Source: Shewanella sp. UCD-KL12 (GTDB lineage: Bacteria > Pseudomonadota > Gammaproteobacteria > Enterobacterales > Shewanellaceae). Taken from it: DNA of 64,000 bases. Shown here piece after piece: positions 1 through 64,000 of the stretch (positions are counted from its first letter, which is position 1; each line of letters begins with the position of its first letter). The position numbers and the translations under genes are program-made. The notes below the pieces were generated by a model that worked only from the letters and a program-made list of their open reading frames with translations, had not been told where the DNA came from and ran no database searches. The stretch spans positions 21,201-85,200 of the forward strand of contig NZ_MPHJ01000015.1 in assembly GCF_001957125.1 (NCBI RefSeq), in the 5' to 3' direction.

Positions 1-9
1 TTAGAAAAG

Positions 10-85
10 TGGTGGGTCGTGAAGGATTCGAACCTTCGACCAATTGGTTAAAAGCCAACTGCTCTACCAACTGAGCTAACGACCC
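10..85 (-). tRNA. tRNA-Lys (anticodon UUU), copy 1
   Basis: This is a 76-nt cloverleaf on the minus strand. It has a GGGTCGT/ACGACCC acceptor stem, a D-arm with AGCTCAGTTGGTAGAGC, an anticodon loop CTTTTAA giving UUU, the TTCGAATC T-loop and an encoded 3' CCA. It is the most distal of four identical copies that read towards the left edge. Confidence 0.97.
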
Positions 86-204
86 ATCTCGGTAATGCTT
101 TCTAAATTTGCTTACTCATCAAATAAGTAAGTCCACTTTCAGAAGAGTGGTTTTGAATTTAGCGACTAATACTCAATGTATTTCGCACACTTTCAAAAAA
201 AGTG
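86..204. repeat. tRNA spacer repeat, copy A
   Basis: This spacer resembles the one at 475-591. Both contain a TCGGTA start, a CCACTTTCAG...GAGTGG hairpin, TTTAGCGACT and TATTTCGCACACTTTCAAAAAA. The spacers evidently duplicated together with the tRNA genes. In this copy the final GTG is followed by about 75 nt of unrelated sequence (205-278), which begins with AAAGCCAACTG as in the tRNA, before the next tRNA. That stretch may be a rearranged tRNA remnant. Confidence 0.75.
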
Positions 205-278
205 AATAAAGCCAACTGTGCTTATTTAAAGCATCAACTGAACTAGCCTTTCATCTCCAATTTTACCACTAGGAGAAG

Positions 279-354
279 TGGTGGGTCGTGAAGGATTCGA
301 ACCTTCGACCAATTGGTTAAAAGCCAACTGCTCTACCAACTGAGCTAACGACCC
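279..354 (-). tRNA. tRNA-Lys (anticodon UUU), copy 2
   Basis: This copy is identical in its 76 nt to the other three, with UUU anticodon and encoded CCA. It lies 44 nt from copy 3, the shortest spacer in the array. It is probably processed from the same polycistronic precursor that starts near 750. Confidence 0.97.
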
Positions 355-398
355 GTCTGGTAAGACTGTTTCTAATTCTTTAGCCACTTTTAGAAAAG

Positions 399-474
399 TG
401 GTGGGTCGTGAAGGATTCGAACCTTCGACCAATTGGTTAAAAGCCAACTGCTCTACCAACTGAGCTAACGACCC
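399..474 (-). tRNA. tRNA-Lys (anticodon UUU), copy 3
   Basis: This is an identical 76-nt tRNA-Lys with UUU anticodon and encoded CCA, lying between a short spacer (355-398) and a long repeat-type spacer (475-591). Confidence 0.97.
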
Positions 475-591
475 ATCTCGGTATTGCTATCTGAATTTGC
501 TTGCCTATCTCAATAAGCGAGTCCACTTTCAGTTGAGTGGTTTTGAGTTTAGCGACTGATACTTAACGTATTTCGCACACTTTCAAAAAAG
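475..591. repeat. tRNA spacer repeat, copy B
   Basis: This spacer is a diverged duplicate of 86-204. It keeps the TCGGTA start, the CCACTTTCAG...GAGTGG inverted repeat, the TTTAGCGACT block and the TATTTCGCACACTTTC end, and it joins directly to the next tRNA. Confidence 0.75.
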
Positions 592-667
592 TGGTGGGTC
601 GTGAAGGATTCGAACCTTCGACCAATTGGTTAAAAGCCAACTGCTCTACCAACTGAGCTAACGACCC
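592..667 (-). tRNA. tRNA-Lys (anticodon UUU), copy 4 (promoter-proximal)
   Basis: This is the first gene of the tRNA array in the direction of transcription. Its 76 nt match the other copies exactly, with UUU anticodon and encoded CCA. The candidate promoter lies about 90 nt upstream at 754-781. Confidence 0.97.
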
Positions 668-753
668 ATTTTAGTAGCAAAATCTGTTGTTAAACAATTT
701 GAAAACTGATTAACTCTAGACCCTCAAGCGACTCTGCCGCTCTGAGGGCGCCT

Positions 754-781
754 ATAATACCTTTTTCATCTTCGCATGCAA
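754..781 (-). promoter_or_regulatory. Sigma70 promoter of the tRNA-Lys array
   Basis: On the minus strand TTGCAT (776-781) and TATTAT (754-759) are separated by 16 bp. A GC-rich discriminator, AGGCGCCC, follows, as is typical of stringently controlled stable-RNA promoters. A CCCTCA...TGAGGG stem sits in the leader. The assignment is from sequence only. Confidence 0.65.
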
Positions 782-852
782 GTGCAAATTTTGCATTTTT
801 TGCTGTTTGCATGAAAAACAGACTAAGAGTATGTTTTTTGGATAAATAAGGA

Positions 853-1581
853 TTAAAGAGCAGACAACTGCTGTTGCGCTAGGCGCGCTGCAGCGCTATT
901 AGCATACTCTTTGATGACTTGCTGGTAGTAAACTTTAGCAGAGGATACCTGACCTGTCTTTTCAGCAATCATGCCAAGTTTAACTAAACTGTCGCCACGC
1001 TTGTTTGAATCTTTAAAACTATGAACAACTGTATCGAAGGCTTGCTTTGCTGGCTCAAAGTCGCTGTTGTTATATAACAGTTGACCTAACCAGTAATTCG
1101 CATTCGCAGCATAAGTCGAATCGGGGTATTGCTGTATGAATGATTTAAAGGCAGGGATCGCCTCATCGTACTTTCTCTGCTTCAATACCAAATTAACAGC
1201 TTGCTCATAACTTGCAGTTTCACCTAAAGTCGAAACTGGAGAAGCTGTACCACTTTGAGGAGTTGTTACTACAGGTAATTGCGCAGGCTTTGCTGACAGA
1301 TTAGCTATCTCTTCATACAACTGACGTTGACGTTGTAGCATCTGATCGATTTGATAACCTTGCTGCTCATTAAGGCCGCGTAGATCGAGTACTTCCTGCT
1401 GTAATGTATCCAAGCGCTGTTGAGTCTGAAATTCTGACTGCTGCTTTGCTTGAAGGATCCTTTCTAAACGTGCAACTCTATCTTCAGTAGAATTACCTGT
1501 TGCATCAGCAACAGGTGCTGGTGCAGCATTCGCCGCACCTATACTGAGAAGAATCGCCGCTGTTAATACGGCTCTTTTCAT
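853..1581 (-). CDS. cpoB: Cell division coordinator CpoB (YbgF), Tol-Pal associated
   Basis: CpoB is a periplasmic protein that binds TolA and couples outer-membrane constriction to peptidoglycan synthesis by PBP1B. The 242-residue product has a signal peptide ending near GAANAAPAP. A glutamine-rich coiled coil with ARLERIL and LDTLQQEVLDLR follows and mediates trimerisation in the family. The C-terminal half holds tetratricopeptide repeats (YEQAVNLVLKQRKYDEAIPAF, then NANYWLGQLLYN). The ATG at 1581 is preferred because GGTAGG lies 7-8 nt upstream. An upstream TTG would add five residues. It is the last gene of the tol-pal operon, 19 nt after pal. Confidence 0.93.
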   Translation of the reverse strand: MKRAVLTAAILLSIGAANAAPAPVADATGNSTEDRVARLERILQAKQQSEFQTQQRLDTLQQEVLDLRGLNEQQGYQIDQMLQRQRQLYEEIANLSAKPAQLPVVTTPQSGTASPVSTLGETASYEQAVNLVLKQRKYDEAIPAFKSFIQQYPDSTYAANANYWLGQLLYNNSDFEPAKQAFDTVVHSFKDSNKRGDSLVKLGMIAEKTGQVSSAKVYYQQVIKEYANSAAARLAQQQLSAL

Positions 1582-1600
1582 GGATAAACCTACCAAACGA

Positions 1601-2143
1601 TTAGTAAACTAAAACAGCTCGACGGTTGATAGCAAAGCCATCATCTGTACGAGACATATCTAATGGCTTCTCTTCGCCATAGCTAACGATGCTCATTTGG
1701 CTAGGAAGAACGCCCATGCCTTGAAGGTATTTAGCAACGGCCTTAGCACGTCTCTCACCCAGTGCGATGTTGTACTCAGGAGTACCACGCTCATCAGCGT
1801 GTCCTTCGATCATCAAACGCACATTTGGATGTTCTACTAGGTAGTTACCGTGAGCCTGAAGGACTTCTGCAAATTGAGCTGACACAGCGCTGCGGTCAAA
1901 ATCAAAGTAGATGATGTGTTCTTTACGCAGTTCTTGATACTTTAAGCGCTGCTGCTCTTCCGGAGTCAAAATTGGAGCTACACCACCTGTTTCAACACCG
2001 CCAGTAGCCAACTCACTTCCTGAACCTGAAGTTGAGCTTGAGCTGCTTGAATCAGTTTCTGATTCAGAAGTTGAACTACAAGCACTCAGCGCCATAATTG
2101 GAAGCGCAACCAACATAGCCTTAAACAGCTTATTGAGATCCAT
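1601..2143 (-). CDS. pal: Peptidoglycan-associated lipoprotein Pal
   Basis: Pal is an outer-membrane lipoprotein that anchors the membrane to peptidoglycan and cycles between TolB and the cell wall at the septum. The 180-residue protein starts with a lipoprotein signal ending in the lipobox LSAC (Cys near residue 22). A Ser/Thr-rich linker follows, then an OmpA-like domain from about residue 73 with IYFDFDRSAVS, EGHADERGTPEYN and LGERRAKAVAKYL. These carry the residues that bind diaminopimelate. It lies 34 nt after tolB in the same operon. Length and motifs are normal for the family. Confidence 0.97.
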   Translation of the reverse strand: MDLNKLFKAMLVALPIMALSACSSTSESETDSSSSSSTSGSGSELATGGVETGGVAPILTPEEQQRLKYQELRKEHIIYFDFDRSAVSAQFAEVLQAHGNYLVEHPNVRLMIEGHADERGTPEYNIALGERRAKAVAKYLQGMGVLPSQMSIVSYGEEKPLDMSRTDDGFAINRRAVLVY

Positions 2144-2177
2144 TTTAAAATCCTTAATTTATTTTAGTTAAAATTGT

Positions 2178-3506
2178 TTATAGAAAAGGTGACCATGAAG
2201 GAGATTTAACTTCCCCCTGCCCCGCAGGTAATCTCGCTTTAAATCGTCCATCCGTAGAAACGGCCCCTAATACCTGCTTACCTTGATGTGTTGTTCCATA
2301 GATCACCATAGTACCATTTGGTGCGACACTCGGTGATTCATCGAGACGCGTTGTGGTTAACACTTGCATAAAGCGCGTTTCGAGATCCATTCTTGCAATA
2401 TTAAATTTGCCATTGGTACGATTTACAAAAACCATACTACGACCATCAGGCGAAATAGAACCACCTAAGTTCCACTCACCTTCAAACGTTAATCTTTGTA
2501 TTTTACCCGACGCCAGTGTCACCTTATAAATTTGCGGACGACCGCCACGCTCAGAGGTAAAAATTAATGACTTACCATCTGGGAACCAAGATGCTTCAGT
2601 ATCAATTGCATAATGGTTAGTCACTCGTTTTAACGCTTTAGTATTGATGTCGACAACATAAATCTCAGGCTGACCATCTTTTGACAGCGTCAGAGCCAGC
2701 TTTTTACCATCTGGAGAAAAGACTGGCGCACCGTTGATACCGTCAAAGCTCGTGATCTTACTACGAGATTGGGTATAGATATCTTGTACGAATACTTCAG
2801 CTTTTCTATTTTCAAAGCTGACATAAGCTAACTTACGTCCGTCTGGAGACCATGAAGGTGACATCAATGGCTCTGGTGAGCGTAACAGCATCTGCTCATT
2901 ATGACCGTCGTAATCTGAAATCATCAACTGATAGGGAGATTTTTCACCATGCTTAACCACGACATAAGCTATACGTGTTAAAAAGGCACCACGGATCCCA
3001 GTCAACTGCTCATAAACAAGATCGCTGATCCTGTGGCCATACTGCCTAAACTGAGCGGCTGAGATGACAGTCTCTCTACTATCGATTAAATATTCACTGC
3101 TAGACTGTGGCCCATTACCTTGTTGCATCTGTGCTTTTACAAGGTCAATTAAGTCGAAAGTCACTAAGTATTGATCATTCCCATATGGCTTAACAGCGCC
3201 CATAACGACCGCTTCAGCCCCAATGTTAGACCAGTCCTTTGCCACAAACTGCGACACACTACTGATATTTCTTTGAGGCAAGCTCAGTTCATCGAGCGGA
3301 TTAAACGTCCCGCTACGGGTCAAATCAGACATAACTACATCTGAGATCTGCTCAGGCGCGACTCCTGTACCTTGCCACACAAATGGCACCACAGCGATAG
3401 GCCTTGCCGCATCAACACCCTCGGTGATCACTATGTCTAACGCGGCCTTTACTGGTGAGCTTAAAATTATCAGGCCTAAAAAGAGCCATTTCCCAAAAAT
3501 CTTCAT
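2178..3506 (-). CDS. tolB: Tol-Pal system beta-propeller protein TolB
   Basis: TolB is the periplasmic component that binds Pal and is released by TolA. The 442-residue protein has a signal peptide (cleavage near SPVKA-AL). An N-terminal alpha/beta domain (residues about 22-165) follows, then a six-bladed propeller whose blades repeat the SPDG motif: [51 protein letters not shown]. It ends in PSWSPFL. It follows tolA by 10 nt and precedes pal by 34 nt, so it is translated from the same transcript. Confidence 0.97.
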
Positions 3507-3516
3507 AGGACCTCTA

Positions 3517-4476
3517 TTAATTGAATTCCGGTTGAACTGTTAAATTAATTTCTTTGAGTCTGTTATATACATCAGGCTCGGCAGATACAGGAAGGCGTCC
3601 GGCCTTGTTGATCGCAGCCTTAGCAGCACGACACACTACCGCATCGCCAGATAAGGTTTTAGTCGCAGTCACAAACCCATCACTGGCTAATCGAATGAAG
3701 ACTCGACAGCTTTTACCTCGCATAGATTCATCAACAACCAAATTACGCTGAATCGTTGCTCTTATCATGCTGGTATAACGCTGAACTTCACTCATTACCT
3801 GTTTATTGCGAGTCTGAGACAGCGCCGCTTGTTCTGCTGCAAGTGCATCTTGCATCATCTGCTCTTGCTGTTGCCTAGCTTTCTCTTCGGCCAATCGCTT
3901 TCGTTCAGCCTCCGCTTTACGTTTACGCTCAGCTTCCTCTTTGCGTTTACGTTCATCGGCAGCCTTTTTAGCAGCAGCCTCTTCTTGCTTACGCTTCTCA
4001 GCCGCTTTTCTAGCCGCTTCTTCCGATGCTTTACGCTCTTTCTCTTTTTGCTTTCTGTCAGCCTCAGCCTTTTGGGCTTTCTCTTTCTCTTGCTTCTCTT
4101 TTAACTGAGCAGCTTTGGCTGCAGCAGCTGCATTTTTAGTCTCAATCTCTTTTTGCTTACGCTCTTTTTCAAGCTTCTTAATTTGCGCTTGCTCGCGCTC
4201 TCTTTGCTGCCGAGCTTGCTGCGCTTTTCTCTCGAGCTCATCTTGACGTGCTTTTTCTTTACGCTCGCTCTCTCGCTTATCCGCTTTCAGCTTTTCAACG
4301 TGCTGCGCAATCATCTTCTGATCGACAACAACAGCTTGAACTGCAGGCGCACTCGCTTGAGGCTGCGGTTTAGGCTTTTCAGAAAAATCTACCCCGACGA
4401 TAAGCACAATTAGCACGCCAATATGAATACCAGCTGAAATCACTAAAGGTAACGTAAAATCCGATTTATCAGCCAC
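3517..4476 (-). CDS. tolA: Cell envelope integrity protein TolA
   Basis: TolA is the trans-periplasmic rod of the Tol system that transmits the TolQR motor force to TolB and Pal. The 319-residue product has one N-terminal membrane segment (about residues 9-29). A very long Lys/Glu/Ala/Arg-rich helix (about 50-215) follows, then a globular C-terminal domain with two cysteines ([25 protein letters not shown]). It is shorter than the roughly 420 residues of the Escherichia coli protein because the helix is shorter. The start is a GTG three nucleotides after the tolR stop codon. The repetitive helix creates long opposite-strand open frames that are not genes. Confidence 0.95.
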
Positions 4477-4479
4477 CGA

Positions 4480-4914
4480 CTACTCCTCTGGTGTATCTGT
4501 CATCAAACCAACCGATGGAACGCCTGCTCCTTGAAGTGTCACCATAAGCTGAATCACTCTTTCATAGGCAATAGCCCGGTCAGCTTTAACCACAACGGGG
4601 CGCTCAGGTTCAAGTTGGATAATCGCCCCCACTCGAATCGCTATCTCTTCAAGATCTAACGTCTCTTTTGAACTCGAACTGCCAACATCTAAGAAGTAAT
4701 CTCCATCAGCATCGATAGAGGCAACGACAGGCGGTTTACTGTCAGCAGGAAGAGATTCAGAGGTTGCTTGTGGTAAGTCAACTTTAACCCCTTGGGTAAC
4801 AATCGGTGCAGTCACCATAAAGATAATCAATAGCACCAACATCACATCGATATAAGGTACAACATTGATCTCAGCAACTGGACGTCTACGCTTTCGCTGG
4901 TAGCCCTGTTGCAT
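4480..4914 (-). CDS. tolR: Tol-Pal motor subunit TolR
   Basis: TolR belongs to the ExbD/TolR family and pairs with TolQ to harvest proton motive force at the inner membrane. The 144-residue protein has a short cytoplasmic start (QRKRRRPVAEINVVPYIDVM). A single membrane helix carries the conserved Asp of PYIDVMLVLLIIFMV, which is the proton-binding residue in the family, and a periplasmic domain follows. Its start overlaps the tolQ stop by one base, indicating translational coupling. Confidence 0.97.
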   Translation of the reverse strand: MQQGYQRKRRRPVAEINVVPYIDVMLVLLIIFMVTAPIVTQGVKVDLPQATSESLPADSKPPVVASIDADGDYFLDVGSSSSKETLDLEEIAIRVGAIIQLEPERPVVVKADRAIAYERVIQLMVTLQGAGVPSVGLMTDTPEE

Positions 4915-5603
4915 TAGCCTTCTTCCCTATCTGTATACGCTTGGCGGTGTAAAATACTTGAGAACTCCTCCATGAAGTTCGCATAAGACATTTCGACACT
5001 ATCAACCTGGGTAGTAAAACGGTTATAGGCTATAACTGCAGGAATCGCAGCAAAGAGACCCATAGCGGTTGCAATCAAAGCTTCGGCAATGCCTGGAGCG
5101 ACCATAGCAAGGGTGGCATTTTCAACGGCGCCGAGTGCAATAAAGGAGTTCATGATCCCCCATACGGTACCAAATAAGCCGATGTATGGGCTGGTTGATC
5201 CGATAGTGGCTAATAGAGGGAGGTTTTTTTCTAACTTTTCCATTTCTCGAGAAAGAGAAACCCGCATAGCACGGTATGTACCGTCCATGACAGCACCTGG
5301 TACTTTGTCATTAAGCTTACTTAATCTTGCATACTCTTTAAAGCCAGTATGAAACAGGACTTCAAGGCCTGCATTGTTATCCTGTCTCGCGGAAATCTCT
5401 TTATAAAGTTTATTCAGGTCTACACCTGACCAGAACTTATCCTCAAACTTCATTGAGTCTTGCTTCGCAGCGTTAAGTAGTCGACGACGTTGAATAATAA
5501 CCGCCCAAGAGATCACTGACAGGCCCAGCAAGGTGAGCATAACAAACTTAACTAATAAGCTGGCTTGTAAAAATAGCCCTATAAATGAAATATCAGCTTC
5601 CAC
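4914..5603 (-). CDS. tolQ: Tol-Pal motor subunit TolQ
   Basis: TolQ is the ExbB/MotA-family proton channel protein of the Tol motor. The 229-residue product has three membrane segments: one near residues 13-35, and two in the second half ([21 protein letters not shown] and [27 protein letters not shown]). These hold the conserved GLFGTVWG and glycine/alanine-rich packing motifs. The start is GTG. The gene overlaps ybgC by 11 bases at its start and tolR by one base at its end. Confidence 0.97.
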
Positions 5604-5991
5604 GATTAAACTCCTGAACTATATTTTGTGGGATGGCACGGGGCCTCATACGAGATAAAGAGATACAAGCAACCAAGATCTTACCCTCGCAATACACAAC
5701 ATCTTGCTCATCAACTAAACGTTGCTGAAAGGTCAAAGATGCTTTCTTGGTTTCTATGACAACAGTTTCGACGGTAAGGTTCTGCTCAAACCTGGCTGCA
5801 CGGCAAAAATCTAATTCAGCCTTCTTAACAACAAAGGCGATATCCTCGGCCAACAAAGCAGTTTGTTTCACACCAATGGCCTTTAACCACTCGGTGCGCG
5901 CACGCTCAAAAAAATTAAGATAATTTGAATGATATACAACGCCACCGGCGTCAGTATCTTCGTAATAGACTGAAATGGGCCAACGAAACAT
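5593..5991 (-). CDS. ybgC: Acyl-CoA thioesterase YbgC
   Basis: YbgC is a small hot-dog-fold thioesterase that hydrolyses short acyl-CoA or acyl-ACP esters and is nearly always the first gene of tol-pal operons. The 132-residue protein has the family signature [28 protein letters not shown], written here in two parts: [16 protein letters not shown] holds the catalytic Asp and the tyrosine/histidine pair, and FFERARTEW follows it. It overlaps tolQ by 11 bases. The operon promoter should lie between 5992 and 6100, where no clear -35/-10 pair was identified. Confidence 0.95.
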
Positions 5992-6103
5992 GAATTTAAG
6001 ATGCCATTCATTGAGATAAAATAGAGGCCTACTATACCTAGACCAAAACCAATTGTGAATGCTTCTCAGCTCAACAGGATCACTATATTCATAAATATTT
6101 GTT

Positions 6104-6134
6104 CATAAAAAAAGAGGAGCAATCGCTCCTCTTT
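6104..6134 (-). terminator. Rho-independent terminator of the prolyl oligopeptidase gene
   Basis: AAAGAGGAGC (6111-6120) and GCTCCTCTTT (6125-6134) form a perfect 10-bp stem with a 4-nt loop. On the minus strand it is followed by a run of seven T, 28 nt downstream of the stop codon at 6163. Confidence 0.9.
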
Positions 6135-6162
6135 GATAACACCTTTCACTTAACTGAGATTA

Positions 6163-8313
6163 TTAGTTAACTTTTGCAGGTATTTTTAAACCAAAACTCT
6201 CAAACAGGAAGCTATAGATATCAGCAAACTCATCAATTTTCATCGACGTAGGTTTACCTGCTCCATGACCTGCTTTTGACTCAATGCGCATAATGACTGG
6301 TGCATCGCCCGTTTGTTTAGCCTGCATCATAGCGCCAAATTTAAAGCTGTGAAGAGGCACGACACGATCGTCATGATCCGCTGTCATCACCATAGTAGCT
6401 GGGTAGCTACGCTCGGTGACGTTGTGATATGGCGAGTACGCTAATAATGCAGGGAACTGCTCAGCCACATCCGCACTTCCGTATTCACTTGTCCAAGCCC
6501 AACCGATGGTAAATTTTTGGAATCTAAGCATATCGAGAACGCCTACCGCAGGTAACACAGCAGAAAACAGATCAGGGCGTTGAGTTAACGTTGCGCCCAT
6601 CAATAATCCACCGTTACTACGGCCATAAGCACCTAGCTTAGTCTTGTTAGTGTAGTTCTCATCAATGAGATACTCAGCAGCAGCATAATAGTCATCAAAC
6701 ACATTTTGCTTCTTATCTAACATTCCAGCCTTATGCCAGCTTTCACCATATTCAGCACCGCCTCGCAGGTTTGGCACAGCATAAATGCCGCCCATATCCA
6801 TCCAGGCAATGTTTGCAGGGCTAAACCTTGGCGTTAGAGAGATAGCAAAACCGCCATATGCATAGAGCAATGTTGGATTGGCGCCGTTTTTCTTTAATCC
6901 CTTTTTATAAGAGATCATCATAGGGACACGGGTACCATCTTTGCTGGTATAGAAAACCTGCTCAGACACATAGTTTTCCGGGTTAAACGACACCTTAGGC
7001 TCAGCAAATAAACTCGACTTACCGGTTTTAAAATCAAACTTGTAGGTCGTCTTTGGTTGCACATAGCTATTAAAGACATAGTAGAAGTAATCTTTACTTC
7101 TTTTACCGTAAGGACCCGCAACTTTACCTTTACCAGGCAAAGAAACGTCTTGGCGCTTTTCACCATTCATACTGAATATGGTCAGTTTTCCTAACACATC
7201 GTGTAGGTAGCTAACGACTAAGTGGTCATTAATGATGGCAATATCACTGATAGGATCGCTTGATTCAGCAACGATGGTTTTCCAGTTACTTTTCTCAGGC
7301 TGATTAACATCTACAGCGATAACTTTGCCATTTGGCGCATCGAGATCTGTCTTAAAATAAAAGACTGACTTATCGTTACCTAAAAAACTATATTCAGCCT
7401 CTAGGTTAATAATAAGCTCAACAACATCCGATTTCCCATCTAAAGGCTTGTAGAAGAAACGATTTCTACTGTCGGTACCTTGCCACACAGAAATAAGCAG
7501 ATAGTCACCAGCTTCGGAGACATCAGCACCAAAGCCCCAATCTTTATTTTGTGGGCGCTCATAGATAAGTGCATCTTGCGACTGTTCGGTACCTAGCTTA
7601 TGAAAATAAACTTTCTGGTTAAAGTTCACATCAGCCAGCGCGTTACCGCCTTCAGGTGCATCATAACGAGAATAGTAAACACCCGTATTATCTTTGTTCC
7701 ATACGGCTTTAGAGAACTTGATCCACTTGAGTTCATCGCTAAGTGCCTCACCGCTCTCAACATCGACAAATTGCCACTGTTGCCAATCTGAACCAGACTT
7801 AGATACGCCATAAGCTAAGGTTTTACCATCGCCACTCACTGATACCCCTGACAAAGCAACGGTGCCATCAGTTGATAGACTATTAGGGTCTAGTGCCACT
7901 TTCTCTTGGCCATCTTTTGTTTTTACAAACAGAACAGATTGCGCCTGAAGACCATCATTACGATAGAAGAAGGTATTATCACCATGTTCAAATGGTGCCG
8001 ATACCTTCTCATAGTTCCAAAGTTCAGTAATACGATCGACCACGGCTTGCTTATTAGTAATACCTGATAAATAAGCCTTACCTTCCGCTTGCTGCGCCTT
8101 TACCCAGCTTGTTGTCAGTGCTGACTCTTCTTCAAGGTAGCGATAAGGATCCGCAACCTCTACGCCATGAATGGATTCAACGGTATCCCCTGCTATAGCA
8201 ACGAGAGGAGAAACTTCTTCAGTTTCTTGCTGAGTTGCTTGGCACCCCATTAATGCCAAGGTTAAACCTGCGAGAACCAAATGACGCTTTTTCATCTTAC
8301 TTTTAAATATCAT
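6163..8313 (-). CDS. Prolyl oligopeptidase family serine peptidase (S9A), lipoprotein
   Basis: This enzyme cleaves short peptides after proline. The 716-residue protein begins with a lipoprotein signal peptide (LAGLTLALMGC), so it should be anchored in the envelope with the catalytic part in the periplasm. The N-terminal region (about 40-430) is the propeller filter, opened by the typical DPYRYLEEE motif. The alpha/beta-hydrolase domain carries the triad: Ser566 in YGRSNGG, Asp near 649 in ADHDDRVVPLHS, and His683 in KAGHGAG. AGGAAGG lies directly upstream of the first ATG and supports that start. The gene is monocistronic with its own terminator. Confidence 0.95.
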   Translation of the reverse strand: MIFKSKMKKRHLVLAGLTLALMGCQATQQETEEVSPLVAIAGDTVESIHGVEVADPYRYLEEESALTTSWVKAQQAEGKAYLSGITNKQAVVDRITELWNYEKVSAPFEHGDNTFFYRNDGLQAQSVLFVKTKDGQEKVALDPNSLSTDGTVALSGVSVSGDGKTLAYGVSKSGSDWQQWQFVDVESGEALSDELKWIKFSKAVWNKDNTGVYYSRYDAPEGGNALADVNFNQKVYFHKLGTEQSQDALIYERPQNKDWGFGADVSEAGDYLLISVWQGTDSRNRFFYKPLDGKSDVVELIINLEAEYSFLGNDKSVFYFKTDLDAPNGKVIAVDVNQPEKSNWKTIVAESSDPISDIAIINDHLVVSYLHDVLGKLTIFSMNGEKRQDVSLPGKGKVAGPYGKRSKDYFYYVFNSYVQPKTTYKFDFKTGKSSLFAEPKVSFNPENYVSEQVFYTSKDGTRVPMMISYKKGLKKNGANPTLLYAYGGFAISLTPRFSPANIAWMDMGGIYAVPNLRGGAEYGESWHKAGMLDKKQNVFDDYYAAAEYLIDENYTNKTKLGAYGRSNGGLLMGATLTQRPDLFSAVLPAVGVLDMLRFQKFTIGWAWTSEYGSADVAEQFPALLAYSPYHNVTERSYPATMVMTADHDDRVVPLHSFKFGAMMQAKQTGDAPVIMRIESKAGHGAGKPTSMKIDEFADIYSFLFESFGLKIPAKVN

Positions 8314-8613
8314 AGTTGCCTTCCTGCTGCTGATATCATTATTTATTATTATCTTCCTGTCTGAGTCATAAACTCAGCATGGATGCCACTATACAAGTAA
8401 TAATGAGTGAATCAATCAAAGAAAAATTTATGACTAGAAATTTAGCAAGCGTGAATGTTAATAATCCTGTAACACGGTTTAATTAAATAATGCGTAGAAT
8501 TATGCAAGTAAACTGCTTAATCACTCGTAAAAGCTTTGAATTACTGCATTTATGAATATAGATCACACTTAACTAGATTAGATTTACTAATGCGAACTGG
8601 TATTTTTTCTAGT
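8314..8613. other. Intergenic region upstream of prolyl oligopeptidase
   Basis: This AT-rich stretch separates the prolyl oligopeptidase start from the small-RNA candidate. It must hold the peptidase promoter, but no convincing -35/-10 pair was recognised. An isolated AGATCACA half-site is present near 8558-8566. No coding potential was seen. Confidence 0.4.
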
Positions 8614-8642
8614 TTGCGAGTTTTTAGCTCCGGCCCTATAAT
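8614..8642 (+). promoter_or_regulatory. Sigma70 promoter of the small-RNA candidate
   Basis: TTGCGA (8614-8619) and a perfect TATAAT (8637-8642) are separated by 17 bp, the optimal spacing. No reading frame starts downstream, so the promoter points to a non-coding transcript beginning near 8649. Confidence 0.75.
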
Positions 8643-8648
8643 TATCTC

Positions 8649-8814
8649 GTTTTCAGGAAGTATCTGTTTTACAGATATGAAAACAAGAACTCTTAATTCC
8701 CGTGTCTAACACGTGAATTTATCCCTGGTTCTTATGCTTGACTTCCTTCCTTCAATTTGTTGATTGCAATATATTATTTGCGGCCCGCTTAAGTTATTAA
8801 GCGGGCTTTTTTTT
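8649..8814 (+). ncRNA. Candidate trans-acting small RNA (about 165 nt)
   Basis: A near-consensus promoter, two strong hairpins and a textbook terminator frame a 165-nt unit without a reading frame. Hairpin 1 pairs GTTTTCA (8649-8655) with TGAAAAC (8678-8684), and TATCTGT (8661-8667) with ACAGATA (8671-8677), leaving a 5-nt GGAAG bulge. Hairpin 2 pairs AATTC-CGTGT (8695-8705) with ACACG-GAATT (8709-8719) with one mismatch. A single-stranded pyrimidine stretch, GACTTCCTTCCTTCAATTTG, and AU-rich sequence follow, then the terminator with eight U. This layout fits an Hfq-type small RNA. The pyrimidine stretch could pair with Shine-Dalgarno sequences and slightly resembles that in FnrS. It converges on motY. 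I do not recognise a named family. Confidence 0.68.
8783..8814 (+). terminator. Rho-independent terminator of the small-RNA candidate
   Basis: GCCCGCTTAA (8783-8792) pairs perfectly with TTAAGCGGGC (8797-8806) across a 4-nt loop and is followed by eight T. Confidence 0.93.
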
Positions 8815-8865
8815 GCCTGAAATTTAGCAACTTATTAAAACCTTCGTACCGTTTTCAAACTGAAG

Positions 8866-8896
8866 TAAATAAAAAGCCCAGCATATAAGCTGGGCT
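8866..8896 (-). terminator. Rho-independent terminator of motY
   Basis: AGCCCAGC (8875-8882) and GCTGGGCT (8889-8896) form an 8-bp stem. On the minus strand it is followed by a T-rich tail. It lies 51 nt past the motY stop codon. Confidence 0.88.
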
Positions 8897-8946
8897 CGTA
8901 TAACAGATGAAACTTAATTCAATATTTATTTAAAGGATTAAATGGC

Positions 8947-9816
8947 TCATAAAGGTTTACTAATCCTAATGACAACACGTCTGTTTCTTGCACGTTCATC
9001 GATAGTATCGTTTGATGCAACGTGACGCCTCTCACCATGTCCGACTGTATAGATCCGTTCTTGGTCTATGCCTGCAGCTAAAAAGAACTCTTTAACAGAA
9101 TCAGCTCTATCTTCTGAAATCTTCTTATTGACCGAGCGTCCACCATAACTATCGGTATAAGCATCAATCAAAACCACCTCAACATCGGGATCATAAGCCA
9201 GATACTCCTGCACTTTAGCCATTTGTGCTTTCGCATACCGAGTTAGCTCAGAGCCACCAAATTCATAGGTTAAAACAGTAAATGCAATGTCATCGAAGCT
9301 ATAAGGTAATAAGCCAGCTAAGCACGCCTTAAACTGACCATACTTACGATTAAAATTAACTGCTGATAAACCTACTGCAATTTTATTAGCTTCGTTATAC
9401 CAATCAGCATAATAAAAAGTAGGCTGCATACCACGTTCAAGCTCGGCTAACATTGACCAAGCCGCATTACGAGGCACTTCACCACTAAAGTATTTTTGAT
9501 AGGTAAGCTCAGTAATTGATTTAGATAGAATGCCTGGACGCCAAGCTGGCGCCATACTCATTAATGTTGCCTGAGTCACTTGATCAGGTTTTACCCACAT
9601 ATCTAAACTAAAATCTAGATTATGGTCTTTACCGGCGGTACTCGTGAAAACGGCTTTTCCATAGGAGGGAATATCATGCTCGAGACGGCATATGATCGGT
9701 GAGTTACCACTCAACTTCCATTGAGATTGATCGAGAGAGGCAACATAGTGACGCAATTCTGCAGTCGCAAAAAAGGGCAGGCACAATGTTGACGCTAACA
9801 ATACTCTAAGCCACAT
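8947..9816 (-). CDS. motY: Sodium-type flagellar motor T-ring protein MotY
   Basis: MotY forms the periplasmic T ring that anchors PomAB/MotAB-type stators around sodium-driven polar flagellar motors. The 289-residue protein has a signal peptide (LLASTLCLPFFATA). A MotY-specific N-terminal domain (about 20-150) follows, then an OmpA-like peptidoglycan-binding domain (about 165-289) with VVLIDAYTDSYGG, the modified counterpart of the usual GHTD, and ERIYTVGHGERRH and ARNRRVVIRI. No stator genes lie in this window. It is divergent from rnt with about 140 bp between the starts, and it has its own terminator. Confidence 0.93.
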   Translation of the reverse strand: MWLRVLLASTLCLPFFATAELRHYVASLDQSQWKLSGNSPIICRLEHDIPSYGKAVFTSTAGKDHNLDFSLDMWVKPDQVTQATLMSMAPAWRPGILSKSITELTYQKYFSGEVPRNAAWSMLAELERGMQPTFYYADWYNEANKIAVGLSAVNFNRKYGQFKACLAGLLPYSFDDIAFTVLTYEFGGSELTRYAKAQMAKVQEYLAYDPDVEVVLIDAYTDSYGGRSVNKKISEDRADSVKEFFLAAGIDQERIYTVGHGERRHVASNDTIDERARNRRVVIRISKPL

Positions 9817-9957
9817 ACCAAGTACTCATGTTAATTCTATTACTTAATGCTATCGGCACACTTTTACAGACCTTTAGCTTATAAAGTAGCCATTCAGACA
9901 TGACAGCAATAAACAGTTAGATCATAATAGCGGCCTGATAACTATTTGGACACTTTA

Positions 9958-10629
9958 ATGAGCGATATTTGCGACGCCAATAAATTAAATCACCGTTTTA
10001 GGGGCTACTTCCCTGTTGTCATCGATGTCGAGACTGCAGGCTTTAACGCCCAAACAGATGCGTTGCTTGAAATTGCCGTCACCATGCTGAAAATGGATGA
10101 TGAAGGTGTACTAAGCTTAGACAAAACTCTTCACTATCACATAGAGCCTTTTGAAGGTGCTAACTTAGAGCCTGATGCACTTGCCTTTAATGGTATTGAT
10201 CCAACTAACCCACTCCGTGGCGCTGTTAGCGAAAAAGAAGCCTTTTTAGAGATATTTAAAGAGGTAAAAAAAGCGCAAAAAGCAGCTGGATGTCATAGAA
10301 GCATCATTGTGGCTCATAATGCAGCCTTCGATCATGGCTTTGTCTCTCAAGCGATTGAACGTTGTGCCCTAAAGCGCACCCCGTTTCACCCATTTGCAAC
10401 TTTTGATACAGCCGCCCTCTCTGGCTTAGCACTGGGTCATACGGTACTGGCTAAAGCCTGCTCGATTGCCGGAATAGACTTTGATAATAGCGAAGCCCAT
10501 TCAGCCCTTTATGATACAGAGCGCACAGCCGAGCTTTTCTGTCATATTGTCAACAAATGGAAAGCACTCGGCGGTTGGCCATTAGCCGTGAACCACGATA
10601 GTGACGAAGTGGCAGCTGAAACAAAGTAA
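9958..10629 (+). CDS. rnt: Ribonuclease T
   Basis: RNase T is a DEDDh 3'-5' exoribonuclease that trims tRNA CCA ends and matures stable RNAs. The 223-residue protein shows the exonuclease motifs in order: [10 protein letters not shown] (Asp and Glu, Exo I), [12 protein letters not shown] (Asp, Exo II), and [16 protein letters not shown] (His and Asp, Exo III). The basic patches expected for tRNA binding are present. The ATG at 9958 is chosen over an in-frame TTG four codons upstream because it gives the usual family length. A strong terminator follows at 10654. Confidence 0.96.
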
Positions 10630-10653
10630 CCATGGTTAACGCTTATAACGACA

Positions 10654-10677
10654 AAACGGCCTTTTGGCCGTTTTTTT
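10654..10677 (+). terminator. Rho-independent terminator of rnt
   Basis: AAACGGCC (10654-10661), a TTTT loop and GGCCGTTT (10666-10673) form the stem, followed by T residues to 10677. Confidence 0.92.
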
Positions 10678-10701
10678 ATGGCTTAACTTTATGACAGACA
10701 C

Positions 10702-10727
10702 AAAAAAGCCGCGATAAACGCGGCTTT
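10702..10727 (-). terminator. Rho-independent terminator of the peroxiredoxin gene
   Basis: AAAGCCGCG (10705-10713) and CGCGGCTTT (10719-10727) form a 9-bp stem with a T run on the minus strand, 34 nt after the stop codon at 10761. Confidence 0.9.
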
Positions 10728-10760
10728 CATTATGCTATGACAATCAAAAATCAAAAATGA

Positions 10761-11366
10761 TTATAGAGAGTCTGCATTATCATTTAGGTAAGAAGCAACG
10801 CCTTCTGGGCTCGCATCCATACCTTTGTCGCCTTTTTCCCAACCCGCTGGGCAAACGTCACCGTGCTCTTCGTGGAACTGAAGTGCATCGATCATACGTA
10901 GCATTTCGTCAACGTTACGGCCTAGTGGAAGGTCGTTAACCACTTGGTGACGAACTTGACCTTCTTTGTCGATTAGGAAAGAACCACGGAAAGCAACACC
11001 GGCTTCTGGATGCTCAACATCATATGCTTTACAGATCTCATGCTTAACGTCAGCAACTAGTGTGTACTGAACTGGACCAATACCACCTTGATCGACAGGA
11101 GTGTTACGCCATGCGTTGTGAGTGAACTGTGAATCGATAGAAACACCAATCACTTCTACGCCACGCTTCTTGAACTCTTCAATGCGGTGATCGAAAGCGA
11201 TCAGCTCAGATGGGCAAACAAAAGTGAAATCAAGTGGGTAGAAGAAAATTACCGTTGGCTTGCCTTGAATGGCTTCAGCTAGGTTAAAGCTATCAACGAT
11301 TTCGCCATTACCAAGTACAGCTGCTGCAGTAAAATCAGGTGCCGGACGGCCTACTAATACGCTCAT
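10761..11366 (-). CDS. Typical 2-Cys peroxiredoxin (AhpC/Tsa family)
   Basis: This enzyme reduces hydrogen peroxide and organic peroxides through a cysteine sulfenic acid and is normally recycled by thioredoxin. The 201-residue protein has the peroxidatic Cys51 in DFTFVCPSELIAF and the resolving Cys172 in GDVCPAGWEKG. That pattern defines the typical 2-Cys (Prx1) class rather than the AhpC type that pairs with AhpF. No ahpF-like gene is nearby. The gene is monocistronic, with a clear promoter at 11420-11447 and its own terminator. No OxyR site was recognised. Confidence 0.95.
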   Translation of the reverse strand: MSVLVGRPAPDFTAAAVLGNGEIVDSFNLAEAIQGKPTVIFFYPLDFTFVCPSELIAFDHRIEEFKKRGVEVIGVSIDSQFTHNAWRNTPVDQGGIGPVQYTLVADVKHEICKAYDVEHPEAGVAFRGSFLIDKEGQVRHQVVNDLPLGRNVDEMLRMIDALQFHEEHGDVCPAGWEKGDKGMDASPEGVASYLNDNADSL

Positions 11367-11419
11367 TTTATATCTCCATCTATGGATTGAAAAAACGTTT
11401 TCGTTATAAATCTTATGGC

Positions 11420-11447
11420 ATTATAGGCAGTGTTTGACTGCATACAA
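11420..11447 (-). promoter_or_regulatory. Sigma70 promoter of the peroxiredoxin gene
   Basis: On the minus strand TTGTAT (11442-11447) and TATAAT (11420-11425) are separated by 16 bp, about 50 nt upstream of the start codon. Confidence 0.65.
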
Positions 11448-11697
11448 GCTTTTTGAGATGAATATCACCTTTATTAATTAATTATTCATCTAAGCGCCGA
11501 ATAACTCACCATAGATCAATGCACGTCCCTTACAAATATGAGTATCTACAACAGGCTTTCACATTTCATTTTATTTATACCCACATCATTTTTACATCTA
11601 ATGGCTTTTATCAGATAAATGCTCTGTAAGCTGGACAAGCCTAGCCTTGCTGCGCAAAAATGGCTGCCAAACTAAAGAAAAGAAAGAATCAATTGAT

Positions 11698-13017
11698 ATG
11701 AATGCTGTTGTTATCGCAGTTTGCCTAATGCTAGGCCTCAGTTTAGCTAGGGTGAATGTTGTTATCGCGCTTACTGTAAGTGCACTTGTCGCAGGACTTG
11801 TTGGGGGCATGGATCTTCAACATACCGTAGATGCTTTTAACACTGGCTTAGGTGGTGGTGCACAAATCGCGTTAAGCTATGCCCTACTCGGTGCATTTGC
11901 CGTTGCATTATCTCACTCAGGCTTAACGACGCTTATCTCTAGACGGGTTATCTCAAGCTTAGGGAAAGAGCAAAATAGCACGAATATGAACCGTGTTCGT
12001 TGGACACTGTTATTAGCTATTTTAGCTATGGCGGTTTCCTCACAGAATCTACTACCAATCCATATCGCATTTATTCCCATTTTAATTCCGCCACTTTTGC
12101 ATGTCATGTCAAAGCTTAGGCTAGATAGACGTCTTGTGGCCTGCGTACTGACATTTGGTCTAGTCACCACCTATATGATCTTACCTGTTGGTTTTGGCGG
12201 TATTTTCTTAAACGATATCTTACTGGCTAACCTCAACAGTAATAACCTTGATGCAGTGCGAGAGCAGATCCCAACAGCGATGTTGATCCCAGCACTTGGC
12301 ATGATCACTGGATTATTGGTCGCGGTATTTATCAGTTACAGAAAACCTCGTGAGTATAAAGAGGAGTTGATATTAGCTGCTGAACCTGAAGAGGGAGTCA
12401 ATAGCAAGAATATCGCTATTGCCCTTGTTGCTATAGTTGCAACATTGACCGTCCAGTTATTTACAGGCTCAATGATCTTTGGTGCCTTAATTGGTTTCAT
12501 TATCTTTAGCTTCTCTGGCGCACTAAAACACGTTGCCGATCAGGATGTGTTTAATCAAGGTGTGCGTATGATGGCCAATATTGGTTTTATCATGATATCA
12601 GCCGCAGGTTTCGCCGCAGTTGTTAAGGAGACAGGCGATGTCAGTTCTCTCGTTGACTCGTTAACTCACATCATAGGTGATAATAAAGCTCTAGCTGCTT
12701 TCTTGATGCTAATCGTCGGTCTACTTATTACCATGGGCATTGGCTCATCGTTTTCAACCATACCGATTATCGCCACTATCTATGTGCCATTAGCCATGAG
12801 CTTTGGCTTCTCTGTCACGGCTACGATTGCCCTAGTAGGTACTGCTGCGGCATTGGGGGATGCGGGCTCACCAGCCTCTGACTCAACCTTAGGTCCAACA
12901 GCAGGTTTGAATGCCGATGGGCAACACGATCATATTAAAGACAGTGTGATCCCAACCTTTATTCACTACAACATCCCACTACTTGTATTTGGATGGATAG
13001 CGGCCATGGTACTTTAG
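11698..13017 (+). CDS. NhaC-type Na+/H+ antiporter family protein
   Basis: This is an inner-membrane transporter of the Na_H_antiporter family and probably exchanges Na+ or another small solute for protons. The 439-residue protein has about eleven hydrophobic helices, a glycine-rich early loop ([20 protein letters not shown]), a central loop near residues 220-235 and the family motif [22 protein letters not shown] near residues 400-420, cited here as [17 protein letters not shown]. The ATG at 11698 is preceded by a purine-rich AAGAAAAGAAAG. An upstream TTG would add 17 unlikely residues. The actual substrate cannot be told from sequence. Confidence 0.85.
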
Positions 13018-13023
13018 GAAAAA

Positions 13024-13107
13024 TTCGAGGTTCGAGGTTCGAGGTTCAAGTTTTGAGCTTCGAGCTTTGAGCTTTGAGCTTTGAGCTTTGAGCTTTGAGC
13101 TTTGAAG
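13024..13107. repeat. Heptamer minisatellite, 12 tandem units
   Basis: Twelve contiguous 7-bp units run from 13024: three TTCGAGG, one TTCAAGT, one TTTGAGC, one TTCGAGC, five TTTGAGC and a final TTTGAAG. The array lies between the antiporter stop codon and the shared terminator, so it is transcribed but not translated. The homogeneous TTTGAGC block suggests recent slippage. Confidence 0.95.
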
Positions 13108-13125
13108 TTAGAGAAAAGTGAAAAC

Positions 13126-13153
13126 AAAAAAGGAGCCAATTGGCTCCTTTTTC
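13126..13153. terminator. Bidirectional terminator between the antiporter gene and upp
   Basis: AAAAAGGAGCCAA (13127-13139) and TTGGCTCCTTTTT (13140-13152) form a perfect 26-nt palindrome with A and T runs on the two sides, so it can stop transcription from either strand. Confidence 0.9.
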
Positions 13154-13232
13154 TTTTTAAGCTAACGTACAATGTTTGTTCAGTTTAAACAGCTTGTTAT
13201 TGGTTAGCCTAATAGAAACTCGTTAATTGAGT

Positions 13233-13859
13233 CTACTTGGTACCGAAAATCTTATCGCCAGCATCACCCAGACCAGGAAGAATGTATCCCTGCTCGTTTA
13301 GGCAATCATCGATAGAAGCGGTATATAGCTCAACATCTGGATGCGCTTTTTCAAGAGCAGCAACACCTTCTGGTGCAGCAACCAATACCAATGCTTTAAT
13401 CGCAGTACAACCACGCTCTTTTAATAGATCAATGGTAGAGATCATTGAGCCACCAGTAGCAAGCATAGGGTCAACCACAAGCGCGATACGAGAAGGCATA
13501 TCACTGGCAAGCTTTTCAAAGTAAGGCACAGGCTCTAGTGTCTCTTCATCGCGGTACATACCCACAACAGAGATACGTGCACTTGGAATATTCTCAAGTA
13601 CGCCATCCATCATGCCAAGGCCTGCACGTAAGATAGGAACCACTGTCACTTTCTTACCTTTAATTTGTTCAACCTGTACAGGACCGTTCCAACCTTCTAG
13701 GGTTACAGGCTCTGTTACAAAATCAGCAGTGGCTTCATAGGTTAGTAGGCTTCCCACTTCCGCAGCAAGCTCACGGAAACGTTTAGTACTAATGTCACCT
13801 TCGCGCATTAGACCTATTTTATGACGTACTAAAGGATGTTTAACCTCAACGACTTTCAT
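13233..13859 (-). CDS. upp: Uracil phosphoribosyltransferase
   Basis: Upp converts uracil and PRPP to UMP in pyrimidine salvage. The 208-residue protein has the same length as the Escherichia coli enzyme and starts [14 protein letters not shown]. The PRPP-binding loop region DPMLATGGS and the uracil-site segment near [12 protein letters not shown] are present, together with [14 protein letters not shown]. The ATG at 13859 follows an AGGAG ribosome-binding site. A longer frame with 12 extra residues is rejected. It is divergent from purMN with about 210 bp between them, the usual arrangement in enteric and marine gammaproteobacteria. Confidence 0.97.
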
Positions 13860-14072
13860 CTTTTTCTCCTGATTATCTGGCATTATTTCAAGCAAATTCC
13901 CGAGATTTTAGTTTATTTGTCCACATTGGCAAACATAAAGTTTTAAAAACACGATAAATCGTGAGCCAAGTCCGCTGTAAATAGCAAAATCTTCGCTTTC
14001 GAGGCCTGCCACAAACTGGTAGAATAGCGCCGCATAAAATCCAATAACCATTCTGTACCCGAGAGGATCTTC

Positions 14073-15110
14073 GTGAGCACTCCTACCCAGCTTAGCTATA
14101 AAGATGCAGGTGTCGATATCGACGCCGGAAATGCACTAGTTGATAATATAAAAACAGCCGTGAAACGTACCCACCGTCCAGAAGTTATGGGCAATTTAGG
14201 TGGATTTGGTGCTCTTTGTGAACTACCAACTAAGTACAAACACCCAGTGCTTGTTTCTGGTACCGATGGCGTTGGCACCAAATTAAGATTAGCTATCGAC
14301 TATAAGAAGCACGACACAGTTGGTATCGATCTTGTTGCCATGTGCTCAAACGATTTAATCGTATCAGGCGCTGAGCCACTTTTCTTCCTTGATTACTATG
14401 CAACAGGCAAGCTTGATGTTGATGCTGCTACATCTGTAGTGAAAGGCATTGCTGAAGGTTGCGTACAGTCTGGCTGTGCACTCATTGGTGGTGAAACTGC
14501 CGAGATGCCAGGTATGTACGAAGGTGATGATTATGACCTTGCTGGTTTCTGCGTCGGTGTCGTTGAAAAAGAAGATATCATCGATGGCACTAAAGTTGTC
14601 GCTGGTGACTCGCTTATCGCACTTGGTGCAAGCGGCCCACACTCAAACGGGTTTTCATTGATCCGTAAGGTGCTTGAGGTGAGCAAAGCTGATCCACAAG
14701 AAAATCTTGAGGGTAAGCCACTTATCGATCACTTACTTGAACCTACAAAAATTTATGTTAAGTCGCTGCTTAAGCTACTTGAACAGACTGAAGTTCACGC
14801 GATGGCACACATCACAGGCGGTGGATTCTGGGAAAACATCCCACGCGTCCTTCCTGATGACTGTAAAGCTGTTGTAAAAGGTGACTCTTGGCAGTGGCCA
14901 ACGGTTTTCAACTGGTTAATGGAAAACGGCAACATCGCTGAATTTGAGATGTACCGTACCTTTAACTGTGGTGTGGGCATGGTTGTCGCGTTGCCATCTG
15001 ATAAAGTTGACGCAGCACTTGAGCTGCTTAATGCTGAAGGCGAGAAAGCATGGCTAATCGGTAACATTGCCAAGCGCAATGGTGACGAAGAGCAAGTGGA
15101 GATTCTGTAA
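14073..15110 (+). CDS. purM: Phosphoribosylformylglycinamidine cyclo-ligase (AIR synthetase)
   Basis: PurM closes the imidazole ring of purines, using ATP to convert FGAM to AIR. The 345-residue protein shows the family motifs [11 protein letters not shown], the glycine-rich [11 protein letters not shown] and the C-terminal [13 protein letters not shown]. The start codon is GTG, preceded by GAGAGGAT. The stop codon overlaps the purN start in TAATG, so the two genes are translationally coupled. No clear PurR operator was recognised in the 210-bp upp-purM region. Confidence 0.97.
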
Positions 15111-15754
15111 TGTCTGCTAGCTGTCGCATATTGGTCTTAATTTCTGGTAATGGTAGTAACTTACAAGCCATTATTGATAGTTGTGACGACCACCTTGAAG
15201 GTGAAGTTGTCGGCGTAATAAGTAATAAGCCTGATGCTTATGGCTTAATTCGTGCTCATCAAAGTGAAATTGATACGAGTTGTGTGATAGCTCGCAAAGG
15301 TGAATCTCGCAGTGAATATGATGTTCGATTAAAACTTGCAATCGATAAGTATCAACCTGAACTTATCGTATTAGCAGGCTTTATGCGTATTCTCAGTGAT
15401 GAATTTGTACAGAGCTTTGAGGGGAAGATGATCAATATCCACCCCTCTCTTCTGCCTAAGTACACAGGCTTAAATACCCACCAGCGTGCTATCGATGCAA
15501 AAGATAGTGAACATGGTGCAAGTGTTCACTTCGTGACACCTGAACTTGATGCTGGCCCTGTGATATTACAAGCAAAAGTGCCTGTATATGATGAAGACAC
15601 AGCAGAGACTTTAGCTGAGCGTGTCCATCAACAAGAGCACTCAATCTATCCTTTAGTCGTGAAATGGTATAGCCAGAATCGACTAGCGATGAAAGATGGT
15701 ATGGCTCACCTTGATGATAAAGCGCTTGATGTAATGGGTTACGCTGCAGATTAA
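15110..15754 (+). CDS. purN: Phosphoribosylglycinamide formyltransferase 1
   Basis: PurN transfers a formyl group from 10-formyl-tetrahydrofolate to GAR in the third step of purine synthesis. The 214-residue protein has the N-terminal phosphate-binding LISGNGSNLQAI. The folate and catalytic segment is IHPSLLPKYTGLNTHQRAID (Asn and His of the active site). HGASVHFVTPELDAGPVI provides the catalytic Asp. It overlaps purM by one base and is followed by a strong terminator at 15785. Confidence 0.97.
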   Translation: MSASCRILVLISGNGSNLQAIIDSCDDHLEGEVVGVISNKPDAYGLIRAHQSEIDTSCVIARKGESRSEYDVRLKLAIDKYQPELIVLAGFMRILSDEFVQSFEGKMINIHPSLLPKYTGLNTHQRAIDAKDSEHGASVHFVTPELDAGPVILQAKVPVYDEDTAETLAERVHQQEHSIYPLVVKWYSQNRLAMKDGMAHLDDKALDVMGYAAD

Positions 15755-15784
15755 AGCAGCTTTATTACTCATGACAGCTTAATG

Positions 15785-15817
15785 AAAAGGCTCTGAACTA
15801 AGTTCAGAGCCTTTTTT
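15785..15817 (+). terminator. Rho-independent terminator of purMN
   Basis: AAAAGGCTCTGAACT (15785-15799) pairs with AGTTCAGAGCCTTTT (15802-15816) and is followed by a T run. Confidence 0.93.
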
Positions 15818-15901
15818 GTATCCCCCTCACAACCCGGCACCTGCTATTTACCAAATGTTACTTATCAGGGCTGCTCATACTAAAAGACACTAAACCCCTT
15901 A

Positions 15902-16369
15902 GTGAGTATTAATAAGCCCAAACTCTTTAATATTAGGTTTCAATCGATCACTATCGGAAACCCAATGTTCTCAAGATTTAGTGAAGCACTGCCAGGCATG
16001 ATGCATATAAGGCTGATAAAAAGCTTTCATGAGTTTGCCATATCATCTGCGGCTAACTACACACAAACTCAATGGCAATGTCTTGTCTGCCAGGGTTATC
16101 ACTTCTTGGCATACCCAGACTCTCCCGAAAAGTACCGGGTGAAAACTCAATATATCGATACTGAACTTTCACCTAAGGCATTCGGTGCTTACATAAGCCT
16201 GATGGTATTTAATCACTGGGCAACTCAAATGGTCGAAATTGAAGATACTCGCCTCTCTCAATTTTTCCGCTATCACTTCCACGACTCCAAGCGGTATTTG
16301 ATTGATAGCTGTCATCAATTAGGTATTGAGCAGTTTGAAGCAAAATTAGTCGCCCGTTTAATTGACTAG
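15902..16369 (+). CDS. ArdB/KlcA-like antirestriction family protein (tentative)
   Basis: The 155-residue product is not a clear member of any family by eye. Its layout matches the antirestriction family PF03230: a central aromatic segment (QWQCLVCQGYHFLAYP), then EKYRVKTQYIDTELSPKAFG aligning with the ERYxLxVxxNWFxxEMSAEAAG block, then a helical segment ending FEAKLVARLID like the AIxAAID end. ArdB and KlcA block type I restriction enzymes without being nucleic-acid mimics. The start is uncertain: GTG at 15902 or an ATG at 15965, which would remove the first 21 residues. It lies alone after the purN terminator with no plasmid or phage gene nearby. Confidence 0.5.
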   Translation: MSINKPKLFNIRFQSITIGNPMFSRFSEALPGMMHIRLIKSFHEFAISSAANYTQTQWQCLVCQGYHFLAYPDSPEKYRVKTQYIDTELSPKAFGAYISLMVFNHWATQMVEIEDTRLSQFFRYHFHDSKRYLIDSCHQLGIEQFEAKLVARLID

Positions 16370-16519
16370 TCTCAGTCACTTTAGTCAATGTTAACGATTA
16401 ACAGTTTCATGCTGAGTGACGACTCTTTTAATTTCTTATGGTGCTAAACCATTTCTCGACATCTAGCTCGTCCCCATAGTTAGACCTCAACCCAAAGAAC
16501 GATAAACTTGGATAACTTA

Positions 16520-16903
16520 ATGAAACGTATATTACTTAGCTTGCTCCTACCATTGGTCACATTCTCTGCACTCGCAGAGCCCGTCAATATCACCTCTGTA
16601 GACCATATTAACCTTGGCTCGCGCCATGCAGGCTCTGGCGCCATGATAGGAGGTGTTGCAGGTGCCGTCGCTGGTGACAGCTGGGGCGACATTGCTATTG
16701 GTGCACTAGGAGGTGCGATTATCGGGGATGTCGTTTCAGATCATCGACAGGGAGTAAAAATTAGTATTGAGCATGCTGATGGGCGGCAAAGAGTCGTGGT
16801 ACAACAAGGCGACATGAAGCAGTTTCGATTAGGTGAGGCTGAGCTTGAAGAGATACACCATGGCGCAGATATAAAGTTTGAGGTACGTCCGAACAGAAGC
16901 TAA
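16520..16903 (+). CDS. Glycine-zipper periplasmic or outer-membrane protein
   Basis: This is a 127-residue exported protein with a signal peptide ending in FSALAEP. A glycine-zipper segment near residues 35-70 (GSGAMIGGVAGAVAG and IAIGALGGAIIGDVV) resembles the membrane-inserting part of SlyB or 17-kDa antigen proteins. A short beta-rich tail with the SlyB-like VVQQGDMKQF follows. There is no lipobox cysteine, so it is not a lipoprotein. The ATG at 16520 is preferred over an in-frame TTG at 16508. Its function is unknown; a structural envelope role is inferred. Confidence 0.7.
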   Translation: MKRILLSLLLPLVTFSALAEPVNITSVDHINLGSRHAGSGAMIGGVAGAVAGDSWGDIAIGALGGAIIGDVVSDHRQGVKISIEHADGRQRVVVQQGDMKQFRLGEAELEEIHHGADIKFEVRPNRS

Positions 16904-16938
16904 AGCAGGGAACTCAAGCTTGGATTGCATTGCTATAA

Positions 16939-17003
16939 TCTCATGACTTTAATCTCATAACTTTAGTCGCATAACTTTAGTCGCATAACTTTGCCGCATA
17001 ACT
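16939..17003. repeat. 14-bp tandem repeat
   Basis: The units TCTCATGACTTTAA, TCTCATAACTTTAG and TCGCATAACTTTAG are followed by a fourth unit lacking its end and by a partial GCCGCATAACT. They are non-coding and lie between the glycine-zipper gene and gntR. Nothing else was recognised in 17004-17261. Confidence 0.85.
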
Positions 17004-17261
17004 AAATCGCCTAGCTTATGAAAGCATCGAAGTTAACTTATTATAATGACTAAGCTAGTGACTAAGCTTGAGAGATAAACATAAGGGATAAACCATCATC
17101 ACTGTTCATCAAGTTGTTAGTGACCTCCCTTAGTGAGATTCACGACATGTTGAGCCGTTAAGTCATTCATTAAGGTGACACTGGCTACCATCAAGCTGTT
17201 CTCCCCTCATAATCTTAAAGAAACGTTCGCGTTATCAATAGTATCTACCTAGTTTAACTGT

Positions 17262-17281
17262 TAATGTTACCTGTAACATTA
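17262..17281. promoter_or_regulatory. GntR operator upstream of gntR
   Basis: TAATGTTAC-CT-GTAACATTA is a perfect inverted repeat whose core, TGTTAC-NN-GTAACA, also occurs twice between gntK and gntT. It ends 14 nt before the gntR start codon, so binding here would repress gntR itself. Confidence 0.85.
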
Positions 17282-17295
17282 AAGTGAGATCATCT

Positions 17296-18300
17296 ATGAG
17301 CGCAACACAAAAAACCAGACCTACTCTGCAACATATTGCTGACAGGATAGGCATCACTAAGATGACAGTGTCCCGTTATCTGCGTGATCCACACTCTGTC
17401 GCTGCTAGCACCCGAGAAAAGATTGCCAAAGAGATTGAGGCTACAGGCTATATTCAAAACCGCGCACCAGCCATGTTGTCTAAAGCTTCAAGCAAGGCGA
17501 TTGGTATCTTACTGCCCTCACTCTCTAATCAAGTATTTGCCCGCTTTGCCCAAGGCATTGAAGAGGTTGCAAGCAGCCATGGCTACCAAACCTTAATTGC
17601 CCATTTTGGTTATAGCGACTTAGAGGAGGAGAGTAAAATCGCCTCCTTGCTCTCCTATCAAGTCGATGGACTGATTTTAACTGAAACCTCACATACTAAC
17701 CGTACCCTACAGATGATAGGGACGGCGAACATACCAGTAGTGGAAGCCATGGAGCTACCACACACTCCTATCGATATGGCAGTGGGCTTAAACCATCAAG
17801 CTGCAGCCTATGATGTCGTCACTCAGATGCTCAACTCTGGCAAGAAACAGATCGCCTACTTTGGTGCGCGATTAGACAGCCGAACCAAGTTAAGAATGCA
17901 AGGTTATACCCAAGCGGTAGAAGCGCAAGGTCATAAGCCCATCTACATCTTAACAGAGGCCCACTCAAGCTTCTCAATTGGCGCGAACCTGCTAGAGCAA
18001 GCACTGAACCAGCATAGCGATTTAGACGGCGCCTTTTGTACCAATGATGATATTGCCGTTGGCATCATGTTGGCGGCGCAGCAACAAGGGATATCGATTC
18101 CTCATCAATTAGCTGTAGTGGGCAACAACGCATTGGATATCGGCACTGTGATGAGCCCCTCCCTCACCAGTATCGACTCCCCCCGCTTTGAAATTGGACA
18201 AAAAAGCGCTGAGCTAATTATTAGTGCCTTAGCCGGCGTTCCATCAGAACAGAAAGTTTACGATCTTGGCTACAGTATCTCAGCAGGTGGAAGTTTGTGA
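17296..18300 (+). CDS. gntR: Gluconate utilisation repressor GntR (LacI family)
   Basis: GntR represses gluconate uptake and phosphorylation genes until gluconate binds. The 334-residue protein has an N-terminal helix-turn-helix (TLQHIADRIGITKMTVSRYL) and the hinge NRAPAMLSKASSKAIGILLPS, then a periplasmic-binding-protein-like effector domain with FCTNDDIAVG. The sequence follows Escherichia coli GntR closely from residue 10 to the end (SISAGGSL). The ATG at 17296 is preferred over a GTG four codons upstream. Its operator precedes it, and the other two boxes lie at the gntK-gntT locus 7 kb away. Confidence 0.94.
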   Translation: MSATQKTRPTLQHIADRIGITKMTVSRYLRDPHSVAASTREKIAKEIEATGYIQNRAPAMLSKASSKAIGILLPSLSNQVFARFAQGIEEVASSHGYQTLIAHFGYSDLEEESKIASLLSYQVDGLILTETSHTNRTLQMIGTANIPVVEAMELPHTPIDMAVGLNHQAAAYDVVTQMLNSGKKQIAYFGARLDSRTKLRMQGYTQAVEAQGHKPIYILTEAHSSFSIGANLLEQALNQHSDLDGAFCTNDDIAVGIMLAAQQQGISIPHQLAVVGNNALDIGTVMSPSLTSIDSPRFEIGQKSAELIISALAGVPSEQKVYDLGYSISAGGSL

Positions 18301-18473
18301 TGACTTTATAAGTCATATGTCCGCGGTATTGTTTTGTTACAGATGTGCAATGGCTTTGATGGAAAAACTTCTCTATTTTAGGCTTGTTTACACACCTTGA
18401 GGTCAACATCCTTGGGCGTTGCTATAACAATAAAATGGTACCGCTAGTGTGGTAACCTGAAATGGAGTTCTAA

Positions 18474-19334
18474 ATGAAATACTTTATCTCAATTGCGCTA
18501 CTGCTCTCTTACTTGATGAGCAATAGCAGCTTTAGTCAAGACACGTTCCCGGTCTTAACAGGTCCATATATGGGACAGAAACCACCAGGGCGAATAGCAG
18601 AGCCGTTCGCGCCAGGTACTATTTCCAAAGAGGGGTGGGAAATTGAAGGTGTGTTTGCACCGGGAATGAGAGAGTTCTATTACACAACAAGAGGTGCTGA
18701 CAGCAAAAAAATTATCGTTATTGGCTTCCGTGAACACAATAACGTGTGGACCAAGTACCTTGAGTTCCCTCGGCAAGGTGAAATAACATTTTCCCCAGAC
18801 GGCCAACGTATGCATATGGCTGATGGCTATAAAGATCGCTTAGACGATGGTTGGTCAGAGCGCCAAACCCTTGGACCTATGTTTGATAGAGAGGATTGGG
18901 GCATTATGCGCCTATCTGCTTCTGAAAAAGAGACCTATGTATTCGACGATTATAAAAGTAGCGATGTTCTTCGAATCTCAAGGTTCGAGAACGGTAAGCG
19001 AACTCAGCCACAAAAGATGAGCGCCAACTTCAATACAGGTAAATGGACCGCCCATCCTTTCATTGCACCTGATGAAAGTTATCTCATCTGGGACAGTGAG
19101 CGACCTGAAGGATTTGGTAACTCAGATCTCTATATCAGCTTTCGCCAAACAGACGGTAGTTGGGGCCCTGCGATCAACATGGGTGAAGATATCAATTCTG
19201 ACAAATGGGACGCCTACGCGAGTGTGACACCTGACGGTAAGTTCATCCTTTTTAACAGAGGCATTGATGATGACGGCAATGTTGATATCTATTGGGCTGA
19301 TGCAAAGATCATTGAAGATTTAAGGACAAAGTAA
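18474..19334 (+). CDS. Exported PD40/TolB-like beta-propeller protein
   Basis: This is a 286-residue protein with a signal peptide ending near SNSSFSQ. Several WD40-like (PD40) blades follow, marked by ITFSPDGQRMHM, PFIAPDESYLIWDSER and ASVTPDGKFILFNRG. Such proteins are structural propellers in the periplasm or outside the cell. Nothing shows a catalytic role. It starts after a GGAG site, 173 nt downstream of gntR. No terminator was recognised between the two genes, but a link to gluconate use is unlikely. Confidence 0.75.
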   Translation: MKYFISIALLLSYLMSNSSFSQDTFPVLTGPYMGQKPPGRIAEPFAPGTISKEGWEIEGVFAPGMREFYYTTRGADSKKIIVIGFREHNNVWTKYLEFPRQGEITFSPDGQRMHMADGYKDRLDDGWSERQTLGPMFDREDWGIMRLSASEKETYVFDDYKSSDVLRISRFENGKRTQPQKMSANFNTGKWTAHPFIAPDESYLIWDSERPEGFGNSDLYISFRQTDGSWGPAINMGEDINSDKWDAYASVTPDGKFILFNRGIDDDGNVDIYWADAKIIEDLRTK

Positions 19335-19551
19335 GTCGTTAACTCCACTCCACATAGGTTAACGGTCTAACGACGACAATGGGGCGTCCATGCCCCGCTA
19401 AGTCTGATTCGACAAATGCATCCATACAAAAGAGCCAGTGTGCTATTCCCCTGTCGATTCTTCGGCAGTGTCCATGCAGCTAAACTCTCAGCCACATCTA
19501 GCGTTTGGGGTGTGCTATTGAAAGCTGTGCCTTCATATTTATGAAGGCTAG

Positions 19552-20082
19552 TTATAAGGCCGTTTTAGCATAAATCGCTGTATTACTTAGCTCACCAGAT
19601 GGAAGCCTACGGTCATTGCGTAACATACCTTCAAACTGATACCCACAACGCTCTGCCACAGCTCGACTTTTGAGGTTTTCTTCTGCCGCTTTGATCTCTA
19701 ACCGATTCGCTTTCAGCTTAAGAAATGCGTAATTCTCAAGGGCTTTAACTGCTTCTACGATGAAGCCAGAGCCAACAAATGAGCTACGAAGCCAGTAGCC
19801 AATCTCAAAAAACGGAATAGATTTATCTCGGATAATCAGCCCTATGGCACCAATTAAACGATCAGAGTGCTTTTCGACGATTGAGTAGCGTAATTCACCT
19901 TCGAAATTCTTAAAGTTGCTCATCGCCTGCTTTGTATTTTCAATAGACTCCGCTTCAGTCAGTGCATAAGGAACCCAAGGAAGATAAACACTCAGCTCAC
20001 TCTTGCTTTCTCTTATTGCTTCAAGCATTAAAGGCTGCAAATCCATTGAAGGAGGCATCAGTTTCAGTCTTTCTGTTTGCAT
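19552..20082 (-). CDS. GNAT family N-acetyltransferase (RimJ/RimL-like)
   Basis: This 176-residue acetyltransferase starts with the RimL-type signature ERLKLMPPSMDLQPLMLEAI. It has the acetyl-CoA region IGYWLRSSFVGSGFIVEAVKALENYAF and the motif B segment EIKAAEENLKSRAVAERCGYQFEG. RimJ/RimL relatives acetylate ribosomal-protein N termini or small amines. The substrate is unknown here. The start is placed at the ATG at 20082 directly behind an in-frame TTG. It runs in the same direction as the YdeI-like gene upstream, 129 nt away. Confidence 0.85.
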   Translation of the reverse strand: MQTERLKLMPPSMDLQPLMLEAIRESKSELSVYLPWVPYALTEAESIENTKQAMSNFKNFEGELRYSIVEKHSDRLIGAIGLIIRDKSIPFFEIGYWLRSSFVGSGFIVEAVKALENYAFLKLKANRLEIKAAEENLKSRAVAERCGYQFEGMLRNDRRLPSGELSNTAIYAKTAL

Positions 20083-20211
20083 CAATCTTATTGTCCAATC
20101 TATAGCTTATTGCGCTGAGTTATTTGCCACGAAATGGCTAACAAAAACTAGTGGAACGTTTGCTAGCCCACTAGCTTACATACGTTTGACTCATTTGTGT
20201 GCAAATGGCAT

Positions 20212-20787
20212 TTATGTAGGTTTTTCCTCATGATTAAGCATTGTCATGTACTTTGTAAATCGCCTTTGTCGGGTTTCAGGCTTCTTTGCACTTGTTAATC
20301 CATAAGCGATGACATAACGGCTCGACTTATTCAGTGTTTCAAAGAACTGTTTAGCTCTCGGTTGATTGTCCAGTGCAGCTAAGAAGTCTGCAGGCACCTC
20401 CATTTCACTTACCACATAGGCGTTTTCCCAACGACCATCAGCTTTAGCGGCACGCACATGTAAAAGGCCCGGCTCCTCCATCCGACCATCACTTATCAAA
20501 CGTTCAATATGCTCTGTGTTCCTTTTGGACCAATTGCTCCGTGCTCTTCTGGGAGTGATACGTTGAAAGTAAGCATGTTCGTCAATTGACTTTTTTACAC
20601 CATCAATCCACCCCCAACATAAAACCTCTATCACCAGATCATTCCAAGTAATACTTCGAACCCCAGTGTTTTTCTTAAATATTTTTACCCACAGTTCACG
20701 CTCAGTCGCATGATTGAGCTTAAGCCACTCACTAAGTTCGTTTGGCGTTGCAAATGTCATAACTTTCAATGGATCTGGCTCAGGCAT
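20212..20787 (-). CDS. YdeI/OmpD-associated family protein
   Basis: This is a 191-residue cytoplasmic protein with the family signature WLKLNHATERELWVKIFKK and LCWGWIDGVKKSIDEHAYFQR. Next comes RITPRRARSNWSKRNTEHIERL, and a C-terminal YdeI-type helix region ends in ETRQRRFTKYM. The biochemical function of this family is not established, although some members have been linked to stress and antimicrobial-peptide resistance. The length is normal and the frame is intact. Confidence 0.8.
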   Translation of the reverse strand: MPEPDPLKVMTFATPNELSEWLKLNHATERELWVKIFKKNTGVRSITWNDLVIEVLCWGWIDGVKKSIDEHAYFQRITPRRARSNWSKRNTEHIERLISDGRMEEPGLLHVRAAKADGRWENAYVVSEMEVPADFLAALDNQPRAKQFFETLNKSSRYVIAYGLTSAKKPETRQRRFTKYMTMLNHEEKPT

Positions 20788-20906
20788 ATAGTGAAACCCT
20801 CTTTGGCCTAACGCTCTGATAAGAATATGTGCGGTCAGTGTAAACTTTATTTAAGCAGTATACATTTCCTAATTCCACGGCTCGCTTTTAGACCCTTTGC
20901 ACTTAA

Positions 20907-21152
20907 CTACGCCTGTCCAGAAATGAGCTAAATGCCTACAGACCGCTTCTAAAAAAGAAACTCAAATCGAAGAGGCATACATTCCGCTGTGAGCACACTT
21001 GTGGCCTTCCGTGATTTGAATGTCATGACAAAGCCCGCTGGGATACTCTACATGAAATCAAAAGCCACGGCGTGCCGCAGAACCTTATCAAAGTAAGAAG
21101 AAAATCTCTCGCTGGGCTTGCGTTTGATAATAATACTGTATTGGTGACTTGA
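20907..21152 (+). pseudogene. Possible decayed gene fragment with one in-frame stop
   Basis: A single frame stays open on both sides of one TGA (21012-21014) for about 80 codons. It would give KSKRHTFRCEHTCGLP before the stop and FECHDKARWDTLHEIKSHG and NLIKVRRKSLAGLAFDNNTV after it. The composition looks protein-like and contains Cys/His pairs, but no start codon, ribosome-binding site or recognised family was found. The rest of the 645-nt gap (20788-21432) shows no gene. This could be chance. Confidence 0.28.
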
Positions 21153-21432
21153 AAACGGCTAGGTATCAAACTAGCCAAATGCCCCTATTCAAAGAATATT
21201 TAATTAACTTGTTATCCGACAATAAGGTATTTACGGTGACTAACAAAACACAAAGAAGATTAGCTAAACTCAAGCACCACTCTTTCGCTTTCTAGCAATC
21301 TATGTTCACAGCTCAAGTCAATTTATAAGACGTATTAGGGGAATAGAGATGTCATCAAAAACGAGTATCATCTAGAATACCGTATCTGAAAGATCTTCCA
21401 GTTAAAAAATACCATTAAGTGAGATTAAAACC

Positions 21433-21837
21433 ATGAGTAAAGAGGTACGCGTTGGGGTTGGAGTCATTATTTTTAGGAATAATCGCATCTTATTGGGTGA
21501 GCGTATCGGCGCACATGGCGCCCATACTTGGGCAACCCCAGGAGGTCACCTTGAGCTGGGCGAGAGTATCGAAGAGTGTGCGATACGTGAAACTTTAGAG
21601 GAAACAGGGCTAGTTGTTAGTAGGATCAAAAAGCTTGGATTCACTAATGACATTTTTGCCGCAGAAGACAAGCACTATATCACCCTGTTTGTCATTGCCA
21701 ACTGCGAAGATGGGGAAGCTGAAATCAGAGAGCCTAATAAGTGTCTGCAGTGGCAATGGTGTGCATTGGACGACCTGCCTGAGCCACTATTTCTCCCACT
21801 CACTAACCTACTGCAAGAAAACCCAGAGTTGAAATAG
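21433..21837 (+). CDS. Nudix hydrolase (NUDT15-like)
   Basis: This is a 134-residue Nudix pyrophosphatase with a complete Nudix box, GGHLELGESIEECAIRETLEETGL, quoted here by its key parts G-x5-E and RETLEETG. These provide the Mg2+-binding glutamates. The residues before it (HTWATPGGHLE) resemble the MutT/NUDT15 group, which sanitises oxidised or modified nucleotides. The substrate is not known. It starts at an ATG with weak upstream purines and converges on the DHFR-like gene 30 nt away. Confidence 0.87.
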   Translation: MSKEVRVGVGVIIFRNNRILLGERIGAHGAHTWATPGGHLELGESIEECAIRETLEETGLVVSRIKKLGFTNDIFAAEDKHYITLFVIANCEDGEAEIREPNKCLQWQWCALDDLPEPLFLPLTNLLQENPELK

Positions 21838-21867
21838 TTAGTTGAAATACTTAGCTGAAAAACTGTG

Positions 21868-22431
21868 CTATAGGTAACTCACCCTATACTTTTCCTGTAC
21901 AAAATCATTAGGGTAAGCAGTAACTTGTGCTTGCTCTAGTTTGATATCTTTAAAGGTTTTGCCGAACAGTGCAATCCCCTCCCCCAATAACACTGGCGCA
22001 CGTGTAATGGTCATCTCATCGATGAGTTTGAGATTGATAAATGATTGAATCGTTGCGCCACCATCTATATAAGCATGTCGATGACCTTCTTGTTCAAGGC
22101 TTGATATAAGAGCTTTTAACTCACCAGAGTAGAGCTCTACTTTATCTTTTACATTATCAGGAGCATAATTCAACGTCTTGCTCAGTACGATAATCCGTGT
22201 ATCACCGTAAGGCCATTGCTCTGCAGTTAAGTTCATGCTCGAAATCATCTCCATGCATTTGCGCCCCATGATCATACAATCGACTGCTCCCATATACTCA
22301 GTCATGCCCATATCAGCATGCTCGCCCATATCAGCTTCTGAGTTTCCTGCAGTATGTAACCAATCAACATTGCCATCATTTTTAGCAATAAAACCATCAA
22401 CACTGGTTGCAATAAACACTGAACATTTCAT
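21868..22431 (-). CDS. RibD C-terminal/dihydrofolate-reductase-like protein
   Basis: This is a 187-residue NADPH-dependent reductase-fold protein of the YyaP/YwjB type. Landmarks are the opening SVFIATSVDGFIAKNDGNVDWL, the motif MIMGRKCMEMI, IIVLSKTLNY and AYIDGGATIQSFI. The fold matches the RibD reductase and DHFR domains, but the substrates of this subfamily are unknown. It is divergent from a TetR regulator, with a 37-bp palindrome at 22520-22556 between them, so it is the likely regulatory target. Confidence 0.85.
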   Translation of the reverse strand: MKCSVFIATSVDGFIAKNDGNVDWLHTAGNSEADMGEHADMGMTEYMGAVDCMIMGRKCMEMISSMNLTAEQWPYGDTRIIVLSKTLNYAPDNVKDKVELYSGELKALISSLEQEGHRHAYIDGGATIQSFINLKLIDEMTITRAPVLLGEGIALFGKTFKDIKLEQAQVTAYPNDFVQEKYRVSYL

Positions 22432-22499
22432 TTTTCGACTCTCTTTTACACGCTGTATCTAGCAAATTTCGGTTCTTTATAATTCATATCAGCCAGCCC

Positions 22500-22528
22500 T
22501 TGGCATTGGGCTATATATCAATTACAAT
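22500..22528 (+). promoter_or_regulatory. Promoter of the tetR-type gene overlapping its operator
   Basis: TTGGCA (22500-22505) and TACAAT (22523-22528) are separated by 17 bp. The -10 element lies inside the left arm of the palindrome, so a bound repressor would block RNA polymerase. Confidence 0.65.
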
Positions 22529-22556
22529 TATTCTACACTGTAGAATAATTGTAATT
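22520..22556. promoter_or_regulatory. 37-bp perfect palindromic operator for the TetR-type regulator
   Basis: The left arm AATTACAATTATTCTACA (22520-22537), one central C and its exact reverse complement (22539-22556) form a perfect inverted repeat. It sits between the divergent DHFR-like and TetR-type genes and ends 16 nt before the regulator's start codon. The core TTCTACACTGTAGAA is a typical TetR-family operator shape. Confidence 0.9.
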
Positions 22557-22572
22557 TTAACGAGGGAGAAAG

Positions 22573-23142
22573 ATGATTGTCAAGCCCAAAAAGCGAGGAC
22601 GTCCGGTAGGGTCAAGTAGCCAACTTACCGCATTATCAATAATAGATAAGGCAAAGACATTGATGCAACATGAAGGAAAAGTCCCCAGTATTCGAAAGCT
22701 TGCATCAAGCTTAGATATTAATGCTATGGCCATTTATCATTATTTTGACAATAAAAACGCCCTGCTAGAAGCAATAACCGTTTCTTTAATTTCGGACATC
22801 TATCAACCAGTGACGGTGAATGAATGGAAGAGCGAACTGACTAAGCTATCTACCAGTTACCTGACATTACTCAATAACTACCCGGGCTTACTTGAAACGC
22901 TGCTTTCTATGGATGCATTAGGCCCTTCTCAAGTATTTAGCGCACGTTTCGATGACGTCATTAAACCACTCAATCTAGACCAAGAGGCAAGTATTAATGC
23001 ACTAAGCTTGCTGGTTGATTACCTGCATGGATATGCTTTAGCGTTGAACAATAACCAGACTCAAATTGAGCTCAATATTGATATGATAAAAGGACCGTTA
23101 GATCTGTACTGTATTGCATTAGAAAATATTAAACATGAATAA
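22573..23142 (+). CDS. TetR/AcrR family transcriptional regulator
   Basis: This 189-residue regulator has an N-terminal basic AT-hook-like stretch (KPKKRGRPVGSSS). A TetR helix-turn-helix follows at about residues 30-65 (SIRKLASSLDINAMAIYHYF, DNKNALLEAI), then an all-helical ligand domain of no recognised class. A GAGGGAGAAAG ribosome-binding site precedes the ATG. It probably represses itself and the divergent DHFR-like gene through the 37-bp palindrome. The inducer is unknown. Confidence 0.88.
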   Translation: MIVKPKKRGRPVGSSSQLTALSIIDKAKTLMQHEGKVPSIRKLASSLDINAMAIYHYFDNKNALLEAITVSLISDIYQPVTVNEWKSELTKLSTSYLTLLNNYPGLLETLLSMDALGPSQVFSARFDDVIKPLNLDQEASINALSLLVDYLHGYALALNNNQTQIELNIDMIKGPLDLYCIALENIKHE

Positions 23143-24036
23143 ATTCATCTAATAAATACCGTTAAATTGGAAATAACATCCAGAATCAGATTACTGTTCA
23201 GAATCAGATGAATACTCAAAACGACAATCAACTACAACCCCTTAAGCCCTTAAGCCCTTAAGCCCTCGCGGTTAGCCACTTGTAGTAATTCAGTGGATGA
23301 GTAATGTGGTGAGATGGAAACAAATTTATTCCTATATTACAGCTCCCTCTCTTACGAATATTTGGGTTCACAACCTATCATCTAGAGGAAAATGGTTAAC
23401 CGTTCCCCAGTGGTTCAATTGGGGAGCAGAGTTGCCAATCAAGTATTCGCTTCAACATAAGACGTTATTTTACTCACACTGAGAGATGCCAGGTATCGCC
23501 TAAAGAAACAGCCTCACAATGATTAAGCTTCTTCAGAGTTTGGCTATATAGGGTAAAGGGGGAACAATGCACAGCTGCAGCTTCAATGTCAGATTTATAG
23601 TATCTGCAGCACAAAGCATAGAAAAAGTGGTTAACGTCAGAGATAAACTGAGTGTATCTCTCATAAGAACACCTTGTACCACACCTTATTAATGTCACCT
23701 TTTACACTGATTTAGCGCCAATAAGCCCTTTACAATGACAGGGAAAAGTCCAGCAACGCTCACCTAAATGCGCTTTAGGGCTCATTTAGATGCAATTGAC
23801 AACCCCAAATCCATGTCCTTTAATTACTTTGATACTCGCAGAAAATCTGGATGGACCTCTGATTTTCAACCTTATTTTTATGGCTAAACGTTCTGTTGTT
23901 TTACGCGTTTTATAACTTGACGTATTAATTACCACTTCCGTTTTATGACTTTGCTTATTAAAAAGCAGCATGGCTTTTGCAATCTCCTAGTTGCAATGGC
24001 ACTCACAGTATATGGATGCATAGAGGAGTTTGAATC
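23143..24036. other. 894-nt gap with short repeats, no supported gene
   Basis: The gap contains two direct copies of CAGAATCAGAT (23181-23191 and 23199-23209) and three tandem copies of CTTAAGCC (23241-23264). The open frames (23297-23482 on +, 23474-23698 and 23786-23971 on -) are short, lack convincing ribosome-binding sites and match nothing I recognise. The region looks like decayed accessory DNA between the TetR and Usp genes. Confidence 0.5.
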
Positions 24037-24879
24037 ATGAAAAAGCACATTTTGGTGATAACAAATATCAAAAGTGATGATTTACTTCCTCTAGAAAAAG
24101 CGCGAGATATTATTCACCCCTTCGATGCTTCAGTGGAGGTCGTTAAGTTTCTTCACAGCAACGACACATTAGAGACCTCACTCGAGCAACTTGAAAAGTC
24201 ACTCAAAGCTACGGTGAATGAGGTTTTTGATGATGCTTCAGAGATATCTAGCCAAGTCATTTATAGTGATGACATTGCCGACTGGGTCGTCACCCGCTGC
24301 CAGCAAACAGCAGTCGACCTTGTGATCAAAACTGGACATCGTAGTGAGTCATTGTTTCATACCCCATGCGACTGGCAGTTAATTCGACACCTACCTTGCC
24401 CAATACTTATCGCTTCTCATGTGAAGTGGAAAAGTAAAGCTAATATCTTGCTCACTGTTGATTTATCTGGAAACAAAACTATGCATCAAAAGCTTAATAA
24501 CCTGACGCTAAATTGGGGAGAAACTTGGTCTAAAGTCACCCATACTGAGCTACATGCCATGTACAGTATCCCTATTGCTAACACATTATTAGAGCTTGAT
24601 ATTGTCGACAAACACACTGTTAAACAAAACAATGCTGCCCAAGCTCAACAAAAAATGAACAGCTTATTAGAACAGTGTAAGCTGGAGTCAGTGACGAGCC
24701 ATATTACAGCGGGCCCCCCAGCTCGGACCATTCCGCATGTTGCCAATGAACTGCACTCTGATTTAGTGGTAATGGGAACTATTGGCCGTGAAGGCATGAG
24801 CGGATTGTTGTGGGGAAATACTGCAGAAAAAGTCCTACATCATTTACGAACTGATTGTTTGATTATCGGCGCAGCTTAA
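24037..24879 (+). CDS. Tandem universal stress protein (UspE-like)
   Basis: The 280-residue protein contains two Usp domains (about 1-135 and 140-280). The second domain has a complete nucleotide-binding signature, VVMGTIGREGMSGLLWGNTA, fitting G-2x-G-9x-G(S/T). The first has a degenerate version (VIKTGHRSESLFHTPCDW). Proteins of this type act as cytoplasmic stress-survival factors. A GAGGAG site precedes the ATG. Its stop codon is 13 nt from that of gntK on the opposite strand, and no terminator separates them. Confidence 0.88.
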   Translation: MKKHILVITNIKSDDLLPLEKARDIIHPFDASVEVVKFLHSNDTLETSLEQLEKSLKATVNEVFDDASEISSQVIYSDDIADWVVTRCQQTAVDLVIKTGHRSESLFHTPCDWQLIRHLPCPILIASHVKWKSKANILLTVDLSGNKTMHQKLNNLTLNWGETWSKVTHTELHAMYSIPIANTLLELDIVDKHTVKQNNAAQAQQKMNSLLEQCKLESVTSHITAGPPARTIPHVANELHSDLVVMGTIGREGMSGLLWGNTAEKVLHHLRTDCLIIGAA

Positions 24880-24892
24880 ATAAGTACTTAAG

Positions 24893-25411
24893 CTAAAGTG
24901 AAAGTCTTGCAGTATGCAATGCTGCCATAGCACGGCTAATAACTTGCTCTTGAGACCCCTCTATATCCACGACCATCACTTTAGATTCGGCTCGTGGATC
25001 TTCTAAGGTATTAAACTGGCTAGTCACCATGTTCTCTTTCATAAAGTGGCCCTTTCGCTGACGCATCCTGGCCATAATCAGTGCTTTATCACCTTCAAGG
25101 TGAACAAAGTAAACATTTTGATTGCCATCACGAATGAGATCTCGGTAACTACGCTTCAATGCTGAACAGACTATGACTCCGACTTCCCCTTTAGTTTCAA
25201 TGCTGTACGCTGCATCTCTAATTCTTTCTAGCCAAGGGGCTCTGTCAAGATCATCTAGCGGCTCTCCTTTCGCCATTTTAATGATATTTGCCTTAGGATG
25301 TAGATCGTCACCATCGATAAACTTAACATTAAGTCTTTGCGCAATTTCGCTCGCTACAGTGGTTTTTCCGCAACCACAAACGCCCATAACAATAATACTT
25401 TTACCAAGCAT
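24893..25411 (-). CDS. gntK: Gluconokinase
   Basis: GntK phosphorylates gluconate to 6-phosphogluconate, feeding the Entner-Doudoroff and pentose phosphate routes. The 172-residue protein has the P-loop GVCGCGKTT, FIDGDDLHPKANI and VCSALKRSYRDLIR. The GHFMKENMVTSQFNTLEDP segment is typical of the thermoresistant gluconokinase family. The ATG at 25411 follows GAGGAA. A start 10 codons upstream is rejected. It is divergent from gntT, and two abutting GntR boxes lie in the shared upstream region. Confidence 0.95.
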   Translation of the reverse strand: MLGKSIIVMGVCGCGKTTVASEIAQRLNVKFIDGDDLHPKANIIKMAKGEPLDDLDRAPWLERIRDAAYSIETKGEVGVIVCSALKRSYRDLIRDGNQNVYFVHLEGDKALIMARMRQRKGHFMKENMVTSQFNTLEDPRAESKVMVVDIEGSQEQVISRAMAALHTARLSL

Positions 25412-25487
25412 ATAATTTCCTCGACCTATAAAGTGATGCAAGTCACACTTTCATATTCAGCTTAAAAATAGTACTTTATACAAAAAG

Positions 25488-25515
25488 TGTTACGGGTAAC
25501 ATGTTACCCGTAACC
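25488..25515. promoter_or_regulatory. Twin GntR operator between gntK and gntT
   Basis: Two abutting boxes are present: TGTTACGGGTAACA (25488-25501) and TGTTACCCGTAACC (25502-25515). Together they make a 26-bp perfect palindrome (25489-25514). They share the core TGTTAC-NN-GTAACA with the box in front of gntR, so GntR should repress gntK and gntT together. Confidence 0.88.
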
Positions 25516-25574
25516 AAAAGATTTGTGAACTAAAACACGAACAAACTTACCCTTTACATGAGATAGGTATCATT

Positions 25575-26951
25575 ATGAACCTGATGGCTCAAACAGCAGA
25601 TCCAACATTTCTACTCACTGTCGCGGTACTTGCTATCGTTGCATTACTCATCTTAATCATTAAGTTAAAGATCCATGCTTTTGTTTCTCTTACTTTAGTG
25701 AGTTTTGCTACAGCCATTGTGACCGGAGTTTCATCACAAGATGTTGTCCCTACTATGATGAACGGCTTTGGTGGCACATTAGCCTCTGTAGCCTTACTCG
25801 TTGGCCTTGGCGCTATGATAGGCAAGATATTAGAGGTCACTGGCGGGGCAAAAGTACTCGCTGATAACCTCATTGGTCGTTTCGGTGAGAAGCGTGCTCC
25901 ACTGGCTTTAGGTATTGCATCGTTAATGTTTGGCTTCCCTATCTTCTTCGATGCAGGCCTTATTGTGATGATGCCCATTATATTTAGTGTCGCAGCTCGC
26001 TTTGGCGGCTCCCCGCTGAAATATGCCCTGCCATCTGCAGGAGCATTTGCTGTAATGCATGGGTTTGTGCCACCTCACCCCGGCCCCGTCGCCGCGGCTG
26101 ACTTATTAGGCGCCAATATTGGCTTGTTACTGTTTGTTGGTATCTTAGTCGCAATACCGACTTGGTATATCGGTTCATACCTTTTCGGGCAATACGCAGG
26201 TAAAAAGTTCGACATTCCCCTCTCTAAAGCCTTCTTCAATACTGACACCATTATCGATGAATCAAGGTTACCTAAATTCTCTACTGTCATAAGTATTTTG
26301 CTACTCCCTTTAGTACTCATATTTATGGATACGGGCCTAAATACCCTTGCCGTAGCAGGCTTACTCGATAGTTCATCGCCAGTTGTCGAGTTTCTAAGAA
26401 TGCTGGGCAAGACGCCCATCGCTTTAATGAGCACCTTATTGGTTTGTCTTGTCATATTCGCCAAAGACTTTGGAATGGCAAAACTAGAGAAGCTTTGCGG
26501 TGACTCATTAGCCCCTATCTGTGCGGTGATTCTAGTCACAGGTGCTGGCGGCATGTTTGGCGGTGTTCTCCGCGCTAGCGGTATTGGTGATGCACTCGCT
26601 GGAGTATTGTCAGATACGGGTATGCCAGTCATTTTGGCGGCTTTCGTTATAGCAACTTGCCTGCGCGTAGCTCAAGGTTCAGCCACCGTGGCGCTAACAA
26701 CCACAGCGGCCTTGATAGCCCCAGTCGTTGCAGCGACTACTGGTCTATCAGAGCTTGATCTGTGCTTCATCGTCATTGCTATCGCGGGTGGAGCGACAGT
26801 ACTATCGCATTTCAATGATTCAGGATTTTGGTTGGTCTCACGCTTGTTGGAAATGGATGAGAAAACCACGCTTAAAACCTGGACGGTTATGGAAACCCTA
26901 TTAGGCTCGATTGCATTTATCATAGTCGCATTACTAAGCATGCTGCTTTAA
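25575..26951 (+). CDS. gntT: Gluconate:H+ symporter, GntP family
   Basis: This is an inner-membrane gluconate permease of 458 residues, with about twelve or more hydrophobic segments. It has the family motifs FGFPIFFDAGLIVMMPI, MHGFVPPHPGPVAAADLLGA, VTGAGGMFGGVLRASGIGDAL and RVAQGSATVALTTTAALIAP. The position opposite gntK and behind twin GntR boxes fixes the substrate as gluconate with fair certainty. GntT, GntU and GntP paralogues cannot be told apart by eye, so the exact symbol is provisional. Confidence 0.93.
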   Translation: MNLMAQTADPTFLLTVAVLAIVALLILIIKLKIHAFVSLTLVSFATAIVTGVSSQDVVPTMMNGFGGTLASVALLVGLGAMIGKILEVTGGAKVLADNLIGRFGEKRAPLALGIASLMFGFPIFFDAGLIVMMPIIFSVAARFGGSPLKYALPSAGAFAVMHGFVPPHPGPVAAADLLGANIGLLLFVGILVAIPTWYIGSYLFGQYAGKKFDIPLSKAFFNTDTIIDESRLPKFSTVISILLLPLVLIFMDTGLNTLAVAGLLDSSSPVVEFLRMLGKTPIALMSTLLVCLVIFAKDFGMAKLEKLCGDSLAPICAVILVTGAGGMFGGVLRASGIGDALAGVLSDTGMPVILAAFVIATCLRVAQGSATVALTTTAALIAPVVAATTGLSELDLCFIVIAIAGGATVLSHFNDSGFWLVSRLLEMDEKTTLKTWTVMETLLGSIAFIIVALLSMLL

Positions 26952-26954
26952 TTA

Positions 26955-27003
26955 TTTGATTCAGAATCAATGAAAAGATTTAGACAAGGAGGTCTGAATC
27001 AAA
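26955..27003. repeat. Inverted repeat after gntT
   Basis: TTTGATTCAGA (26955-26965) and TCTGAATCAAA (26993-27003) are 11-bp perfect arms around a 27-nt loop, starting four bases after the gntT stop codon. It may act as a weak terminator or mRNA 3'-end stabiliser, but it has no T run. Confidence 0.6.
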
Positions 27004-27014
27004 ATCTCTGTTAA

Positions 27015-27090
27015 ATGAAAAATATTATTCTGCTTGTGTTATAGATGGCCGGTGGCGTGTTACTACACGGCTGTGAACCAGTACTGGCTC
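27015..27090 (+). pseudogene. Decayed duplicate of the 5' end of nagD
   Basis: ATGAAAAATATTATT at 27015 matches the nagD start at 27233 exactly. It is followed after small insertions by TGTG..ATAGATGG and GGCGTGTTACTACAC, which match TGTGATATCGATGG and GGCGTGTTACTGCAC of nagD. The copy has an in-frame TAG after nine codons and loses similarity near 27090, so it cannot encode a product. Confidence 0.7.
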
Positions 27091-27232
27091 CTCTCTTTCT
27101 CCACATATTGTCGACTAACTCCCTCCTAACTAAGTAAATATCAGAGAAAAATCATTGTAATCACGGTCAGATTGGCTTTATATGGTTCACTTGACGTTAG
27201 CAATAAATTCTTTTGTATACCGAGATTGATAA

Positions 27233-27979
27233 ATGAAAAATATTATTTGTGATATCGATGGCGTGTTACTGCACAACAATGAACTTATTCCTGGTAGTGA
27301 TAAATTTATTCACCGCGTGCTAGAGCAAGGTAATCCCTTGGTCATCTTAACCAACTACCCTGTCCAAACTGGGAAAGATCTGCAAAACAGACTGGGCGCC
27401 GCAGGAATCAAAGTCCCAGAAGAGTGCTTCTATACCTCAGCAATGGCAACAGCCGACTTTCTCAAGCATCAAACAGGCAGTAAAGCTTTCGTGATCGGTG
27501 AAGGTGCACTGACTCATGAACTGTACAAGGCTGGCTTTACTATCACCGACATAAATCCAGATTTTGTCATCGTCGGTGAAACACGCTCCTACAATTGGGA
27601 GATGATCCATAAGGCTGCGCAATTTGTAGTTAATGGCGCAAGATTTATCGCCACGAATCCTGACACACACGGCCCTGCACACAGTCCAGCATGTGGTGCG
27701 CTATGTGCCCCTATCGAGCGTATCAGTGGTCGTATGCCATTTTACGTCGGTAAGCCAAGTTCATGGATCATTCGCTCAGCACTTAACCATATCGATGGCC
27801 ACTCTGACAATACTGTGATCATCGGAGATAACATGAAGACCGATATACTGGCAGGCTTTCAGGCGGGTTTAGAAACGATTTTAGTCACCAGCGGTGTGAG
27901 CCAACTTAGTGATGTTGACAAAGAGCCTTTCCGTCCAAACCATGTCTTCGCCTGTGCGGGTGATATCGATATTGTTTGA
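27233..27979 (+). CDS. nagD: HAD-IIA family ribonucleotide monophosphatase NagD
   Basis: NagD is a HAD-superfamily phosphatase that dephosphorylates nucleoside monophosphates such as UMP and GMP. The 248-residue protein has motif I CDIDGVLLHN with the nucleophilic Asp, LTNYPVQTG (motif II), GKPSSWII (motif III Lys) and IGDNMKTDILAG (motif IV). The C2 cap holds GETRSYNWEM. Length and sequence closely follow Escherichia coli NagD. No N-acetylglucosamine genes lie beside it. A partial copy of its own 5' end lies about 200 bp upstream. Confidence 0.93.
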   Translation: MKNIICDIDGVLLHNNELIPGSDKFIHRVLEQGNPLVILTNYPVQTGKDLQNRLGAAGIKVPEECFYTSAMATADFLKHQTGSKAFVIGEGALTHELYKAGFTITDINPDFVIVGETRSYNWEMIHKAAQFVVNGARFIATNPDTHGPAHSPACGALCAPIERISGRMPFYVGKPSSWIIRSALNHIDGHSDNTVIIGDNMKTDILAGFQAGLETILVTSGVSQLSDVDKEPFRPNHVFACAGDIDIV

Positions 27980-28041
27980 TTCAGGTTTAGCTACACTCAA
28001 ACAGTAAATATTACGAAACAACTTTCTCCGATTTAAAGCCT

Positions 28042-28067
28042 TAGGCCCACTTGCTAAAGTGGGCCTA
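28042..28067 (+). terminator. Hairpin terminator after nagD
   Basis: TAGGCCCACTT (28042-28052) and AAGTGGGCCTA (28057-28067) form an 11-bp stem with a 4-nt loop. The tail CTTCATTC is only moderately T-rich. Confidence 0.7.
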
Positions 28068-28128
28068 CTTCATTCATGATGTTAACCAAATTTTATCGTC
28101 TATAACAAAAACAATAATAGGACTTTCA

Positions 28129-29820
28129 ATGCGATTACTGCCTCCAGTATGCGCACTTGCACTGCTTAGTGCCTGTAGCCAGCAACCAACAGAAAACTCA
28201 ACCGATATGGCATCAACAATTACACCAGCTGTTAACAGCAACGTTAGCACTGGCGTTCAATTTGATGAGCAACGTTTCAGACAAGATATCAAAACATTAG
28301 CATCTGACGAGTTTGAAGGCCGTGCGCCGACCACAAAAGGTGAAACACTCACCCTTAATTACCTCACCCAAGCCTTTGCGGAGATGGGGTTAGTGGGGGC
28401 GAATAAAGGCGATTACCTACAAGCTGTACCTATGGTGACCTATCTCGCGTCAGAGCAACAAACGATAACCTTGGCAGACTTGCCATTTCAACACCGTAAA
28501 GATGTGGTCTTGGGTAGTCGACACGATAACGGTGGCGTCGATATCACAGATGCACCTTTGGTCTTTGTTGGTTATGGCATCAATGCCCCTGAATACGACT
28601 GGAATGATTATCAAGACCTAGATATGAAAGGAAAAATTGCGGTCATGTTAGTTAATGACCCAGGATTTTCTCAGCCTGACTCTGGTAAATTTAATGGTAA
28701 AGCAATGACCTACTACGGTCGTTGGAACTATAAGTTTGAAGAGGCCAGTAAGCAAGGAGCATTAGGTGCCATCATCATTCATGATACCGCTCCAGCCTCT
28801 TACCCGTGGTCCGTGGTTGAAAATAGCTGGACGGGCCCTCAACAGGACTTAGTTTTCGATAAAGCGGTACAAGATAAACATGTACAGATAGAAGGCTGGA
28901 TAACCATGGATGCAGCACACGCTGTATTTAACCAGTCTGGACTGACGTTAGCCAACCTTATCGACCGTGCTGCTAGCAGTCCTATCAATATCCCGTTAAA
29001 TCAATCAGCGGATATCAAGTTTACCAATACCGCCAGTTATGCCAATAGCTATAATGTGGTGGCAACCTTGCCAGGAAGTAAGCAGCCTGACGAACAAGTC
29101 CTATTTACCGCCCATTGGGATCATATCGGCATCGATGAAAGTAAAGATGGCGATCAGATCTACAATGGTGCACTGGACAATGCTTCAGGAACAGCGGGTA
29201 TTCTCGAAATTGCACGTCAATTTGCTCAACAGGCTAAAAGCGGTAATCCCTCAGCACGTTCATTGACCTTTATCGCCACAACAGGTGAGGAGCAAGGGCT
29301 ATTAGGTTCACGCTATTATGCCGAAAACCCTATCTATCCAATTGATAAGTCTGTGGCTGTATTCAACCTAGACAGTACAAACATCTATGGGCGTACATCA
29401 GATTACACAATCATAGGTAAAGGTAAGTCTCAGCTAGAGAACTACCTTGTAGATGCATTGAAGTCACAAAACCGTGTCGCAAAAGCAGAGAGCCGTCCAG
29501 AATCTGGAGGCTTCTTCCGTTCAGACCATTTTAGCTTTGCCAAATTAGGTGTACCAGCGGTCTTTGCTGGCGGCGGGAGTGAACCTGTCGATGAAGCAAC
29601 AGCCCAATACAAAACCATGATGAAAGCTGAAATGAAGGGGTGTTACCACAATACATGCGATCAATACCGCTCAGATTGGGACTTAAGCGGCGCACTTGAA
29701 GATCTCGCCATCTACTATCTCGCTGCTGAGCGGTTAGCCAACAGTCAAGATTGGCCTGGTTACTTCGAAGGTACTGAGTTTCACTCACTGCGAGCAGCTA
29801 ACACCCAAACTGGTGAATAA
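28129..29820 (+). CDS. M28 family metallopeptidase with PA domain, lipoprotein
   Basis: This is a 563-residue zinc aminopeptidase of the M28 class anchored as a lipoprotein (CALALLSAC). A protease-associated domain (about 130-270) is inserted before the catalytic domain. Zinc-site motifs appear in order: FTAHWDHIGID, GALDNASGTAGILE, TTGEEQGLLGSRYYAE (catalytic Glu), FNLDSTNIYG and RSDHFSFAKLGVPAVFAGG. A disulfide-like GCYHNTCDQY is typical of this subfamily. The ATG at 28129 follows AGGAC; a start 26 codons upstream would bury the signal peptide. It probably digests peptides in the periplasm. Confidence 0.92.
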   Translation: MRLLPPVCALALLSACSQQPTENSTDMASTITPAVNSNVSTGVQFDEQRFRQDIKTLASDEFEGRAPTTKGETLTLNYLTQAFAEMGLVGANKGDYLQAVPMVTYLASEQQTITLADLPFQHRKDVVLGSRHDNGGVDITDAPLVFVGYGINAPEYDWNDYQDLDMKGKIAVMLVNDPGFSQPDSGKFNGKAMTYYGRWNYKFEEASKQGALGAIIIHDTAPASYPWSVVENSWTGPQQDLVFDKAVQDKHVQIEGWITMDAAHAVFNQSGLTLANLIDRAASSPINIPLNQSADIKFTNTASYANSYNVVATLPGSKQPDEQVLFTAHWDHIGIDESKDGDQIYNGALDNASGTAGILEIARQFAQQAKSGNPSARSLTFIATTGEEQGLLGSRYYAENPIYPIDKSVAVFNLDSTNIYGRTSDYTIIGKGKSQLENYLVDALKSQNRVAKAESRPESGGFFRSDHFSFAKLGVPAVFAGGGSEPVDEATAQYKTMMKAEMKGCYHNTCDQYRSDWDLSGALEDLAIYYLAAERLANSQDWPGYFEGTEFHSLRAANTQTGE

Positions 29821-29949
29821 ACGGCCACTGAACAGTGAATAAGCACGATGATATGAACAGTTAACGATTAAATCATAAAGGTTAACTCACCGTCATGCAT
29901 AGCATATACCGGCAAGTTGAACATCTAAGTGTTTATTGAGAAACGGATT

Positions 29950-29980
29950 AAATGGCTCCCACTCGTTGGGGGCCATTTTA
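29950..29980 (+). terminator. Rho-independent terminator of the M28 peptidase gene
   Basis: AAATGGC-CCCA and TGGGGGCCATTT pair around CTCGT, followed by TTTACT. It lies about 130 nt after the stop codon. Confidence 0.75.
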
Positions 29981-30297
29981 CTAGATACCAACATACTGAC
30001 TTTCTGTAATTAGAGTAAAACCATATTTTTTTCGTTATTTTTGATTAAATGGCATTAAACAATTTCAACTGACAAATTGTCAATCCTAACCATGTACCAC
30101 ATGGTGAAAACGAATTATATTCAACAATACTGCAAATCTGTTAGTTAATCATCATTTAAGACGCGTTTAAATTTTGTAGATCCATCTAAAACAGTCGGTT
30201 TTATTCGTTTTTAATCAATTTATGATTTGGCAAAAGGTGCGTTTACTGGCACAGTGATACTCAATTGAGATTTACACTGAGTTGTAGGAGCTAAGAT
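29981..30297. other. AT-rich leader of asnB
   Basis: This stretch is very AT-rich and non-coding. It should contain the asnB promoter and any leader control, but no convincing -35/-10 pair or riboswitch-like structure was identified by eye. Confidence 0.35.
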
Positions 30298-31971
30298 ATG
30301 TGTTCAATTTTTGCCATTTTAGATATCAAGTCTGATTCGACTCCATTGCGCCAAGTCGCACTTGAGATGTCAAAACTACTACGTCACCGCGGCCCAGATT
30401 GGTCTGGGATCTATAGCTGTGACAAAGCAGTCCTCGCGCACGAGCGCTTAGCTATTGTTGATATTGATAATGGTGCTCAGCCACTTCTAAGCAGCGATGA
30501 AAATATCATTCTTGCAGTTAACGGCGAGATCTACAACCATAAAGAGCTTAAGGCCCAGCTTGGTGATAAATACTCATACCAAACTAACTCGGACTGTGAA
30601 GTGATCCTGTCCCTTTATCAAGAATATGGCGTTGATTTTCTTGATAAACTCAACGGTATCTTTGCCTTTGTCCTATATGACAAAGCAAAAGACCTCTATC
30701 TGATTGGTAGAGATCATATGGGTATTATTCCACTTTACACCGGTGTAGATGCCGAAGGTCATTTCTATGTCGCTTCAGAGATGAAAGCCTTGATGCCTGT
30801 ATGTAAAACAGTAGAGGTCTTTAAACCAGGCCACTACCTTTGCAACCAAGCAGATACTGAAGACGGTTACGTGTCTTATTACCAACGTGATTGGCGCGAG
30901 TTTTCAGCCGTTCAGGATAACCCTGCTAGCGTCGACGAAATTCGCGACGCACTAGAAGCCGCTGTTAAACGCCAGCTGATGTCTGATGTTCCTTACGGTG
31001 TATTACTGTCTGGTGGGCTCGACTCATCAGTCATCTCTGCAATCACTCAAACTTTTGCTAAGCGCCGTATTGAAGATGACGGTGAAAGTAACGCATGGTG
31101 GCCACAGCTTCACTCCTTTGCTGTGGGTCTTGAAGGTGCGCCAGATTTAATTGCTGCGCAAAAGGTCGCTGACGCAATCGGCACTATCCATCATGAAATT
31201 ACCTTTACCTTCCAAGATGGTATTGATGCGATTAAAGATGTGATTTACCACCTTGAAACATATGATGTCACCACTATTCGCGCCGCGACACCTATGTATC
31301 TGATGGCTAGAAAAATTAAGGCTATGGGCATCAAGATGGTATTGTCTGGAGAAGGTGCTGATGAGCTATTTGGTGGCTACCTCTATTTCCATAAAGCACC
31401 AAACGCACAAGCTTTCCATGAAGAGCTAGTTAGAAAACTTGATAAACTCTTCCTATTTGATTGCCTACGTGCAAACAAAGCGATGGCCGCTTGGGGACTA
31501 GAGGCGCGTGTACCTTTCTTAGATAAAGAGTTCATGGATGTGGCAATGCGTATCAACCCTGAGGCGAAAATGTCAAAGGATGGCCGTATTGAAAAGCATA
31601 TTCTTCGTCAGGCTTTTGAGCATAAATTACCCAAAGAGGTTGCATGGCGTCAAAAAGAGCAGTTCAGTGATGGCGTAGGTTACTCTTGGATTGACGGCCT
31701 GAAAGATTTAGCGGCAGAGAAAGTCGATGACTTACAGCTAGCTAACGCTAAATTTAGATTCCCGTACAACACACCTGATACTAAAGAAGGCTATTACTAC
31801 CGTTGCTTCTTTGAAGAGCAGTTTCCATTAGAAACAGCTGCCGAAACAGTGCCTGGCGGCAAGTCAGTCGCCTGCTCGACACCAGAAGCGTTAGCTTGGG
31901 ATGAGAGCTTAAGCGGTATTATCGACCCATCAGGACGTGCGGTTCAATCGGTACACGATAGCGCTTATTAA
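30298..31971 (+). CDS. asnB: Asparagine synthase B (glutamine-hydrolysing)
   Basis: AsnB makes asparagine from aspartate, ATP and glutamine. The 557-residue protein begins MCSIFA, so Cys2 is free to act as the glutaminase nucleophile after Met removal. The N-terminal Ntn domain includes LLRHRGPDWSG and VNGEIYNHKEL. The synthetase domain has the pyrophosphate loop LLSGGLDSSV and LSGEGADELFGGY. The length matches the enteric enzyme. It is a single-gene unit with its own terminator. Confidence 0.97.
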   Translation: MCSIFAILDIKSDSTPLRQVALEMSKLLRHRGPDWSGIYSCDKAVLAHERLAIVDIDNGAQPLLSSDENIILAVNGEIYNHKELKAQLGDKYSYQTNSDCEVILSLYQEYGVDFLDKLNGIFAFVLYDKAKDLYLIGRDHMGIIPLYTGVDAEGHFYVASEMKALMPVCKTVEVFKPGHYLCNQADTEDGYVSYYQRDWREFSAVQDNPASVDEIRDALEAAVKRQLMSDVPYGVLLSGGLDSSVISAITQTFAKRRIEDDGESNAWWPQLHSFAVGLEGAPDLIAAQKVADAIGTIHHEITFTFQDGIDAIKDVIYHLETYDVTTIRAATPMYLMARKIKAMGIKMVLSGEGADELFGGYLYFHKAPNAQAFHEELVRKLDKLFLFDCLRANKAMAAWGLEARVPFLDKEFMDVAMRINPEAKMSKDGRIEKHILRQAFEHKLPKEVAWRQKEQFSDGVGYSWIDGLKDLAAEKVDDLQLANAKFRFPYNTPDTKEGYYYRCFFEEQFPLETAAETVPGGKSVACSTPEALAWDESLSGIIDPSGRAVQSVHDSAY

Positions 31972-31990
31972 TCGCTATATTAGTAAAAGA

Positions 31991-32015
31991 AAAAGCAGCC
32001 TTAGGCTGCTTTTTT
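31991..32015 (+). terminator. Rho-independent terminator of asnB
   Basis: AAAAGCAGCC and GGCTGCTTTT pair around TTA and are followed by T residues. Confidence 0.92.
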
Positions 32016-32064
32016 GTTATTCAAATCTATCGAAAACTGTCGACTTATTACTTAAACCAGCTGC

Positions 32065-32409
32065 TTAAACAAGTTGCTTAAAATAGTGCTGCTGATTAAT
32101 ATCTCTCACTTCAATCGTCAGGCTTTGTACATGCGTCGTTAACCTGGTTAATTGCTCCGCCACGCTTTTTAATAGTCCAGCTTTCTGCTCATCACTTCGA
32201 CCAGGCATTATCGAAATAGTGATGTGCACAAACAAGTTGGTGCACTCCTCTCCGACAAAGAACTGCTCACAACAATGGGCCCGTGTCTTAACCGCTTTTG
32301 GTTCAAACAGACCAGAGGCAATAGCCCCTTTATGGGTGTCATTAACTAGCTCGGCAATATCAATCAATTTAGCCAGCGGGGATGCATACTCTATGGTGCA
32401 GTGAGGCAT
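32065..32409 (-). CDS. 5-carboxymethyl-2-hydroxymuconate isomerase family protein
   Basis: This is a 114-residue tautomerase-fold protein of the CHMI (HpaF) family, with the catalytic proline at position 2 (MPHCTIEYA). Family landmarks include GLFEPKAVKTRAHCCE and FVHITISIMPGRSDEQKAGL. In homoprotocatechuate degradation the enzyme isomerises the ring-cleavage product. No other aromatic-degradation gene lies here, so the true substrate is unknown. It follows the VOC gene by 25 nt and is probably cotranscribed with it. Confidence 0.85.
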   Translation of the reverse strand: MPHCTIEYASPLAKLIDIAELVNDTHKGAIASGLFEPKAVKTRAHCCEQFFVGEECTNLFVHITISIMPGRSDEQKAGLLKSVAEQLTRLTTHVQSLTIEVRDINQQHYFKQLV

Positions 32410-32434
32410 TTATATTACTCTCTATAAAAGGGGA

Positions 32435-32785
32435 TTACTCAGACCAAACGGCAAACTCATTACCATTGAGGTCTTTAAAATGAAAACGTCTGCCACCGGG
32501 GAATGAAAAGATATCTTTAGTGATCGCGCCGCCTGCCCCTTCTACTTTAGCCATAGTGGCCTCTAGCTGAGAGGAGTAGATGACAAGTAAAGGCATACCG
32601 TTAGTTAGCTCAAATGTCTGCTCAGATGAAAAGAAGCCACCAGCAATGCCCGCATTAGTAAAACAGGTATACTCAGGACCATAATCGACAAATTCCCAGT
32701 TAAACACTTGGCTAAAGAATTGTTTAGTCGTTGTGATGTCCTTAACAGGCATCTCTATGTAGTTGATTGAATGGTGAGCCGTCAT
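32435..32785 (-). CDS. VOC family (glyoxalase/bleomycin resistance fold) protein
   Basis: This is a 116-residue single-module VOC protein with HHSINYIEMPVKDITTTKQFF, FNWEFVDYGPEY and the metal-ligand region RFHFKDLNGNEFAVWSE. Members bind divalent metals and act on varied small molecules. This subgroup has no assigned substrate. AAGGATAT precedes the start codon. It is paired with the downstream isomerase gene. A second related VOC gene lies at 34383. Confidence 0.85.
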   Translation of the reverse strand: MTAHHSINYIEMPVKDITTTKQFFSQVFNWEFVDYGPEYTCFTNAGIAGGFFSSEQTFELTNGMPLLVIYSSQLEATMAKVEGAGGAITKDIFSFPGGRRFHFKDLNGNEFAVWSE

Positions 32786-32839
32786 AATAATATCCTTTTA
32801 ATTAATCCACTTTCAGACATTAAAGCATATTTTTAATCC

Positions 32840-32870
32840 AAAAAAATAGGGAGGCATTAAGCTCCCTATT
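32840..32870 (-). terminator. Rho-independent terminator of the DUF445 gene
   Basis: AATAGGGAG (32845-32853) and CTCCCTATT (32862-32870) form the stem. On the minus strand a run of T follows. Confidence 0.88.
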
Positions 32871-32888
32871 GATAATGGTATACATTGA

Positions 32889-33611
32889 TTATGCTTGGAT
32901 AAGTGCAGCAACCAACCCTATGATCCCGCCAAACACACCGCCCCAAACCACAAGCCAACCAAGATGTTCACGGATCATCTCTTGAATAATCTCTTTAACA
33001 AGTTCAGGGGTTAGCTCATTAAGTCTCTGAGTAACAATCTCACTGACCTTAGTCTTCATGTCCGCGAGCACATCTGGTTGCTCAAGCTCTGTTTTAAGTA
33101 GCTCATAGAAATCTTCACTTTGGGAGATCTCCACCAAAGATGATTTCATTTTAGCGATAAAGGGTTCTTTCAAAGGCGTAATGGCTTCACTGCCACCGAA
33201 CATAGCAAGCATACCACCAAGGGATGACTGCTCAACGGTAGTCACCAAAGCATCGAATGCTGGCGCCATATCCACCTGCTCGATAACAGGTTGAAGGTTT
33301 ATGGGGGACTTTTTATCACCTTGATCAGAGAGGAATCTATCAATATTCTCATCGGTAAAAAACTGTGTCATCATCAAATGAGAGATACCCGCCTTAAACT
33401 CCTCAAAACGAGACGGTATAACACCAGATCCGTAAAGTCCCGGCACCTTTTCAAACAACATATGAACGGCCAGCCAATTAGTGAGCGCCCCCGACAGGGC
33501 AAATAGCCCCACGCTAAGGACAATGGCCGACGAAAAATAGTAGCCTGATGCCAGCAAAATAGCAGCGATCAGGTTTGTGATAACACTCTTATTCAACCCG
33601 TACTCCAACAT
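32889..33611 (-). CDS. DUF445 family inner-membrane protein
   Basis: This is a 240-residue protein with two hydrophobic helices at the N terminus (about residues 10-50) and one at the C terminus (LVVWGGVFGGIIGLVAALI). The DUF445 signature GALTNWLAVHMLFEKVPGLYGSGVIPSRFEEFK is represented by NWLAVHMLFEKVPGLYGSG. A central amphipathic helical region follows. The family is widespread, but its function is unknown. It is a single-gene unit with its own terminator. Confidence 0.85.
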   Translation of the reverse strand: MLEYGLNKSVITNLIAAILLASGYYFSSAIVLSVGLFALSGALTNWLAVHMLFEKVPGLYGSGVIPSRFEEFKAGISHLMMTQFFTDENIDRFLSDQGDKKSPINLQPVIEQVDMAPAFDALVTTVEQSSLGGMLAMFGGSEAITPLKEPFIAKMKSSLVEISQSEDFYELLKTELEQPDVLADMKTKVSEIVTQRLNELTPELVKEIIQEMIREHLGWLVVWGGVFGGIIGLVAALIQA

Positions 33612-33756
33612 TTATAAAATTAAACAAAACGCCGTATAATATCATAATCAATGACTTGATCTCTGGATATTACACTGAGCATTTAAATGTTAGTTGATGG
33701 CTAAACTAGCGCTGACACAAATTGTTTTCGAATATTATTTTTAGTGCAACTTAAAG

Positions 33757-34155
33757 CTATGACGACTCGAATGACTCTATCGGCACAAATCCTTGACCTG
33801 CTAGTTTATCTCTACGCACCGCAAGCACTTGTGTTTCATCAGCAAGTTCTTTGGCTTTATTAACCAACTCGGTAGCGATACCGCGCCCTCGATAAGGCTC
33901 AGAGACATAAAGATCGTCAAAGTACCATAAGGGTTTAAGCAGAACTGATGAAAAAGAGGGATAAAGTTGAATAAATCCAACTGGAACGTCTACCAGAAAG
34001 GCAATAAATATCACCGAGTCATTTTCTTGTAATCGACTTTGAATAAACTCTTTACAAGCACCTGGTTCAGAGGGCTTGCCTAAACTTTTACGAAAGCTGT
34101 CAAAAAGTGGAGTTAAGAAGTGTAAGTCTTCATCGATGGCGATTCTAATGTGCAT
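33757..34155 (-). CDS. Short GNAT family N-acetyltransferase
   Basis: The acetyl-CoA-binding motif A is clear (FDDLYVSEPYRGRGIATELVNKAKELA). The C-terminal part is unusually short: LAVRRDKLAGQGFVPIESFESS lacks the roughly ten residues (AxxLYxxxGF) that normally separate the beta5 strand from the final GFV motif. This suggests a small in-frame deletion, so activity is uncertain. The second ATG (34155) is chosen because AAGGA lies six bases upstream. The longer start at 34161 would overlap that site. Confidence 0.75.
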   Translation of the reverse strand: MHIRIAIDEDLHFLTPLFDSFRKSLGKPSEPGACKEFIQSRLQENDSVIFIAFLVDVPVGFIQLYPSFSSVLLKPLWYFDDLYVSEPYRGRGIATELVNKAKELADETQVLAVRRDKLAGQGFVPIESFESS

Positions 34156-34382
34156 CTTCATTCCTTGAAATCATGTCTGACTAAATAAAAAACCGAGTAA
34201 TGACATCTGGCCATGCCACTAACTTCCCTTTCAGTTACATAACCTTAACACAAAAGTGTAAATGTTAACCACGATTTTCAGGATATTTAATTCATTAAAA
34301 AAATAGTGGTGGACTACACTTTGAACGTACACCAATTTTGTTAGTGCTATCTTCAACTGCAACCTTAATAATGGAGATTCAG

Positions 34383-34775
34383 ATGGGCTCACCCTTTACT
34401 ACGCCGGGGGCGTTAAGCTGGCATGAATTAACATCAAATAACTGCCAAGCAGCTATGCAGTTTTATGGCGAGATTTTTGGTTGGACGTTTAAAACTATGG
34501 ATATGCCACAAGGGCCCTATTACATTATTGAAAATCAAGGTGCCCATATTGGTGGTATTGCGCCAAATCCATGCCCAAAGCTCCCCAGCCATTGGACTGG
34601 TTATATTACAGTTTCAGATGTAGACGATGTTGCGATTAAAGCTAAAACGATGGGCGGCGAGCTGCTTTATGGACCTGAAGATATCCCAAAAGTAGGCCGT
34701 TTTTGTTGGATTAAAGACCCAGAAGGGGCCATCATCGCCGCGATTAGTTATCACAATCCTGATAAGTGGATCTAA
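34383..34775 (+). CDS. VOC family protein
   Basis: This is a 130-residue VOC module with PGALSWHELTSNNCQAAMQFY, IFGWTFKTMDM, HWTGYITVSDVDD and the closing metal-site segment GRFCWIKDPEGAIIAAI. It belongs to the same broad family as 32435-32785 but is only distantly related. The ATG at 34383 follows GGAG at good spacing. Earlier in-frame starts lack one. The substrate is unknown. It converges on the flavoprotein gene 11 nt away. Confidence 0.85.
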   Translation: MGSPFTTPGALSWHELTSNNCQAAMQFYGEIFGWTFKTMDMPQGPYYIIENQGAHIGGIAPNPCPKLPSHWTGYITVSDVDDVAIKAKTMGGELLYGPEDIPKVGRFCWIKDPEGAIIAAISYHNPDKWI

Positions 34776-34786
34776 AACAGAAAGAA

Positions 34787-35803
34787 TCACCTAGGCACTG
34801 TTCTTAGATCTTTATACTCGAAGGAAAGTACATGCATTCTTTTAAGCGGGACACCATTTAAAAATGCTGATGCTTGACCACGAGTGACAAAGTCTGGCTC
34901 TCCACAAAGATACACTCTATGACGGGAGGTCGAATTTAACTCCTCTTTAATGGGTTTGTGAGCTGTTGCTATATCAAATGGATCACCAAACTGAACTCGA
35001 CTTAACTGCTGCTCCCCCTCAACTTGCGACAAAGGTAAGCACGCATGATAAGTAAAGTTTCTATGCTCTAACATCAACTGCAACAAGCTGGCATGTTGGT
35101 AAAGTTCACTACTGCTTCTGGCACCGTGATACAAATTTATCTCACCACGATGACCATTTTTAATCGCATCTCTTGCAATTCCATAAATAGGGCCAAGCCC
35201 TGTGCCACTAGCTATCAGTGTTAAATCATCATCAACATAAGCACTAGAGTAACAACAATGCCCCCATGGGCCTTGAAGAAGGAGGCTTTCACCAATACTG
35301 GCATGATTAAAAAGCCAATCACTAAACTGCCCGTTATATTTTCGCCTAACATGTAATTCAATGAGTTCACTACCAGGATCGTTAGCAACCGCGTAACTGC
35401 GAGTTAAGCCATCAAACCGGCGTAAATTGATATATTGACCAGCACTATGATTGAGTAACTCTGACGAAGATATCTGCAATTTAACCACTGATTCAGACAC
35501 ATACTCTTTAGAGTGGATCTGGGCGGGTATAAATAGATCTTGTGCCAGTACCGACTTAAGTTTTAACCCTGGGGTCGGTTTGCATTGGCAGGCACATAAA
35601 TAATGGTTTTTCTTCAGGTTAACGGTTAATCCTCTTTGCGAGCCTGTCGATAGCTCACCTTCAACATGCTTAACTAAGCAGGTTTTACAGGCACCTTTTT
35701 TACATGAGTAATTAACCTGGTGCCCTTCACGGATCAAGGTATCTAGAACCGACTCACCATTTAGTGATTCACAATCTTGGCCATCATAAAAAAATCTTGT
35801 CAT
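34787..35803 (-). CDS. 2Fe-2S ferredoxin/FNR-type NAD(P)H oxidoreductase
   Basis: The 338-residue protein fuses a plant-type 2Fe-2S ferredoxin domain (cysteines in YSCKKGACKTCLV and CACQC, residues about 1-90) to a ferredoxin-reductase module. The FAD motif is RSYAVANDPG and the NAD(P) motif is LIASGTGLGPIYGIARDA. This is the layout of reductase components of multicomponent oxygenases and of CDP-6-deoxyglucoseen reductase. No oxygenase gene lies nearby, so the electron acceptor is unknown. It is divergent from the AsmA-like gene. Confidence 0.87.
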   Translation of the reverse strand: MTRFFYDGQDCESLNGESVLDTLIREGHQVNYSCKKGACKTCLVKHVEGELSTGSQRGLTVNLKKNHYLCACQCKPTPGLKLKSVLAQDLFIPAQIHSKEYVSESVVKLQISSSELLNHSAGQYINLRRFDGLTRSYAVANDPGSELIELHVRRKYNGQFSDWLFNHASIGESLLLQGPWGHCCYSSAYVDDDLTLIASGTGLGPIYGIARDAIKNGHRGEINLYHGARSSSELYQHASLLQLMLEHRNFTYHACLPLSQVEGEQQLSRVQFGDPFDIATAHKPIKEELNSTSRHRVYLCGEPDFVTRGQASAFLNGVPLKRMHVLSFEYKDLRTVPR

Positions 35804-35942
35804 CGTAAGTTAGGTTTCCGTTTAACTATTTCCAAAATGAATGGTCAACCGGCTAAAAATTGAACTACATTTACATAACAATTCTATAAAGTTAGATAGA
35901 ATAATGACAAGCTGAGTTCATCTAAGTTCGCCTAAGGTAAGT

Positions 35943-38900
35943 ATGTCTGTTATATCGAAAAAATTGAGTTCATTGTCAAACAAATACCACCAGTTACCTA
36001 AGTATCAACGATATCTGTGTATTTTGTTAATTATTTATTCATCCTTTACCATTATTCTTGGTTTGCTGACCCCCTACATCATCACTAAGCAAGCCCCAAA
36101 ACAACTCAGCGCCTTACTCAATAGACCCGTTGAAATAGAACAAGTCTCAATTAACCCCTTTACCTTCGAAGTCTCTATTAGTGGCTTTAAGATAAAGGAG
36201 AAAGACACAAGCCAATTTACTGGTTTTAACCAGTTTTCATTTGAAATACGCTTTTGGCATTCACTCGTTAACGGCGCTGTCAGTTTATGCGATCTGAAAT
36301 TGCAGCAACCTCACCTGTTTATACAGCGTAACAATGACGAAACTGCACCATTTAATTTCTCTGATATTATTCAACAACTAGCCAGCAACCAAGATGACAC
36401 AAAAGGTGATATTCAAGAACCCGCTGAAATTCCACACCTGATCCTTGATAACCTGAAAATCATCAACGCAGATCTCATCTATCAAGATCTCGTGACCAAC
36501 AGCTACCTGCATTACCCATCAATGGATCTTAAAGTCGTAGGCTTTGACACACTTAACATGATTGAAGCAGAGCAAAATCTTGATAAAAATCACTTTTCAA
36601 TAAAATTTATTGGAAAACAAGGCGGTGAAATATCCACTCAGGGTCACCTTCAAGTGGAGCCTTTACGTATTGTCGGAGAAGTTAAACTCACTAAGATTCA
36701 ACTCCCCCAATTTTGGTCATTTATATCAGAGGACTTTCAAGCGCAACTTAGTCGCGGCCATATGAGTTTTCATACTGACTTCCAGCTGCTACCTAGCCCT
36801 CAAGGCAATAATGACTCACTCCAATTCACTACAGATAATGGTCAGCTTGCCGTTGAGGAGATTGTTTTTTCACATGATGACTCGCAGCTACTCTCTCTGC
36901 CGCTTTTTACTATTGATGGCATATCACTCGACCTTGAAAATAAACAGCTAACTGCCAATAAAATCTACAGTGAAAATTTCAACATTGAAGCCAACATCTC
37001 AGCTGATGGACTTGATATCTTGCCACTGTTTATCCCAAGCACGGTAGCGCAGCAAGAGACCAGTTCAACTAACCATAATGATTCGACTCAGCCTGCCGAA
37101 GCCGCTTCGCCAGTATGGACAGCTAGCCTTAATAGCCTCGAACTCAAAGGTTATGACATCAAGGTGACCGAACGTTTACTCACCGATAGCACTTTGTGGC
37201 ATCTAGCCCCTTTAAACTTGAGCACCAGATCAATTAGCTCAAACTTAGCAGTTCCTATCGAATATCAACTGGATGTTGACATCAATAAGCGAGGACACTT
37301 TCAGTCTACAGGCTCCGTTGTGGCTGACTCTCAGCAACTAGATGCCAAGGTTGCCCTCTCAGGCTTTGCGTTAACCCAGCTACAAGATTATATATCCCCC
37401 TACCTCAATATCACCTTAAAACAGGGCCAATTTAATACTGAAGGTAATATCACTGTATCATCCCCTGAAGCAATAACATTTACCGGGGCGCTAGAGGTAG
37501 ACGATCTGCTCATTAAAGATAACCTACACAAAAAAACCTTACTCAAATGGGACATGATGCAGGTCGAAGGAATTGACTTTGATAATGTTGCTAATAGCAT
37601 TAGCCTGGATAATATTAACTTTAAACAGCCCTATAGCCGTATCATTATTGCCGAAGACAGAAGCACTAACTTCGAAGAGCTGCTTGTAAGCTCAAGCAGT
37701 GAGCCAGCAACTAAGGGGAATTCCAAGCCATCGAGCAGTGTGCCAGCTAAGCACTCCGATATCGCTCTAAGAAAAGAGATACAAGCAAAAGAGACTGCTA
37801 GCCCAGTACCAGCTTTAACCGTTAAAGTAGGCTCAATCAATTTCAGTGATGGGTCGACCTTCTTTGCAGATAACTCACTTACCCCCAATTTTGCAGCAAG
37901 CATCGAGCAGCTAGAGGGTAGCATCAGTCAACTATCTTCAAGCCAACAAGAGCCTGCCAAAGTTGATATATCAGGTAAGATTGATCGCTACGCCCCAGTA
38001 TCATTAAAAGGTGAGATAAACCCGCTGCTAGATAAACCTTACTTAGATCTGCAACTTGATTTCAATAGTGTAGAGCTCACTTCAATTAACCCATATTCTG
38101 GCACTTATGCTGGCTATTACATTGATAAAGGCCAGATATCACTCGAGTTAAACTACTTATTGGATAATAACAAGCTTATAGGCGATAACCATTTGGTTGT
38201 GGATCAACTTAAGCTTGGAGAGCCCAGTGACAGCAGTCTAGCAACCACCATGCCCGTAACACTTGCCATTGCACTGCTACAAGACAGACACGGTGTTATC
38301 GACCTTGGCCTTCAGGTGTCAGGCGATTTGGACTCACCAGATTTTAGTTTTGGTAGTATTGTAATGACTGCATTTGGTAACCTGATCACGAAAGCCGTTA
38401 CCGCACCATTCTCACTGCTTGCAGGAATGTTTGGTGAAGATGAGGAGCTTGACAAAATCAGCTTTGAGAGCGGTTTAGCTACACTTTCAAACGCAGAAAA
38501 AAACAAACTTGAAACCTTAGCAAAAGGGATGCAGGCAAGGCCTGGCTTAACACTCAGTGTGAAAGGTAATGTTTCTGCGATTAGTGACAGTCGAGTACTT
38601 AAAGAGATGTTGCTTGAGCAAGAAATTGCGCATGTGAGCCAGAGTGAACCATCAGATATGCCTGAAACGCTCTCTGCGAGTAGCTTCCCCAATCAAGGAC
38701 CACTTTCTGAGGCCTTAATCGCTATCTATGAATCAGGTTATAACCGTAAGGCCAGTGCGCTTAAAAAAGAGATAGCCCTAGAGCACGAAGAGCAAAGCTT
38801 AAGTGAGCAGCAGCTCGACAAAGAGTGGCACATCGCCCTTTATAACTTTTGTCTGAAGAAGCAAGAAGTTGATGATACCGCATTAGGCACGCTCGCCAGT

Positions 38901-39035
38901 GAACGAGCAAGAGTGATCAAGGCCCACTTAGTGGAGGTCAACAAGCTTCCCCCAGAAAGAGTCTTCCTACTAGATAGTCGGGTGGATATCAATAAAAAAG
39001 CGCAAGAGGCAGTATTAACTTTAGGCGCTGATTAA
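35943..39035 (+). CDS. DUF748/AsmA-like giant envelope protein
   Basis: This is a 1030-residue protein with one N-terminal membrane helix (about residues 25-48) and a long periplasmic part. The N-terminal segment (KQLSALLNRPVEIEQVSINPF) and beta-rich repeats are typical of AsmA/DUF748 proteins, which form long lipid-conducting grooves. Low-complexity Ser/Pro/Lys linkers occur near residues 580-620. The C-terminal about 200 residues look OmpA-like (KISFESGLATLSNAEKN, LASERARVIKAHLVEV). AAGG precedes the ATG. A role in phospholipid traffic is inferred from the family. Confidence 0.8.
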   Translation: MSVISKKLSSLSNKYHQLPKYQRYLCILLIIYSSFTIILGLLTPYIITKQAPKQLSALLNRPVEIEQVSINPFTFEVSISGFKIKEKDTSQFTGFNQFSFEIRFWHSLVNGAVSLCDLKLQQPHLFIQRNNDETAPFNFSDIIQQLASNQDDTKGDIQEPAEIPHLILDNLKIINADLIYQDLVTNSYLHYPSMDLKVVGFDTLNMIEAEQNLDKNHFSIKFIGKQGGEISTQGHLQVEPLRIVGEVKLTKIQLPQFWSFISEDFQAQLSRGHMSFHTDFQLLPSPQGNNDSLQFTTDNGQLAVEEIVFSHDDSQLLSLPLFTIDGISLDLENKQLTANKIYSENFNIEANISADGLDILPLFIPSTVAQQETSSTNHNDSTQPAEAASPVWTASLNSLELKGYDIKVTERLLTDSTLWHLAPLNLSTRSISSNLAVPIEYQLDVDINKRGHFQSTGSVVADSQQLDAKVALSGFALTQLQDYISPYLNITLKQGQFNTEGNITVSSPEAITFTGALEVDDLLIKDNLHKKTLLKWDMMQVEGIDFDNVANSISLDNINFKQPYSRIIIAEDRSTNFEELLVSSSSEPATKGNSKPSSSVPAKHSDIALRKEIQAKETASPVPALTVKVGSINFSDGSTFFADNSLTPNFAASIEQLEGSISQLSSSQQEPAKVDISGKIDRYAPVSLKGEINPLLDKPYLDLQLDFNSVELTSINPYSGTYAGYYIDKGQISLELNYLLDNNKLIGDNHLVVDQLKLGEPSDSSLATTMPVTLAIALLQDRHGVIDLGLQVSGDLDSPDFSFGSIVMTAFGNLITKAVTAPFSLLAGMFGEDEELDKISFESGLATLSNAEKNKLETLAKGMQARPGLTLSVKGNVSAISDSRVLKEMLLEQEIAHVSQSEPSDMPETLSASSFPNQGPLSEALIAIYESGYNRKASALKKEIALEHEEQSLSEQQLDKEWHIALYNFCLKKQEVDDTALGTLASERARVIKAHLVEVNKLPPERVFLLDSRVDINKKAQEAVLTLGAD

Positions 39036-39103
39036 ACAAAGTTTTAATAATGGACCGACATGGGTTACACTCTGGCCGATTTTGACACTATCAGAGGTAG
39101 CTC

Positions 39104-39460
39104 ATGTTTGCTGTTCGTTGGATTTTAGGCCGTATCATTCTCATACTTAATTTCATCTTTACTCCCAAAAAGCGTAAACGCCCTGCGGATGAGCAAGTTA
39201 AAATTGATAATGAAACTAAACTCTTATCTCTATATCAATATAAGGCATGCCCATTTTGTGTCAAAGTCCGCCGCGCGATGCGACGTCAAGGGCTAAACAT
39301 TGCGACAATTGATGCCAAACAAGATACTCACCAGCAAACACTGGTTGAGCAAGGAGGCATAGCTAAAGTCCCGTGCTTACGTATCGAGGAAAATGGCGAG
39401 ACTCGTTGGATGTACGAATCTTCAGATATTATCAATTACTTAGATAAACGCTTCGCATAA
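39104..39460 (+). CDS. Membrane-anchored glutaredoxin-like protein
   Basis: This is a 118-residue protein with an N-terminal hydrophobic helix (about residues 5-20) and a basic stretch (PKKRKRPADEQ). A glutaredoxin/GST-N fold follows with the dithiol active site YKACPFCVKVRRAMRRQG, the cis-proline in GIAKVPCLRI and WMYESSDIINYL. The topology suggests that the redox domain faces the cytoplasm, held at the inner membrane. It is 68 nt after the AsmA-like gene and may be cotranscribed. Confidence 0.88.
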   Translation: MFAVRWILGRIILILNFIFTPKKRKRPADEQVKIDNETKLLSLYQYKACPFCVKVRRAMRRQGLNIATIDAKQDTHQQTLVEQGGIAKVPCLRIEENGETRWMYESSDIINYLDKRFA

Positions 39461-39816
39461 TTCCCAGCTCATTTTATGCTCACTGGCAGTCATTCCCTAC
39501 GGCTGCCAGTCTCTCCCCTCAGTAACACTTATCTTGTTTAATACCAATCTGCATAAGTAATTGGTCTACTCAGCGCTATTTTTGGCGAACTCATTCAAGT
39601 TGAATAAGTGATGCAATGGTTGTGAAATTTTTCAACGAAGAAGTAGGAAGCCCAAAAAGCGCCTGGAGGCGGCTACATCTGTATGCAGCTTAATATAAGA
39701 TGCTGCATGAATAATGCTTTTACGTTATTCTGCTTTTACTAACTTGTACTTAAAAATCTATTTCACAAATTTATGCGTGAGACAGGATTCATACTAGAAC
39801 TAGAATAAGAACCCCT
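39461..39816. other. 356-nt gap with inverted repeats, possible dispersed element
   Basis: The gap holds a CTGGCAG...CTGCCAG hairpin shortly after the glutaredoxin gene. It also holds ACCAAT...ATTGGT arms (near 39543-39566) at the edge of an unexplained block with a GCGCC/GGCGG stretch near 39660-39671. The block beginning TAATACCAATCTGCATAAG resembles small intergenic repeats common in marine gammaproteobacteria, but no second copy occurs in this window. No gene was seen. Confidence 0.4.
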
Positions 39817-40257
39817 ATGCTAAGTAGTAAAACTCTTTACGTTACCGCTTTTTTAATTGCCATCTCAGGCTGTGCAGCCTCAAAAAAAGAGGTTGCTGAT
39901 TTCGATGTAAAAGTAAAAGACAAATTCAAAACTGATATTCGCACTAATGGTATAAAGCTATTTACCTATCAGGCAAAGCTTGCAGCACCTGATGATATAA
40001 AAACGCAGCTGCCGCACCAAGAGCGTATCAGTCAAGTTAATCGCTCAAGACGCGCTAACTCCAAACGCTATGAAGTCGACCTCAGTGATTGGACGGCACA
40101 GATAGAGCTAGGACTCAATAAAACCTTAGATATGACAGGTTACTGCAGAGAGGGTTATTTAGAGTTAAGCCGTATTATAGAGGTTGGACGGGGTGAGATC
40201 CGTGGTGAGTGTAATGAAGGCGCCACAGATGAAGATAGAAGTAAGTTCTCATCATAA
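39817..40257 (+). CDS. Hypothetical lipoprotein
   Basis: This is a 146-residue protein with a lipoprotein signal peptide (LYVTAFLIAISGC, Cys19). A mature region of no recognised family follows and contains a charged segment (ERISQVNRSRRANSKRYEV) and two cysteines (TGYCREGYLELSR, IRGECNEGA) that could form a disulfide in the periplasm. There are no obvious partners. The next gene encodes a small basic protein 125 nt downstream. Confidence 0.65.
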   Translation: MLSSKTLYVTAFLIAISGCAASKKEVADFDVKVKDKFKTDIRTNGIKLFTYQAKLAAPDDIKTQLPHQERISQVNRSRRANSKRYEVDLSDWTAQIELGLNKTLDMTGYCREGYLELSRIIEVGRGEIRGECNEGATDEDRSKFSS

Positions 40258-40382
40258 TCGGCATAAATGATAACTCAGCGAACTGTGACTGGATTGGAGA
40301 TGCAGATTAAGTTAAAATCCGCTCCCAGTTTTAAATCTACTGCTATAGGAGTGGTAGATTACTATTTTGTCGGTAGAGAGCC

Positions 40383-40613
40383 ATGAATAAAAAACAGAAA
40401 ATGATCAAGTTAACGGCCAAACGCGCCAAGGCTCGTAAGAATAAGCACACTGCCCCGACCATCAAGAAATATATCTCTAAAGCTGATCGCGCCAAAGCGC
40501 TCGCTCAAGAGCAAGCGCAAGCCGCATTAAACGCCACAACAGACTCTACCGAGGGTGAATCAAGTTCACAACCTCAATCAGAGCCAGAACAAGTTACCGA
40601 AGAGAAAGAGTAA
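40383..40613 (+). CDS. DUF2986 family small basic protein
   Basis: This is a 76-residue protein with a strongly basic N-terminal half (NKKQKMIKLTAKRAKARKNK) and the family motif KKYISKADRAKALAQE. An acidic, Ser/Gln-rich tail follows. DUF2986 proteins are found in Shewanella and Vibrio and have no known function. The basic part could bind RNA or DNA, which is only an inference. A bidirectional terminator follows. Confidence 0.8.
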   Translation: MNKKQKMIKLTAKRAKARKNKHTAPTIKKYISKADRAKALAQEQAQAALNATTDSTEGESSSQPQSEPEQVTEEKE

Positions 40614-40640
40614 CTCAGCAACTGATACAAGATTGACTAA

Positions 40641-40667
40641 AAAGGGAGCCATTGGCTCCCTTTTGTT
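40641..40667. terminator. Bidirectional terminator between the DUF2986 and MATE genes
   Basis: AAAGGGAGCC (40641-40650) and GGCTCCCTTT (40654-40663) form a 10-bp stem with A- and T-rich flanks. Confidence 0.88.
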
Positions 40668-40746
40668 TTATCAGACGCTAGTTCCGTCAATCTCTGGCGC
40701 TGTCAGTATTTAAGCTTCAAATACTCACTCAACTACTCACACAACA

Positions 40747-42279
40747 CTAGCTTGCCTTATTCTCTGAAACCTTAAGGGCCTCAGTGACTTTGTTACTTGC
40801 TTCACAGTCTTGCTCCTCGCTTATCTGTGCCATTTGAGCACACGAGGAAGAAAGTGGGTTGGGACTACTGGGGCTCATATCTGCATCTAGCTCTTCTTGA
40901 GCTCTTAACTCTGCTTTTTCTTTTTCAGACGTTGTTTCAGATAATGAATTTAAGGTCATATTTCTCACCTTTTCAACCCAGTGATAGGCCATCATCACAC
41001 CGAGCACACCGAAGATGACCCCGCCGATTGATTGGCCAATTAATACGCCTTCAACACCGCCCCACTTCGCACCAAAATAGACAAAAGGGATTGTACCAAC
41101 GGTAGCCTTACCCACATTAAAAAAGGTTGAGTACTTCGCCTTGCCGAGATTATTAAACGAGGCATTAGCGACAAACAGTGCACCAGAGAATACAAAGAAG
41201 ACGGCAATATAAGTACAGAAGAAACGAATGATTTCTGCGCTATCCCCTCTCATATCAAACACTGATATGATCTGCTCCTGCAGTGACATTAAGATCAATG
41301 AAACAACAATGACATACAGGGCACAAAACTGCAGTGCCTTAGTCAGGCTTTCTTTAACCCGGTCAAATTCATGAGCGCCGTAGTTTTGACCAACAATAGG
41401 CCCTATTGCCCCCGATAAGGCAAATATCATTCCGAAGGATACAGGGATAATACGGCCCAGCACTGCCCAGCCTGCAACATAACCATCGCCAAAATCTGCT
41501 ATTGCGCGAGTCACCACAGCATTACCGATTGGGGTCGCAATATTGGTCATCATAGCAGGTCCGGCAATCGCAAAAATCGGCTTCAAGTCTTCAATAAAGT
41601 GAGGCAAATGAAATTGACCGAATAGTTTATGTTTAATAATGACGCCCCGTGCAGCAATCACCAGTACTGCTAGGCGGGCAAACACAGAAGCTACCGCCGC
41701 GCCTTCAATCCCCATACTCAATGCAAAAATGAAAATAGGATCAAGTACCAGATTGACCCCGCCACCAGCTAAGGTGGACATCATCGATAGCTTTGCATCA
41801 CCTACAGCCCTCAATGCTGCACCTAGCGCCATTGCTAAACAGATAAACGGCAGTGAAGGTACAAGAATATACAGATAACCTGCAGCTAACTCAGCCGTAT
41901 GTCCTTGAGCACCAACAAGTGACAAAAGCTCAGGAATAAACGCTGTGACTATCGCCGAAACAATCAAAGCCATCAATAAGGTAACAATGGCACTGTTTAG
42001 TAACAGGCGTTTCGCCGCTTCATGATCCTTAGCGCCAATAGACCGCGACACTAGCGCGCCTAATGCAATGGATAGCCCGATACCTATAGAAGTGGTAAAA
42101 AACGAGATTGTCCCTGCATAACCAACTGCAGCGGCGAGCTCCTGCTCACCCAGCAAACTTAAAAAGAATATATCTATCAAGTCGACAACAAAGAGTGCTG
42201 ATATCCCGACCGCGGCGGTAGAGCTCATCACAAAAATATGTCGCATGATGGAGCCTTGTACAAATTTAGCTGTCGTCAT
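40747..42279 (-). CDS. MATE family efflux transporter
   Basis: This is a 510-residue inner-membrane multidrug/sodium or proton antiporter with two repeats of six helices. Landmarks are FFLSLLGEQELAAAVGYAGT, GIGLSIALGALVSRSIGAKD, VLDPIFIFALSMGIEGAAVA, and in the second half GAIGPIVGQNYGAHEFDRVK. A cytoplasmic tail of about 60 residues rich in Ser, Glu and Asn follows the last helix and is longer than usual. AGGGAAAGG precedes the ATG. The substrate is unknown. Confidence 0.92.
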   Translation of the reverse strand: MTTAKFVQGSIMRHIFVMSSTAAVGISALFVVDLIDIFFLSLLGEQELAAAVGYAGTISFFTTSIGIGLSIALGALVSRSIGAKDHEAAKRLLLNSAIVTLLMALIVSAIVTAFIPELLSLVGAQGHTAELAAGYLYILVPSLPFICLAMALGAALRAVGDAKLSMMSTLAGGGVNLVLDPIFIFALSMGIEGAAVASVFARLAVLVIAARGVIIKHKLFGQFHLPHFIEDLKPIFAIAGPAMMTNIATPIGNAVVTRAIADFGDGYVAGWAVLGRIIPVSFGMIFALSGAIGPIVGQNYGAHEFDRVKESLTKALQFCALYVIVVSLILMSLQEQIISVFDMRGDSAEIIRFFCTYIAVFFVFSGALFVANASFNNLGKAKYSTFFNVGKATVGTIPFVYFGAKWGGVEGVLIGQSIGGVIFGVLGVMMAYHWVEKVRNMTLNSLSETTSEKEKAELRAQEELDADMSPSSPNPLSSSCAQMAQISEEQDCEASNKVTEALKVSENKAS

Positions 42280-42333
42280 TCCTTTCCCTGATTTCTTACA
42301 TTTATAAAATTTAAATAATGGTCTTTTTGCTGC

Positions 42334-43173
42334 TTACAGCTCTTTTTCTAGCTCGCTACCACAATGGTCACAGAAAACCGCATCGCTTTCATGACCCGTT
42401 TTCAGGCAATTACTACAACGCCTCAAATCTTTACTTTTGCTTATCTCTTGAGAGATTTCAGCGGTCAAAATTCCAGTGGGTATCGCAATGATTGAGTACC
42501 CTAATAGCATAGTAAATGCCGCTATCGCCTGACCTAAGTTGGTACCTGGAGTAATGTCGCCATAACCAACTGTGGTAATCGTTACTATGGTCCAATAGAT
42601 AGACTTAGGGATTGAGGTAAATCCATTTGCAGGACCTTCAACCACATACATCACAGCGCTCAGCACCATGACGATGAGACTCACTGAAAAGAAGAAAATA
42701 AAAACTTTACGCCCAGAATGTAACATAGCCCTTAACAAGATGTTGCCTTCGCTAAGATATCGTAACAATTTAAGGACTCTAAAAATTCTAAACAGCCTTA
42801 ATATCCTGATCACTAGCGTAAAGTTCGCCCCAGGAAAAAACAGCGCCAGATAACTAGGCAGTACTGATAACAGATCTACCACGCCATAAAAGCTGCGGGC
42901 ATACCTTATTGGGTGCGCAGAGCAATAGAGCCTGAGTATATATTCAAGCGTAAAAATGAGGGTGAACCCCCACTCTAATACATTAATTATCTGACCATAC
43001 TGCTCATGTATGCTGGCGACGGTATCTAAAAATACCAATGCCACACTAAGAATAATGCAGACAATTAACCCGATATCAAAATATCGCCCAAGCTTTGTAT
43101 CGGTGCCAAAAATAACTCGACGAAGTTTGAGACGAATAGACACCTCAGTATCAGATGATTTCTCTTGCTGCAT
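42334..43173 (-). CDS. Voltage-gated-type potassium channel with C-terminal zinc ribbon
   Basis: This six-helix ion channel of about 279 residues has an arginine-repeat S4 (VIRILRLFRIFRVLKLLR). The pore loop has the K+ filter TTVGYGD, and the S6 helix is LLGYSIIAIPTGIL. After S6 comes a short zinc ribbon with the pairs CSNC and CDHC spaced by 14 residues, instead of an RCK domain. The ATG at 43173 follows AAGGAAAG. A longer form starting at 43245/43248 would add about 25 residues but has poor spacing. Confidence 0.88.
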   Translation of the reverse strand: MQQEKSSDTEVSIRLKLRRVIFGTDTKLGRYFDIGLIVCIILSVALVFLDTVASIHEQYGQIINVLEWGFTLIFTLEYILRLYCSAHPIRYARSFYGVVDLLSVLPSYLALFFPGANFTLVIRILRLFRIFRVLKLLRYLSEGNILLRAMLHSGRKVFIFFFSVSLIVMVLSAVMYVVEGPANGFTSIPKSIYWTIVTITTVGYGDITPGTNLGQAIAAFTMLLGYSIIAIPTGILTAEISQEISKSKDLRRCSNCLKTGHESDAVFCDHCGSELEKEL

Positions 43174-43413
43174 GGAATCACACTTTCCTTGATCTAATGA
43201 AGTAAAACTTGATGACAAGATGTCACTGAGCTTCCCCAAGCTCATCACTCCTCAAGGCTTGATATTAACTAAGCAGATGACGAAGTAATCGGTTATTTTG
43301 CCACTTATTCATGCCAATACCAAACTAAGCAGGCATGTAGAGGCTTTGATTATTGACAGATTAAGGTATTATTAAGCTAGGTCATTCACTACTTGATAAG
43401 CTTTTATCTCCTA

Positions 43414-43953
43414 ATGCGTTTATTTTTCGCTCTGATTGTATACAGCTCTATTGTCTGTTTTTCTCAACCTGTTTTGGCTGTAGCGTCTATGCAGAACTCG
43501 CTATCTAGCTCGACGGTTGCCAACATTGGAAAAATTGATCTTGTCGTCGTGACCAAATCGACCGCGACAATGGCCTTGATGCGCGATGGGAAAGTGCTAC
43601 GCCGTTACCGAATCGCACTTGGTGATAGCCCTATCGGCCACAAATTAACTGAAGGCGATCAACGAACGCCTGAGGGGCGCTACATCCTAGATTATAAAAA
43701 ATCAGACAGTGCTTATTACCGCGCTATTCATATCTCCTACCCTAATGAAGAAGATAAATTACGAGCAGATGCCTTAGGTATTCCTCCTGGTGGTCAGATC
43801 ATGATCCATGGCCAAAATCCCCGTTCAGATCTCACCGCAGAAGAAGCGCAAAAGTATAACTGGACTGATGGCTGCATTGCTATTACCAACCCTCAGATGG
43901 ATGAGCTTTGGCAAGCCATTGATGAGGGAACCCCTATTGAGATATTACCCTAA
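43414..43953 (+). CDS. L,D-transpeptidase (YkuD/ErfK-YafK type)
   Basis: This exported cell-wall enzyme forms or remodels 3-3 cross-links or lipoprotein attachments. The 179-residue protein has a signal peptide (SSIVCFSQPVLAVA) and a YkuD domain with LVVVTKSTATMALM, GDQRTPEGRYILDYK, IMIHGQNP and the catalytic WTDGCIAITNPQMDEL. The TDGCIA form replaces the SHGC(I/V)R of the larger group and is usual in the YafK-like branch. The ATG at 43414 is preferred over an upstream TTG. Confidence 0.9.
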   Translation: MRLFFALIVYSSIVCFSQPVLAVASMQNSLSSSTVANIGKIDLVVVTKSTATMALMRDGKVLRRYRIALGDSPIGHKLTEGDQRTPEGRYILDYKKSDSAYYRAIHISYPNEEDKLRADALGIPPGGQIMIHGQNPRSDLTAEEAQKYNWTDGCIAITNPQMDELWQAIDEGTPIEILP

Positions 43954-43980
43954 CTTACCATTTTCGGATTTAAATTATTG

Positions 43981-44556
43981 ATGACAACGACGATATCACA
44001 ACAGGTATTAACTGACACCTGGGCAGAATTTTGTGACGGAATTAATCAGTTTCTACAAGACCTTGGCCTATCAAACCTAGGACTAGAGTGTGACCATGTC
44101 GCACTGAGAGTAAATAGTCACAATAGTGCAGATTTACTTCGATTTCATTTCGAGCAGCACGCTAGCATCATCTCGAATAATATAATTAATGGCCGCCCTA
44201 TCTTAATCTTTGAACTTGAAAAAGCTTTGATTTTGGGAGAGTTAACCATTGATTGTGTTGAGCTGCCATACCCAAGTAATAAGTGCTACCCCGTTGAAGG
44301 TTGGGAACATATCGAACTGGTATTTCCATGTGATGCAACCAGCTGTGAAGAGCTGCAAACTCAGTTATTAAAGCAAGCTCCGCAGCTTGAACGTGTGTTT
44401 AATGGGGAGACTGAAATAAAGGTAAAATTAAGTTCTCCAAAGGGAGAGCATGAAAGACTCGCAAACCCAACAATCGCTTTTAAAAGAGATAATATCTGTA
44501 TCAAGATCCACCCACATGGTATCAAGGCGGTGATTTCATCAGAGCAAGCTGATTAA
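43981..44556 (+). CDS. yecM: YecM family VOC-fold protein
   Basis: This is a 191-residue protein of the YecM family, which has a VOC-like fold, unknown activity and a structural hint of metal binding. Conserved elements are CDHVALRVNS, VELPYPSNKCYPVEGWEHIELVFP and HERLANPTIAFKR near the C terminus. The ATG at 43981 follows an in-frame TTG. A decayed copy of the last roughly 48 codons lies 10.8 kb away at 55321-55467, on the other side of the sigma factor cluster. It is 27 nt after the transpeptidase gene and probably cotranscribed. Confidence 0.87.
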   Translation: MTTTISQQVLTDTWAEFCDGINQFLQDLGLSNLGLECDHVALRVNSHNSADLLRFHFEQHASIISNNIINGRPILIFELEKALILGELTIDCVELPYPSNKCYPVEGWEHIELVFPCDATSCEELQTQLLKQAPQLERVFNGETEIKVKLSSPKGEHERLANPTIAFKRDNICIKIHPHGIKAVISSEQAD

Positions 44557-44591
44557 CAGTTAAATAGTATGTTAACCGTAACGAGATGCAG

Positions 44592-44619
44592 AAAAAGGCT
44601 AGCCTAGGCTCACCTTTTT
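44592..44619. terminator. Bidirectional terminator between yecM and the sigma factor operon
   Basis: AAAAAGG..AGCC and GGCT..CCTTTTT form an imperfect stem around TA, with A and T runs on the two sides. It serves yecM on + and the DUF3833 gene on -. Confidence 0.75.
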
Positions 44620-44637
44620 CTCTTGTTCTAATGCTGA

Positions 44638-45174
44638 TTACTCTAACTTCTCAATGTAAAGTATCACTTCTCCCACCTTAAAACCGAACTTTTTCATCTC
44701 AGTTTTATTAAATAAACGTTGCTCATCAAACAGAAACATCCAATCATCAAGTGTTACTTGCAAACTATCTCCATCCACGACTATCTGAAGATCATATTGC
44801 CAAAAAAGTGCTGAACCACTAGTTTCCCCATACGCCTTTCCGACCACATCACCTGCTTCACCTATATAAAGGTTATCTCCGGTTTTAGTCAGTTGCCAAA
44901 TCCGAGTAGTTCTCTCACCATCATCAAACTCAAACCACTCTTTAATCTCGCCTTTATCGCCTTGCCAATTAGCGTCAATATCGGCTTTAAAACGGCGAAG
45001 TAGTTTACCGGAGCGATCAAGGACTATCCCGTAAGCAACTAACTTACCATTGAAAAACTCATTTAAATGAAGATCTGGACTGATTTCCTTATAATCCTCT
45101 ATGCTGGGTGTACTGCAAGCTGTCAGACATAGAGCAAGCATTCCCAATAGATATTTTTTAAACAATATGTTCAC
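44638..45174 (-). CDS. DUF3833 family lipoprotein
   Basis: This is a 178-residue lipoprotein (LGMLALCLTAC) with the DUF3833 pattern LHLNEFFNGKLVAYGIVLDRSG, FKADIDANW, GRTxxYGETSGSALFWQYD-like SGSALFWQYDLQI and DDWMFLFDEQRLFNKTEMKKFG. The fold is probably a lipocalin-like or beta-barrel lipid-binding domain, by inference from its sequence pattern. It is the last gene of the sigma factor operon and overlaps the chalcone-isomerase-like gene by four bases, so it probably works on the same lipid substrate in the periplasm. Confidence 0.82.
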   Translation of the reverse strand: MNILFKKYLLGMLALCLTACSTPSIEDYKEISPDLHLNEFFNGKLVAYGIVLDRSGKLLRRFKADIDANWQGDKGEIKEWFEFDDGERTTRIWQLTKTGDNLYIGEAGDVVGKAYGETSGSALFWQYDLQIVVDGDSLQVTLDDWMFLFDEQRLFNKTEMKKFGFKVGEVILYIEKLE

Positions 45175-45680
45175 TCTACGCTCCCCATTAACTTCGCTCT
45201 TAACTTTGGCTCCGTCGTCTTCTCTGATAGCCAGATATCTAAAAATGCTCTACCAAACTGTCGATCATCAACCTGACCCAGCCTTTTGACCGTTTGACCC
45301 TCTTGCCCCGAATAAAACGTACTCTCACCTTCTTTGTTTACATAAATAATAAGTTCGTCTCCCTTACTGATATCGGGCCAGATTGTGGGTAACTTTGCAG
45401 ACCATTTAGTAATTTTTTCCTGATTAATTCCAAGGTGAATCCATTGCTTTTTTGTCGCATCAATTAAATCATCGCTATCAATATCTCTGTAATACTCTAT
45501 CTTCATTGCTTTAGGATAGGCTTCCTCTTGATAAGGCATAGAGGAAATATAGAGCTCTGCTCGATAGATGGTCCAAAAAAGATAATCCATCTCGCCTTCA
45601 CCGGATTTGATCAGCTGAGGAAAGGGTGAAGCACTCACACTCAGTGAAAGTATCGATAAAGCTAGGTATAGCATTTTCAT
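45171..45680 (-). CDS. Chalcone-isomerase-like exported protein
   Basis: This is a 169-residue protein with a signal peptide (LALSILSLSVSASPF) and the chalcone_isomerase-like pattern GEGEMDYLFWTIYRAELYISS, ALKIEYYRDI-like MKIEYYRDIDSDDLIDAT and GRAFLDIWLSEKT. Bacterial members are related to the fatty-acid-binding FAP branch rather than to true chalcone isomerases. It overlaps both neighbours by four bases (ATGA). A role in binding fatty acids made by this operon is inferred. Confidence 0.8.
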   Translation of the reverse strand: MKMLYLALSILSLSVSASPFPQLIKSGEGEMDYLFWTIYRAELYISSMPYQEEAYPKAMKIEYYRDIDSDDLIDATKKQWIHLGINQEKITKWSAKLPTIWPDISKGDELIIYVNKEGESTFYSGQEGQTVKRLGQVDDRQFGRAFLDIWLSEKTTEPKLRAKLMGSVE

Positions 45681-46192
45681 AACTCCCCCTTACTGGCCAA
45701 GTCAAACTCTAAGTTCAGGTAGCGATACCCGCACACTAAAGAGGGGAGCAACACTCCCCAGATTGCAGCTAAAATCAAAATACCATTAAGCTCACCAACT
45801 CCCCACTCAAGTGCCCCAAGCTCAGCACCTAGTCTATAACTTAACGGGCCAGCAATTGCACCTATGAGTGCGCTTAGTGCAAGTGGCATAGCCATTAACC
45901 ACTTTAGGCTGTGATTGAAACTGATAATAAACATGCACCAAATTAGCATTAGCCAAAACGGGAAAACCTCAGCAGAGGTGTAAAATACGCCTAAATCCAT
46001 CAGCACCTTGTCTACTACCACACCAATTGGCATCAAAATAAGTAATCGACTATCTTTCTTTGTGGTCGGCGATAATAAAAAATGCACTAAAACAATAGCG
46101 AGTAAGTAAGGCCATGCTCTATCAGTGTAAATTGCCGATACAAACCAAGTGGCTTGAAACAAAACAAGATTAATAAGCCAAAATCGTTTCAT
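45677..46192 (-). CDS. DUF2878 family membrane protein
   Basis: This is a 171-residue inner-membrane protein with about five hydrophobic segments. Landmarks are VVDKVLMDLGVFYTS, PFWLMLIWCMFIISFNHSLKWL and GPLSYRLGAELGALEWG, which match the DUF2878 pattern. Its function is unknown. It overlaps the methyltransferase gene by 23 bases and the next gene by four, so it is tightly bound to the operon. It may position the lipid-modifying enzymes at the membrane. Confidence 0.82.
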   Translation of the reverse strand: MKRFWLINLVLFQATWFVSAIYTDRAWPYLLAIVLVHFLLSPTTKKDSRLLILMPIGVVVDKVLMDLGVFYTSAEVFPFWLMLIWCMFIISFNHSLKWLMAMPLALSALIGAIAGPLSYRLGAELGALEWGVGELNGILILAAIWGVLLPSLVCGYRYLNLEFDLASKGEL

Positions 46193-47432
46193 TTTTATAA
46201 CCTATATGCTCTGGCTTTCTGGCCATTAAATGATGAGTGCTGATCACCCTCTCAATAAACGCCCCTTCACAATATGCAAAATAGAACAACCACAACCGCT
46301 TAAACTCTTCGCTATATCCAGATAAAGCAAGTTGATGCCACTCACGCTCAAATCTTTCTCTCCAGTCATTTAATGTTCTGGCATAGTGAACACCAATATC
46401 ATCCATTGCATCAATCACCATATCCGTATCACTAGCTATATGGTGCGCCATGATATTAACTGAGGGTAGACAACCACCAGGAAAGATATATTTCTGAATA
46501 AAATCAATACTGCTGCGGTATTTATCATAGCGTTGGTCGGCGATAGTAATCGCTTGTATCAACATCTTGCCATCTGGCTTTAACAAACCACTACAAATAC
46601 TAAAGAAACCTTTTAAATACTCATGACCTACCGCTTCTATCATCTCTATAGACACGAGTTTGCTATATTGCCCTTCTAGTTTTCTATAGTCAGATTGAAG
46701 TAAGGTGATCTGGTCACACAGACCCAAAGCCTCTATTCTTTTTTTAGCATAGTGATATTGTTCATCAGAAATCGTCGTAGTCGTTACTTTACATCCATAA
46801 TTTGTAGCAGCATGTACCGCCAAGCCGCCCCAGCCTGTGCCTATTTCAATCAGATGATCTGATGAGTTAAGTTCCAGTTTCTGGCATATCTCATCCATTT
46901 TATTAAGTTGCGCACTATCTAAATCTTGAGCTTTATCACTGTAAATGGCACAAGAGTAGAGCATTTCAGGGTCAAGAAAGCGCGTATAGAGATCATTACC
47001 AATATCATAGTGAGAAAGAATATTTTGTTTTGAACCTTTTTCTGTATTGGCGTTTTGAAAGCGTAAAAATTGATGCTTTAGCTTACTCAACCATTGAGTC
47101 TTGCTGTCTAACTCATCCAATTGAGACTGATTTCTTGCCATTATCTGAATCAAGGTCGTTAAGTTGCTACAGCTCCACTGATGTGCAATGTAACTTTCAG
47201 CACCTCCAATACTCCCATTTTGAATAAGTGCACTGTAAAACTCGCTGTCTAGTACCACTATTTTACTTTGTAACTCTGAGTTAATATCTCCAAACCCCAG
47301 AATACAACCCGCTTCCTCTATCTCAACATATCCACCTTCAAGTCGAGATAAGACTTTATGCAATAACAGTCTATACCGGTCAATTAACCAAGATGACTTA
47401 ACCAGGGAGATCGATCTTTGCGTACTTTCCAT
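46170..47432 (-). CDS. Cyclopropane-fatty-acyl-phospholipid synthase family methyltransferase
   Basis: This is a 420-residue SAM-dependent enzyme acting on double bonds of membrane phospholipid acyl chains. The N-terminal lipid-binding part is followed by NILSHYDIGNDLYTRFLDPE, YSCAIY, the SAM motif LIEIGTGWGGLAVHAA and SIEMIEAVGHEYLKGFF. The C-terminal part has FIQKYIFPGGCLPS and HYARTLNDWRERFE. All are standard for CFA synthases and the related UfaM-type methylases. Its place between DUF1365 and DUF2878 in a ChrR/sigma operon favours a stress-induced methylase over the housekeeping Cfa. Confidence 0.92.
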   Translation of the reverse strand: MESTQRSISLVKSSWLIDRYRLLLHKVLSRLEGGYVEIEEAGCILGFGDINSELQSKIVVLDSEFYSALIQNGSIGGAESYIAHQWSCSNLTTLIQIMARNQSQLDELDSKTQWLSKLKHQFLRFQNANTEKGSKQNILSHYDIGNDLYTRFLDPEMLYSCAIYSDKAQDLDSAQLNKMDEICQKLELNSSDHLIEIGTGWGGLAVHAATNYGCKVTTTTISDEQYHYAKKRIEALGLCDQITLLQSDYRKLEGQYSKLVSIEMIEAVGHEYLKGFFSICSGLLKPDGKMLIQAITIADQRYDKYRSSIDFIQKYIFPGGCLPSVNIMAHHIASDTDMVIDAMDDIGVHYARTLNDWRERFEREWHQLALSGYSEEFKRLWLFYFAYCEGAFIERVISTHHLMARKPEHIGYKNETILAY

Positions 47433-47472
47433 TGTGACCTCGATAGTATATTCAATAATTTTAAAGTGTCAG

Positions 47473-48192
47473 TTACCCTTCAGGATGAGCAATAAAGGGG
47501 ACTTTTTTTAAGAACAGCTTTAAGGCTTGCCAGTAAATCCCAAGTACAATATTGACACTCATAACAGGAAGGCTTAGCCAGGTTTTAAATAAGTGACGTC
47601 GGCTAATCTCTCTTTTATTCAACGCCAAACTGGCTTCGAACTGCTTACCCTCTTTATGATTCTCGATTCGTACAAACGCTTTATCTGAAGGCGGGATCAC
47701 TCTCCAGTGATAACGCATATCCACCTCCATAAACGGCGACACATGAAATGCTTTATCTATTACCATATCTCCTGCCATATCAATAAGGTAGTAATGACGC
47801 TGATCCCAAGGAGTGTTACTTACTTCAGCAAGCATATACTGACAATCATCGTTTTTGTCGTAACAAAAGTAGAAGTTAATTGGGCTAAAATAGATACCGA
47901 AACATCGACACTGAACTAACATCAATATTCGCCCATCTATTGTTTTACCACCTAACTGCTCAACTTTATTTGCAATACGTTCTTTAAGCTCTCCTGGTTC
48001 ACTTTCAAGGTAATCTTTTTCACGAAAACGTATGGGGTTAAACCAATTAAGCCCTAAAATGCAACTTTGATGGAACACCTGCTCCTGTTCATCAATATCG
48101 ATAGCCATCATGTAAATAGAGTAAGTGAATTCATGTTCAAACTTACCTTGTCTGCGGTGATACACCAGCCCTTGGTAGATGCCACTTTTCAT
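47473..48192 (-). CDS. DUF1365 family protein
   Basis: This is a 239-residue protein with the DUF1365 pattern SGIYQGLVYHRRQGKFEHEF, LGLNWFNPIRFREKDYL, RCFGIYFSPINFYFCYD and MLAEVSNTPWDQRHYYL. FHVSPFMEVDMRYHWRVIPP and a C-terminal hydrophobic segment follow. The family almost always sits between a flavin amine oxidase-like gene and a CFA-type methyltransferase, as here, and its chemistry is not established. The start overlaps the flavoprotein stop by four bases. A 40-nt gap precedes the methyltransferase gene. Confidence 0.87.
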   Translation of the reverse strand: MKSGIYQGLVYHRRQGKFEHEFTYSIYMMAIDIDEQEQVFHQSCILGLNWFNPIRFREKDYLESEPGELKERIANKVEQLGGKTIDGRILMLVQCRCFGIYFSPINFYFCYDKNDDCQYMLAEVSNTPWDQRHYYLIDMAGDMVIDKAFHVSPFMEVDMRYHWRVIPPSDKAFVRIENHKEGKQFEASLALNKREISRRHLFKTWLSLPVMSVNIVLGIYWQALKLFLKKVPFIAHPEG

Positions 48193-49442
48193 AAAGCAAA
48201 CCCAAAACGTTCAGCTACATCTACTGCACTATGAACGCCATCTTCATGGAATCCGTTATACCAATAGGCGCCAACAAAATGGGTATGATGCTTACCACAG
48301 ATCTCTCCCCTTCGCTTCTGAGCACTAACAGTATTACTGTCTAGCACAGGATGATCATATTCAAAGCGTCTGATAATCTTCTCAGGATTAATATAAGCGG
48401 TTTGATTTAAGGTCACGCAAAATGCACTATCGGATTCAATTCCCTGTAATATATTCATGTTGTAAGTCACATTAGCTAAAGCATCCTTTTTACCATCAAG
48501 CATATAGTTCCAGCTTGCCCATGCTAGCTTTCGTTTAGGCAATAAAGACTCATCTGTGTGTAGTACCACTTCATTGCTCTGATAAGGTATCCCTGATAAC
48601 ACCTGAGTCTCTTTCTCAGATGGGTCCATCAGTAGTGACAGTGCTTGATCTGAATGGCAGCTAAAAATCACTTCATCAAACACCTCTACTCGCCCATCAT
48701 TGAAATAGAGCTGAACCTGCTCCTCTTTACGAGTCACTCCGATGAGGTTAGCGTTAAGAACGACTTGCTGTGTTAACTGCTCGGTTAACTTATTGACATA
48801 AGAGCGAGAACCGCCAGGTACCACATACCACTGAGGTCTATCAACAATATTTAGCAAGCCATGGTGATAAAAAAATTGAATAAAGAAAGACAGCTCAAAG
48901 GATTGCATCTTTGCCAAGCTTGTGGACCAAATTGCCGCTCCCATTGGTAAAATGTAGTGCTGACTAAAAGTGGTGGAAAATTGTTGTTCAGCTAAGAACT
49001 CACCGAGTGTAAGTCCTTCAGGAATAGTGCTTGATTCGTGCAGTGCCCTGCAACGATTATTGAACTTGATGATATCGGCAATTAATCGCCAGAATTTAGG
49101 CCTAAAGATGTTTCGGCGCTGTGCAAATAGCGAGTTGATACCGTGACCGTTATACTCAAAACCTGTGCTTCTGTCATGCACACTAAAGCTCATCTCCGTC
49201 TCTTGTCTTTCAACACCTAAACGGCGTAACAGCTTATTAAAACGCGGATAAGTTCTATCATTAAATACGATAAAGCCTGTATCTATGGCATAGCTTTTAC
49301 CACTATGCTCAATATCGACCGTCGCGGTATGTCCGCCAACATAATCATTCTTTTCAAATACAGTGACTTTATGGCTTTTATCTAAAAGGTAAGCACTGGT
49401 CAATCCCGATATTCCGGAACCGATAACGGCAATCTTTTTCAT
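48189..49442 (-). CDS. FAD-dependent amine oxidase-like protein
   Basis: This is a 417-residue flavoprotein with the dinucleotide-binding VIGSGISGLTSAYLLDKSHK, VFEKNDYVGGHT and a distal region with the hallmark FVGAYWYNGFHEDGVHSA that closes over FAD. Members resemble amine oxidases and carotenoid desaturases. In ChrR-controlled lipid operons they are thought to oxidise acyl chains. It overlaps DUF1365 by four bases and follows the SDR gene by six. A desaturase role on methylated acyl chains is inferred, not shown. Confidence 0.9.
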   Translation of the reverse strand: MKKIAVIGSGISGLTSAYLLDKSHKVTVFEKNDYVGGHTATVDIEHSGKSYAIDTGFIVFNDRTYPRFNKLLRRLGVERQETEMSFSVHDRSTGFEYNGHGINSLFAQRRNIFRPKFWRLIADIIKFNNRCRALHESSTIPEGLTLGEFLAEQQFSTTFSQHYILPMGAAIWSTSLAKMQSFELSFFIQFFYHHGLLNIVDRPQWYVVPGGSRSYVNKLTEQLTQQVVLNANLIGVTRKEEQVQLYFNDGRVEVFDEVIFSCHSDQALSLLMDPSEKETQVLSGIPYQSNEVVLHTDESLLPKRKLAWASWNYMLDGKKDALANVTYNMNILQGIESDSAFCVTLNQTAYINPEKIIRRFEYDHPVLDSNTVSAQKRRGEICGKHHTHFVGAYWYNGFHEDGVHSAVDVAERFGFAL

Positions 49443-49448
49443 CAGGCA

Positions 49449-50165
49449 CTACATCCTTATGGCGAGACGACGCCAAACGCTGAAAGGTAAACAAGCCAAT
49501 AGCTTCATTAAAAAGGTAAAACGGGAGGGAAAATCGATATGATGCTTACCTTTAGCTAACCCCTTAGCTATGCAAACAGCAGCCTGCTCGCTGGTGATCT
49601 GCATCGGCATTGGAAAGTCATTTTTTGCCGTTAAAGGGGTGCTCACAAAGCCAGGACGAACAATACTAACCTCAATATCATGTTGCGCGAGATCTATGCT
49701 CAAGGACTCTCCAAGGTAAGATAGCGCAGCCTTAGATGCCCCGTAAGCCTCGGCCCTAGGCAGAGCTAGCAGCTCAGCACTAGAGCTCACAAATACGACT
49801 CTGCCCCCTTTTTTAATATGCTTAAGCCAGGCCTTGAGCCCATAAGCCACTGAAATAAGGTTTGTTTGAATAATATCTTCAAAACTATCAGCATCAAAAT
49901 CAATGGCGTTGTCGATATAACGGCAATTTCCGGCATTAAAAACAAGCATATCCAGTACGGGTAAATCAGAAGCCACCTGCTGAACTTGTTCTTTATCTGT
50001 GATATCAAACGCAATGGTTTGTATCTTTTGGCCAGACGATGCAACCTCCATTAACCGACTTTGATCACGACCACAAGCCAACACTTTCCAACCTAAATTA
50101 TCATAGTGTTGCGATAAGGCTTTCCCTATCCCAGAAGAGGCGCCTGTTATCATCACTGTACTCAT
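49449..50165 (-). CDS. Short-chain dehydrogenase/reductase
   Basis: This is a 238-residue SDR with the NAD(P)-binding TGASSGIGKALSQHY, the NAG motif (LVFNAGNC) and the active site Ser (FVSSSAELLALPRAEAY) followed by YGASKAAL. An SIVRPGFVSTPLT segment follows. All catalytic residues are present. The substrate is unknown; in this operon a lipid-derived alcohol or ketone is plausible. It overlaps the SnoaL-like gene by four bases. Confidence 0.92.
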   Translation of the reverse strand: MSTVMITGASSGIGKALSQHYDNLGWKVLACGRDQSRLMEVASSGQKIQTIAFDITDKEQVQQVASDLPVLDMLVFNAGNCRYIDNAIDFDADSFEDIIQTNLISVAYGLKAWLKHIKKGGRVVFVSSSAELLALPRAEAYGASKAALSYLGESLSIDLAQHDIEVSIVRPGFVSTPLTAKNDFPMPMQITSEQAAVCIAKGLAKGKHHIDFPSRFTFLMKLLACLPFSVWRRLAIRM

Positions 50166-50593
50166 CTAATTGCCCTCTTCTTGACTGCTTTAACCGCTTT
50201 ACCTAGAAGGGGAATGTGTTCATACAGCATAGAACCGACATCGAGATAATCCCTGTGCATAACAACTTTGTTATCTCTCTCTACTAGGTGAGAATGCCCT
50301 TCAACCACTATCTGCTTACCGCCATTTAGCTTTGGATGACAAAACATCATGGTCCAATAAATAGCAGCTTGGTTATCACAAGAAAAAACCGAATCGATAT
50401 GAAAAGTACACTCCTCAATATGTGTATAAAGGGAGTCGAAATAGTTCATCAATTCGTCAAGTCCATCTACACGGTGTAGTGGATCACTAAACTCGATTTC
50501 TCGATGGTATACCTGTTGAAGCGAAGTTAAATTGCCAACACCTAAATCACTATAAACAGATATAAAATTTTGAAGCCATAAGGCCTGAACCAT
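50162..50593 (-). CDS. SnoaL/NTF2-like fold protein
   Basis: This is a 143-residue cone-fold protein of the NTF2/SnoaL superfamily. Landmarks are LQQVYHREIEFSDPLHRVDGLDELMNYFDSLY (quoted by its key part FSDPLHRVDGLDELMNYF), HIDSVFSCDNQAAIYWTMMF and VVEGHSHLVERDNKVVMHRDYLD. Such proteins act as isomerases, hydrolases or lipid binders. A nuclear-transport-like annotation is only structural. It overlaps the SDR gene by four bases, making joint action likely. Confidence 0.85.
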   Translation of the reverse strand: MVQALWLQNFISVYSDLGVGNLTSLQQVYHREIEFSDPLHRVDGLDELMNYFDSLYTHIEECTFHIDSVFSCDNQAAIYWTMMFCHPKLNGGKQIVVEGHSHLVERDNKVVMHRDYLDVGSMLYEHIPLLGKAVKAVKKRAIR

Positions 50594-50620
50594 AATTTAC
50601 CCTTTGTAATACCTAACGTA

Positions 50621-52030
50621 TTACCCCTTATAAAATGCGATAGCCCTCAATCTAGCGGTTTTATGCTCTACGACTGGCGGCCAATAAATATCTGATACTC
50701 CATGCTTCTCCATGTAGTCATGGGGAAAATGAATATATTTTGTAGGAATATCATTAAGCTCTGGTAGATACTTACGAATGAAGTCACCATTTGGATCAAA
50801 CTTTTGGCTCTGAAGTATTGGATTAAATACGCGAAAATAGGGTTGAGCATCACAACCGGTACTTGCAGCCCACTGCCAGCCGCCATTATTGGCAGATAGA
50901 TCACCGTCAATGAGATGCGACATAAAAAACTGCTCACCCTTGCGCCAGTCCACTAAAAGGTGCTTAGTTAAAAAGCTCGCAACCACCATGCGCAACCGAT
51001 TATGCATCCACCCTGTATTAATAAGCTGCCTCATCGCTGCATCCACCAGCGGATAACCAGTTTTACCTTTGCTCCATGCATCAAACTCTTTTTGCTTTCC
51101 GGGCCACAGGGTTTGAGCATACTTTTGAAGAAAGGGAGTTTGCTTAGATAGTCTAGGATAATGAAATAGCAGGTGCTTATAGAAATCACGCCAAATCAAT
51201 TCATTAAGCCAACAAAATGCAGGGTGATTGACATCTTCAATTAACAGAGGATAGCGCGCCATAAGCTGTTGATATAGGGTTCTTGGACTCAATGCCCCAA
51301 TGGCCAAATAAGGAGACAAACCTGATGTAGCTTTGATCCCAGGGAAATCTCTTCGCTCTTCATAGTCATTCACTTTAGCGCTTAAAAAATTCGGGATTAC
51401 CTTCTCCATTACCTCATCCGCCAATGGCCAAGAAGCCGATAATGATGAAGACTTTATTAAAGAAGGTAACGGGTCCCCTCCACCTGTAAAGTCGCAACAG
51501 AGTGACGATAAAGCCTTGCTTTTGTGCTGAGGCCTTCCCGTACACTCAACCCCAAACTCTCGTACATGTTTAAGCCAGGCTTTTTTAAAAGGGGTAAACA
51601 CCTTAAACATTTCGCCGGATTGATTCAGTACTCTTCCTCTTGGAGCGATAACATCACAATCATAAAACTCAATATCTAAACCACTTGAAAGCATTGCTTT
51701 ATCTCTTTGCTGCTCATTAAATTCAGGCTCTGAGTTAGCTAATACGCGGTGGATATGATGTTCACGACAAAAACGAATTAACAGCTCGCTTTGCGCGGTA
51801 AAATCTGTTGAGGTTAGGTGAATAAGTTTAATTCCATACTCAGTAAGATGTTGCTCAAGTTGCAACAGATGCCTACGGATAAAATCTAGCTTAATCGGCG
51901 CTTCGTGGTGTAAATCCCACTGCTGCGGGGTTGAAATAAACAGTGCATAGCGGCAGCCATTTGCTACCGCATTCATTAAGGCTGGGTTATCAAAGCATCT
52001 TAGATCTCTGCGGATCCAAAGTAATATCAT
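50621..52030 (-). CDS. phrB: Deoxyribodipyrimidine photolyase (class I CPD)
   Basis: This is a 469-residue flavoenzyme that uses blue light to split cyclobutane pyrimidine dimers. The antenna domain begins LLWIRRDLRCFDNPAL. The FAD domain has TSGLSPYLAIGALSPRTLY, LNELIWRDFYKHLLFHYPRL, WSKGKTGYPLVDAAMRQL, GWMHNRLRMVVASFLTKHL and the lesion-contact segment SANNGGWQWAASTGCDAQPY. The start overlaps the DUF523 gene stop by one base. It is a classical light-stress repair gene and is commonly found under ChrR/RpoE control. Confidence 0.95.
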   Translation of the reverse strand: MILLWIRRDLRCFDNPALMNAVANGCRYALFISTPQQWDLHHEAPIKLDFIRRHLLQLEQHLTEYGIKLIHLTSTDFTAQSELLIRFCREHHIHRVLANSEPEFNEQQRDKAMLSSGLDIEFYDCDVIAPRGRVLNQSGEMFKVFTPFKKAWLKHVREFGVECTGRPQHKSKALSSLCCDFTGGGDPLPSLIKSSSLSASWPLADEVMEKVIPNFLSAKVNDYEERRDFPGIKATSGLSPYLAIGALSPRTLYQQLMARYPLLIEDVNHPAFCWLNELIWRDFYKHLLFHYPRLSKQTPFLQKYAQTLWPGKQKEFDAWSKGKTGYPLVDAAMRQLINTGWMHNRLRMVVASFLTKHLLVDWRKGEQFFMSHLIDGDLSANNGGWQWAASTGCDAQPYFRVFNPILQSQKFDPNGDFIRKYLPELNDIPTKYIHFPHDYMEKHGVSDIYWPPVVEHKTARLRAIAFYKG

Positions 52031-52974
52031 TAATATCCATACCTTAGCCTTAGCTCCTTAGGATGAGGATTAAGGTATGCTTGCTGCTTTAAGTAATCAT
52101 TAGGAAACTCTAGTAAGTAATGCTTAATTAAGGTCAGTGGCACCAATAGTGGTGTCAACCCCAATCTGTAAGTATCAATCTGATCTGTTAGCTCTTGACG
52201 TTTTGCATGATCAAGCTGTTTTTTAAAGTAACCTTGCAGATGATGTAATGTATTAGTGTGGCTCTTGCGTGATGCCTTGTTTTTAAGTGCCTCCATTAAA
52301 CCTGCGATATATTGGTTAGCTAACTCATCAAGGGCTAAATCACTACTTCCAAGTAGCGTCCCTAGCTGACGATAACTCTCAATATGGTGGCTCATCACTA
52401 GGTACTTTTGCTCACTATGAAACTGAATAAGCTTGTGCTTTGTTATGCCACTGGCGGCTAAATCTAGCCATTTTTGATAGGTAAACACTCTTGTCATGAA
52501 GTTTTCACGTATCACTGCATCATTAAGTCTGCCATTTTCCTCTGCAGGTAACAGAGGGTTAGCCTTCATCACCTCACGAGCAAACAAACCGATGCCATTG
52601 GACTCAGAACCTTTACCGTGATGGTGGTGGACCTTAACTCGCTCCATACCGCAACTAGGACTTTTAGCACAGAATATAAAACCACTCAGGTTTCTTATCT
52701 GCTCTCCAACTTGTTTACCATATGCGGTTAATTTTTCAGTCACATCGCCACTGCCATCAGGGCGAGAAACGGTAATAATGTTATCCTTTATTATCTGGCG
52801 GATTGTGGGACGCGGAATAGGTAGCCCAATAGCGACCTCTGGACAGAATGCTTTAAAATTAGCAAACTCAGACAATGCTTCTGTACAAAATTGTGAGCGT
52901 TTATGGCCTGAGTCATAACGGACGTTTTCACCCATCACACATGCACTGATCCCAATCGTTAATTTTTTATCCAT
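52030..52974 (-). CDS. DUF523-DUF1722 (YbgA) fusion protein
   Basis: The 314-residue protein joins an N-terminal DUF523 domain (GISACVMGENVRYDSGHKRS, FCPEVAIGLPIPRPTI, FCAKSPSCGMERVKV, with conserved cysteines) to a C-terminal YbgA/DUF1722 domain (FHSEQKYLVMSHHIESYRQLG, LLEFPNDYLKQQAYLNPHP). YbgA-type genes often neighbour photolyases. The function is unknown. Three ATG codons stand in a row after GGGGAG, and the third (52974) has the best spacing. It follows chrR by 13 nt. Confidence 0.85.
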   Translation of the reverse strand: MDKKLTIGISACVMGENVRYDSGHKRSQFCTEALSEFANFKAFCPEVAIGLPIPRPTIRQIIKDNIITVSRPDGSGDVTEKLTAYGKQVGEQIRNLSGFIFCAKSPSCGMERVKVHHHHGKGSESNGIGLFAREVMKANPLLPAEENGRLNDAVIRENFMTRVFTYQKWLDLAASGITKHKLIQFHSEQKYLVMSHHIESYRQLGTLLGSSDLALDELANQYIAGLMEALKNKASRKSHTNTLHHLQGYFKKQLDHAKRQELTDQIDTYRLGLTPLLVPLTLIKHYLLEFPNDYLKQQAYLNPHPKELRLRYGY

Positions 52975-52987
52975 CATCATCTCCCCA

Positions 52988-53737
52988 CTAATAGATAAAC
53001 TGACCAATAGGGTTAAGTAACTGACTGACCCCTTTGGTGAAGTGAATCGCGTCATTTGAAACAGTGAGGCACACGCATCCTGTTTTAGTCACTGGTTGAT
53101 GAGTGTGCTCAGCGTCAAGCCAAATAAAATCACCTGCTTGATAAACACCCATCTCATCTTCAAAGCTGCCCTGTAGTAACAAAGTCACTTCAAACCCCTT
53201 ATGAGTATGGGTCGGTACACTTCCTCCTTTATCGATATGCAGCAGACTGGTTCTTAAGTCACCATCTTCAATACTCAAACGAGAACGAGAAAGGTTCCCC
53301 AACCCCTGAAACGGTTTTATCTCAATGTTTCTTAACGCCCTTGGTACTTTAAATTTAGCACCAGAAACCTCAATTTCTTTATCTGTAATGGCCGCCAAAT
53401 CTACAGTTTCTGCAACGTGCTCAACCTCCTCGGTAGCAGACGTTATCGCCTCTAACATAGACAATTCACTGTCATTGAGTGAAGCTTCAACGTCAGAGTC
53501 AAAATCCATTAGCTCTTCGCAAAGCATCTCCACTTGAGGCGCTAAGCCAAACTGCGTAGCTGAGCTTGAACCTTCACCAAAGCAAGCATTCGCAGCTTGC
53601 TCTGTCAAACTTTCAACCTGCTTTTGACATTCAGGGCACATCTCAACATGGCTTGCAATCACGACAGAGAGCGAAGCAGGCAAAGATCCTTCTACAAATG
53701 ATGACAGAAGCGACTCTTTAGGATGTAATTTAATCAT
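52988..53737 (-). CDS. chrR: ChrR-type zinc anti-sigma factor with cupin domain
   Basis: This anti-sigma factor holds the ECF sigma factor inactive until singlet oxygen or related stress. The 249-residue protein has an N-terminal zinc-binding domain with His5, then HVEMCPECQ (HxxxCxxC). The C-terminal cupin domain (about 145-249) has its metal-ligand set in THTHKGFEVTLLLQG and DAEHTHQPV. In Rhodobacter sphaeroides the first domain binds the sigma factor and the cupin senses the signal. It overlaps the sigma gene by eight bases, as expected for balanced synthesis. Confidence 0.93.
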   Translation of the reverse strand: MIKLHPKESLLSSFVEGSLPASLSVVIASHVEMCPECQKQVESLTEQAANACFGEGSSSATQFGLAPQVEMLCEELMDFDSDVEASLNDSELSMLEAITSATEEVEHVAETVDLAAITDKEIEVSGAKFKVPRALRNIEIKPFQGLGNLSRSRLSIEDGDLRTSLLHIDKGGSVPTHTHKGFEVTLLLQGSFEDEMGVYQAGDFIWLDAEHTHQPVTKTGCVCLTVSNDAIHFTKGVSQLLNPIGQFIY

Positions 53738-54356
53738 GTGACTCTCCTACCTGCTCTTTTAACTTCGCAAGGGCTAATCTTAATCTGGATTTGACGGTAC
53801 CGATTGGAATATTGAGCTGTTTAGCAAGTTGCTCTTGAGATAACTCCTGAAAATATACCCCTTTGACGACTAACTTTTGAGCTTCTGGTAACTGATCAAC
53901 ATAACCAGCTATCTGTCTGTCCATCAAATGATCAGAGAACTCTTCACTGGCGCTATATTCCTCGGCTTCAATTGGCCAGATATCGTCGCCGAGTAGCAGC
54001 TCATTCTTAACTTTGATTTTTCGTAACATATCAAAAGCGGCATTTCTCATGATGCTGTAGACCCAAGTGGTTGCCGCGCCTTTGCTTGGATCATAAAGAG
54101 AAGCTTTATTCCATACACGTGACAACGTCTCCTGCACCAGCTCTGCCGCCATGGCATCAGTGTTGAGTTGTTTTATGCCAAAACGCTTAATCTTGGGTGC
54201 AAAAAAGGTGAAAATAGCAGTAAATGCACGCTTATCACGCTGTGTAGCAACAAGCACTATCCAAGCACTTAACTCAGTAGGAACCTGCTCTTCTGTTTGT
54301 TTAGAGATGATATTATTAACCTCAACAACGCGTTGTATCCCCTCAGTTTTCAGCAT
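53730..54356 (-). CDS. rpoE: ECF sigma factor of the RpoE-ChrR (ECF11) type
   Basis: This 208-residue ECF sigma factor directs the photooxidative-stress regulon. Region 2 spans about residues 38-110 (DKRAFTAIFTFFAPKIKRF, AELVQETLSRVWNKASLYD, TWVYSIMRNAAFDMLRK). Region 4 spans about 150-205 (LPEAQKLVVKGVYFQELSQ, LNIPIGTVKSRLRLALAKL). Its downstream partner chrR and the photolyase/CFA operon identify the class. It is not the envelope-stress RpoE, which pairs with rseA. A TGATCC promoter at 54390-54419 suggests autoactivation. The symbol follows the Rhodobacter usage. Confidence 0.93.
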   Translation of the reverse strand: MLKTEGIQRVVEVNNIISKQTEEQVPTELSAWIVLVATQRDKRAFTAIFTFFAPKIKRFGIKQLNTDAMAAELVQETLSRVWNKASLYDPSKGAATTWVYSIMRNAAFDMLRKIKVKNELLLGDDIWPIEAEEYSASEEFSDHLMDRQIAGYVDQLPEAQKLVVKGVYFQELSQEQLAKQLNIPIGTVKSRLRLALAKLKEQVGESHD

Positions 54357-54389
54357 ATTGGTGTACTCATTATTTCAGCACTATTTACA

Positions 54390-54419
54390 TCTATACGTAA
54401 CCCAAACCGAAAAGGATCA
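54390..54419 (-). promoter_or_regulatory. Predicted RpoE-ChrR-type promoter in front of the sigma gene
   Basis: On the minus strand TGATCC (54414-54419), the -35 class motif known for the RpoE-ChrR group, is followed after 18 bp by TATAGA (54390-54395), 34 nt upstream of the sigma start codon. The TGA of TGATCC is also the stop codon of the upstream LON-domain gene. Confidence 0.65.
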
Positions 54420-55025
54420 ACTGTTTTTAACTTTTCCTTGAATTAAAGTATGTAAAAAACCTTCGATTTGGTCAAAGCTATAATCAAATATAAATTTTTC
54501 TTTTTTATTCAATGATAAAGGTAAGATCTCTATAAACCTTGCACAAACCCAATTAGCGTCATGAAAATACGTTTTTTTATAAAGGTCTCGCAAACTGATA
54601 TGGGATTGAAAAATGTCTTGTAGAGATTCAGCTAATTCACGTGTCTCAGAACTGATTTCACGAAAGCCCCAATGGGATAAAGGAGTGAATGTAGCGCTGA
54701 GTAATCCACCAATATCTCGCTCTACTTCCCCTAGTTTTACTAGGTTTAATGCTTGAATGTCGATGAGCAAAATGTTCCCTTCAGCTAAATTAAAATCAAT
54801 AATCTTTACCCGCCCCCCCCAATTTGAACAGGAGTATGGTGAGTGTTTTTTTTGCAAGCAAACTACAAAACCATCACCTTTAATCGCTTTTTTTATCATA
54901 GAGATATATTTAGGTTCAAATATCTTTAATCTTTGTATTCCACCTGGCAATATCACCATTGGTAGCGGCATTACCGGCAAGTGCTTTGCAAACTGACTAA
55001 CCTGTAAAGGATTAATATCTTTCAC
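54417..55025 (-). CDS. LON N-terminal substrate-binding domain protein
   Basis: This 202-residue protein has only the Lon substrate-binding (LAN/PUA-like) domain and no ATPase or protease. Landmarks are LPVMPLPMVILPGGIQRLKIFEPKYISMI (key part PLPMVILPGGIQRLKIFEPKY), GFVVCLQ and ILLIDIQALNLVKLGEVERDIGG. The start is GTG with a weak ribosome-binding site. Its last codons run into the sigma promoter. Such stand-alone LON-domain genes commonly accompany ChrR/RpoE clusters, but their role is unknown. Confidence 0.8.
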   Translation of the reverse strand: MKDINPLQVSQFAKHLPVMPLPMVILPGGIQRLKIFEPKYISMIKKAIKGDGFVVCLQKKHSPYSCSNWGGRVKIIDFNLAEGNILLIDIQALNLVKLGEVERDIGGLLSATFTPLSHWGFREISSETRELAESLQDIFQSHISLRDLYKKTYFHDANWVCARFIEILPLSLNKKEKFIFDYSFDQIEGFLHTLIQGKVKNS

Positions 55026-55320
55026 ATTAACGGCCCATTTATATTTTAAGTACAGATAAATACGCTGTAGATAGTGTTTTAGATCTGTTAGCTAGGCTAA
55101 TCAGTTCAAGAATTGAAAATAAATCTGCTAATTGATTAAGCGACCTTATAAGAGTGGAGTCATTTAATCTGAATTTAGGAAAAAAGTGGAACTTACTGGC
55201 CATATCTACATAAGTGAGATTAGGCAGTATGTGATAGTGAATTAAACTCAAATCACCTAAAGCAAACAAGCTATAGAGTCACGGCATATATTTAAGCTTG
55301 CAATCACAATCATAGCCATT
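55026..55320. other. AT-rich gap upstream of the LON-domain gene
   Basis: This holds a 76-codon minus-strand open frame (55039-55269, TTG start) with no recognisable family or ribosome-binding site, which I do not accept as a gene. No clear promoter for the LON-domain gene was found. The gap runs directly into the yecM remnant. Confidence 0.4.
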
Positions 55321-55467
55321 TTACAGGTAAAAATAAGCTCGCGACAAAGGGATCACAAACGACTGACTAACCCGAACATCGTATTTCAAAAAAGTGATTC
55401 CGGTTCCATAGTTCGCCAACAAGGTTTCAAAGCGGTGATCACATCAGATATCCGGATTAGCAGTTAA
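55321..55467 (+). pseudogene. Decayed 3' end of a second yecM copy
   Basis: The frame reads VKISSRQRDHKRLTNPNIVF then QKSDSGSIVRQQGFKAVITS and ends in TAA. It aligns without gaps to the YecM C terminus (VKLSSPKGEHERLANPTIAF, then KRDNICIKIHPHGIKAVISS): 16 of 40 residues from KISS/KLSS onwards are identical. The DNA after the stop (CAGTTAAATAG.ATGT) also matches the sequence after yecM. There is no start or N-terminal part, so it is a remnant. Confidence 0.85.
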
Positions 55468-55494
55468 ATAGGATGTAAAGTGTGACGGGATGAT

Positions 55495-55518
55495 AAAGGC
55501 GAGCCCTGACTCGCCTTT
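55495..55518. terminator. Hairpin between the yecM remnant and the TonB receptor gene
   Basis: AAAGGCGAG (55495-55503) and CTCGCCTTT (55510-55518) form a 9-bp stem at the same place as the terminator behind intact yecM. It probably now serves the TonB receptor gene on the minus strand, although the T tail is weak. Confidence 0.7.
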
Positions 55519-55539
55519 GTCTTTTCGACAGCCTAGTCA

Positions 55540-57630
55540 TTAAAACTTATACTGCAGTGATGCTTTTATCGCGCGCCCATCGGAGAACATAGCGCTGTTG
55601 CTACAGCCGCCTCTGAGGTAATAAGTATCAAATAGATTATCAATATTGACACGAAAAACAGCTAGGTGCTGATTAGAAAAGTGCACACTATGGCTATAGC
55701 CCAAATCAACTTTAACATAGGCCTCTTTTAAGAAGTCGTTAGGTGTATCACCAAATCGTTCTCCCACATAGACAGCGCCAACAGAGAGCTGACTTTGTTC
55801 GGTCACATCAAAGTTAAACCAGGTGCTCGCGGTGAACGCTGGCGTATCCTTAGCCCGTTTACCTGTATAAAGCGGATCGCTGATAATTTTTGCATCTAGA
55901 TACATCACGGAGGTAAGCATAGATAGTGACGGGGTTAACTTACCTTCGACCGTCAACTCAACTCCATTATGTAAGGCTTTGCCATTTTGAGTGGTGACAG
56001 GCTTATCATCACGTTTATCTGTGACAACTTTATTGTTTTTTTCGATAGAGAAAAGCGCTGTAGAAACATATAAAGCGCCCTCTAAAAATTCACCTTTAGC
56101 GCCAATTTCAAAAGATTGACCACGTTCAGCCTGTAACTTTTTTCCGTAGTTAACATCATCACTGTTAGAGATTGGATCTTTAGGTTCAAAACTCTCACTA
56201 TAGGTCGAATAGATAGAGGTATTTTCAGTTGGGTGATAGATGATACCAAGCTTTGGTAAGACATTATGACGAGTCTCATGAGTCGTCTGCTCTCTATCAA
56301 AGCGTAGCCCCGCTAACAGATGCCAGCTGTCGTTAAACTCAATCATATCTTGAGCATATAACCCATAGGTATGACGCTGTACATGAGTCATAGCAGCGCC
56401 ATTGCGATAATCCAACTCTTTAGGTCGCTCTATAATATGTCGATCATTGAAACTCGCTCGCCCAGCAATAGCCATCTTCATCTGTTGCCCAGTTCGATCG
56501 TAATCTACAATACTGCTTCCAACTAGCAGCCTATGGTGTATATCACCAGTATAAAAATCGCCTTTAAGGTCAAAAAAGGCTGTTGTAACGTCGAACCTCT
56601 CAAAGGTATCACGGCCTCGAAGTGAATATGTTCCCTTATCTAAATCAACGTTTTGTACTTTGCCATAAAGACTTTCAAGAGTCTGTCGCTGATGCCTTTG
56701 CTGATTAAAGCCCATATTGATTGACCAAGCATCATTAAGGTAAGAGTTAAACGTGAAGCCACTATTCTCTACTTGTGATTTACGATTAGACCAAGGCATA
56801 TCCCAGATATAATCCCGCTTTCCTGCTAACTCAAATTTCCCCGAGGCTTTATTCTTAAGATGCTGTGGCCCCATCTCAATCCTGCCCTCATCATCAGTAA
56901 GATCATAGTTAAGACTCAAGGTCGTATCTTCACTTAAATCAGCCTCAAGCATTAATGCTCCGACAAAACGTTCTTGACCAGCATAGCTACCATCTTTATA
57001 CCTGCGCCATCCATCTTGCGACGATTTAGATAAAATCACCCTAGAGCGAATGCTACCAGACTCATTCAAACTACCACCAGCATCAAGCAGCGATTGATTA
57101 AAACCAAATGAGCCATACTCCTGAGACAGATTAAACTGCATCTCATCATGGGCTTTCTTCGTTACTAAGTTTATCATTCCGCCAGGCGTCGACTTTCCAT
57201 AAAGCAGAGCCGATGGTCCTTTAAGGACTTCGACACGTTCGTAAAGCTCAATCGGTTGAGCATAACGAGATAGATGATACTGACCATCTCGCATATAGCT
57301 TTGATCTGGCTCCAGTACAAAACCACGCATATAAAATCGTTCGCGATTGCGTCGTACATTTCCAACAGAGACACTGGCATCGTTTCTTAATACTTGGCCA
57401 AGAGAACTGGCGCGTTGAGCCTCGATTAACTCCTTGCTATATACCGAGATTGAACCAGGCGTTTCAAGCTGACTCATATCCATTTTCATCGCTGAACTAT
57501 TCGACGCAATCGGCTTGCTAATACCCATCACACTAATAATCTCTATATCGTCATGCTTGTCGTGAGCATAAACAAAGATGGGGTTAATCGCTGCTAAAAT
57601 GGATAAAGCAACACTGCACTTAGAGAACAT
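55540..57630 (-). CDS. TonB-dependent siderophore receptor
   Basis: This is a 696-residue outer-membrane receptor of the FhuE/FpvA type. A signal peptide ends near FVYAHDKHDD. The plug domain follows with LGQVLRNDASVSVGNVRRNR, FYMRGFVLEPDQSYMRDG and VLKGPSALLYGKSTPGGMINLVTKK. A 22-stranded barrel ends in the expected aromatic residue (IKASLQYKF). It probably imports a ferric hydroxamate or catecholate siderophore. No biosynthesis genes and no clear Fur box were seen. It is divergent from the phytochelatin-synthase-like gene. Confidence 0.93.
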   Translation of the reverse strand: MFSKCSVALSILAAINPIFVYAHDKHDDIEIISVMGISKPIASNSSAMKMDMSQLETPGSISVYSKELIEAQRASSLGQVLRNDASVSVGNVRRNRERFYMRGFVLEPDQSYMRDGQYHLSRYAQPIELYERVEVLKGPSALLYGKSTPGGMINLVTKKAHDEMQFNLSQEYGSFGFNQSLLDAGGSLNESGSIRSRVILSKSSQDGWRRYKDGSYAGQERFVGALMLEADLSEDTTLSLNYDLTDDEGRIEMGPQHLKNKASGKFELAGKRDYIWDMPWSNRKSQVENSGFTFNSYLNDAWSINMGFNQQRHQRQTLESLYGKVQNVDLDKGTYSLRGRDTFERFDVTTAFFDLKGDFYTGDIHHRLLVGSSIVDYDRTGQQMKMAIAGRASFNDRHIIERPKELDYRNGAAMTHVQRHTYGLYAQDMIEFNDSWHLLAGLRFDREQTTHETRHNVLPKLGIIYHPTENTSIYSTYSESFEPKDPISNSDDVNYGKKLQAERGQSFEIGAKGEFLEGALYVSTALFSIEKNNKVVTDKRDDKPVTTQNGKALHNGVELTVEGKLTPSLSMLTSVMYLDAKIISDPLYTGKRAKDTPAFTASTWFNFDVTEQSQLSVGAVYVGERFGDTPNDFLKEAYVKVDLGYSHSVHFSNQHLAVFRVNIDNLFDTYYLRGGCSNSAMFSDGRAIKASLQYKF

Positions 57631-57768
57631 AAAGAGGCCAGGTAGTCTGAAATTTCGCTCAGCCTATAGAGCGAGTTATTACTAGGCTTTTTTACGAGAG
57701 ATATAAATGCTTGGTGACATTCATACCGATAAGCTTTATCAGTATTGCAAGTCATTGAGGCCACTCTT

Positions 57769-58557
57769 ATGAACACCATAATCCGAAGATCGCTGATAAC
57801 AGTGTTATTTTTCTCCATAGGCTATTTAGTTAATAACACGCCAGCCTTCGCGACGTCCCTTGTTGATTGGGATAGCACAGAGGGAATACACAGGCTAAGT
57901 GAATCAAAGGTCAAACAAGATTTTTTTAGTTTATCCCCACACTTTGAAGGGCAAGAGAACAAGGTCTATTGCGGTGTCGCCTCCATGACAATCGTTTTAA
58001 ATGCACTGAGAGTGGGCAAAGATGAACATATCATTGCATCAGATCAGTCGATTATTGCACAAGATGAAAGGGTTTATTTTCCACAAAATGGCTGGAGCCC
58101 GCTGTTTAACCGATACAGTCAAAGCACTGTGGTAGCACTCAGTCCAAAAAGTAAGCTCGAAATAATGGGGAAACCCTCAAAGGATGGGGGCAATGACTAT
58201 GGACTCAGCCTATCAAACCTTTCAGGTCTAGCGACGAATCATGGGTTAATAACCCAAGTGTTTTTCGCCAATAATTTGCAAGACAAAACACAACAGAAAG
58301 CAGCGCTTATTAGTACATTATCAGCGCCGCATAAATACGCCATAATTAATTACTCACGCGTTGTGTTAAACCAAGCTGGTAGCGGGCACTTCTCCCCGGT
58401 CGTTGCTTATGACAAAGACTCTGATTCGTTTTTAATTATGGATGTGTCTAATACCTTTCAAACTTGGGTATGGGTAGAGTCCGATGCACTTTTTAACGCC
58501 ATGGCTAAGAAAGATAAAGATACCTCTAGAGGTTTTGTTATCCTGTCTGAAGCTTAA
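57769..58557 (+). CDS. Exported phytochelatin-synthase family cysteine protease
   Basis: This is a 262-residue member of the phytochelatin synthase family (papain-like). The catalytic triad is visible: Cys68 in KVYCGVASMTIVLNAL, His207 in GSGHFSPV and Asp225 in LIMDVSN. A signal peptide (VNNTPAFATS) sends it to the periplasm. The product covers only the catalytic domain. Bacterial one-domain homologues mostly hydrolyse glutathione or its conjugates instead of making phytochelatins. The ATG at 57769 follows GAGG. It is divergent from the TonB receptor with 138 bp between them. Confidence 0.9.
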   Translation: MNTIIRRSLITVLFFSIGYLVNNTPAFATSLVDWDSTEGIHRLSESKVKQDFFSLSPHFEGQENKVYCGVASMTIVLNALRVGKDEHIIASDQSIIAQDERVYFPQNGWSPLFNRYSQSTVVALSPKSKLEIMGKPSKDGGNDYGLSLSNLSGLATNHGLITQVFFANNLQDKTQQKAALISTLSAPHKYAIINYSRVVLNQAGSGHFSPVVAYDKDSDSFLIMDVSNTFQTWVWVESDALFNAMAKKDKDTSRGFVILSEA

Positions 58558-58705
58558 TAATACCATTTCCATAAAAGAGTTAACCATTCAGCGGGAGTTA
58601 AAACCGCTGTAGGCAAGGGCAATATTTGCTCCTGCAATATAGACATTCACCACATCCTTGTGGCTTTAAGTGGGTTGAATAGATGTTGTCACTAGGTCGG
58701 TTCCC

Positions 58706-59238
58706 CTAGGCGATGACGGCTTGATAAACAACCAGGGTCACAAACAGTAAAACACTTGAATAGAATGTAAGCGCAAAGCCAAACGCTCTAGCCGGTGCGC
58801 CCTTGTGATAACCGATAAAGAAACTTATGCGCCCAATGGCAAACAATATTGAACAGATAGGCGCGGTAGATAACCATGAAGCAGGCATCAAGAGACACCA
58901 AGCAACATAAACAGAACCCGCGATAACAATTTGCTCTAAGGTATTTTGCAGCAGGCTTTGTAATATTCCAGCTTGTTGAGAGCCTGAAGTAAGCCCACTA
59001 CCATCTATATCTTCTGGGCTAAAAAATCGATATTTAGCGAGTCGCCAATGGACACAATTAACAAAAGTATGGGTAAAATTAGCGTTCCCCCAAGCACCTC
59101 AAGCCTTTGTGAATAGTGGTTAATTTCTACGTAGTTAAATGGATCATAGATAACAGCTAAAGAGATACTCAAAATTGAGAGCAGCATCGCTGATACCATC
59201 CCTTTAAATACACCCAATTGTTTTACTGTTAACGCCAT
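58706..59238 (-). pseudogene. MAPEG family protein gene with a frameshift
   Basis: MAPEG proteins are four-helix membrane enzymes related to microsomal glutathione transferase. The first frame (from ATG 59238, GAGG upstream) gives MALTVKQLGVFKGMVSAML and LILPILLLIVSIGD. It then breaks near 59040. The next frame continues LAKYRFFSPEDIDGSGLTSG, LQNTLEQIVIAGSVYVAW and the family signature IGRISFFIGYHKGAPARAFG. Restoring one base at GACTCGCTAAA would rejoin the frames. It could be a real mutation or a sequencing error. Confidence 0.85.
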
Positions 59239-59251
59239 CTCACTCGCCTCT

Positions 59252-59602
59252 TCATACTGCACCGACACATAAAAGGTAACGATTAGCTAAAGTAGACACC
59301 TCTTTCTTGATTAAGAATGTCTCTGGCGCATCGCTAAAAACTATCTCATCGCAGTTTTTACGTCTTTTTTGATAGCTTCGGTGACATGAATCAAGGGTCT
59401 GGCTGCCACTAGACTGAAAACTTTCATCGTTACATAACTGTTTTGCAAGTATGGTGGCACCGGATTTGACCTCGCTAAGCGTCGCCCCTTCCTGCTCTAC
59501 TTTATTAATAATCTCATGCCAAGAAGTGTATTCGGGGGCACACTTGCTATTGAAATATTGATAGAGCGCCACTAACACGCCGATAACTAATAAGTATTTC
59601 AC
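59252..59602 (-). CDS. Hypothetical membrane-anchored protein
   Basis: This is a 116-residue protein with an N-terminal hydrophobic helix (KYLLVIGVLVALYQYFN) that acts as a signal or anchor, followed by a periplasmic part. Five cysteines lie in the mature region (for example KCAPEY, QLCNDES, DSCHRSYQKRRKNCDE), so disulfides are likely. No family is recognised. The GTG at 59602 is chosen because AAGGA lies six bases upstream. It is 13 nt before the frameshifted MAPEG gene and was probably cotranscribed. Confidence 0.6.
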   Translation of the reverse strand: MKYLLVIGVLVALYQYFNSKCAPEYTSWHEIINKVEQEGATLSEVKSGATILAKQLCNDESFQSSGSQTLDSCHRSYQKRRKNCDEIVFSDAPETFLIKKEVSTLANRYLLCVGAV

Positions 59603-59678
59603 CGTAATTCCTTTTACCAAAAAAGCATCATGGCCATTAAGTCATCGGTTAAAACTTAAATTTCACACTTTCTAATGG

Positions 59679-60533
59679 CTATTTCTTATCCCTTTTAAGC
59701 ACTTCACTCATATCTGGCACTATCGTTACCGGATCGAGCCGCATTTGATACCAGTTCACTCGCCAGTCAAGGTGTGGACCTGTGACTCGCCCTGTAGCCC
59801 CCACTTCAGCTATAGGTTGGCCTTGTTTGATAGATTCCCCTACTTTCACATAGAGCTTGCTAAGATGTAGAAAGCTTGAGCTGACCCCATAGCCATGATC
59901 GAGAATGATAGTCCCACCTGAATAGAACATATCCGGCACAGACAGACTGATCACCCCATCAGCAGGTGCAATAACGACAGTTCCCGTCTTAGCTGCCACA
60001 TCGACACCATAATGCGGGTTACCTGGCTTACCGTTATAGACACGCTGACTACCATACACCCCAGAGATACGCCCAGTCAGTGGCCAGATAAAGTCTTGAT
60101 TGAAAGATTCTATCTCAGAGAACTGACCGCGTGCAGCTTTGACTTGCTTGCTGTCTTTAGCTGAACGCGCGAGTGCTTCGGGGTCAGGCGTCATGATCTT
60201 TTTACTGATCCCATTAACACGATCAATTTTATACTCTTTCGTTGCTATCGAAAGCGGCTTAATTTGAGTCAGTCCGTCAGGATAAATCAGCTTTAATTCT
60301 TGCTCTAATTCAGCGTCGCGGGCAAAACCAAAGGCAAACTGACCGTTTGGGGTTACTTGAATAGGAGCGCCATTTAAATATGCTTGAGTGCCTGGTTCAA
60401 CCTGAGCACGGATCAAGGCGCCCTGCTCCATCTTGCCAGTCAGTTCAACTTGAGCTAATGTCTGAGCAGACAATCCAGAAGCTGAAATAAAGGAGACTAA
60501 CAGCAAAGCTTTAAACCTGGTAAGAATCGTCAA
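59679..60533 (-). CDS. M23 family metallopeptidase
   Basis: This is a 284-residue exported endopeptidase (signal peptide near SASGLSAQTLAQ) with an N-terminal beta domain and a C-terminal LytM domain. Zinc motifs are NPHYGVDVAAKTG (HxxxD) and TGPHLDWRVNW, where the usual HxH reads HLD. Other residues (DHGYGVSSSFLHLSK) are conserved. The HLDW form occurs in a recognisable M23 branch, so it may still be active. The start is a TTG supported by AAGGAG six bases upstream. Confidence 0.88.
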   Translation of the reverse strand: MTILTRFKALLLVSFISASGLSAQTLAQVELTGKMEQGALIRAQVEPGTQAYLNGAPIQVTPNGQFAFGFARDAELEQELKLIYPDGLTQIKPLSIATKEYKIDRVNGISKKIMTPDPEALARSAKDSKQVKAARGQFSEIESFNQDFIWPLTGRISGVYGSQRVYNGKPGNPHYGVDVAAKTGTVVIAPADGVISLSVPDMFYSGGTIILDHGYGVSSSFLHLSKLYVKVGESIKQGQPIAEVGATGRVTGPHLDWRVNWYQMRLDPVTIVPDMSEVLKRDKK

Positions 60534-60624
60534 ACAGAGCTCCTTGTTGGAAAGTTATTATGAGTTTACTGATAGATGCCGTAACGGATCAGTTAAACCC
60601 TAATCCGCACAAGATTGATTATCG

Positions 60625-61506
60625 CTATACGTTAGGGCCCTTGACTGAAATAGCCCCTTTACCTACCCCTTCATAAGCAATAACTTTAAACGTTTTTTCA
60701 GGTGATTGAGCGACCAGAGTGTTAGCAACAAACTCGGCGAGTAGCTCAACCGTTGTATCGTGAGGGATCACCTCGCATGAGGACTTAGGCATAGCGAGTT
60801 GAAACTCACCTTGTGGTGCCTGATAACAAAATCCATAATGGCTCTCATCATTGATACTCGCCTGTGGTGATAATGAAAGTTCACCGACTGGCACCACATC
60901 TTCTTGAGTGGCTAAATATATGTCCTTCCAGCGCTCAGCCCAATATTCGTCTAAATGTGGCGCAGCAATACCATTTTCAAAAATATTAATCGGGCTACGG
61001 TGCCCGTGAGCAATACGCTGACAATTGCCATCATGTTTTCTAAGACCATGGGAATAATGGTAAAAAGGCGTATCGTGTAACTCATTTCTCAGTGTCAGAG
61101 CAATACCCTCAACATTTTCAGGCAACGCTTCTCTCAGCGCCTTTTGCAGAAACGTGTTAACACTCTCAAAATCGATAATTTCACTAGGGATCAGTGCAAA
61201 AGCTTGAGCTGGGCAAGCTAAGTGAATATCACCTTTTAAACTATTAAAATCCATCCAAACTTTATCGCCCTGCTGCTGCCAGCGAACTTCGCTGTACGCA
61301 GTAGGAATAAGTAAACGATGATCGGCCACATTATCAATGGTGTCTTTGATCGTGCGTTTTACTTTTGAAAAGTCCAACACCATGTTTTGTTCATCTAAGC
61401 CGCCATCAAGCAAAACATCCACAATCCAACTTTCGCCTACCATGCCGCGAATTGGACACAAATAAGAAAAATCGATAACGGTTAAATCTCTAACAAAAAG
61501 TTGCAT
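60625..61506 (-). CDS. Two-module 6-pyruvoyl-tetrahydropterin synthase/QueD-like protein
   Basis: The 293-residue protein contains two T-fold modules. The N-terminal half has DFSKVKRTIKDTIDNVADHRLLIP-type sequence (key part FSKVKRTIKDTIDNVADHRL), but its zinc His sites are replaced (RGMVGESWIVDV). The C-terminal half has the His ligands HYSHGLRKHDGNCQRIAHGHR and the closing EGVGKG. QueD makes 6-carboxytetrahydropterin for queuosine, whereas PTPS makes biopterin precursors. Which of these it does is uncertain. AGGAGC precedes the ATG. Confidence 0.82.
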   Translation of the reverse strand: MQLFVRDLTVIDFSYLCPIRGMVGESWIVDVLLDGGLDEQNMVLDFSKVKRTIKDTIDNVADHRLLIPTAYSEVRWQQQGDKVWMDFNSLKGDIHLACPAQAFALIPSEIIDFESVNTFLQKALREALPENVEGIALTLRNELHDTPFYHYSHGLRKHDGNCQRIAHGHRSPINIFENGIAAPHLDEYWAERWKDIYLATQEDVVPVGELSLSPQASINDESHYGFCYQAPQGEFQLAMPKSSCEVIPHDTTVELLAEFVANTLVAQSPEKTFKVIAYEGVGKGAISVKGPNV

Positions 61507-61723
61507 TTACGCTCCTAGGTAGAAAAACAGTCCACCTTTTTTTACGCCCATTCGGCAGGGGCCGAAAGACAAAATTGTTCAAAAATGATTTCAAATCACC
61601 TTATCAGTTCTGGCAAGTTTACATGCGAACACTGTTTTTTTCGACCCGTTTATTCCCTCTGAAGGTAAAGTTGAAAAGTACGCTTAATTTGCCATCAATA
61701 TAAGTATCAAGAACAGATAAAGT

Positions 61724-61745
61724 AAAAAGGCGCCATAGGCGCCTT
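61724..61745 (-). terminator. Rho-independent terminator of yejK
   Basis: AAGGCGCC (61727-61734) and GGCGCCTT (61738-61745) form the stem, with a T run on the minus strand. Confidence 0.88.
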
Positions 61746-61778
61746 AACTCTCTTGCAAACCGTGATTTAAAACAGCTG

Positions 61779-62810
61779 CTATTGCCCGCCTTTCAAGCGA
61801 CGGTCAAGTTGGTCTTTTAAGTTTGCGGGGACACCTTTGATCATTATGGTATCTGAAATAGGGTCATACATGACTCTTTCGCCAAGATGCGCACCATCGA
61901 AACTCAGGGTCACACCGCCACCAGTGCCGGAAAACTTTTTCAGCTGACGCAATGTTGGTTTATCGCCAGGAAACTCATCTTCTAACTCATATTCACCACT
62001 CTGAGCAAAGTCATAAAATGAATCCATGCCACTATCGGCCAGTTCATCGGCTAAATTTTTTATCTCTATATCTGCACCTACATCGCAACGTTCAGTACAG
62101 TAATCGAATACTTTCTCGCGGCACTGCTGACGCTCATCCTTTGTCAGCTCACTGCTAGACACAAAATCCTCAACAGCATTCATCAACTGTTTATTTTGTG
62201 CTTTGGTATTCACGCCTTCGACACAACCCATAAAGTCGAGGAAGAAATCAGCGACTTTACGGCCTGCACGTCCACGAATAAAGGAGATATATTTTCGTGA
62301 ATCTTCATCTGCTTGCCATTCAGTAAGATCAATACGCGCCGCAAGTTGAACATCTTTAAGGTCTAGATGGGTATTTTGCGAGAGCTCCATATCATCAAGT
62401 ACTGTCATTGACGACTTTGCATTGAGCAAAGAGACATATAAATAATCACTGGTCATATGGGTATAACAGGAAAGCAGTAAATATCCTCCCTGACTAAAAT
62501 CATATTTAGCCAGCTCCTCTTGCAGTAATTTCCCTGCTATACCTGAAAATTCAACAAAGCCAAGCTCACCATTTCTATACTCAGTCAACGCCTGCATAAA
62601 CTTAGGGTTGGCCTCACCATCTTCACCATGAGTACCAAAATGACCAAAGCCTTTACCCGCCTTCGTCGTGTAAGTCTGATGCAGCTCATCGAGCATAGCT
62701 TCAACGGCTTCACCATTTAACAGAGGTTGGGGACGTAGACGACAGCTCAACTGTCCTTCAGTGTCTTGAGAAATTGAGTGGATGATTGCTTGTTCGACGT
62801 TAATACTCAT
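61779..62810 (-). CDS. yejK: Nucleoid-associated protein YejK (NdpA)
   Basis: This is a 343-residue nucleoid protein of the NdpA family with [59 protein letters not shown] and [17 protein letters not shown]-terminal [20 protein letters not shown] completes the family pattern. It binds DNA, but its precise role is unsettled. It is divergent from yejL and yejM, the conserved gammaproteobacterial layout. Confidence 0.96.
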
Positions 62811-63137
62811 AAGCCTCGATAAAGATAATGTGGTTTAAAGTAATGGCGGTGTCACCTTTGAATAAGGTGACCAGGCCCGCTCATAATTAGAGCAGAACCT
62901 AACCTTAAAATTGCCACCTATATTGCCCGATTTGCAATAACGCTTCAACAATAAGATAGCAAAGTTAAATCCCAGAACTATTTATCCATAAGCACACGAA
63001 AAAATCGGTTACTTTCTGTGATTCATGCATAAAATTACTGCTCAATTCGCCCATTGTCTTCCATTGATATCGTGCTAGGTGTGAATTTCGGTTATCATAG
63101 GCGCCAAATATCTAATGAACAGAAACACTTTTTAAAT

Positions 63138-63353
63138 ATGGCTATACAATCTAAATATTCAAACACACAAGTTGAATCTATTATCGCAGAAATCAGTGCT
63201 GTGCTAGATAAGCATCAAGCACCTACAGATCTTAGATTGATGGTACTAGGTAACTGTGTGACTGACCTGCTTGCACGTAAGGTTCCTCAAGAGGCTAGAG
63301 CACAAGTTGCAGAGCAGTTTTCTAAAGCCTTAGCGCAATCAGTAAAAGGTTAA
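63138..63353 (+). CDS. yejL: YejL (DUF1414) family protein
   Basis: This is a 71-residue protein with KYSNTQVESIIAEISAVLDK, HQAPTDLRLMVLGNCVTDLL and ARAQVAEQFSKALAQSV, matching YejL along its full length. Its function is unknown; the structure is a small helical dimer in the family. The ATG at 63138 gives the normal length. An open frame extends 28 codons further upstream from a TTG at 63054 but is not expected to be translated. It sits 101 nt before yejM. Confidence 0.92.
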   Translation: MAIQSKYSNTQVESIIAEISAVLDKHQAPTDLRLMVLGNCVTDLLARKVPQEARAQVAEQFSKALAQSVKG

Positions 63354-63454
63354 TACCTGCTTTACTGATTGAAAAATTAGCAAACATAGTTTAAAAACAT
63401 TTAAGATACTTTAGTGTTTAATAAACAAACATCTAAAACGGTAAGCGGAGCCAC

Positions 63455-64000
63455 ATGGTCGAGCGTAAAAAAGAGATGGGGCGTGATCGCGTATCACGCC
63501 TAGTAAGTTGGGGGCACTGGTTTGCCTTCTTCAACGGCTTTCTTGCTATGATCGTAGGCTTGCGCTATCTCGATAGCGTTGGCTACCCCGAAACTCTGAT
63601 TGGCTGGGGTTACCTTGCCATAAGCACCATCGGCCATTTCAGCTTTTTAGCATTTATTGTTTACCTAGTTTTAGTGTTTCCAGTCACTCTGCTGTTGCCT
63701 TATTCTAAAATTCTCCGTGGTTTTGCAGCCGTTGTGGCCACTTTAAGCCTGTGTATCTTACTGTATGACACCATCATTTATGATGATTACGGCTTACACC
63801 TCAGCCCCTTTGTTTTTGACTTGGCTTGGGCCGATCTAAACGCCCTCTTACGTGGCACATCTTATATTGTCACCCCTATTGGCATTCTTATTTTAGAGCT
63901 AACCGCAGCAAACTTTCTTTGGAAGCGAATAGAGAAAATACATAAGGTTCATTGTGGTAATAAGGTTGTCGCCTTTGTGGGGCTTTGCTTTATCAGTAGT
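63455..64000 (+). CDS. yejM: YejM/PbgA family inner-membrane protein (cut by the window edge)
   Basis: The open frame starts at an ATG after GGAG and runs to the window end for 182 codons. It begins MVERKKEMGRDRVSRLVSWG and shows the N-terminal membrane helices of the family: WFAFFNGFLAMIVGLRYLD, FSFLAFIVYLVLVFPVTLLL, AAVVATLSLCILLYDTII, YIVTPIGILILELTAANFLW. YejM (PbgA, LapC) regulates LpxC proteolysis and so lipopolysaccharide synthesis through FtsH and LapB. The periplasmic sulfatase-like domain lies beyond the window. Confidence 0.93.
   Translation, partial: MVERKKEMGRDRVSRLVSWGHWFAFFNGFLAMIVGLRYLDSVGYPETLIGWGYLAISTIGHFSFLAFIVYLVLVFPVTLLLPYSKILRGFAAVVATLSLCILLYDTIIYDDYGLHLSPFVFDLAWADLNALLRGTSYIVTPIGILILELTAANFLWKRIEKIHKVHCGNKVVAFVGLCFISS

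Follow-up and report, generated by a model that had tools for sequence, protein, structure and literature searches.

An intergenic segment that lies, in the window (the whole 64,000-nt stretch of Shewanella sp. UCD-KL12 DNA that was analyzed), between a gene for an S9 prolyl-oligopeptidase-family protein and motY raises two questions: whether it holds the gene of a small RNA (sRNA), and what such an RNA might do. The initial annotation had placed a stand-alone sRNA gene between these two genes, and both the placement and the proposal itself were borne out. The 241 bases at 8590-8830 match 36 out of 36 Shewanella genomes in a sequence search of 60 genomes in all, and the helices of the predicted RNA covary, so the presence of a free-standing, conserved gene, from which the RNA would be transcribed, is strongly supported. 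Since the neighboring genes are all located on the opposite strand (Table 1), the sRNA is not the leader of any of them.

A 22-letter core pattern was found once in each of 73 DNA stretches of a named genome collection, every one with a Shewanella title. The 109 loci collected, among which are duplicates and loci truncated at the end of a contig, include 103 with full flanks, of which five (L036, L063, L071, L092 and L093) were dropped by the automatic setting of RNA ends and were all recovered by a later covariance model. The alignment of 50 sequences, picked from 73 distinct RNAs, and a separate genus alignment of 36 loci revealed an invariant block with variable hairpins on either side. The covariance model scores 174.9 bits on the window sRNA, whose sequence is itself part of the model. 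The neighborhood is mostly stable, with motY present at 98 and the S9 peptidase gene at 61 of the 109 loci. At the five listed loci with ybgC and no peptidase gene (L035, L036, L040, L077 and L093), ybgC-tolQ is the nearest on that side of the six genes searched for; in the window these two genes are situated just past the peptidase gene. Elsewhere in the window (13-667, minus strand), a row of four tRNA genes was noted, each of which scores 78.1 bits with its model.

The sRNA family is new: in searches of Rfam release 15 with the window and with the sRNA region, no family reached its cut-off at the sRNA. The earlier statement that no named RNA has this layout holds at that level, and fails for the promoter, the layout of which is that of gcvB (see below). 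No description of the RNA was found in the available text of PMC3536696, PMC9409037, PMC5002191, PMC3658693, PMC3658540 and PMC5471319, or in the titles and abstract openings of the other literature searched. Neither motY nor an oligopeptidase is mentioned in the accessible part of PMC5471319, whose predicted sRNAs of S. piezotolerans might include the gene unnamed.

Table 1. Features of the sRNA locus and its surroundings (positions in the window)
Feature	Position	Strand	Description
tolQ	4914-5603	opposite to sRNA	named by eye
ybgC	5593-5991	opposite to sRNA	
S9 prolyl-oligopeptidase-family protein	6163-8313	-	divergent from sRNA
GcvA box	8577-8591	+	ATTAG-N5-CTAAT (ATTAGATTTACTAAT); centre -65 from predicted transcription start
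TTTTTCTAGTTTG-type element	8600-8617	+	overlaps -35; candidate second, weaker GcvA site (putative IR2)
Sigma-70-type promoter	8614-8642	+	TTGCGA-N17-TATAAT; -35 at 8614-8619, -10 at 8637-8642; 10/12 consensus; positions conserved in alignment
Small RNA	8649-8814	+	approximately 166 nt, first base predicted; genus-wide matches, covariance model, covariation
5' hairpin	8649-8684	+	GUUUUC/GAAAAC closing stem; GGAAG bulge 8656-8660
Second hairpin	8685-8733	+	AAGAACU/GGUUCUU outer stem, covarying inner stem
Invariant core, proposed seed	8740-8752	+	GACTTCCTTCCTT; 13/13 columns invariant in 50/50 sequences
Second conserved stretch	8754-8770	+	AATTTGTTGATTGCAAT, U/G-rich; possible second seed
Intrinsic terminator	8782-8814	+	11-bp stem 8782-8807, T8 at 8807-8814
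motY	8947-9816	-	convergent with sRNA

The fold of the sRNA region (-46.9 kcal/mol; z-score -5.3) is more stable than those of 200 out of 200 shuffled sequences. In the 50-sequence alignment, 102 cells were changed on both sides of a pair, compared with 33.6 in shuffles, and the covariation score was 0.249, compared with 0.136; this support, which is somewhat biased in favor of the tested structure (derived from the same alignment), falls sharply once the pairing partners are shifted by 1-3 columns. The minimum-energy fold of the window sequence shows the first hairpin as previously described, with two 7-bp helices and the GGAAG bulge. Among relatives its outer helix can nearly always form (99.7% of cells paired in the 50 sequences), but it is closed by the minimum-energy fold in just 54% of them. 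The second hairpin, described as one of 10 bp, is present and larger: a 5+5-bp inner stem, with changes on both sides in five of the six consensus pairs of the inner helix, is enclosed by an outer stem of 7 bp. The terminator with its U8 tail was found as proposed; 7 of its 11 consensus pairs are changed on both sides, and three terminator-like sites were found where 0.6 were expected. The loss of the hairpins and promoter among related genomes, which the initial annotation had named as grounds for refutation, did not occur, both being conserved in the Shewanella relatives.

No reading frame is conserved throughout the alignment, because a 9-codon ATG frame (MLDFLPSIC), which overlaps the invariant core in the window, has its start destroyed in 4 of 50 aligned rows and ends early in L026 and L030. 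That the locus serves to encode this very short peptide seems hardly credible: the ATG is kept in 44 rows and replaced by GTG in two more, but besides the destroyed starts and early ends, the third codon positions within the core are as invariant as the others. With its promoter, structure and terminator, intergenic position and lack of a conserved frame, the gene has the general characteristics of an intrinsically terminated sRNA, which would act in trans.

The promoter, originally described as near-consensus with optimal spacing, has a 17-nt spacer and conserved positions. The match alone is at chance level, as three promoter-like sites were found and 3.3 expected; the case for the promoter is therefore made by its conservation and not by its match score alone. 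Upstream of it, the sequence-only reading had overlooked the inverted repeat at 8577-8591, a probable indication of the physiological place of the RNA. Footprinting described in the available text of PMC5002191, which does not mention Shewanella, defined the GcvA repeat as ATTAG-N5-CTAAT, with two copies centred at -65 and -43 relative to the start of gcvB. The E. coli gcvB box (K-12 record), ATTAGTTTTTTTAAT, has one mismatch and its centre is at -65, which is also the distance of the Shewanella box if 8649 is taken as the (predicted) start. Among 82 distinct upstream regions (88 distinct ones among the 109 loci, minus six with cut flanks), the box is perfect in 58, has one mismatch in 17, two in six and four in one, these regions being related sequences rather than independent ones and the spacer bases varying freely; in 1,640 composition shuffles a perfect box was never found and one with a single mismatch was found in 0.6%. 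The TTTTTCTAGTTTG-type element is located where a second GcvA site would be (E. coli IR2 at -43) and is conserved across the genus alignment, as well as in three genomes from outside the genus (G040, G262 and G064, described below).

The regulator itself is encoded in the same genome. Its GcvA scores 476.9 bits with the NCBIfam GcvA model (cut-off 288) and shares 71% identity with GcvA of E. coli; gcvA is carried on contig C45 and the sRNA gene on contig C7, so the two are not adjacent. The box also precedes gcvA in the own genome (L173), in L120 and in seven loci picked by eye (L140-L144, L146 and L149). Among the listed matches from 36 genus genomes, a box with an A/T spacer recurs before a LysR-type gene adjoining an apparent thiI, and it is the own-genome copy of this gene that encodes the GcvA scored above. 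Single examples, in one or two genomes each, precede genes for gcvT, L-serine ammonia-lyase (two genomes, one of them family-checked) and glycine C-acetyltransferase. Eighteen sites chosen by eye comprise seven at gcvA, four at glycine or serine genes, two near a transporter gene and five at unrelated genes, and among 30 unselected sites (one per genome), 20 lie within reading frames and one each precedes gcvA and kbl.

Shewanella genomes encode many LysR-type regulators, and another of these might read the box, which would place the RNA in a different circuit. The 10-base pattern is short and not enriched genome-wide (8 sites in the own genome, compared with 15 for a reversed-pattern control). 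We nevertheless consider this alternative improbable, as the box corresponds to the GcvA repeat published in PMC5002191 (accessible text), is also present before gcvA and is found, with one mismatch, at an identical offset in front of E. coli gcvB.

Two further observations were made on promoters of this type. The side divergent from gcvA is occupied, in seven of eight Shewanella gcvA loci, by a gene for a protein of approximately 75 residues (L173:1662-1886 on contig C45 of the own genome), which appears secreted by eye and is conserved (relatives in L140-L144 and L149). This gene stands behind a GcvA box and an sRNA-like -35 element, at the place taken by gcvB in other bacteria, and its own-genome product was assigned to no NCBIfam or Pfam family. 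A second promoter of similar design (box, AATTTTTCTCGTTTG and TAGAAT) is present near an apparent purL in genome G004 (L145:2480-2820), where it precedes a 25-codon frame, not found in the other loci compared, and a terminator-like hairpin, perhaps forming another GcvA-controlled short transcript.

Within the RNA, the strongest constraint falls on the pyrimidine-rich core. Its mean unpaired probability is 0.67, compared with 0.42 for the whole RNA, and falls below 0.5 in 8 of 50 sequences. The pyrimidine stretch that begins at 8740 had been described as unpaired, which is true of 8740-8751 in the window fold; the bases at its end take part in a weak helix of 4 bp. The core GACUUCCUUCCUU is able to cover ribosome-binding sites of the AAGGAAG type, and the masking of Shine-Dalgarno sequences by CTTCCTTCC, suggested before, is the most likely mode of action, considering that the core is invariant and more accessible than the rest of the RNA. 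The CUUCCUUCC stretch would thus probably serve as a seed that blocks ribosome-binding sites. It is followed by the second conserved stretch, in which the conserved sequence UUUGUUGAUUGC is only half accessible (mean unpaired probability of 0.47); for comparison, the R1 seed of GcvB is G/U-rich and single-stranded. Trans-acting sRNAs of the anti-Shine-Dalgarno type have a C/U-rich seed. The Shewanella RNA resembles them in its mostly unpaired C/U-rich invariant stretch and differs from the known families in having no match at an Rfam cut-off; frnS of Neisseria (RF01796), for instance, gave just 17.1 bits on the window.

Two roles had been suggested for the GGAAG bulge. Pairing with the CTTCC stretch is feasible, with at least six contiguous pairs, in 31 of 50 sequences, and is not universal; where it occurs, the 5' segment may hold the seed in check. 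The second role, CsrA binding, can draw on a GGA kept within the first 14 nt of 44 of the 50 sequences, the sole GGA found conserved. Sponges of the CsrB/CsrC type, which sequester CsrA, carry many GGA motifs; the Shewanella RNA shares with them a GGA in a hairpin bulge, but has one conserved copy and not the many in hairpin loops by which such sponges are recognized. An RNA binding CsrA or another protein, with the bulge as its functional site, is very improbable, given this single motif, the stronger constraint on the core than on the bulge, the predicted pairing of the GGA in several sequences and the ability of the 5' segment to pair with the core.

These features can be accommodated in one scheme, in which the RNA would probably be a trans-acting sRNA activated by GcvA, the Shewanella counterpart of GcvB. 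At high glycine concentrations, GcvA, a regulator of the LysR type, would occupy the site at -65, and probably also a weaker one near -43, and activate the promoter as it does at E. coli gcvB. The resulting 166-nt RNA, ended by the intrinsic terminator, would bind Hfq through its U-tail, and its accessible core, perhaps together with the U/G-rich stretch, would pair with ribosome-binding sites and block the translation of mRNAs whose products serve in the use of amino acids or peptides. In Vibrio and enteric bacteria, GcvB is considered a master RNA regulator of amino-acid uptake (PMC9409037, available text). The Shewanella RNA shares with GcvB (RF00022; E. coli, Salmonella and Vibrio) the GcvA repeat at -65, an intrinsic terminator, a conserved single-stranded stretch as (here proposed) seed, the ACUUCCU sequence and a similar size (166 and 206 nt, respectively). 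It differs from GcvB in its score below the Rfam cut-off, its location away from gcvA, its hairpins and its main conserved stretch, which is pyrimidine-rich rather than G/U-rich. On the sequence level, then, one of the GcvB hallmarks (the -65 repeat) was found, and two (a score above the cut-off and adjacency to gcvA) were absent; the RNA is best read as GcvB-like in its control, while being neither a recognizable GcvB homolog nor a neighbor of gcvA. No GcvA-controlled RNA of Shewanella was found in the titles and abstract openings of the literature searched.

A canonical GcvB seems to be missing from Shewanella. The Rfam model (cut-off 42 bits) exceeded its cut-off in none of 36 genus genomes and in one of the 14 genomes used as controls (presumably that of E. 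coli); it gave no match at E <= 10 in the sRNA region of the window and none at E <= 3 at eight Shewanella gcvA loci. In V. alginolyticus, gcvB is located between thiI and gcvA (PMC9409037, available text). Because the first search step was loose and the best sub-threshold hits in the genus reach 33.9 bits, a highly divergent GcvB might exist elsewhere. Twelve of the many sub-threshold loci (L158-L169) were followed and rejected: the best GcvA box within 100 bases upstream always had at least two mismatches, six of the twelve overlap predicted frames and two more share another site. Five of them (L159, L162, L163, L164 and L169) have sequence in common and lie near an apparent priB or rplI, at least four adjoining the apparent priB; they probably represent a conserved element other than GcvB.

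The sRNA might, however, be a true GcvB that moved away from gcvA and diverged beyond recognition, and would then be an ortholog instead of a replacement. We regard this as fairly unlikely. The regulator site is the same and at the same distance, E. coli GcvB contains two copies of ACTTCCT and a UUGUUG...UUGCAAU-like stretch can be seen by eye in both RNAs, but the order of these two shared words is reversed. The full-length GcvB model weakly aligns to the homologs in G040 and G262 (approximately 20 bits; E-values of 0.63 and 0.86, or 0.016 with a search space of only 281 bases), but several unrelated families outscore GcvB at the same place in G040, so that the terminator may make up much of its score. 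The model also remained below 42 bits wherever it was tested, including the absence of a match in the window region, and the locus lies away from gcvA in G040 and G262 as well as in the genus.

Related genes occur, as judged from their sequences, in one sister genus and in another family, where two genera carry them beside ybgC-tolQ, as in the window. When 295 genomes of the order were searched with the 50-RNA covariance model, 24 gave matches; 21 of these belong to the genus, and of the three weak matches outside it, two were kept after inspection. The first, G064 (other genus, same family), has a box with one mismatch, GGTTCTTTGCTTAACTTCC and a terminator, and no ybgC neighbor within the available stretch. 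The second, G040, belongs to another family; its locus, flanked by ruvB and ybgC-tolQ, combines a box without mismatch with AACTTCCTTC and a terminator containing GGCCCGC. A box-plus-core pattern matched 24 of 394 genomes, namely 22 of 30 genus genomes, G040 and G262, a further genus of the G040 family in which the locus is again situated between ruvB and ybgC. Since the reversed control of this pattern matched three genomes, the two matches outside the genus are at chance level by count, and the case for them is built on the promoter, core and gene order that they have in common with the genus; the wider homologs share the box, the -35 element and an ACTTCC core. Two other matches were rejected, one in G039 that lies within a coding gene and one in G069 that carries AACTTCCTTC and for which frnS (53 bits, cut-off 60) is the better explanation. 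A near-cut-off match to this Neisseria sRNA family (53 of 60 bits) was noted at L435:1495-1615; the genome concerned is incomplete and belongs to another family.

Returning to the reading as a GcvB counterpart, we lean towards an exchange of the RNA arm of the GcvA circuit, in which GcvB would have been lost beside gcvA and an unrelated RNA of the ybgC-tol region would have taken over. On balance, such an exchange, in Shewanella together with at least some of the lineages related to it, appears the better guess as a non-orthologous replacement that kept the regulator, its site and the promoter geometry and brought in a different seed. If true, a small RNA that ranks among the best conserved in Gammaproteobacteria has been replaced non-orthologously. 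A GcvA-controlled RNA with a different sequence would mean that a transcription factor can retain an sRNA output even though the RNA itself is exchanged or rewritten, and would provide a concrete, testable regulator of amino-acid and peptide use in a metabolically important genus.

The predicted physiological role is read from the promoter, with its GcvA box, the target list contributing no general target. GcvB is a repressor of mRNAs for the transport of amino acids and peptides. In the own genome, a search for long duplexes (at most 3 mismatches in 21) returned the sRNA gene itself only. In a scan of 1,019 predicted start regions (approximately one fifth of the own genome), 8.5% reached -8.8 kcal/mol; as the core is close to an anti-Shine-Dalgarno sequence, start regions should show complementarity to it by chance alone. 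The best start-region candidates followed, a gene for an AEC-family transporter and dapB, were rejected as poorly conserved, with 5 of 28 and 6 of 29 orthologs in other genomes at or below this energy.

A ribosome-site pattern was also searched for in 36 genomes; from the listed matches, 29 loci were examined together with 20 regions picked by eye. The lead obtained is the start region of a secreted-looking M3-family peptidase (Pfam Peptidase_M3; the nearest NCBIfam model is Dcp, with 684.5 bits on a partial sequence, below its cut-off of 944). From 30 loci, 24 ortholog-like copies were kept and six more distant ones dropped, although good pairing is also seen in one of the latter (L408). When the four discovery loci are excluded, 9 of 20 reach -8.8 kcal/mol, compared with the 8.5% of own-genome start regions (rank test p = 4e-6, uncorrected for relatedness and for the choice of family). 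The own genome has no close ortholog (best match 42% identity), and the peptidase can therefore not be a general target. The pattern also matched, in three genomes (L361, L375 and L376), before the start codon of an apparent acetyl-CoA synthetase gene located approximately 15 kb from the sRNA gene, where the seed-matching sequence is AAGGAAGTCAG. In E. coli, GcvB is linked to curli. In the own genome, a gene for a protein with curlin-like repeats (recognized by eye) carries AAGGAAGTCA at its ribosome-binding site (L308:1500-1520; C1:1171519).
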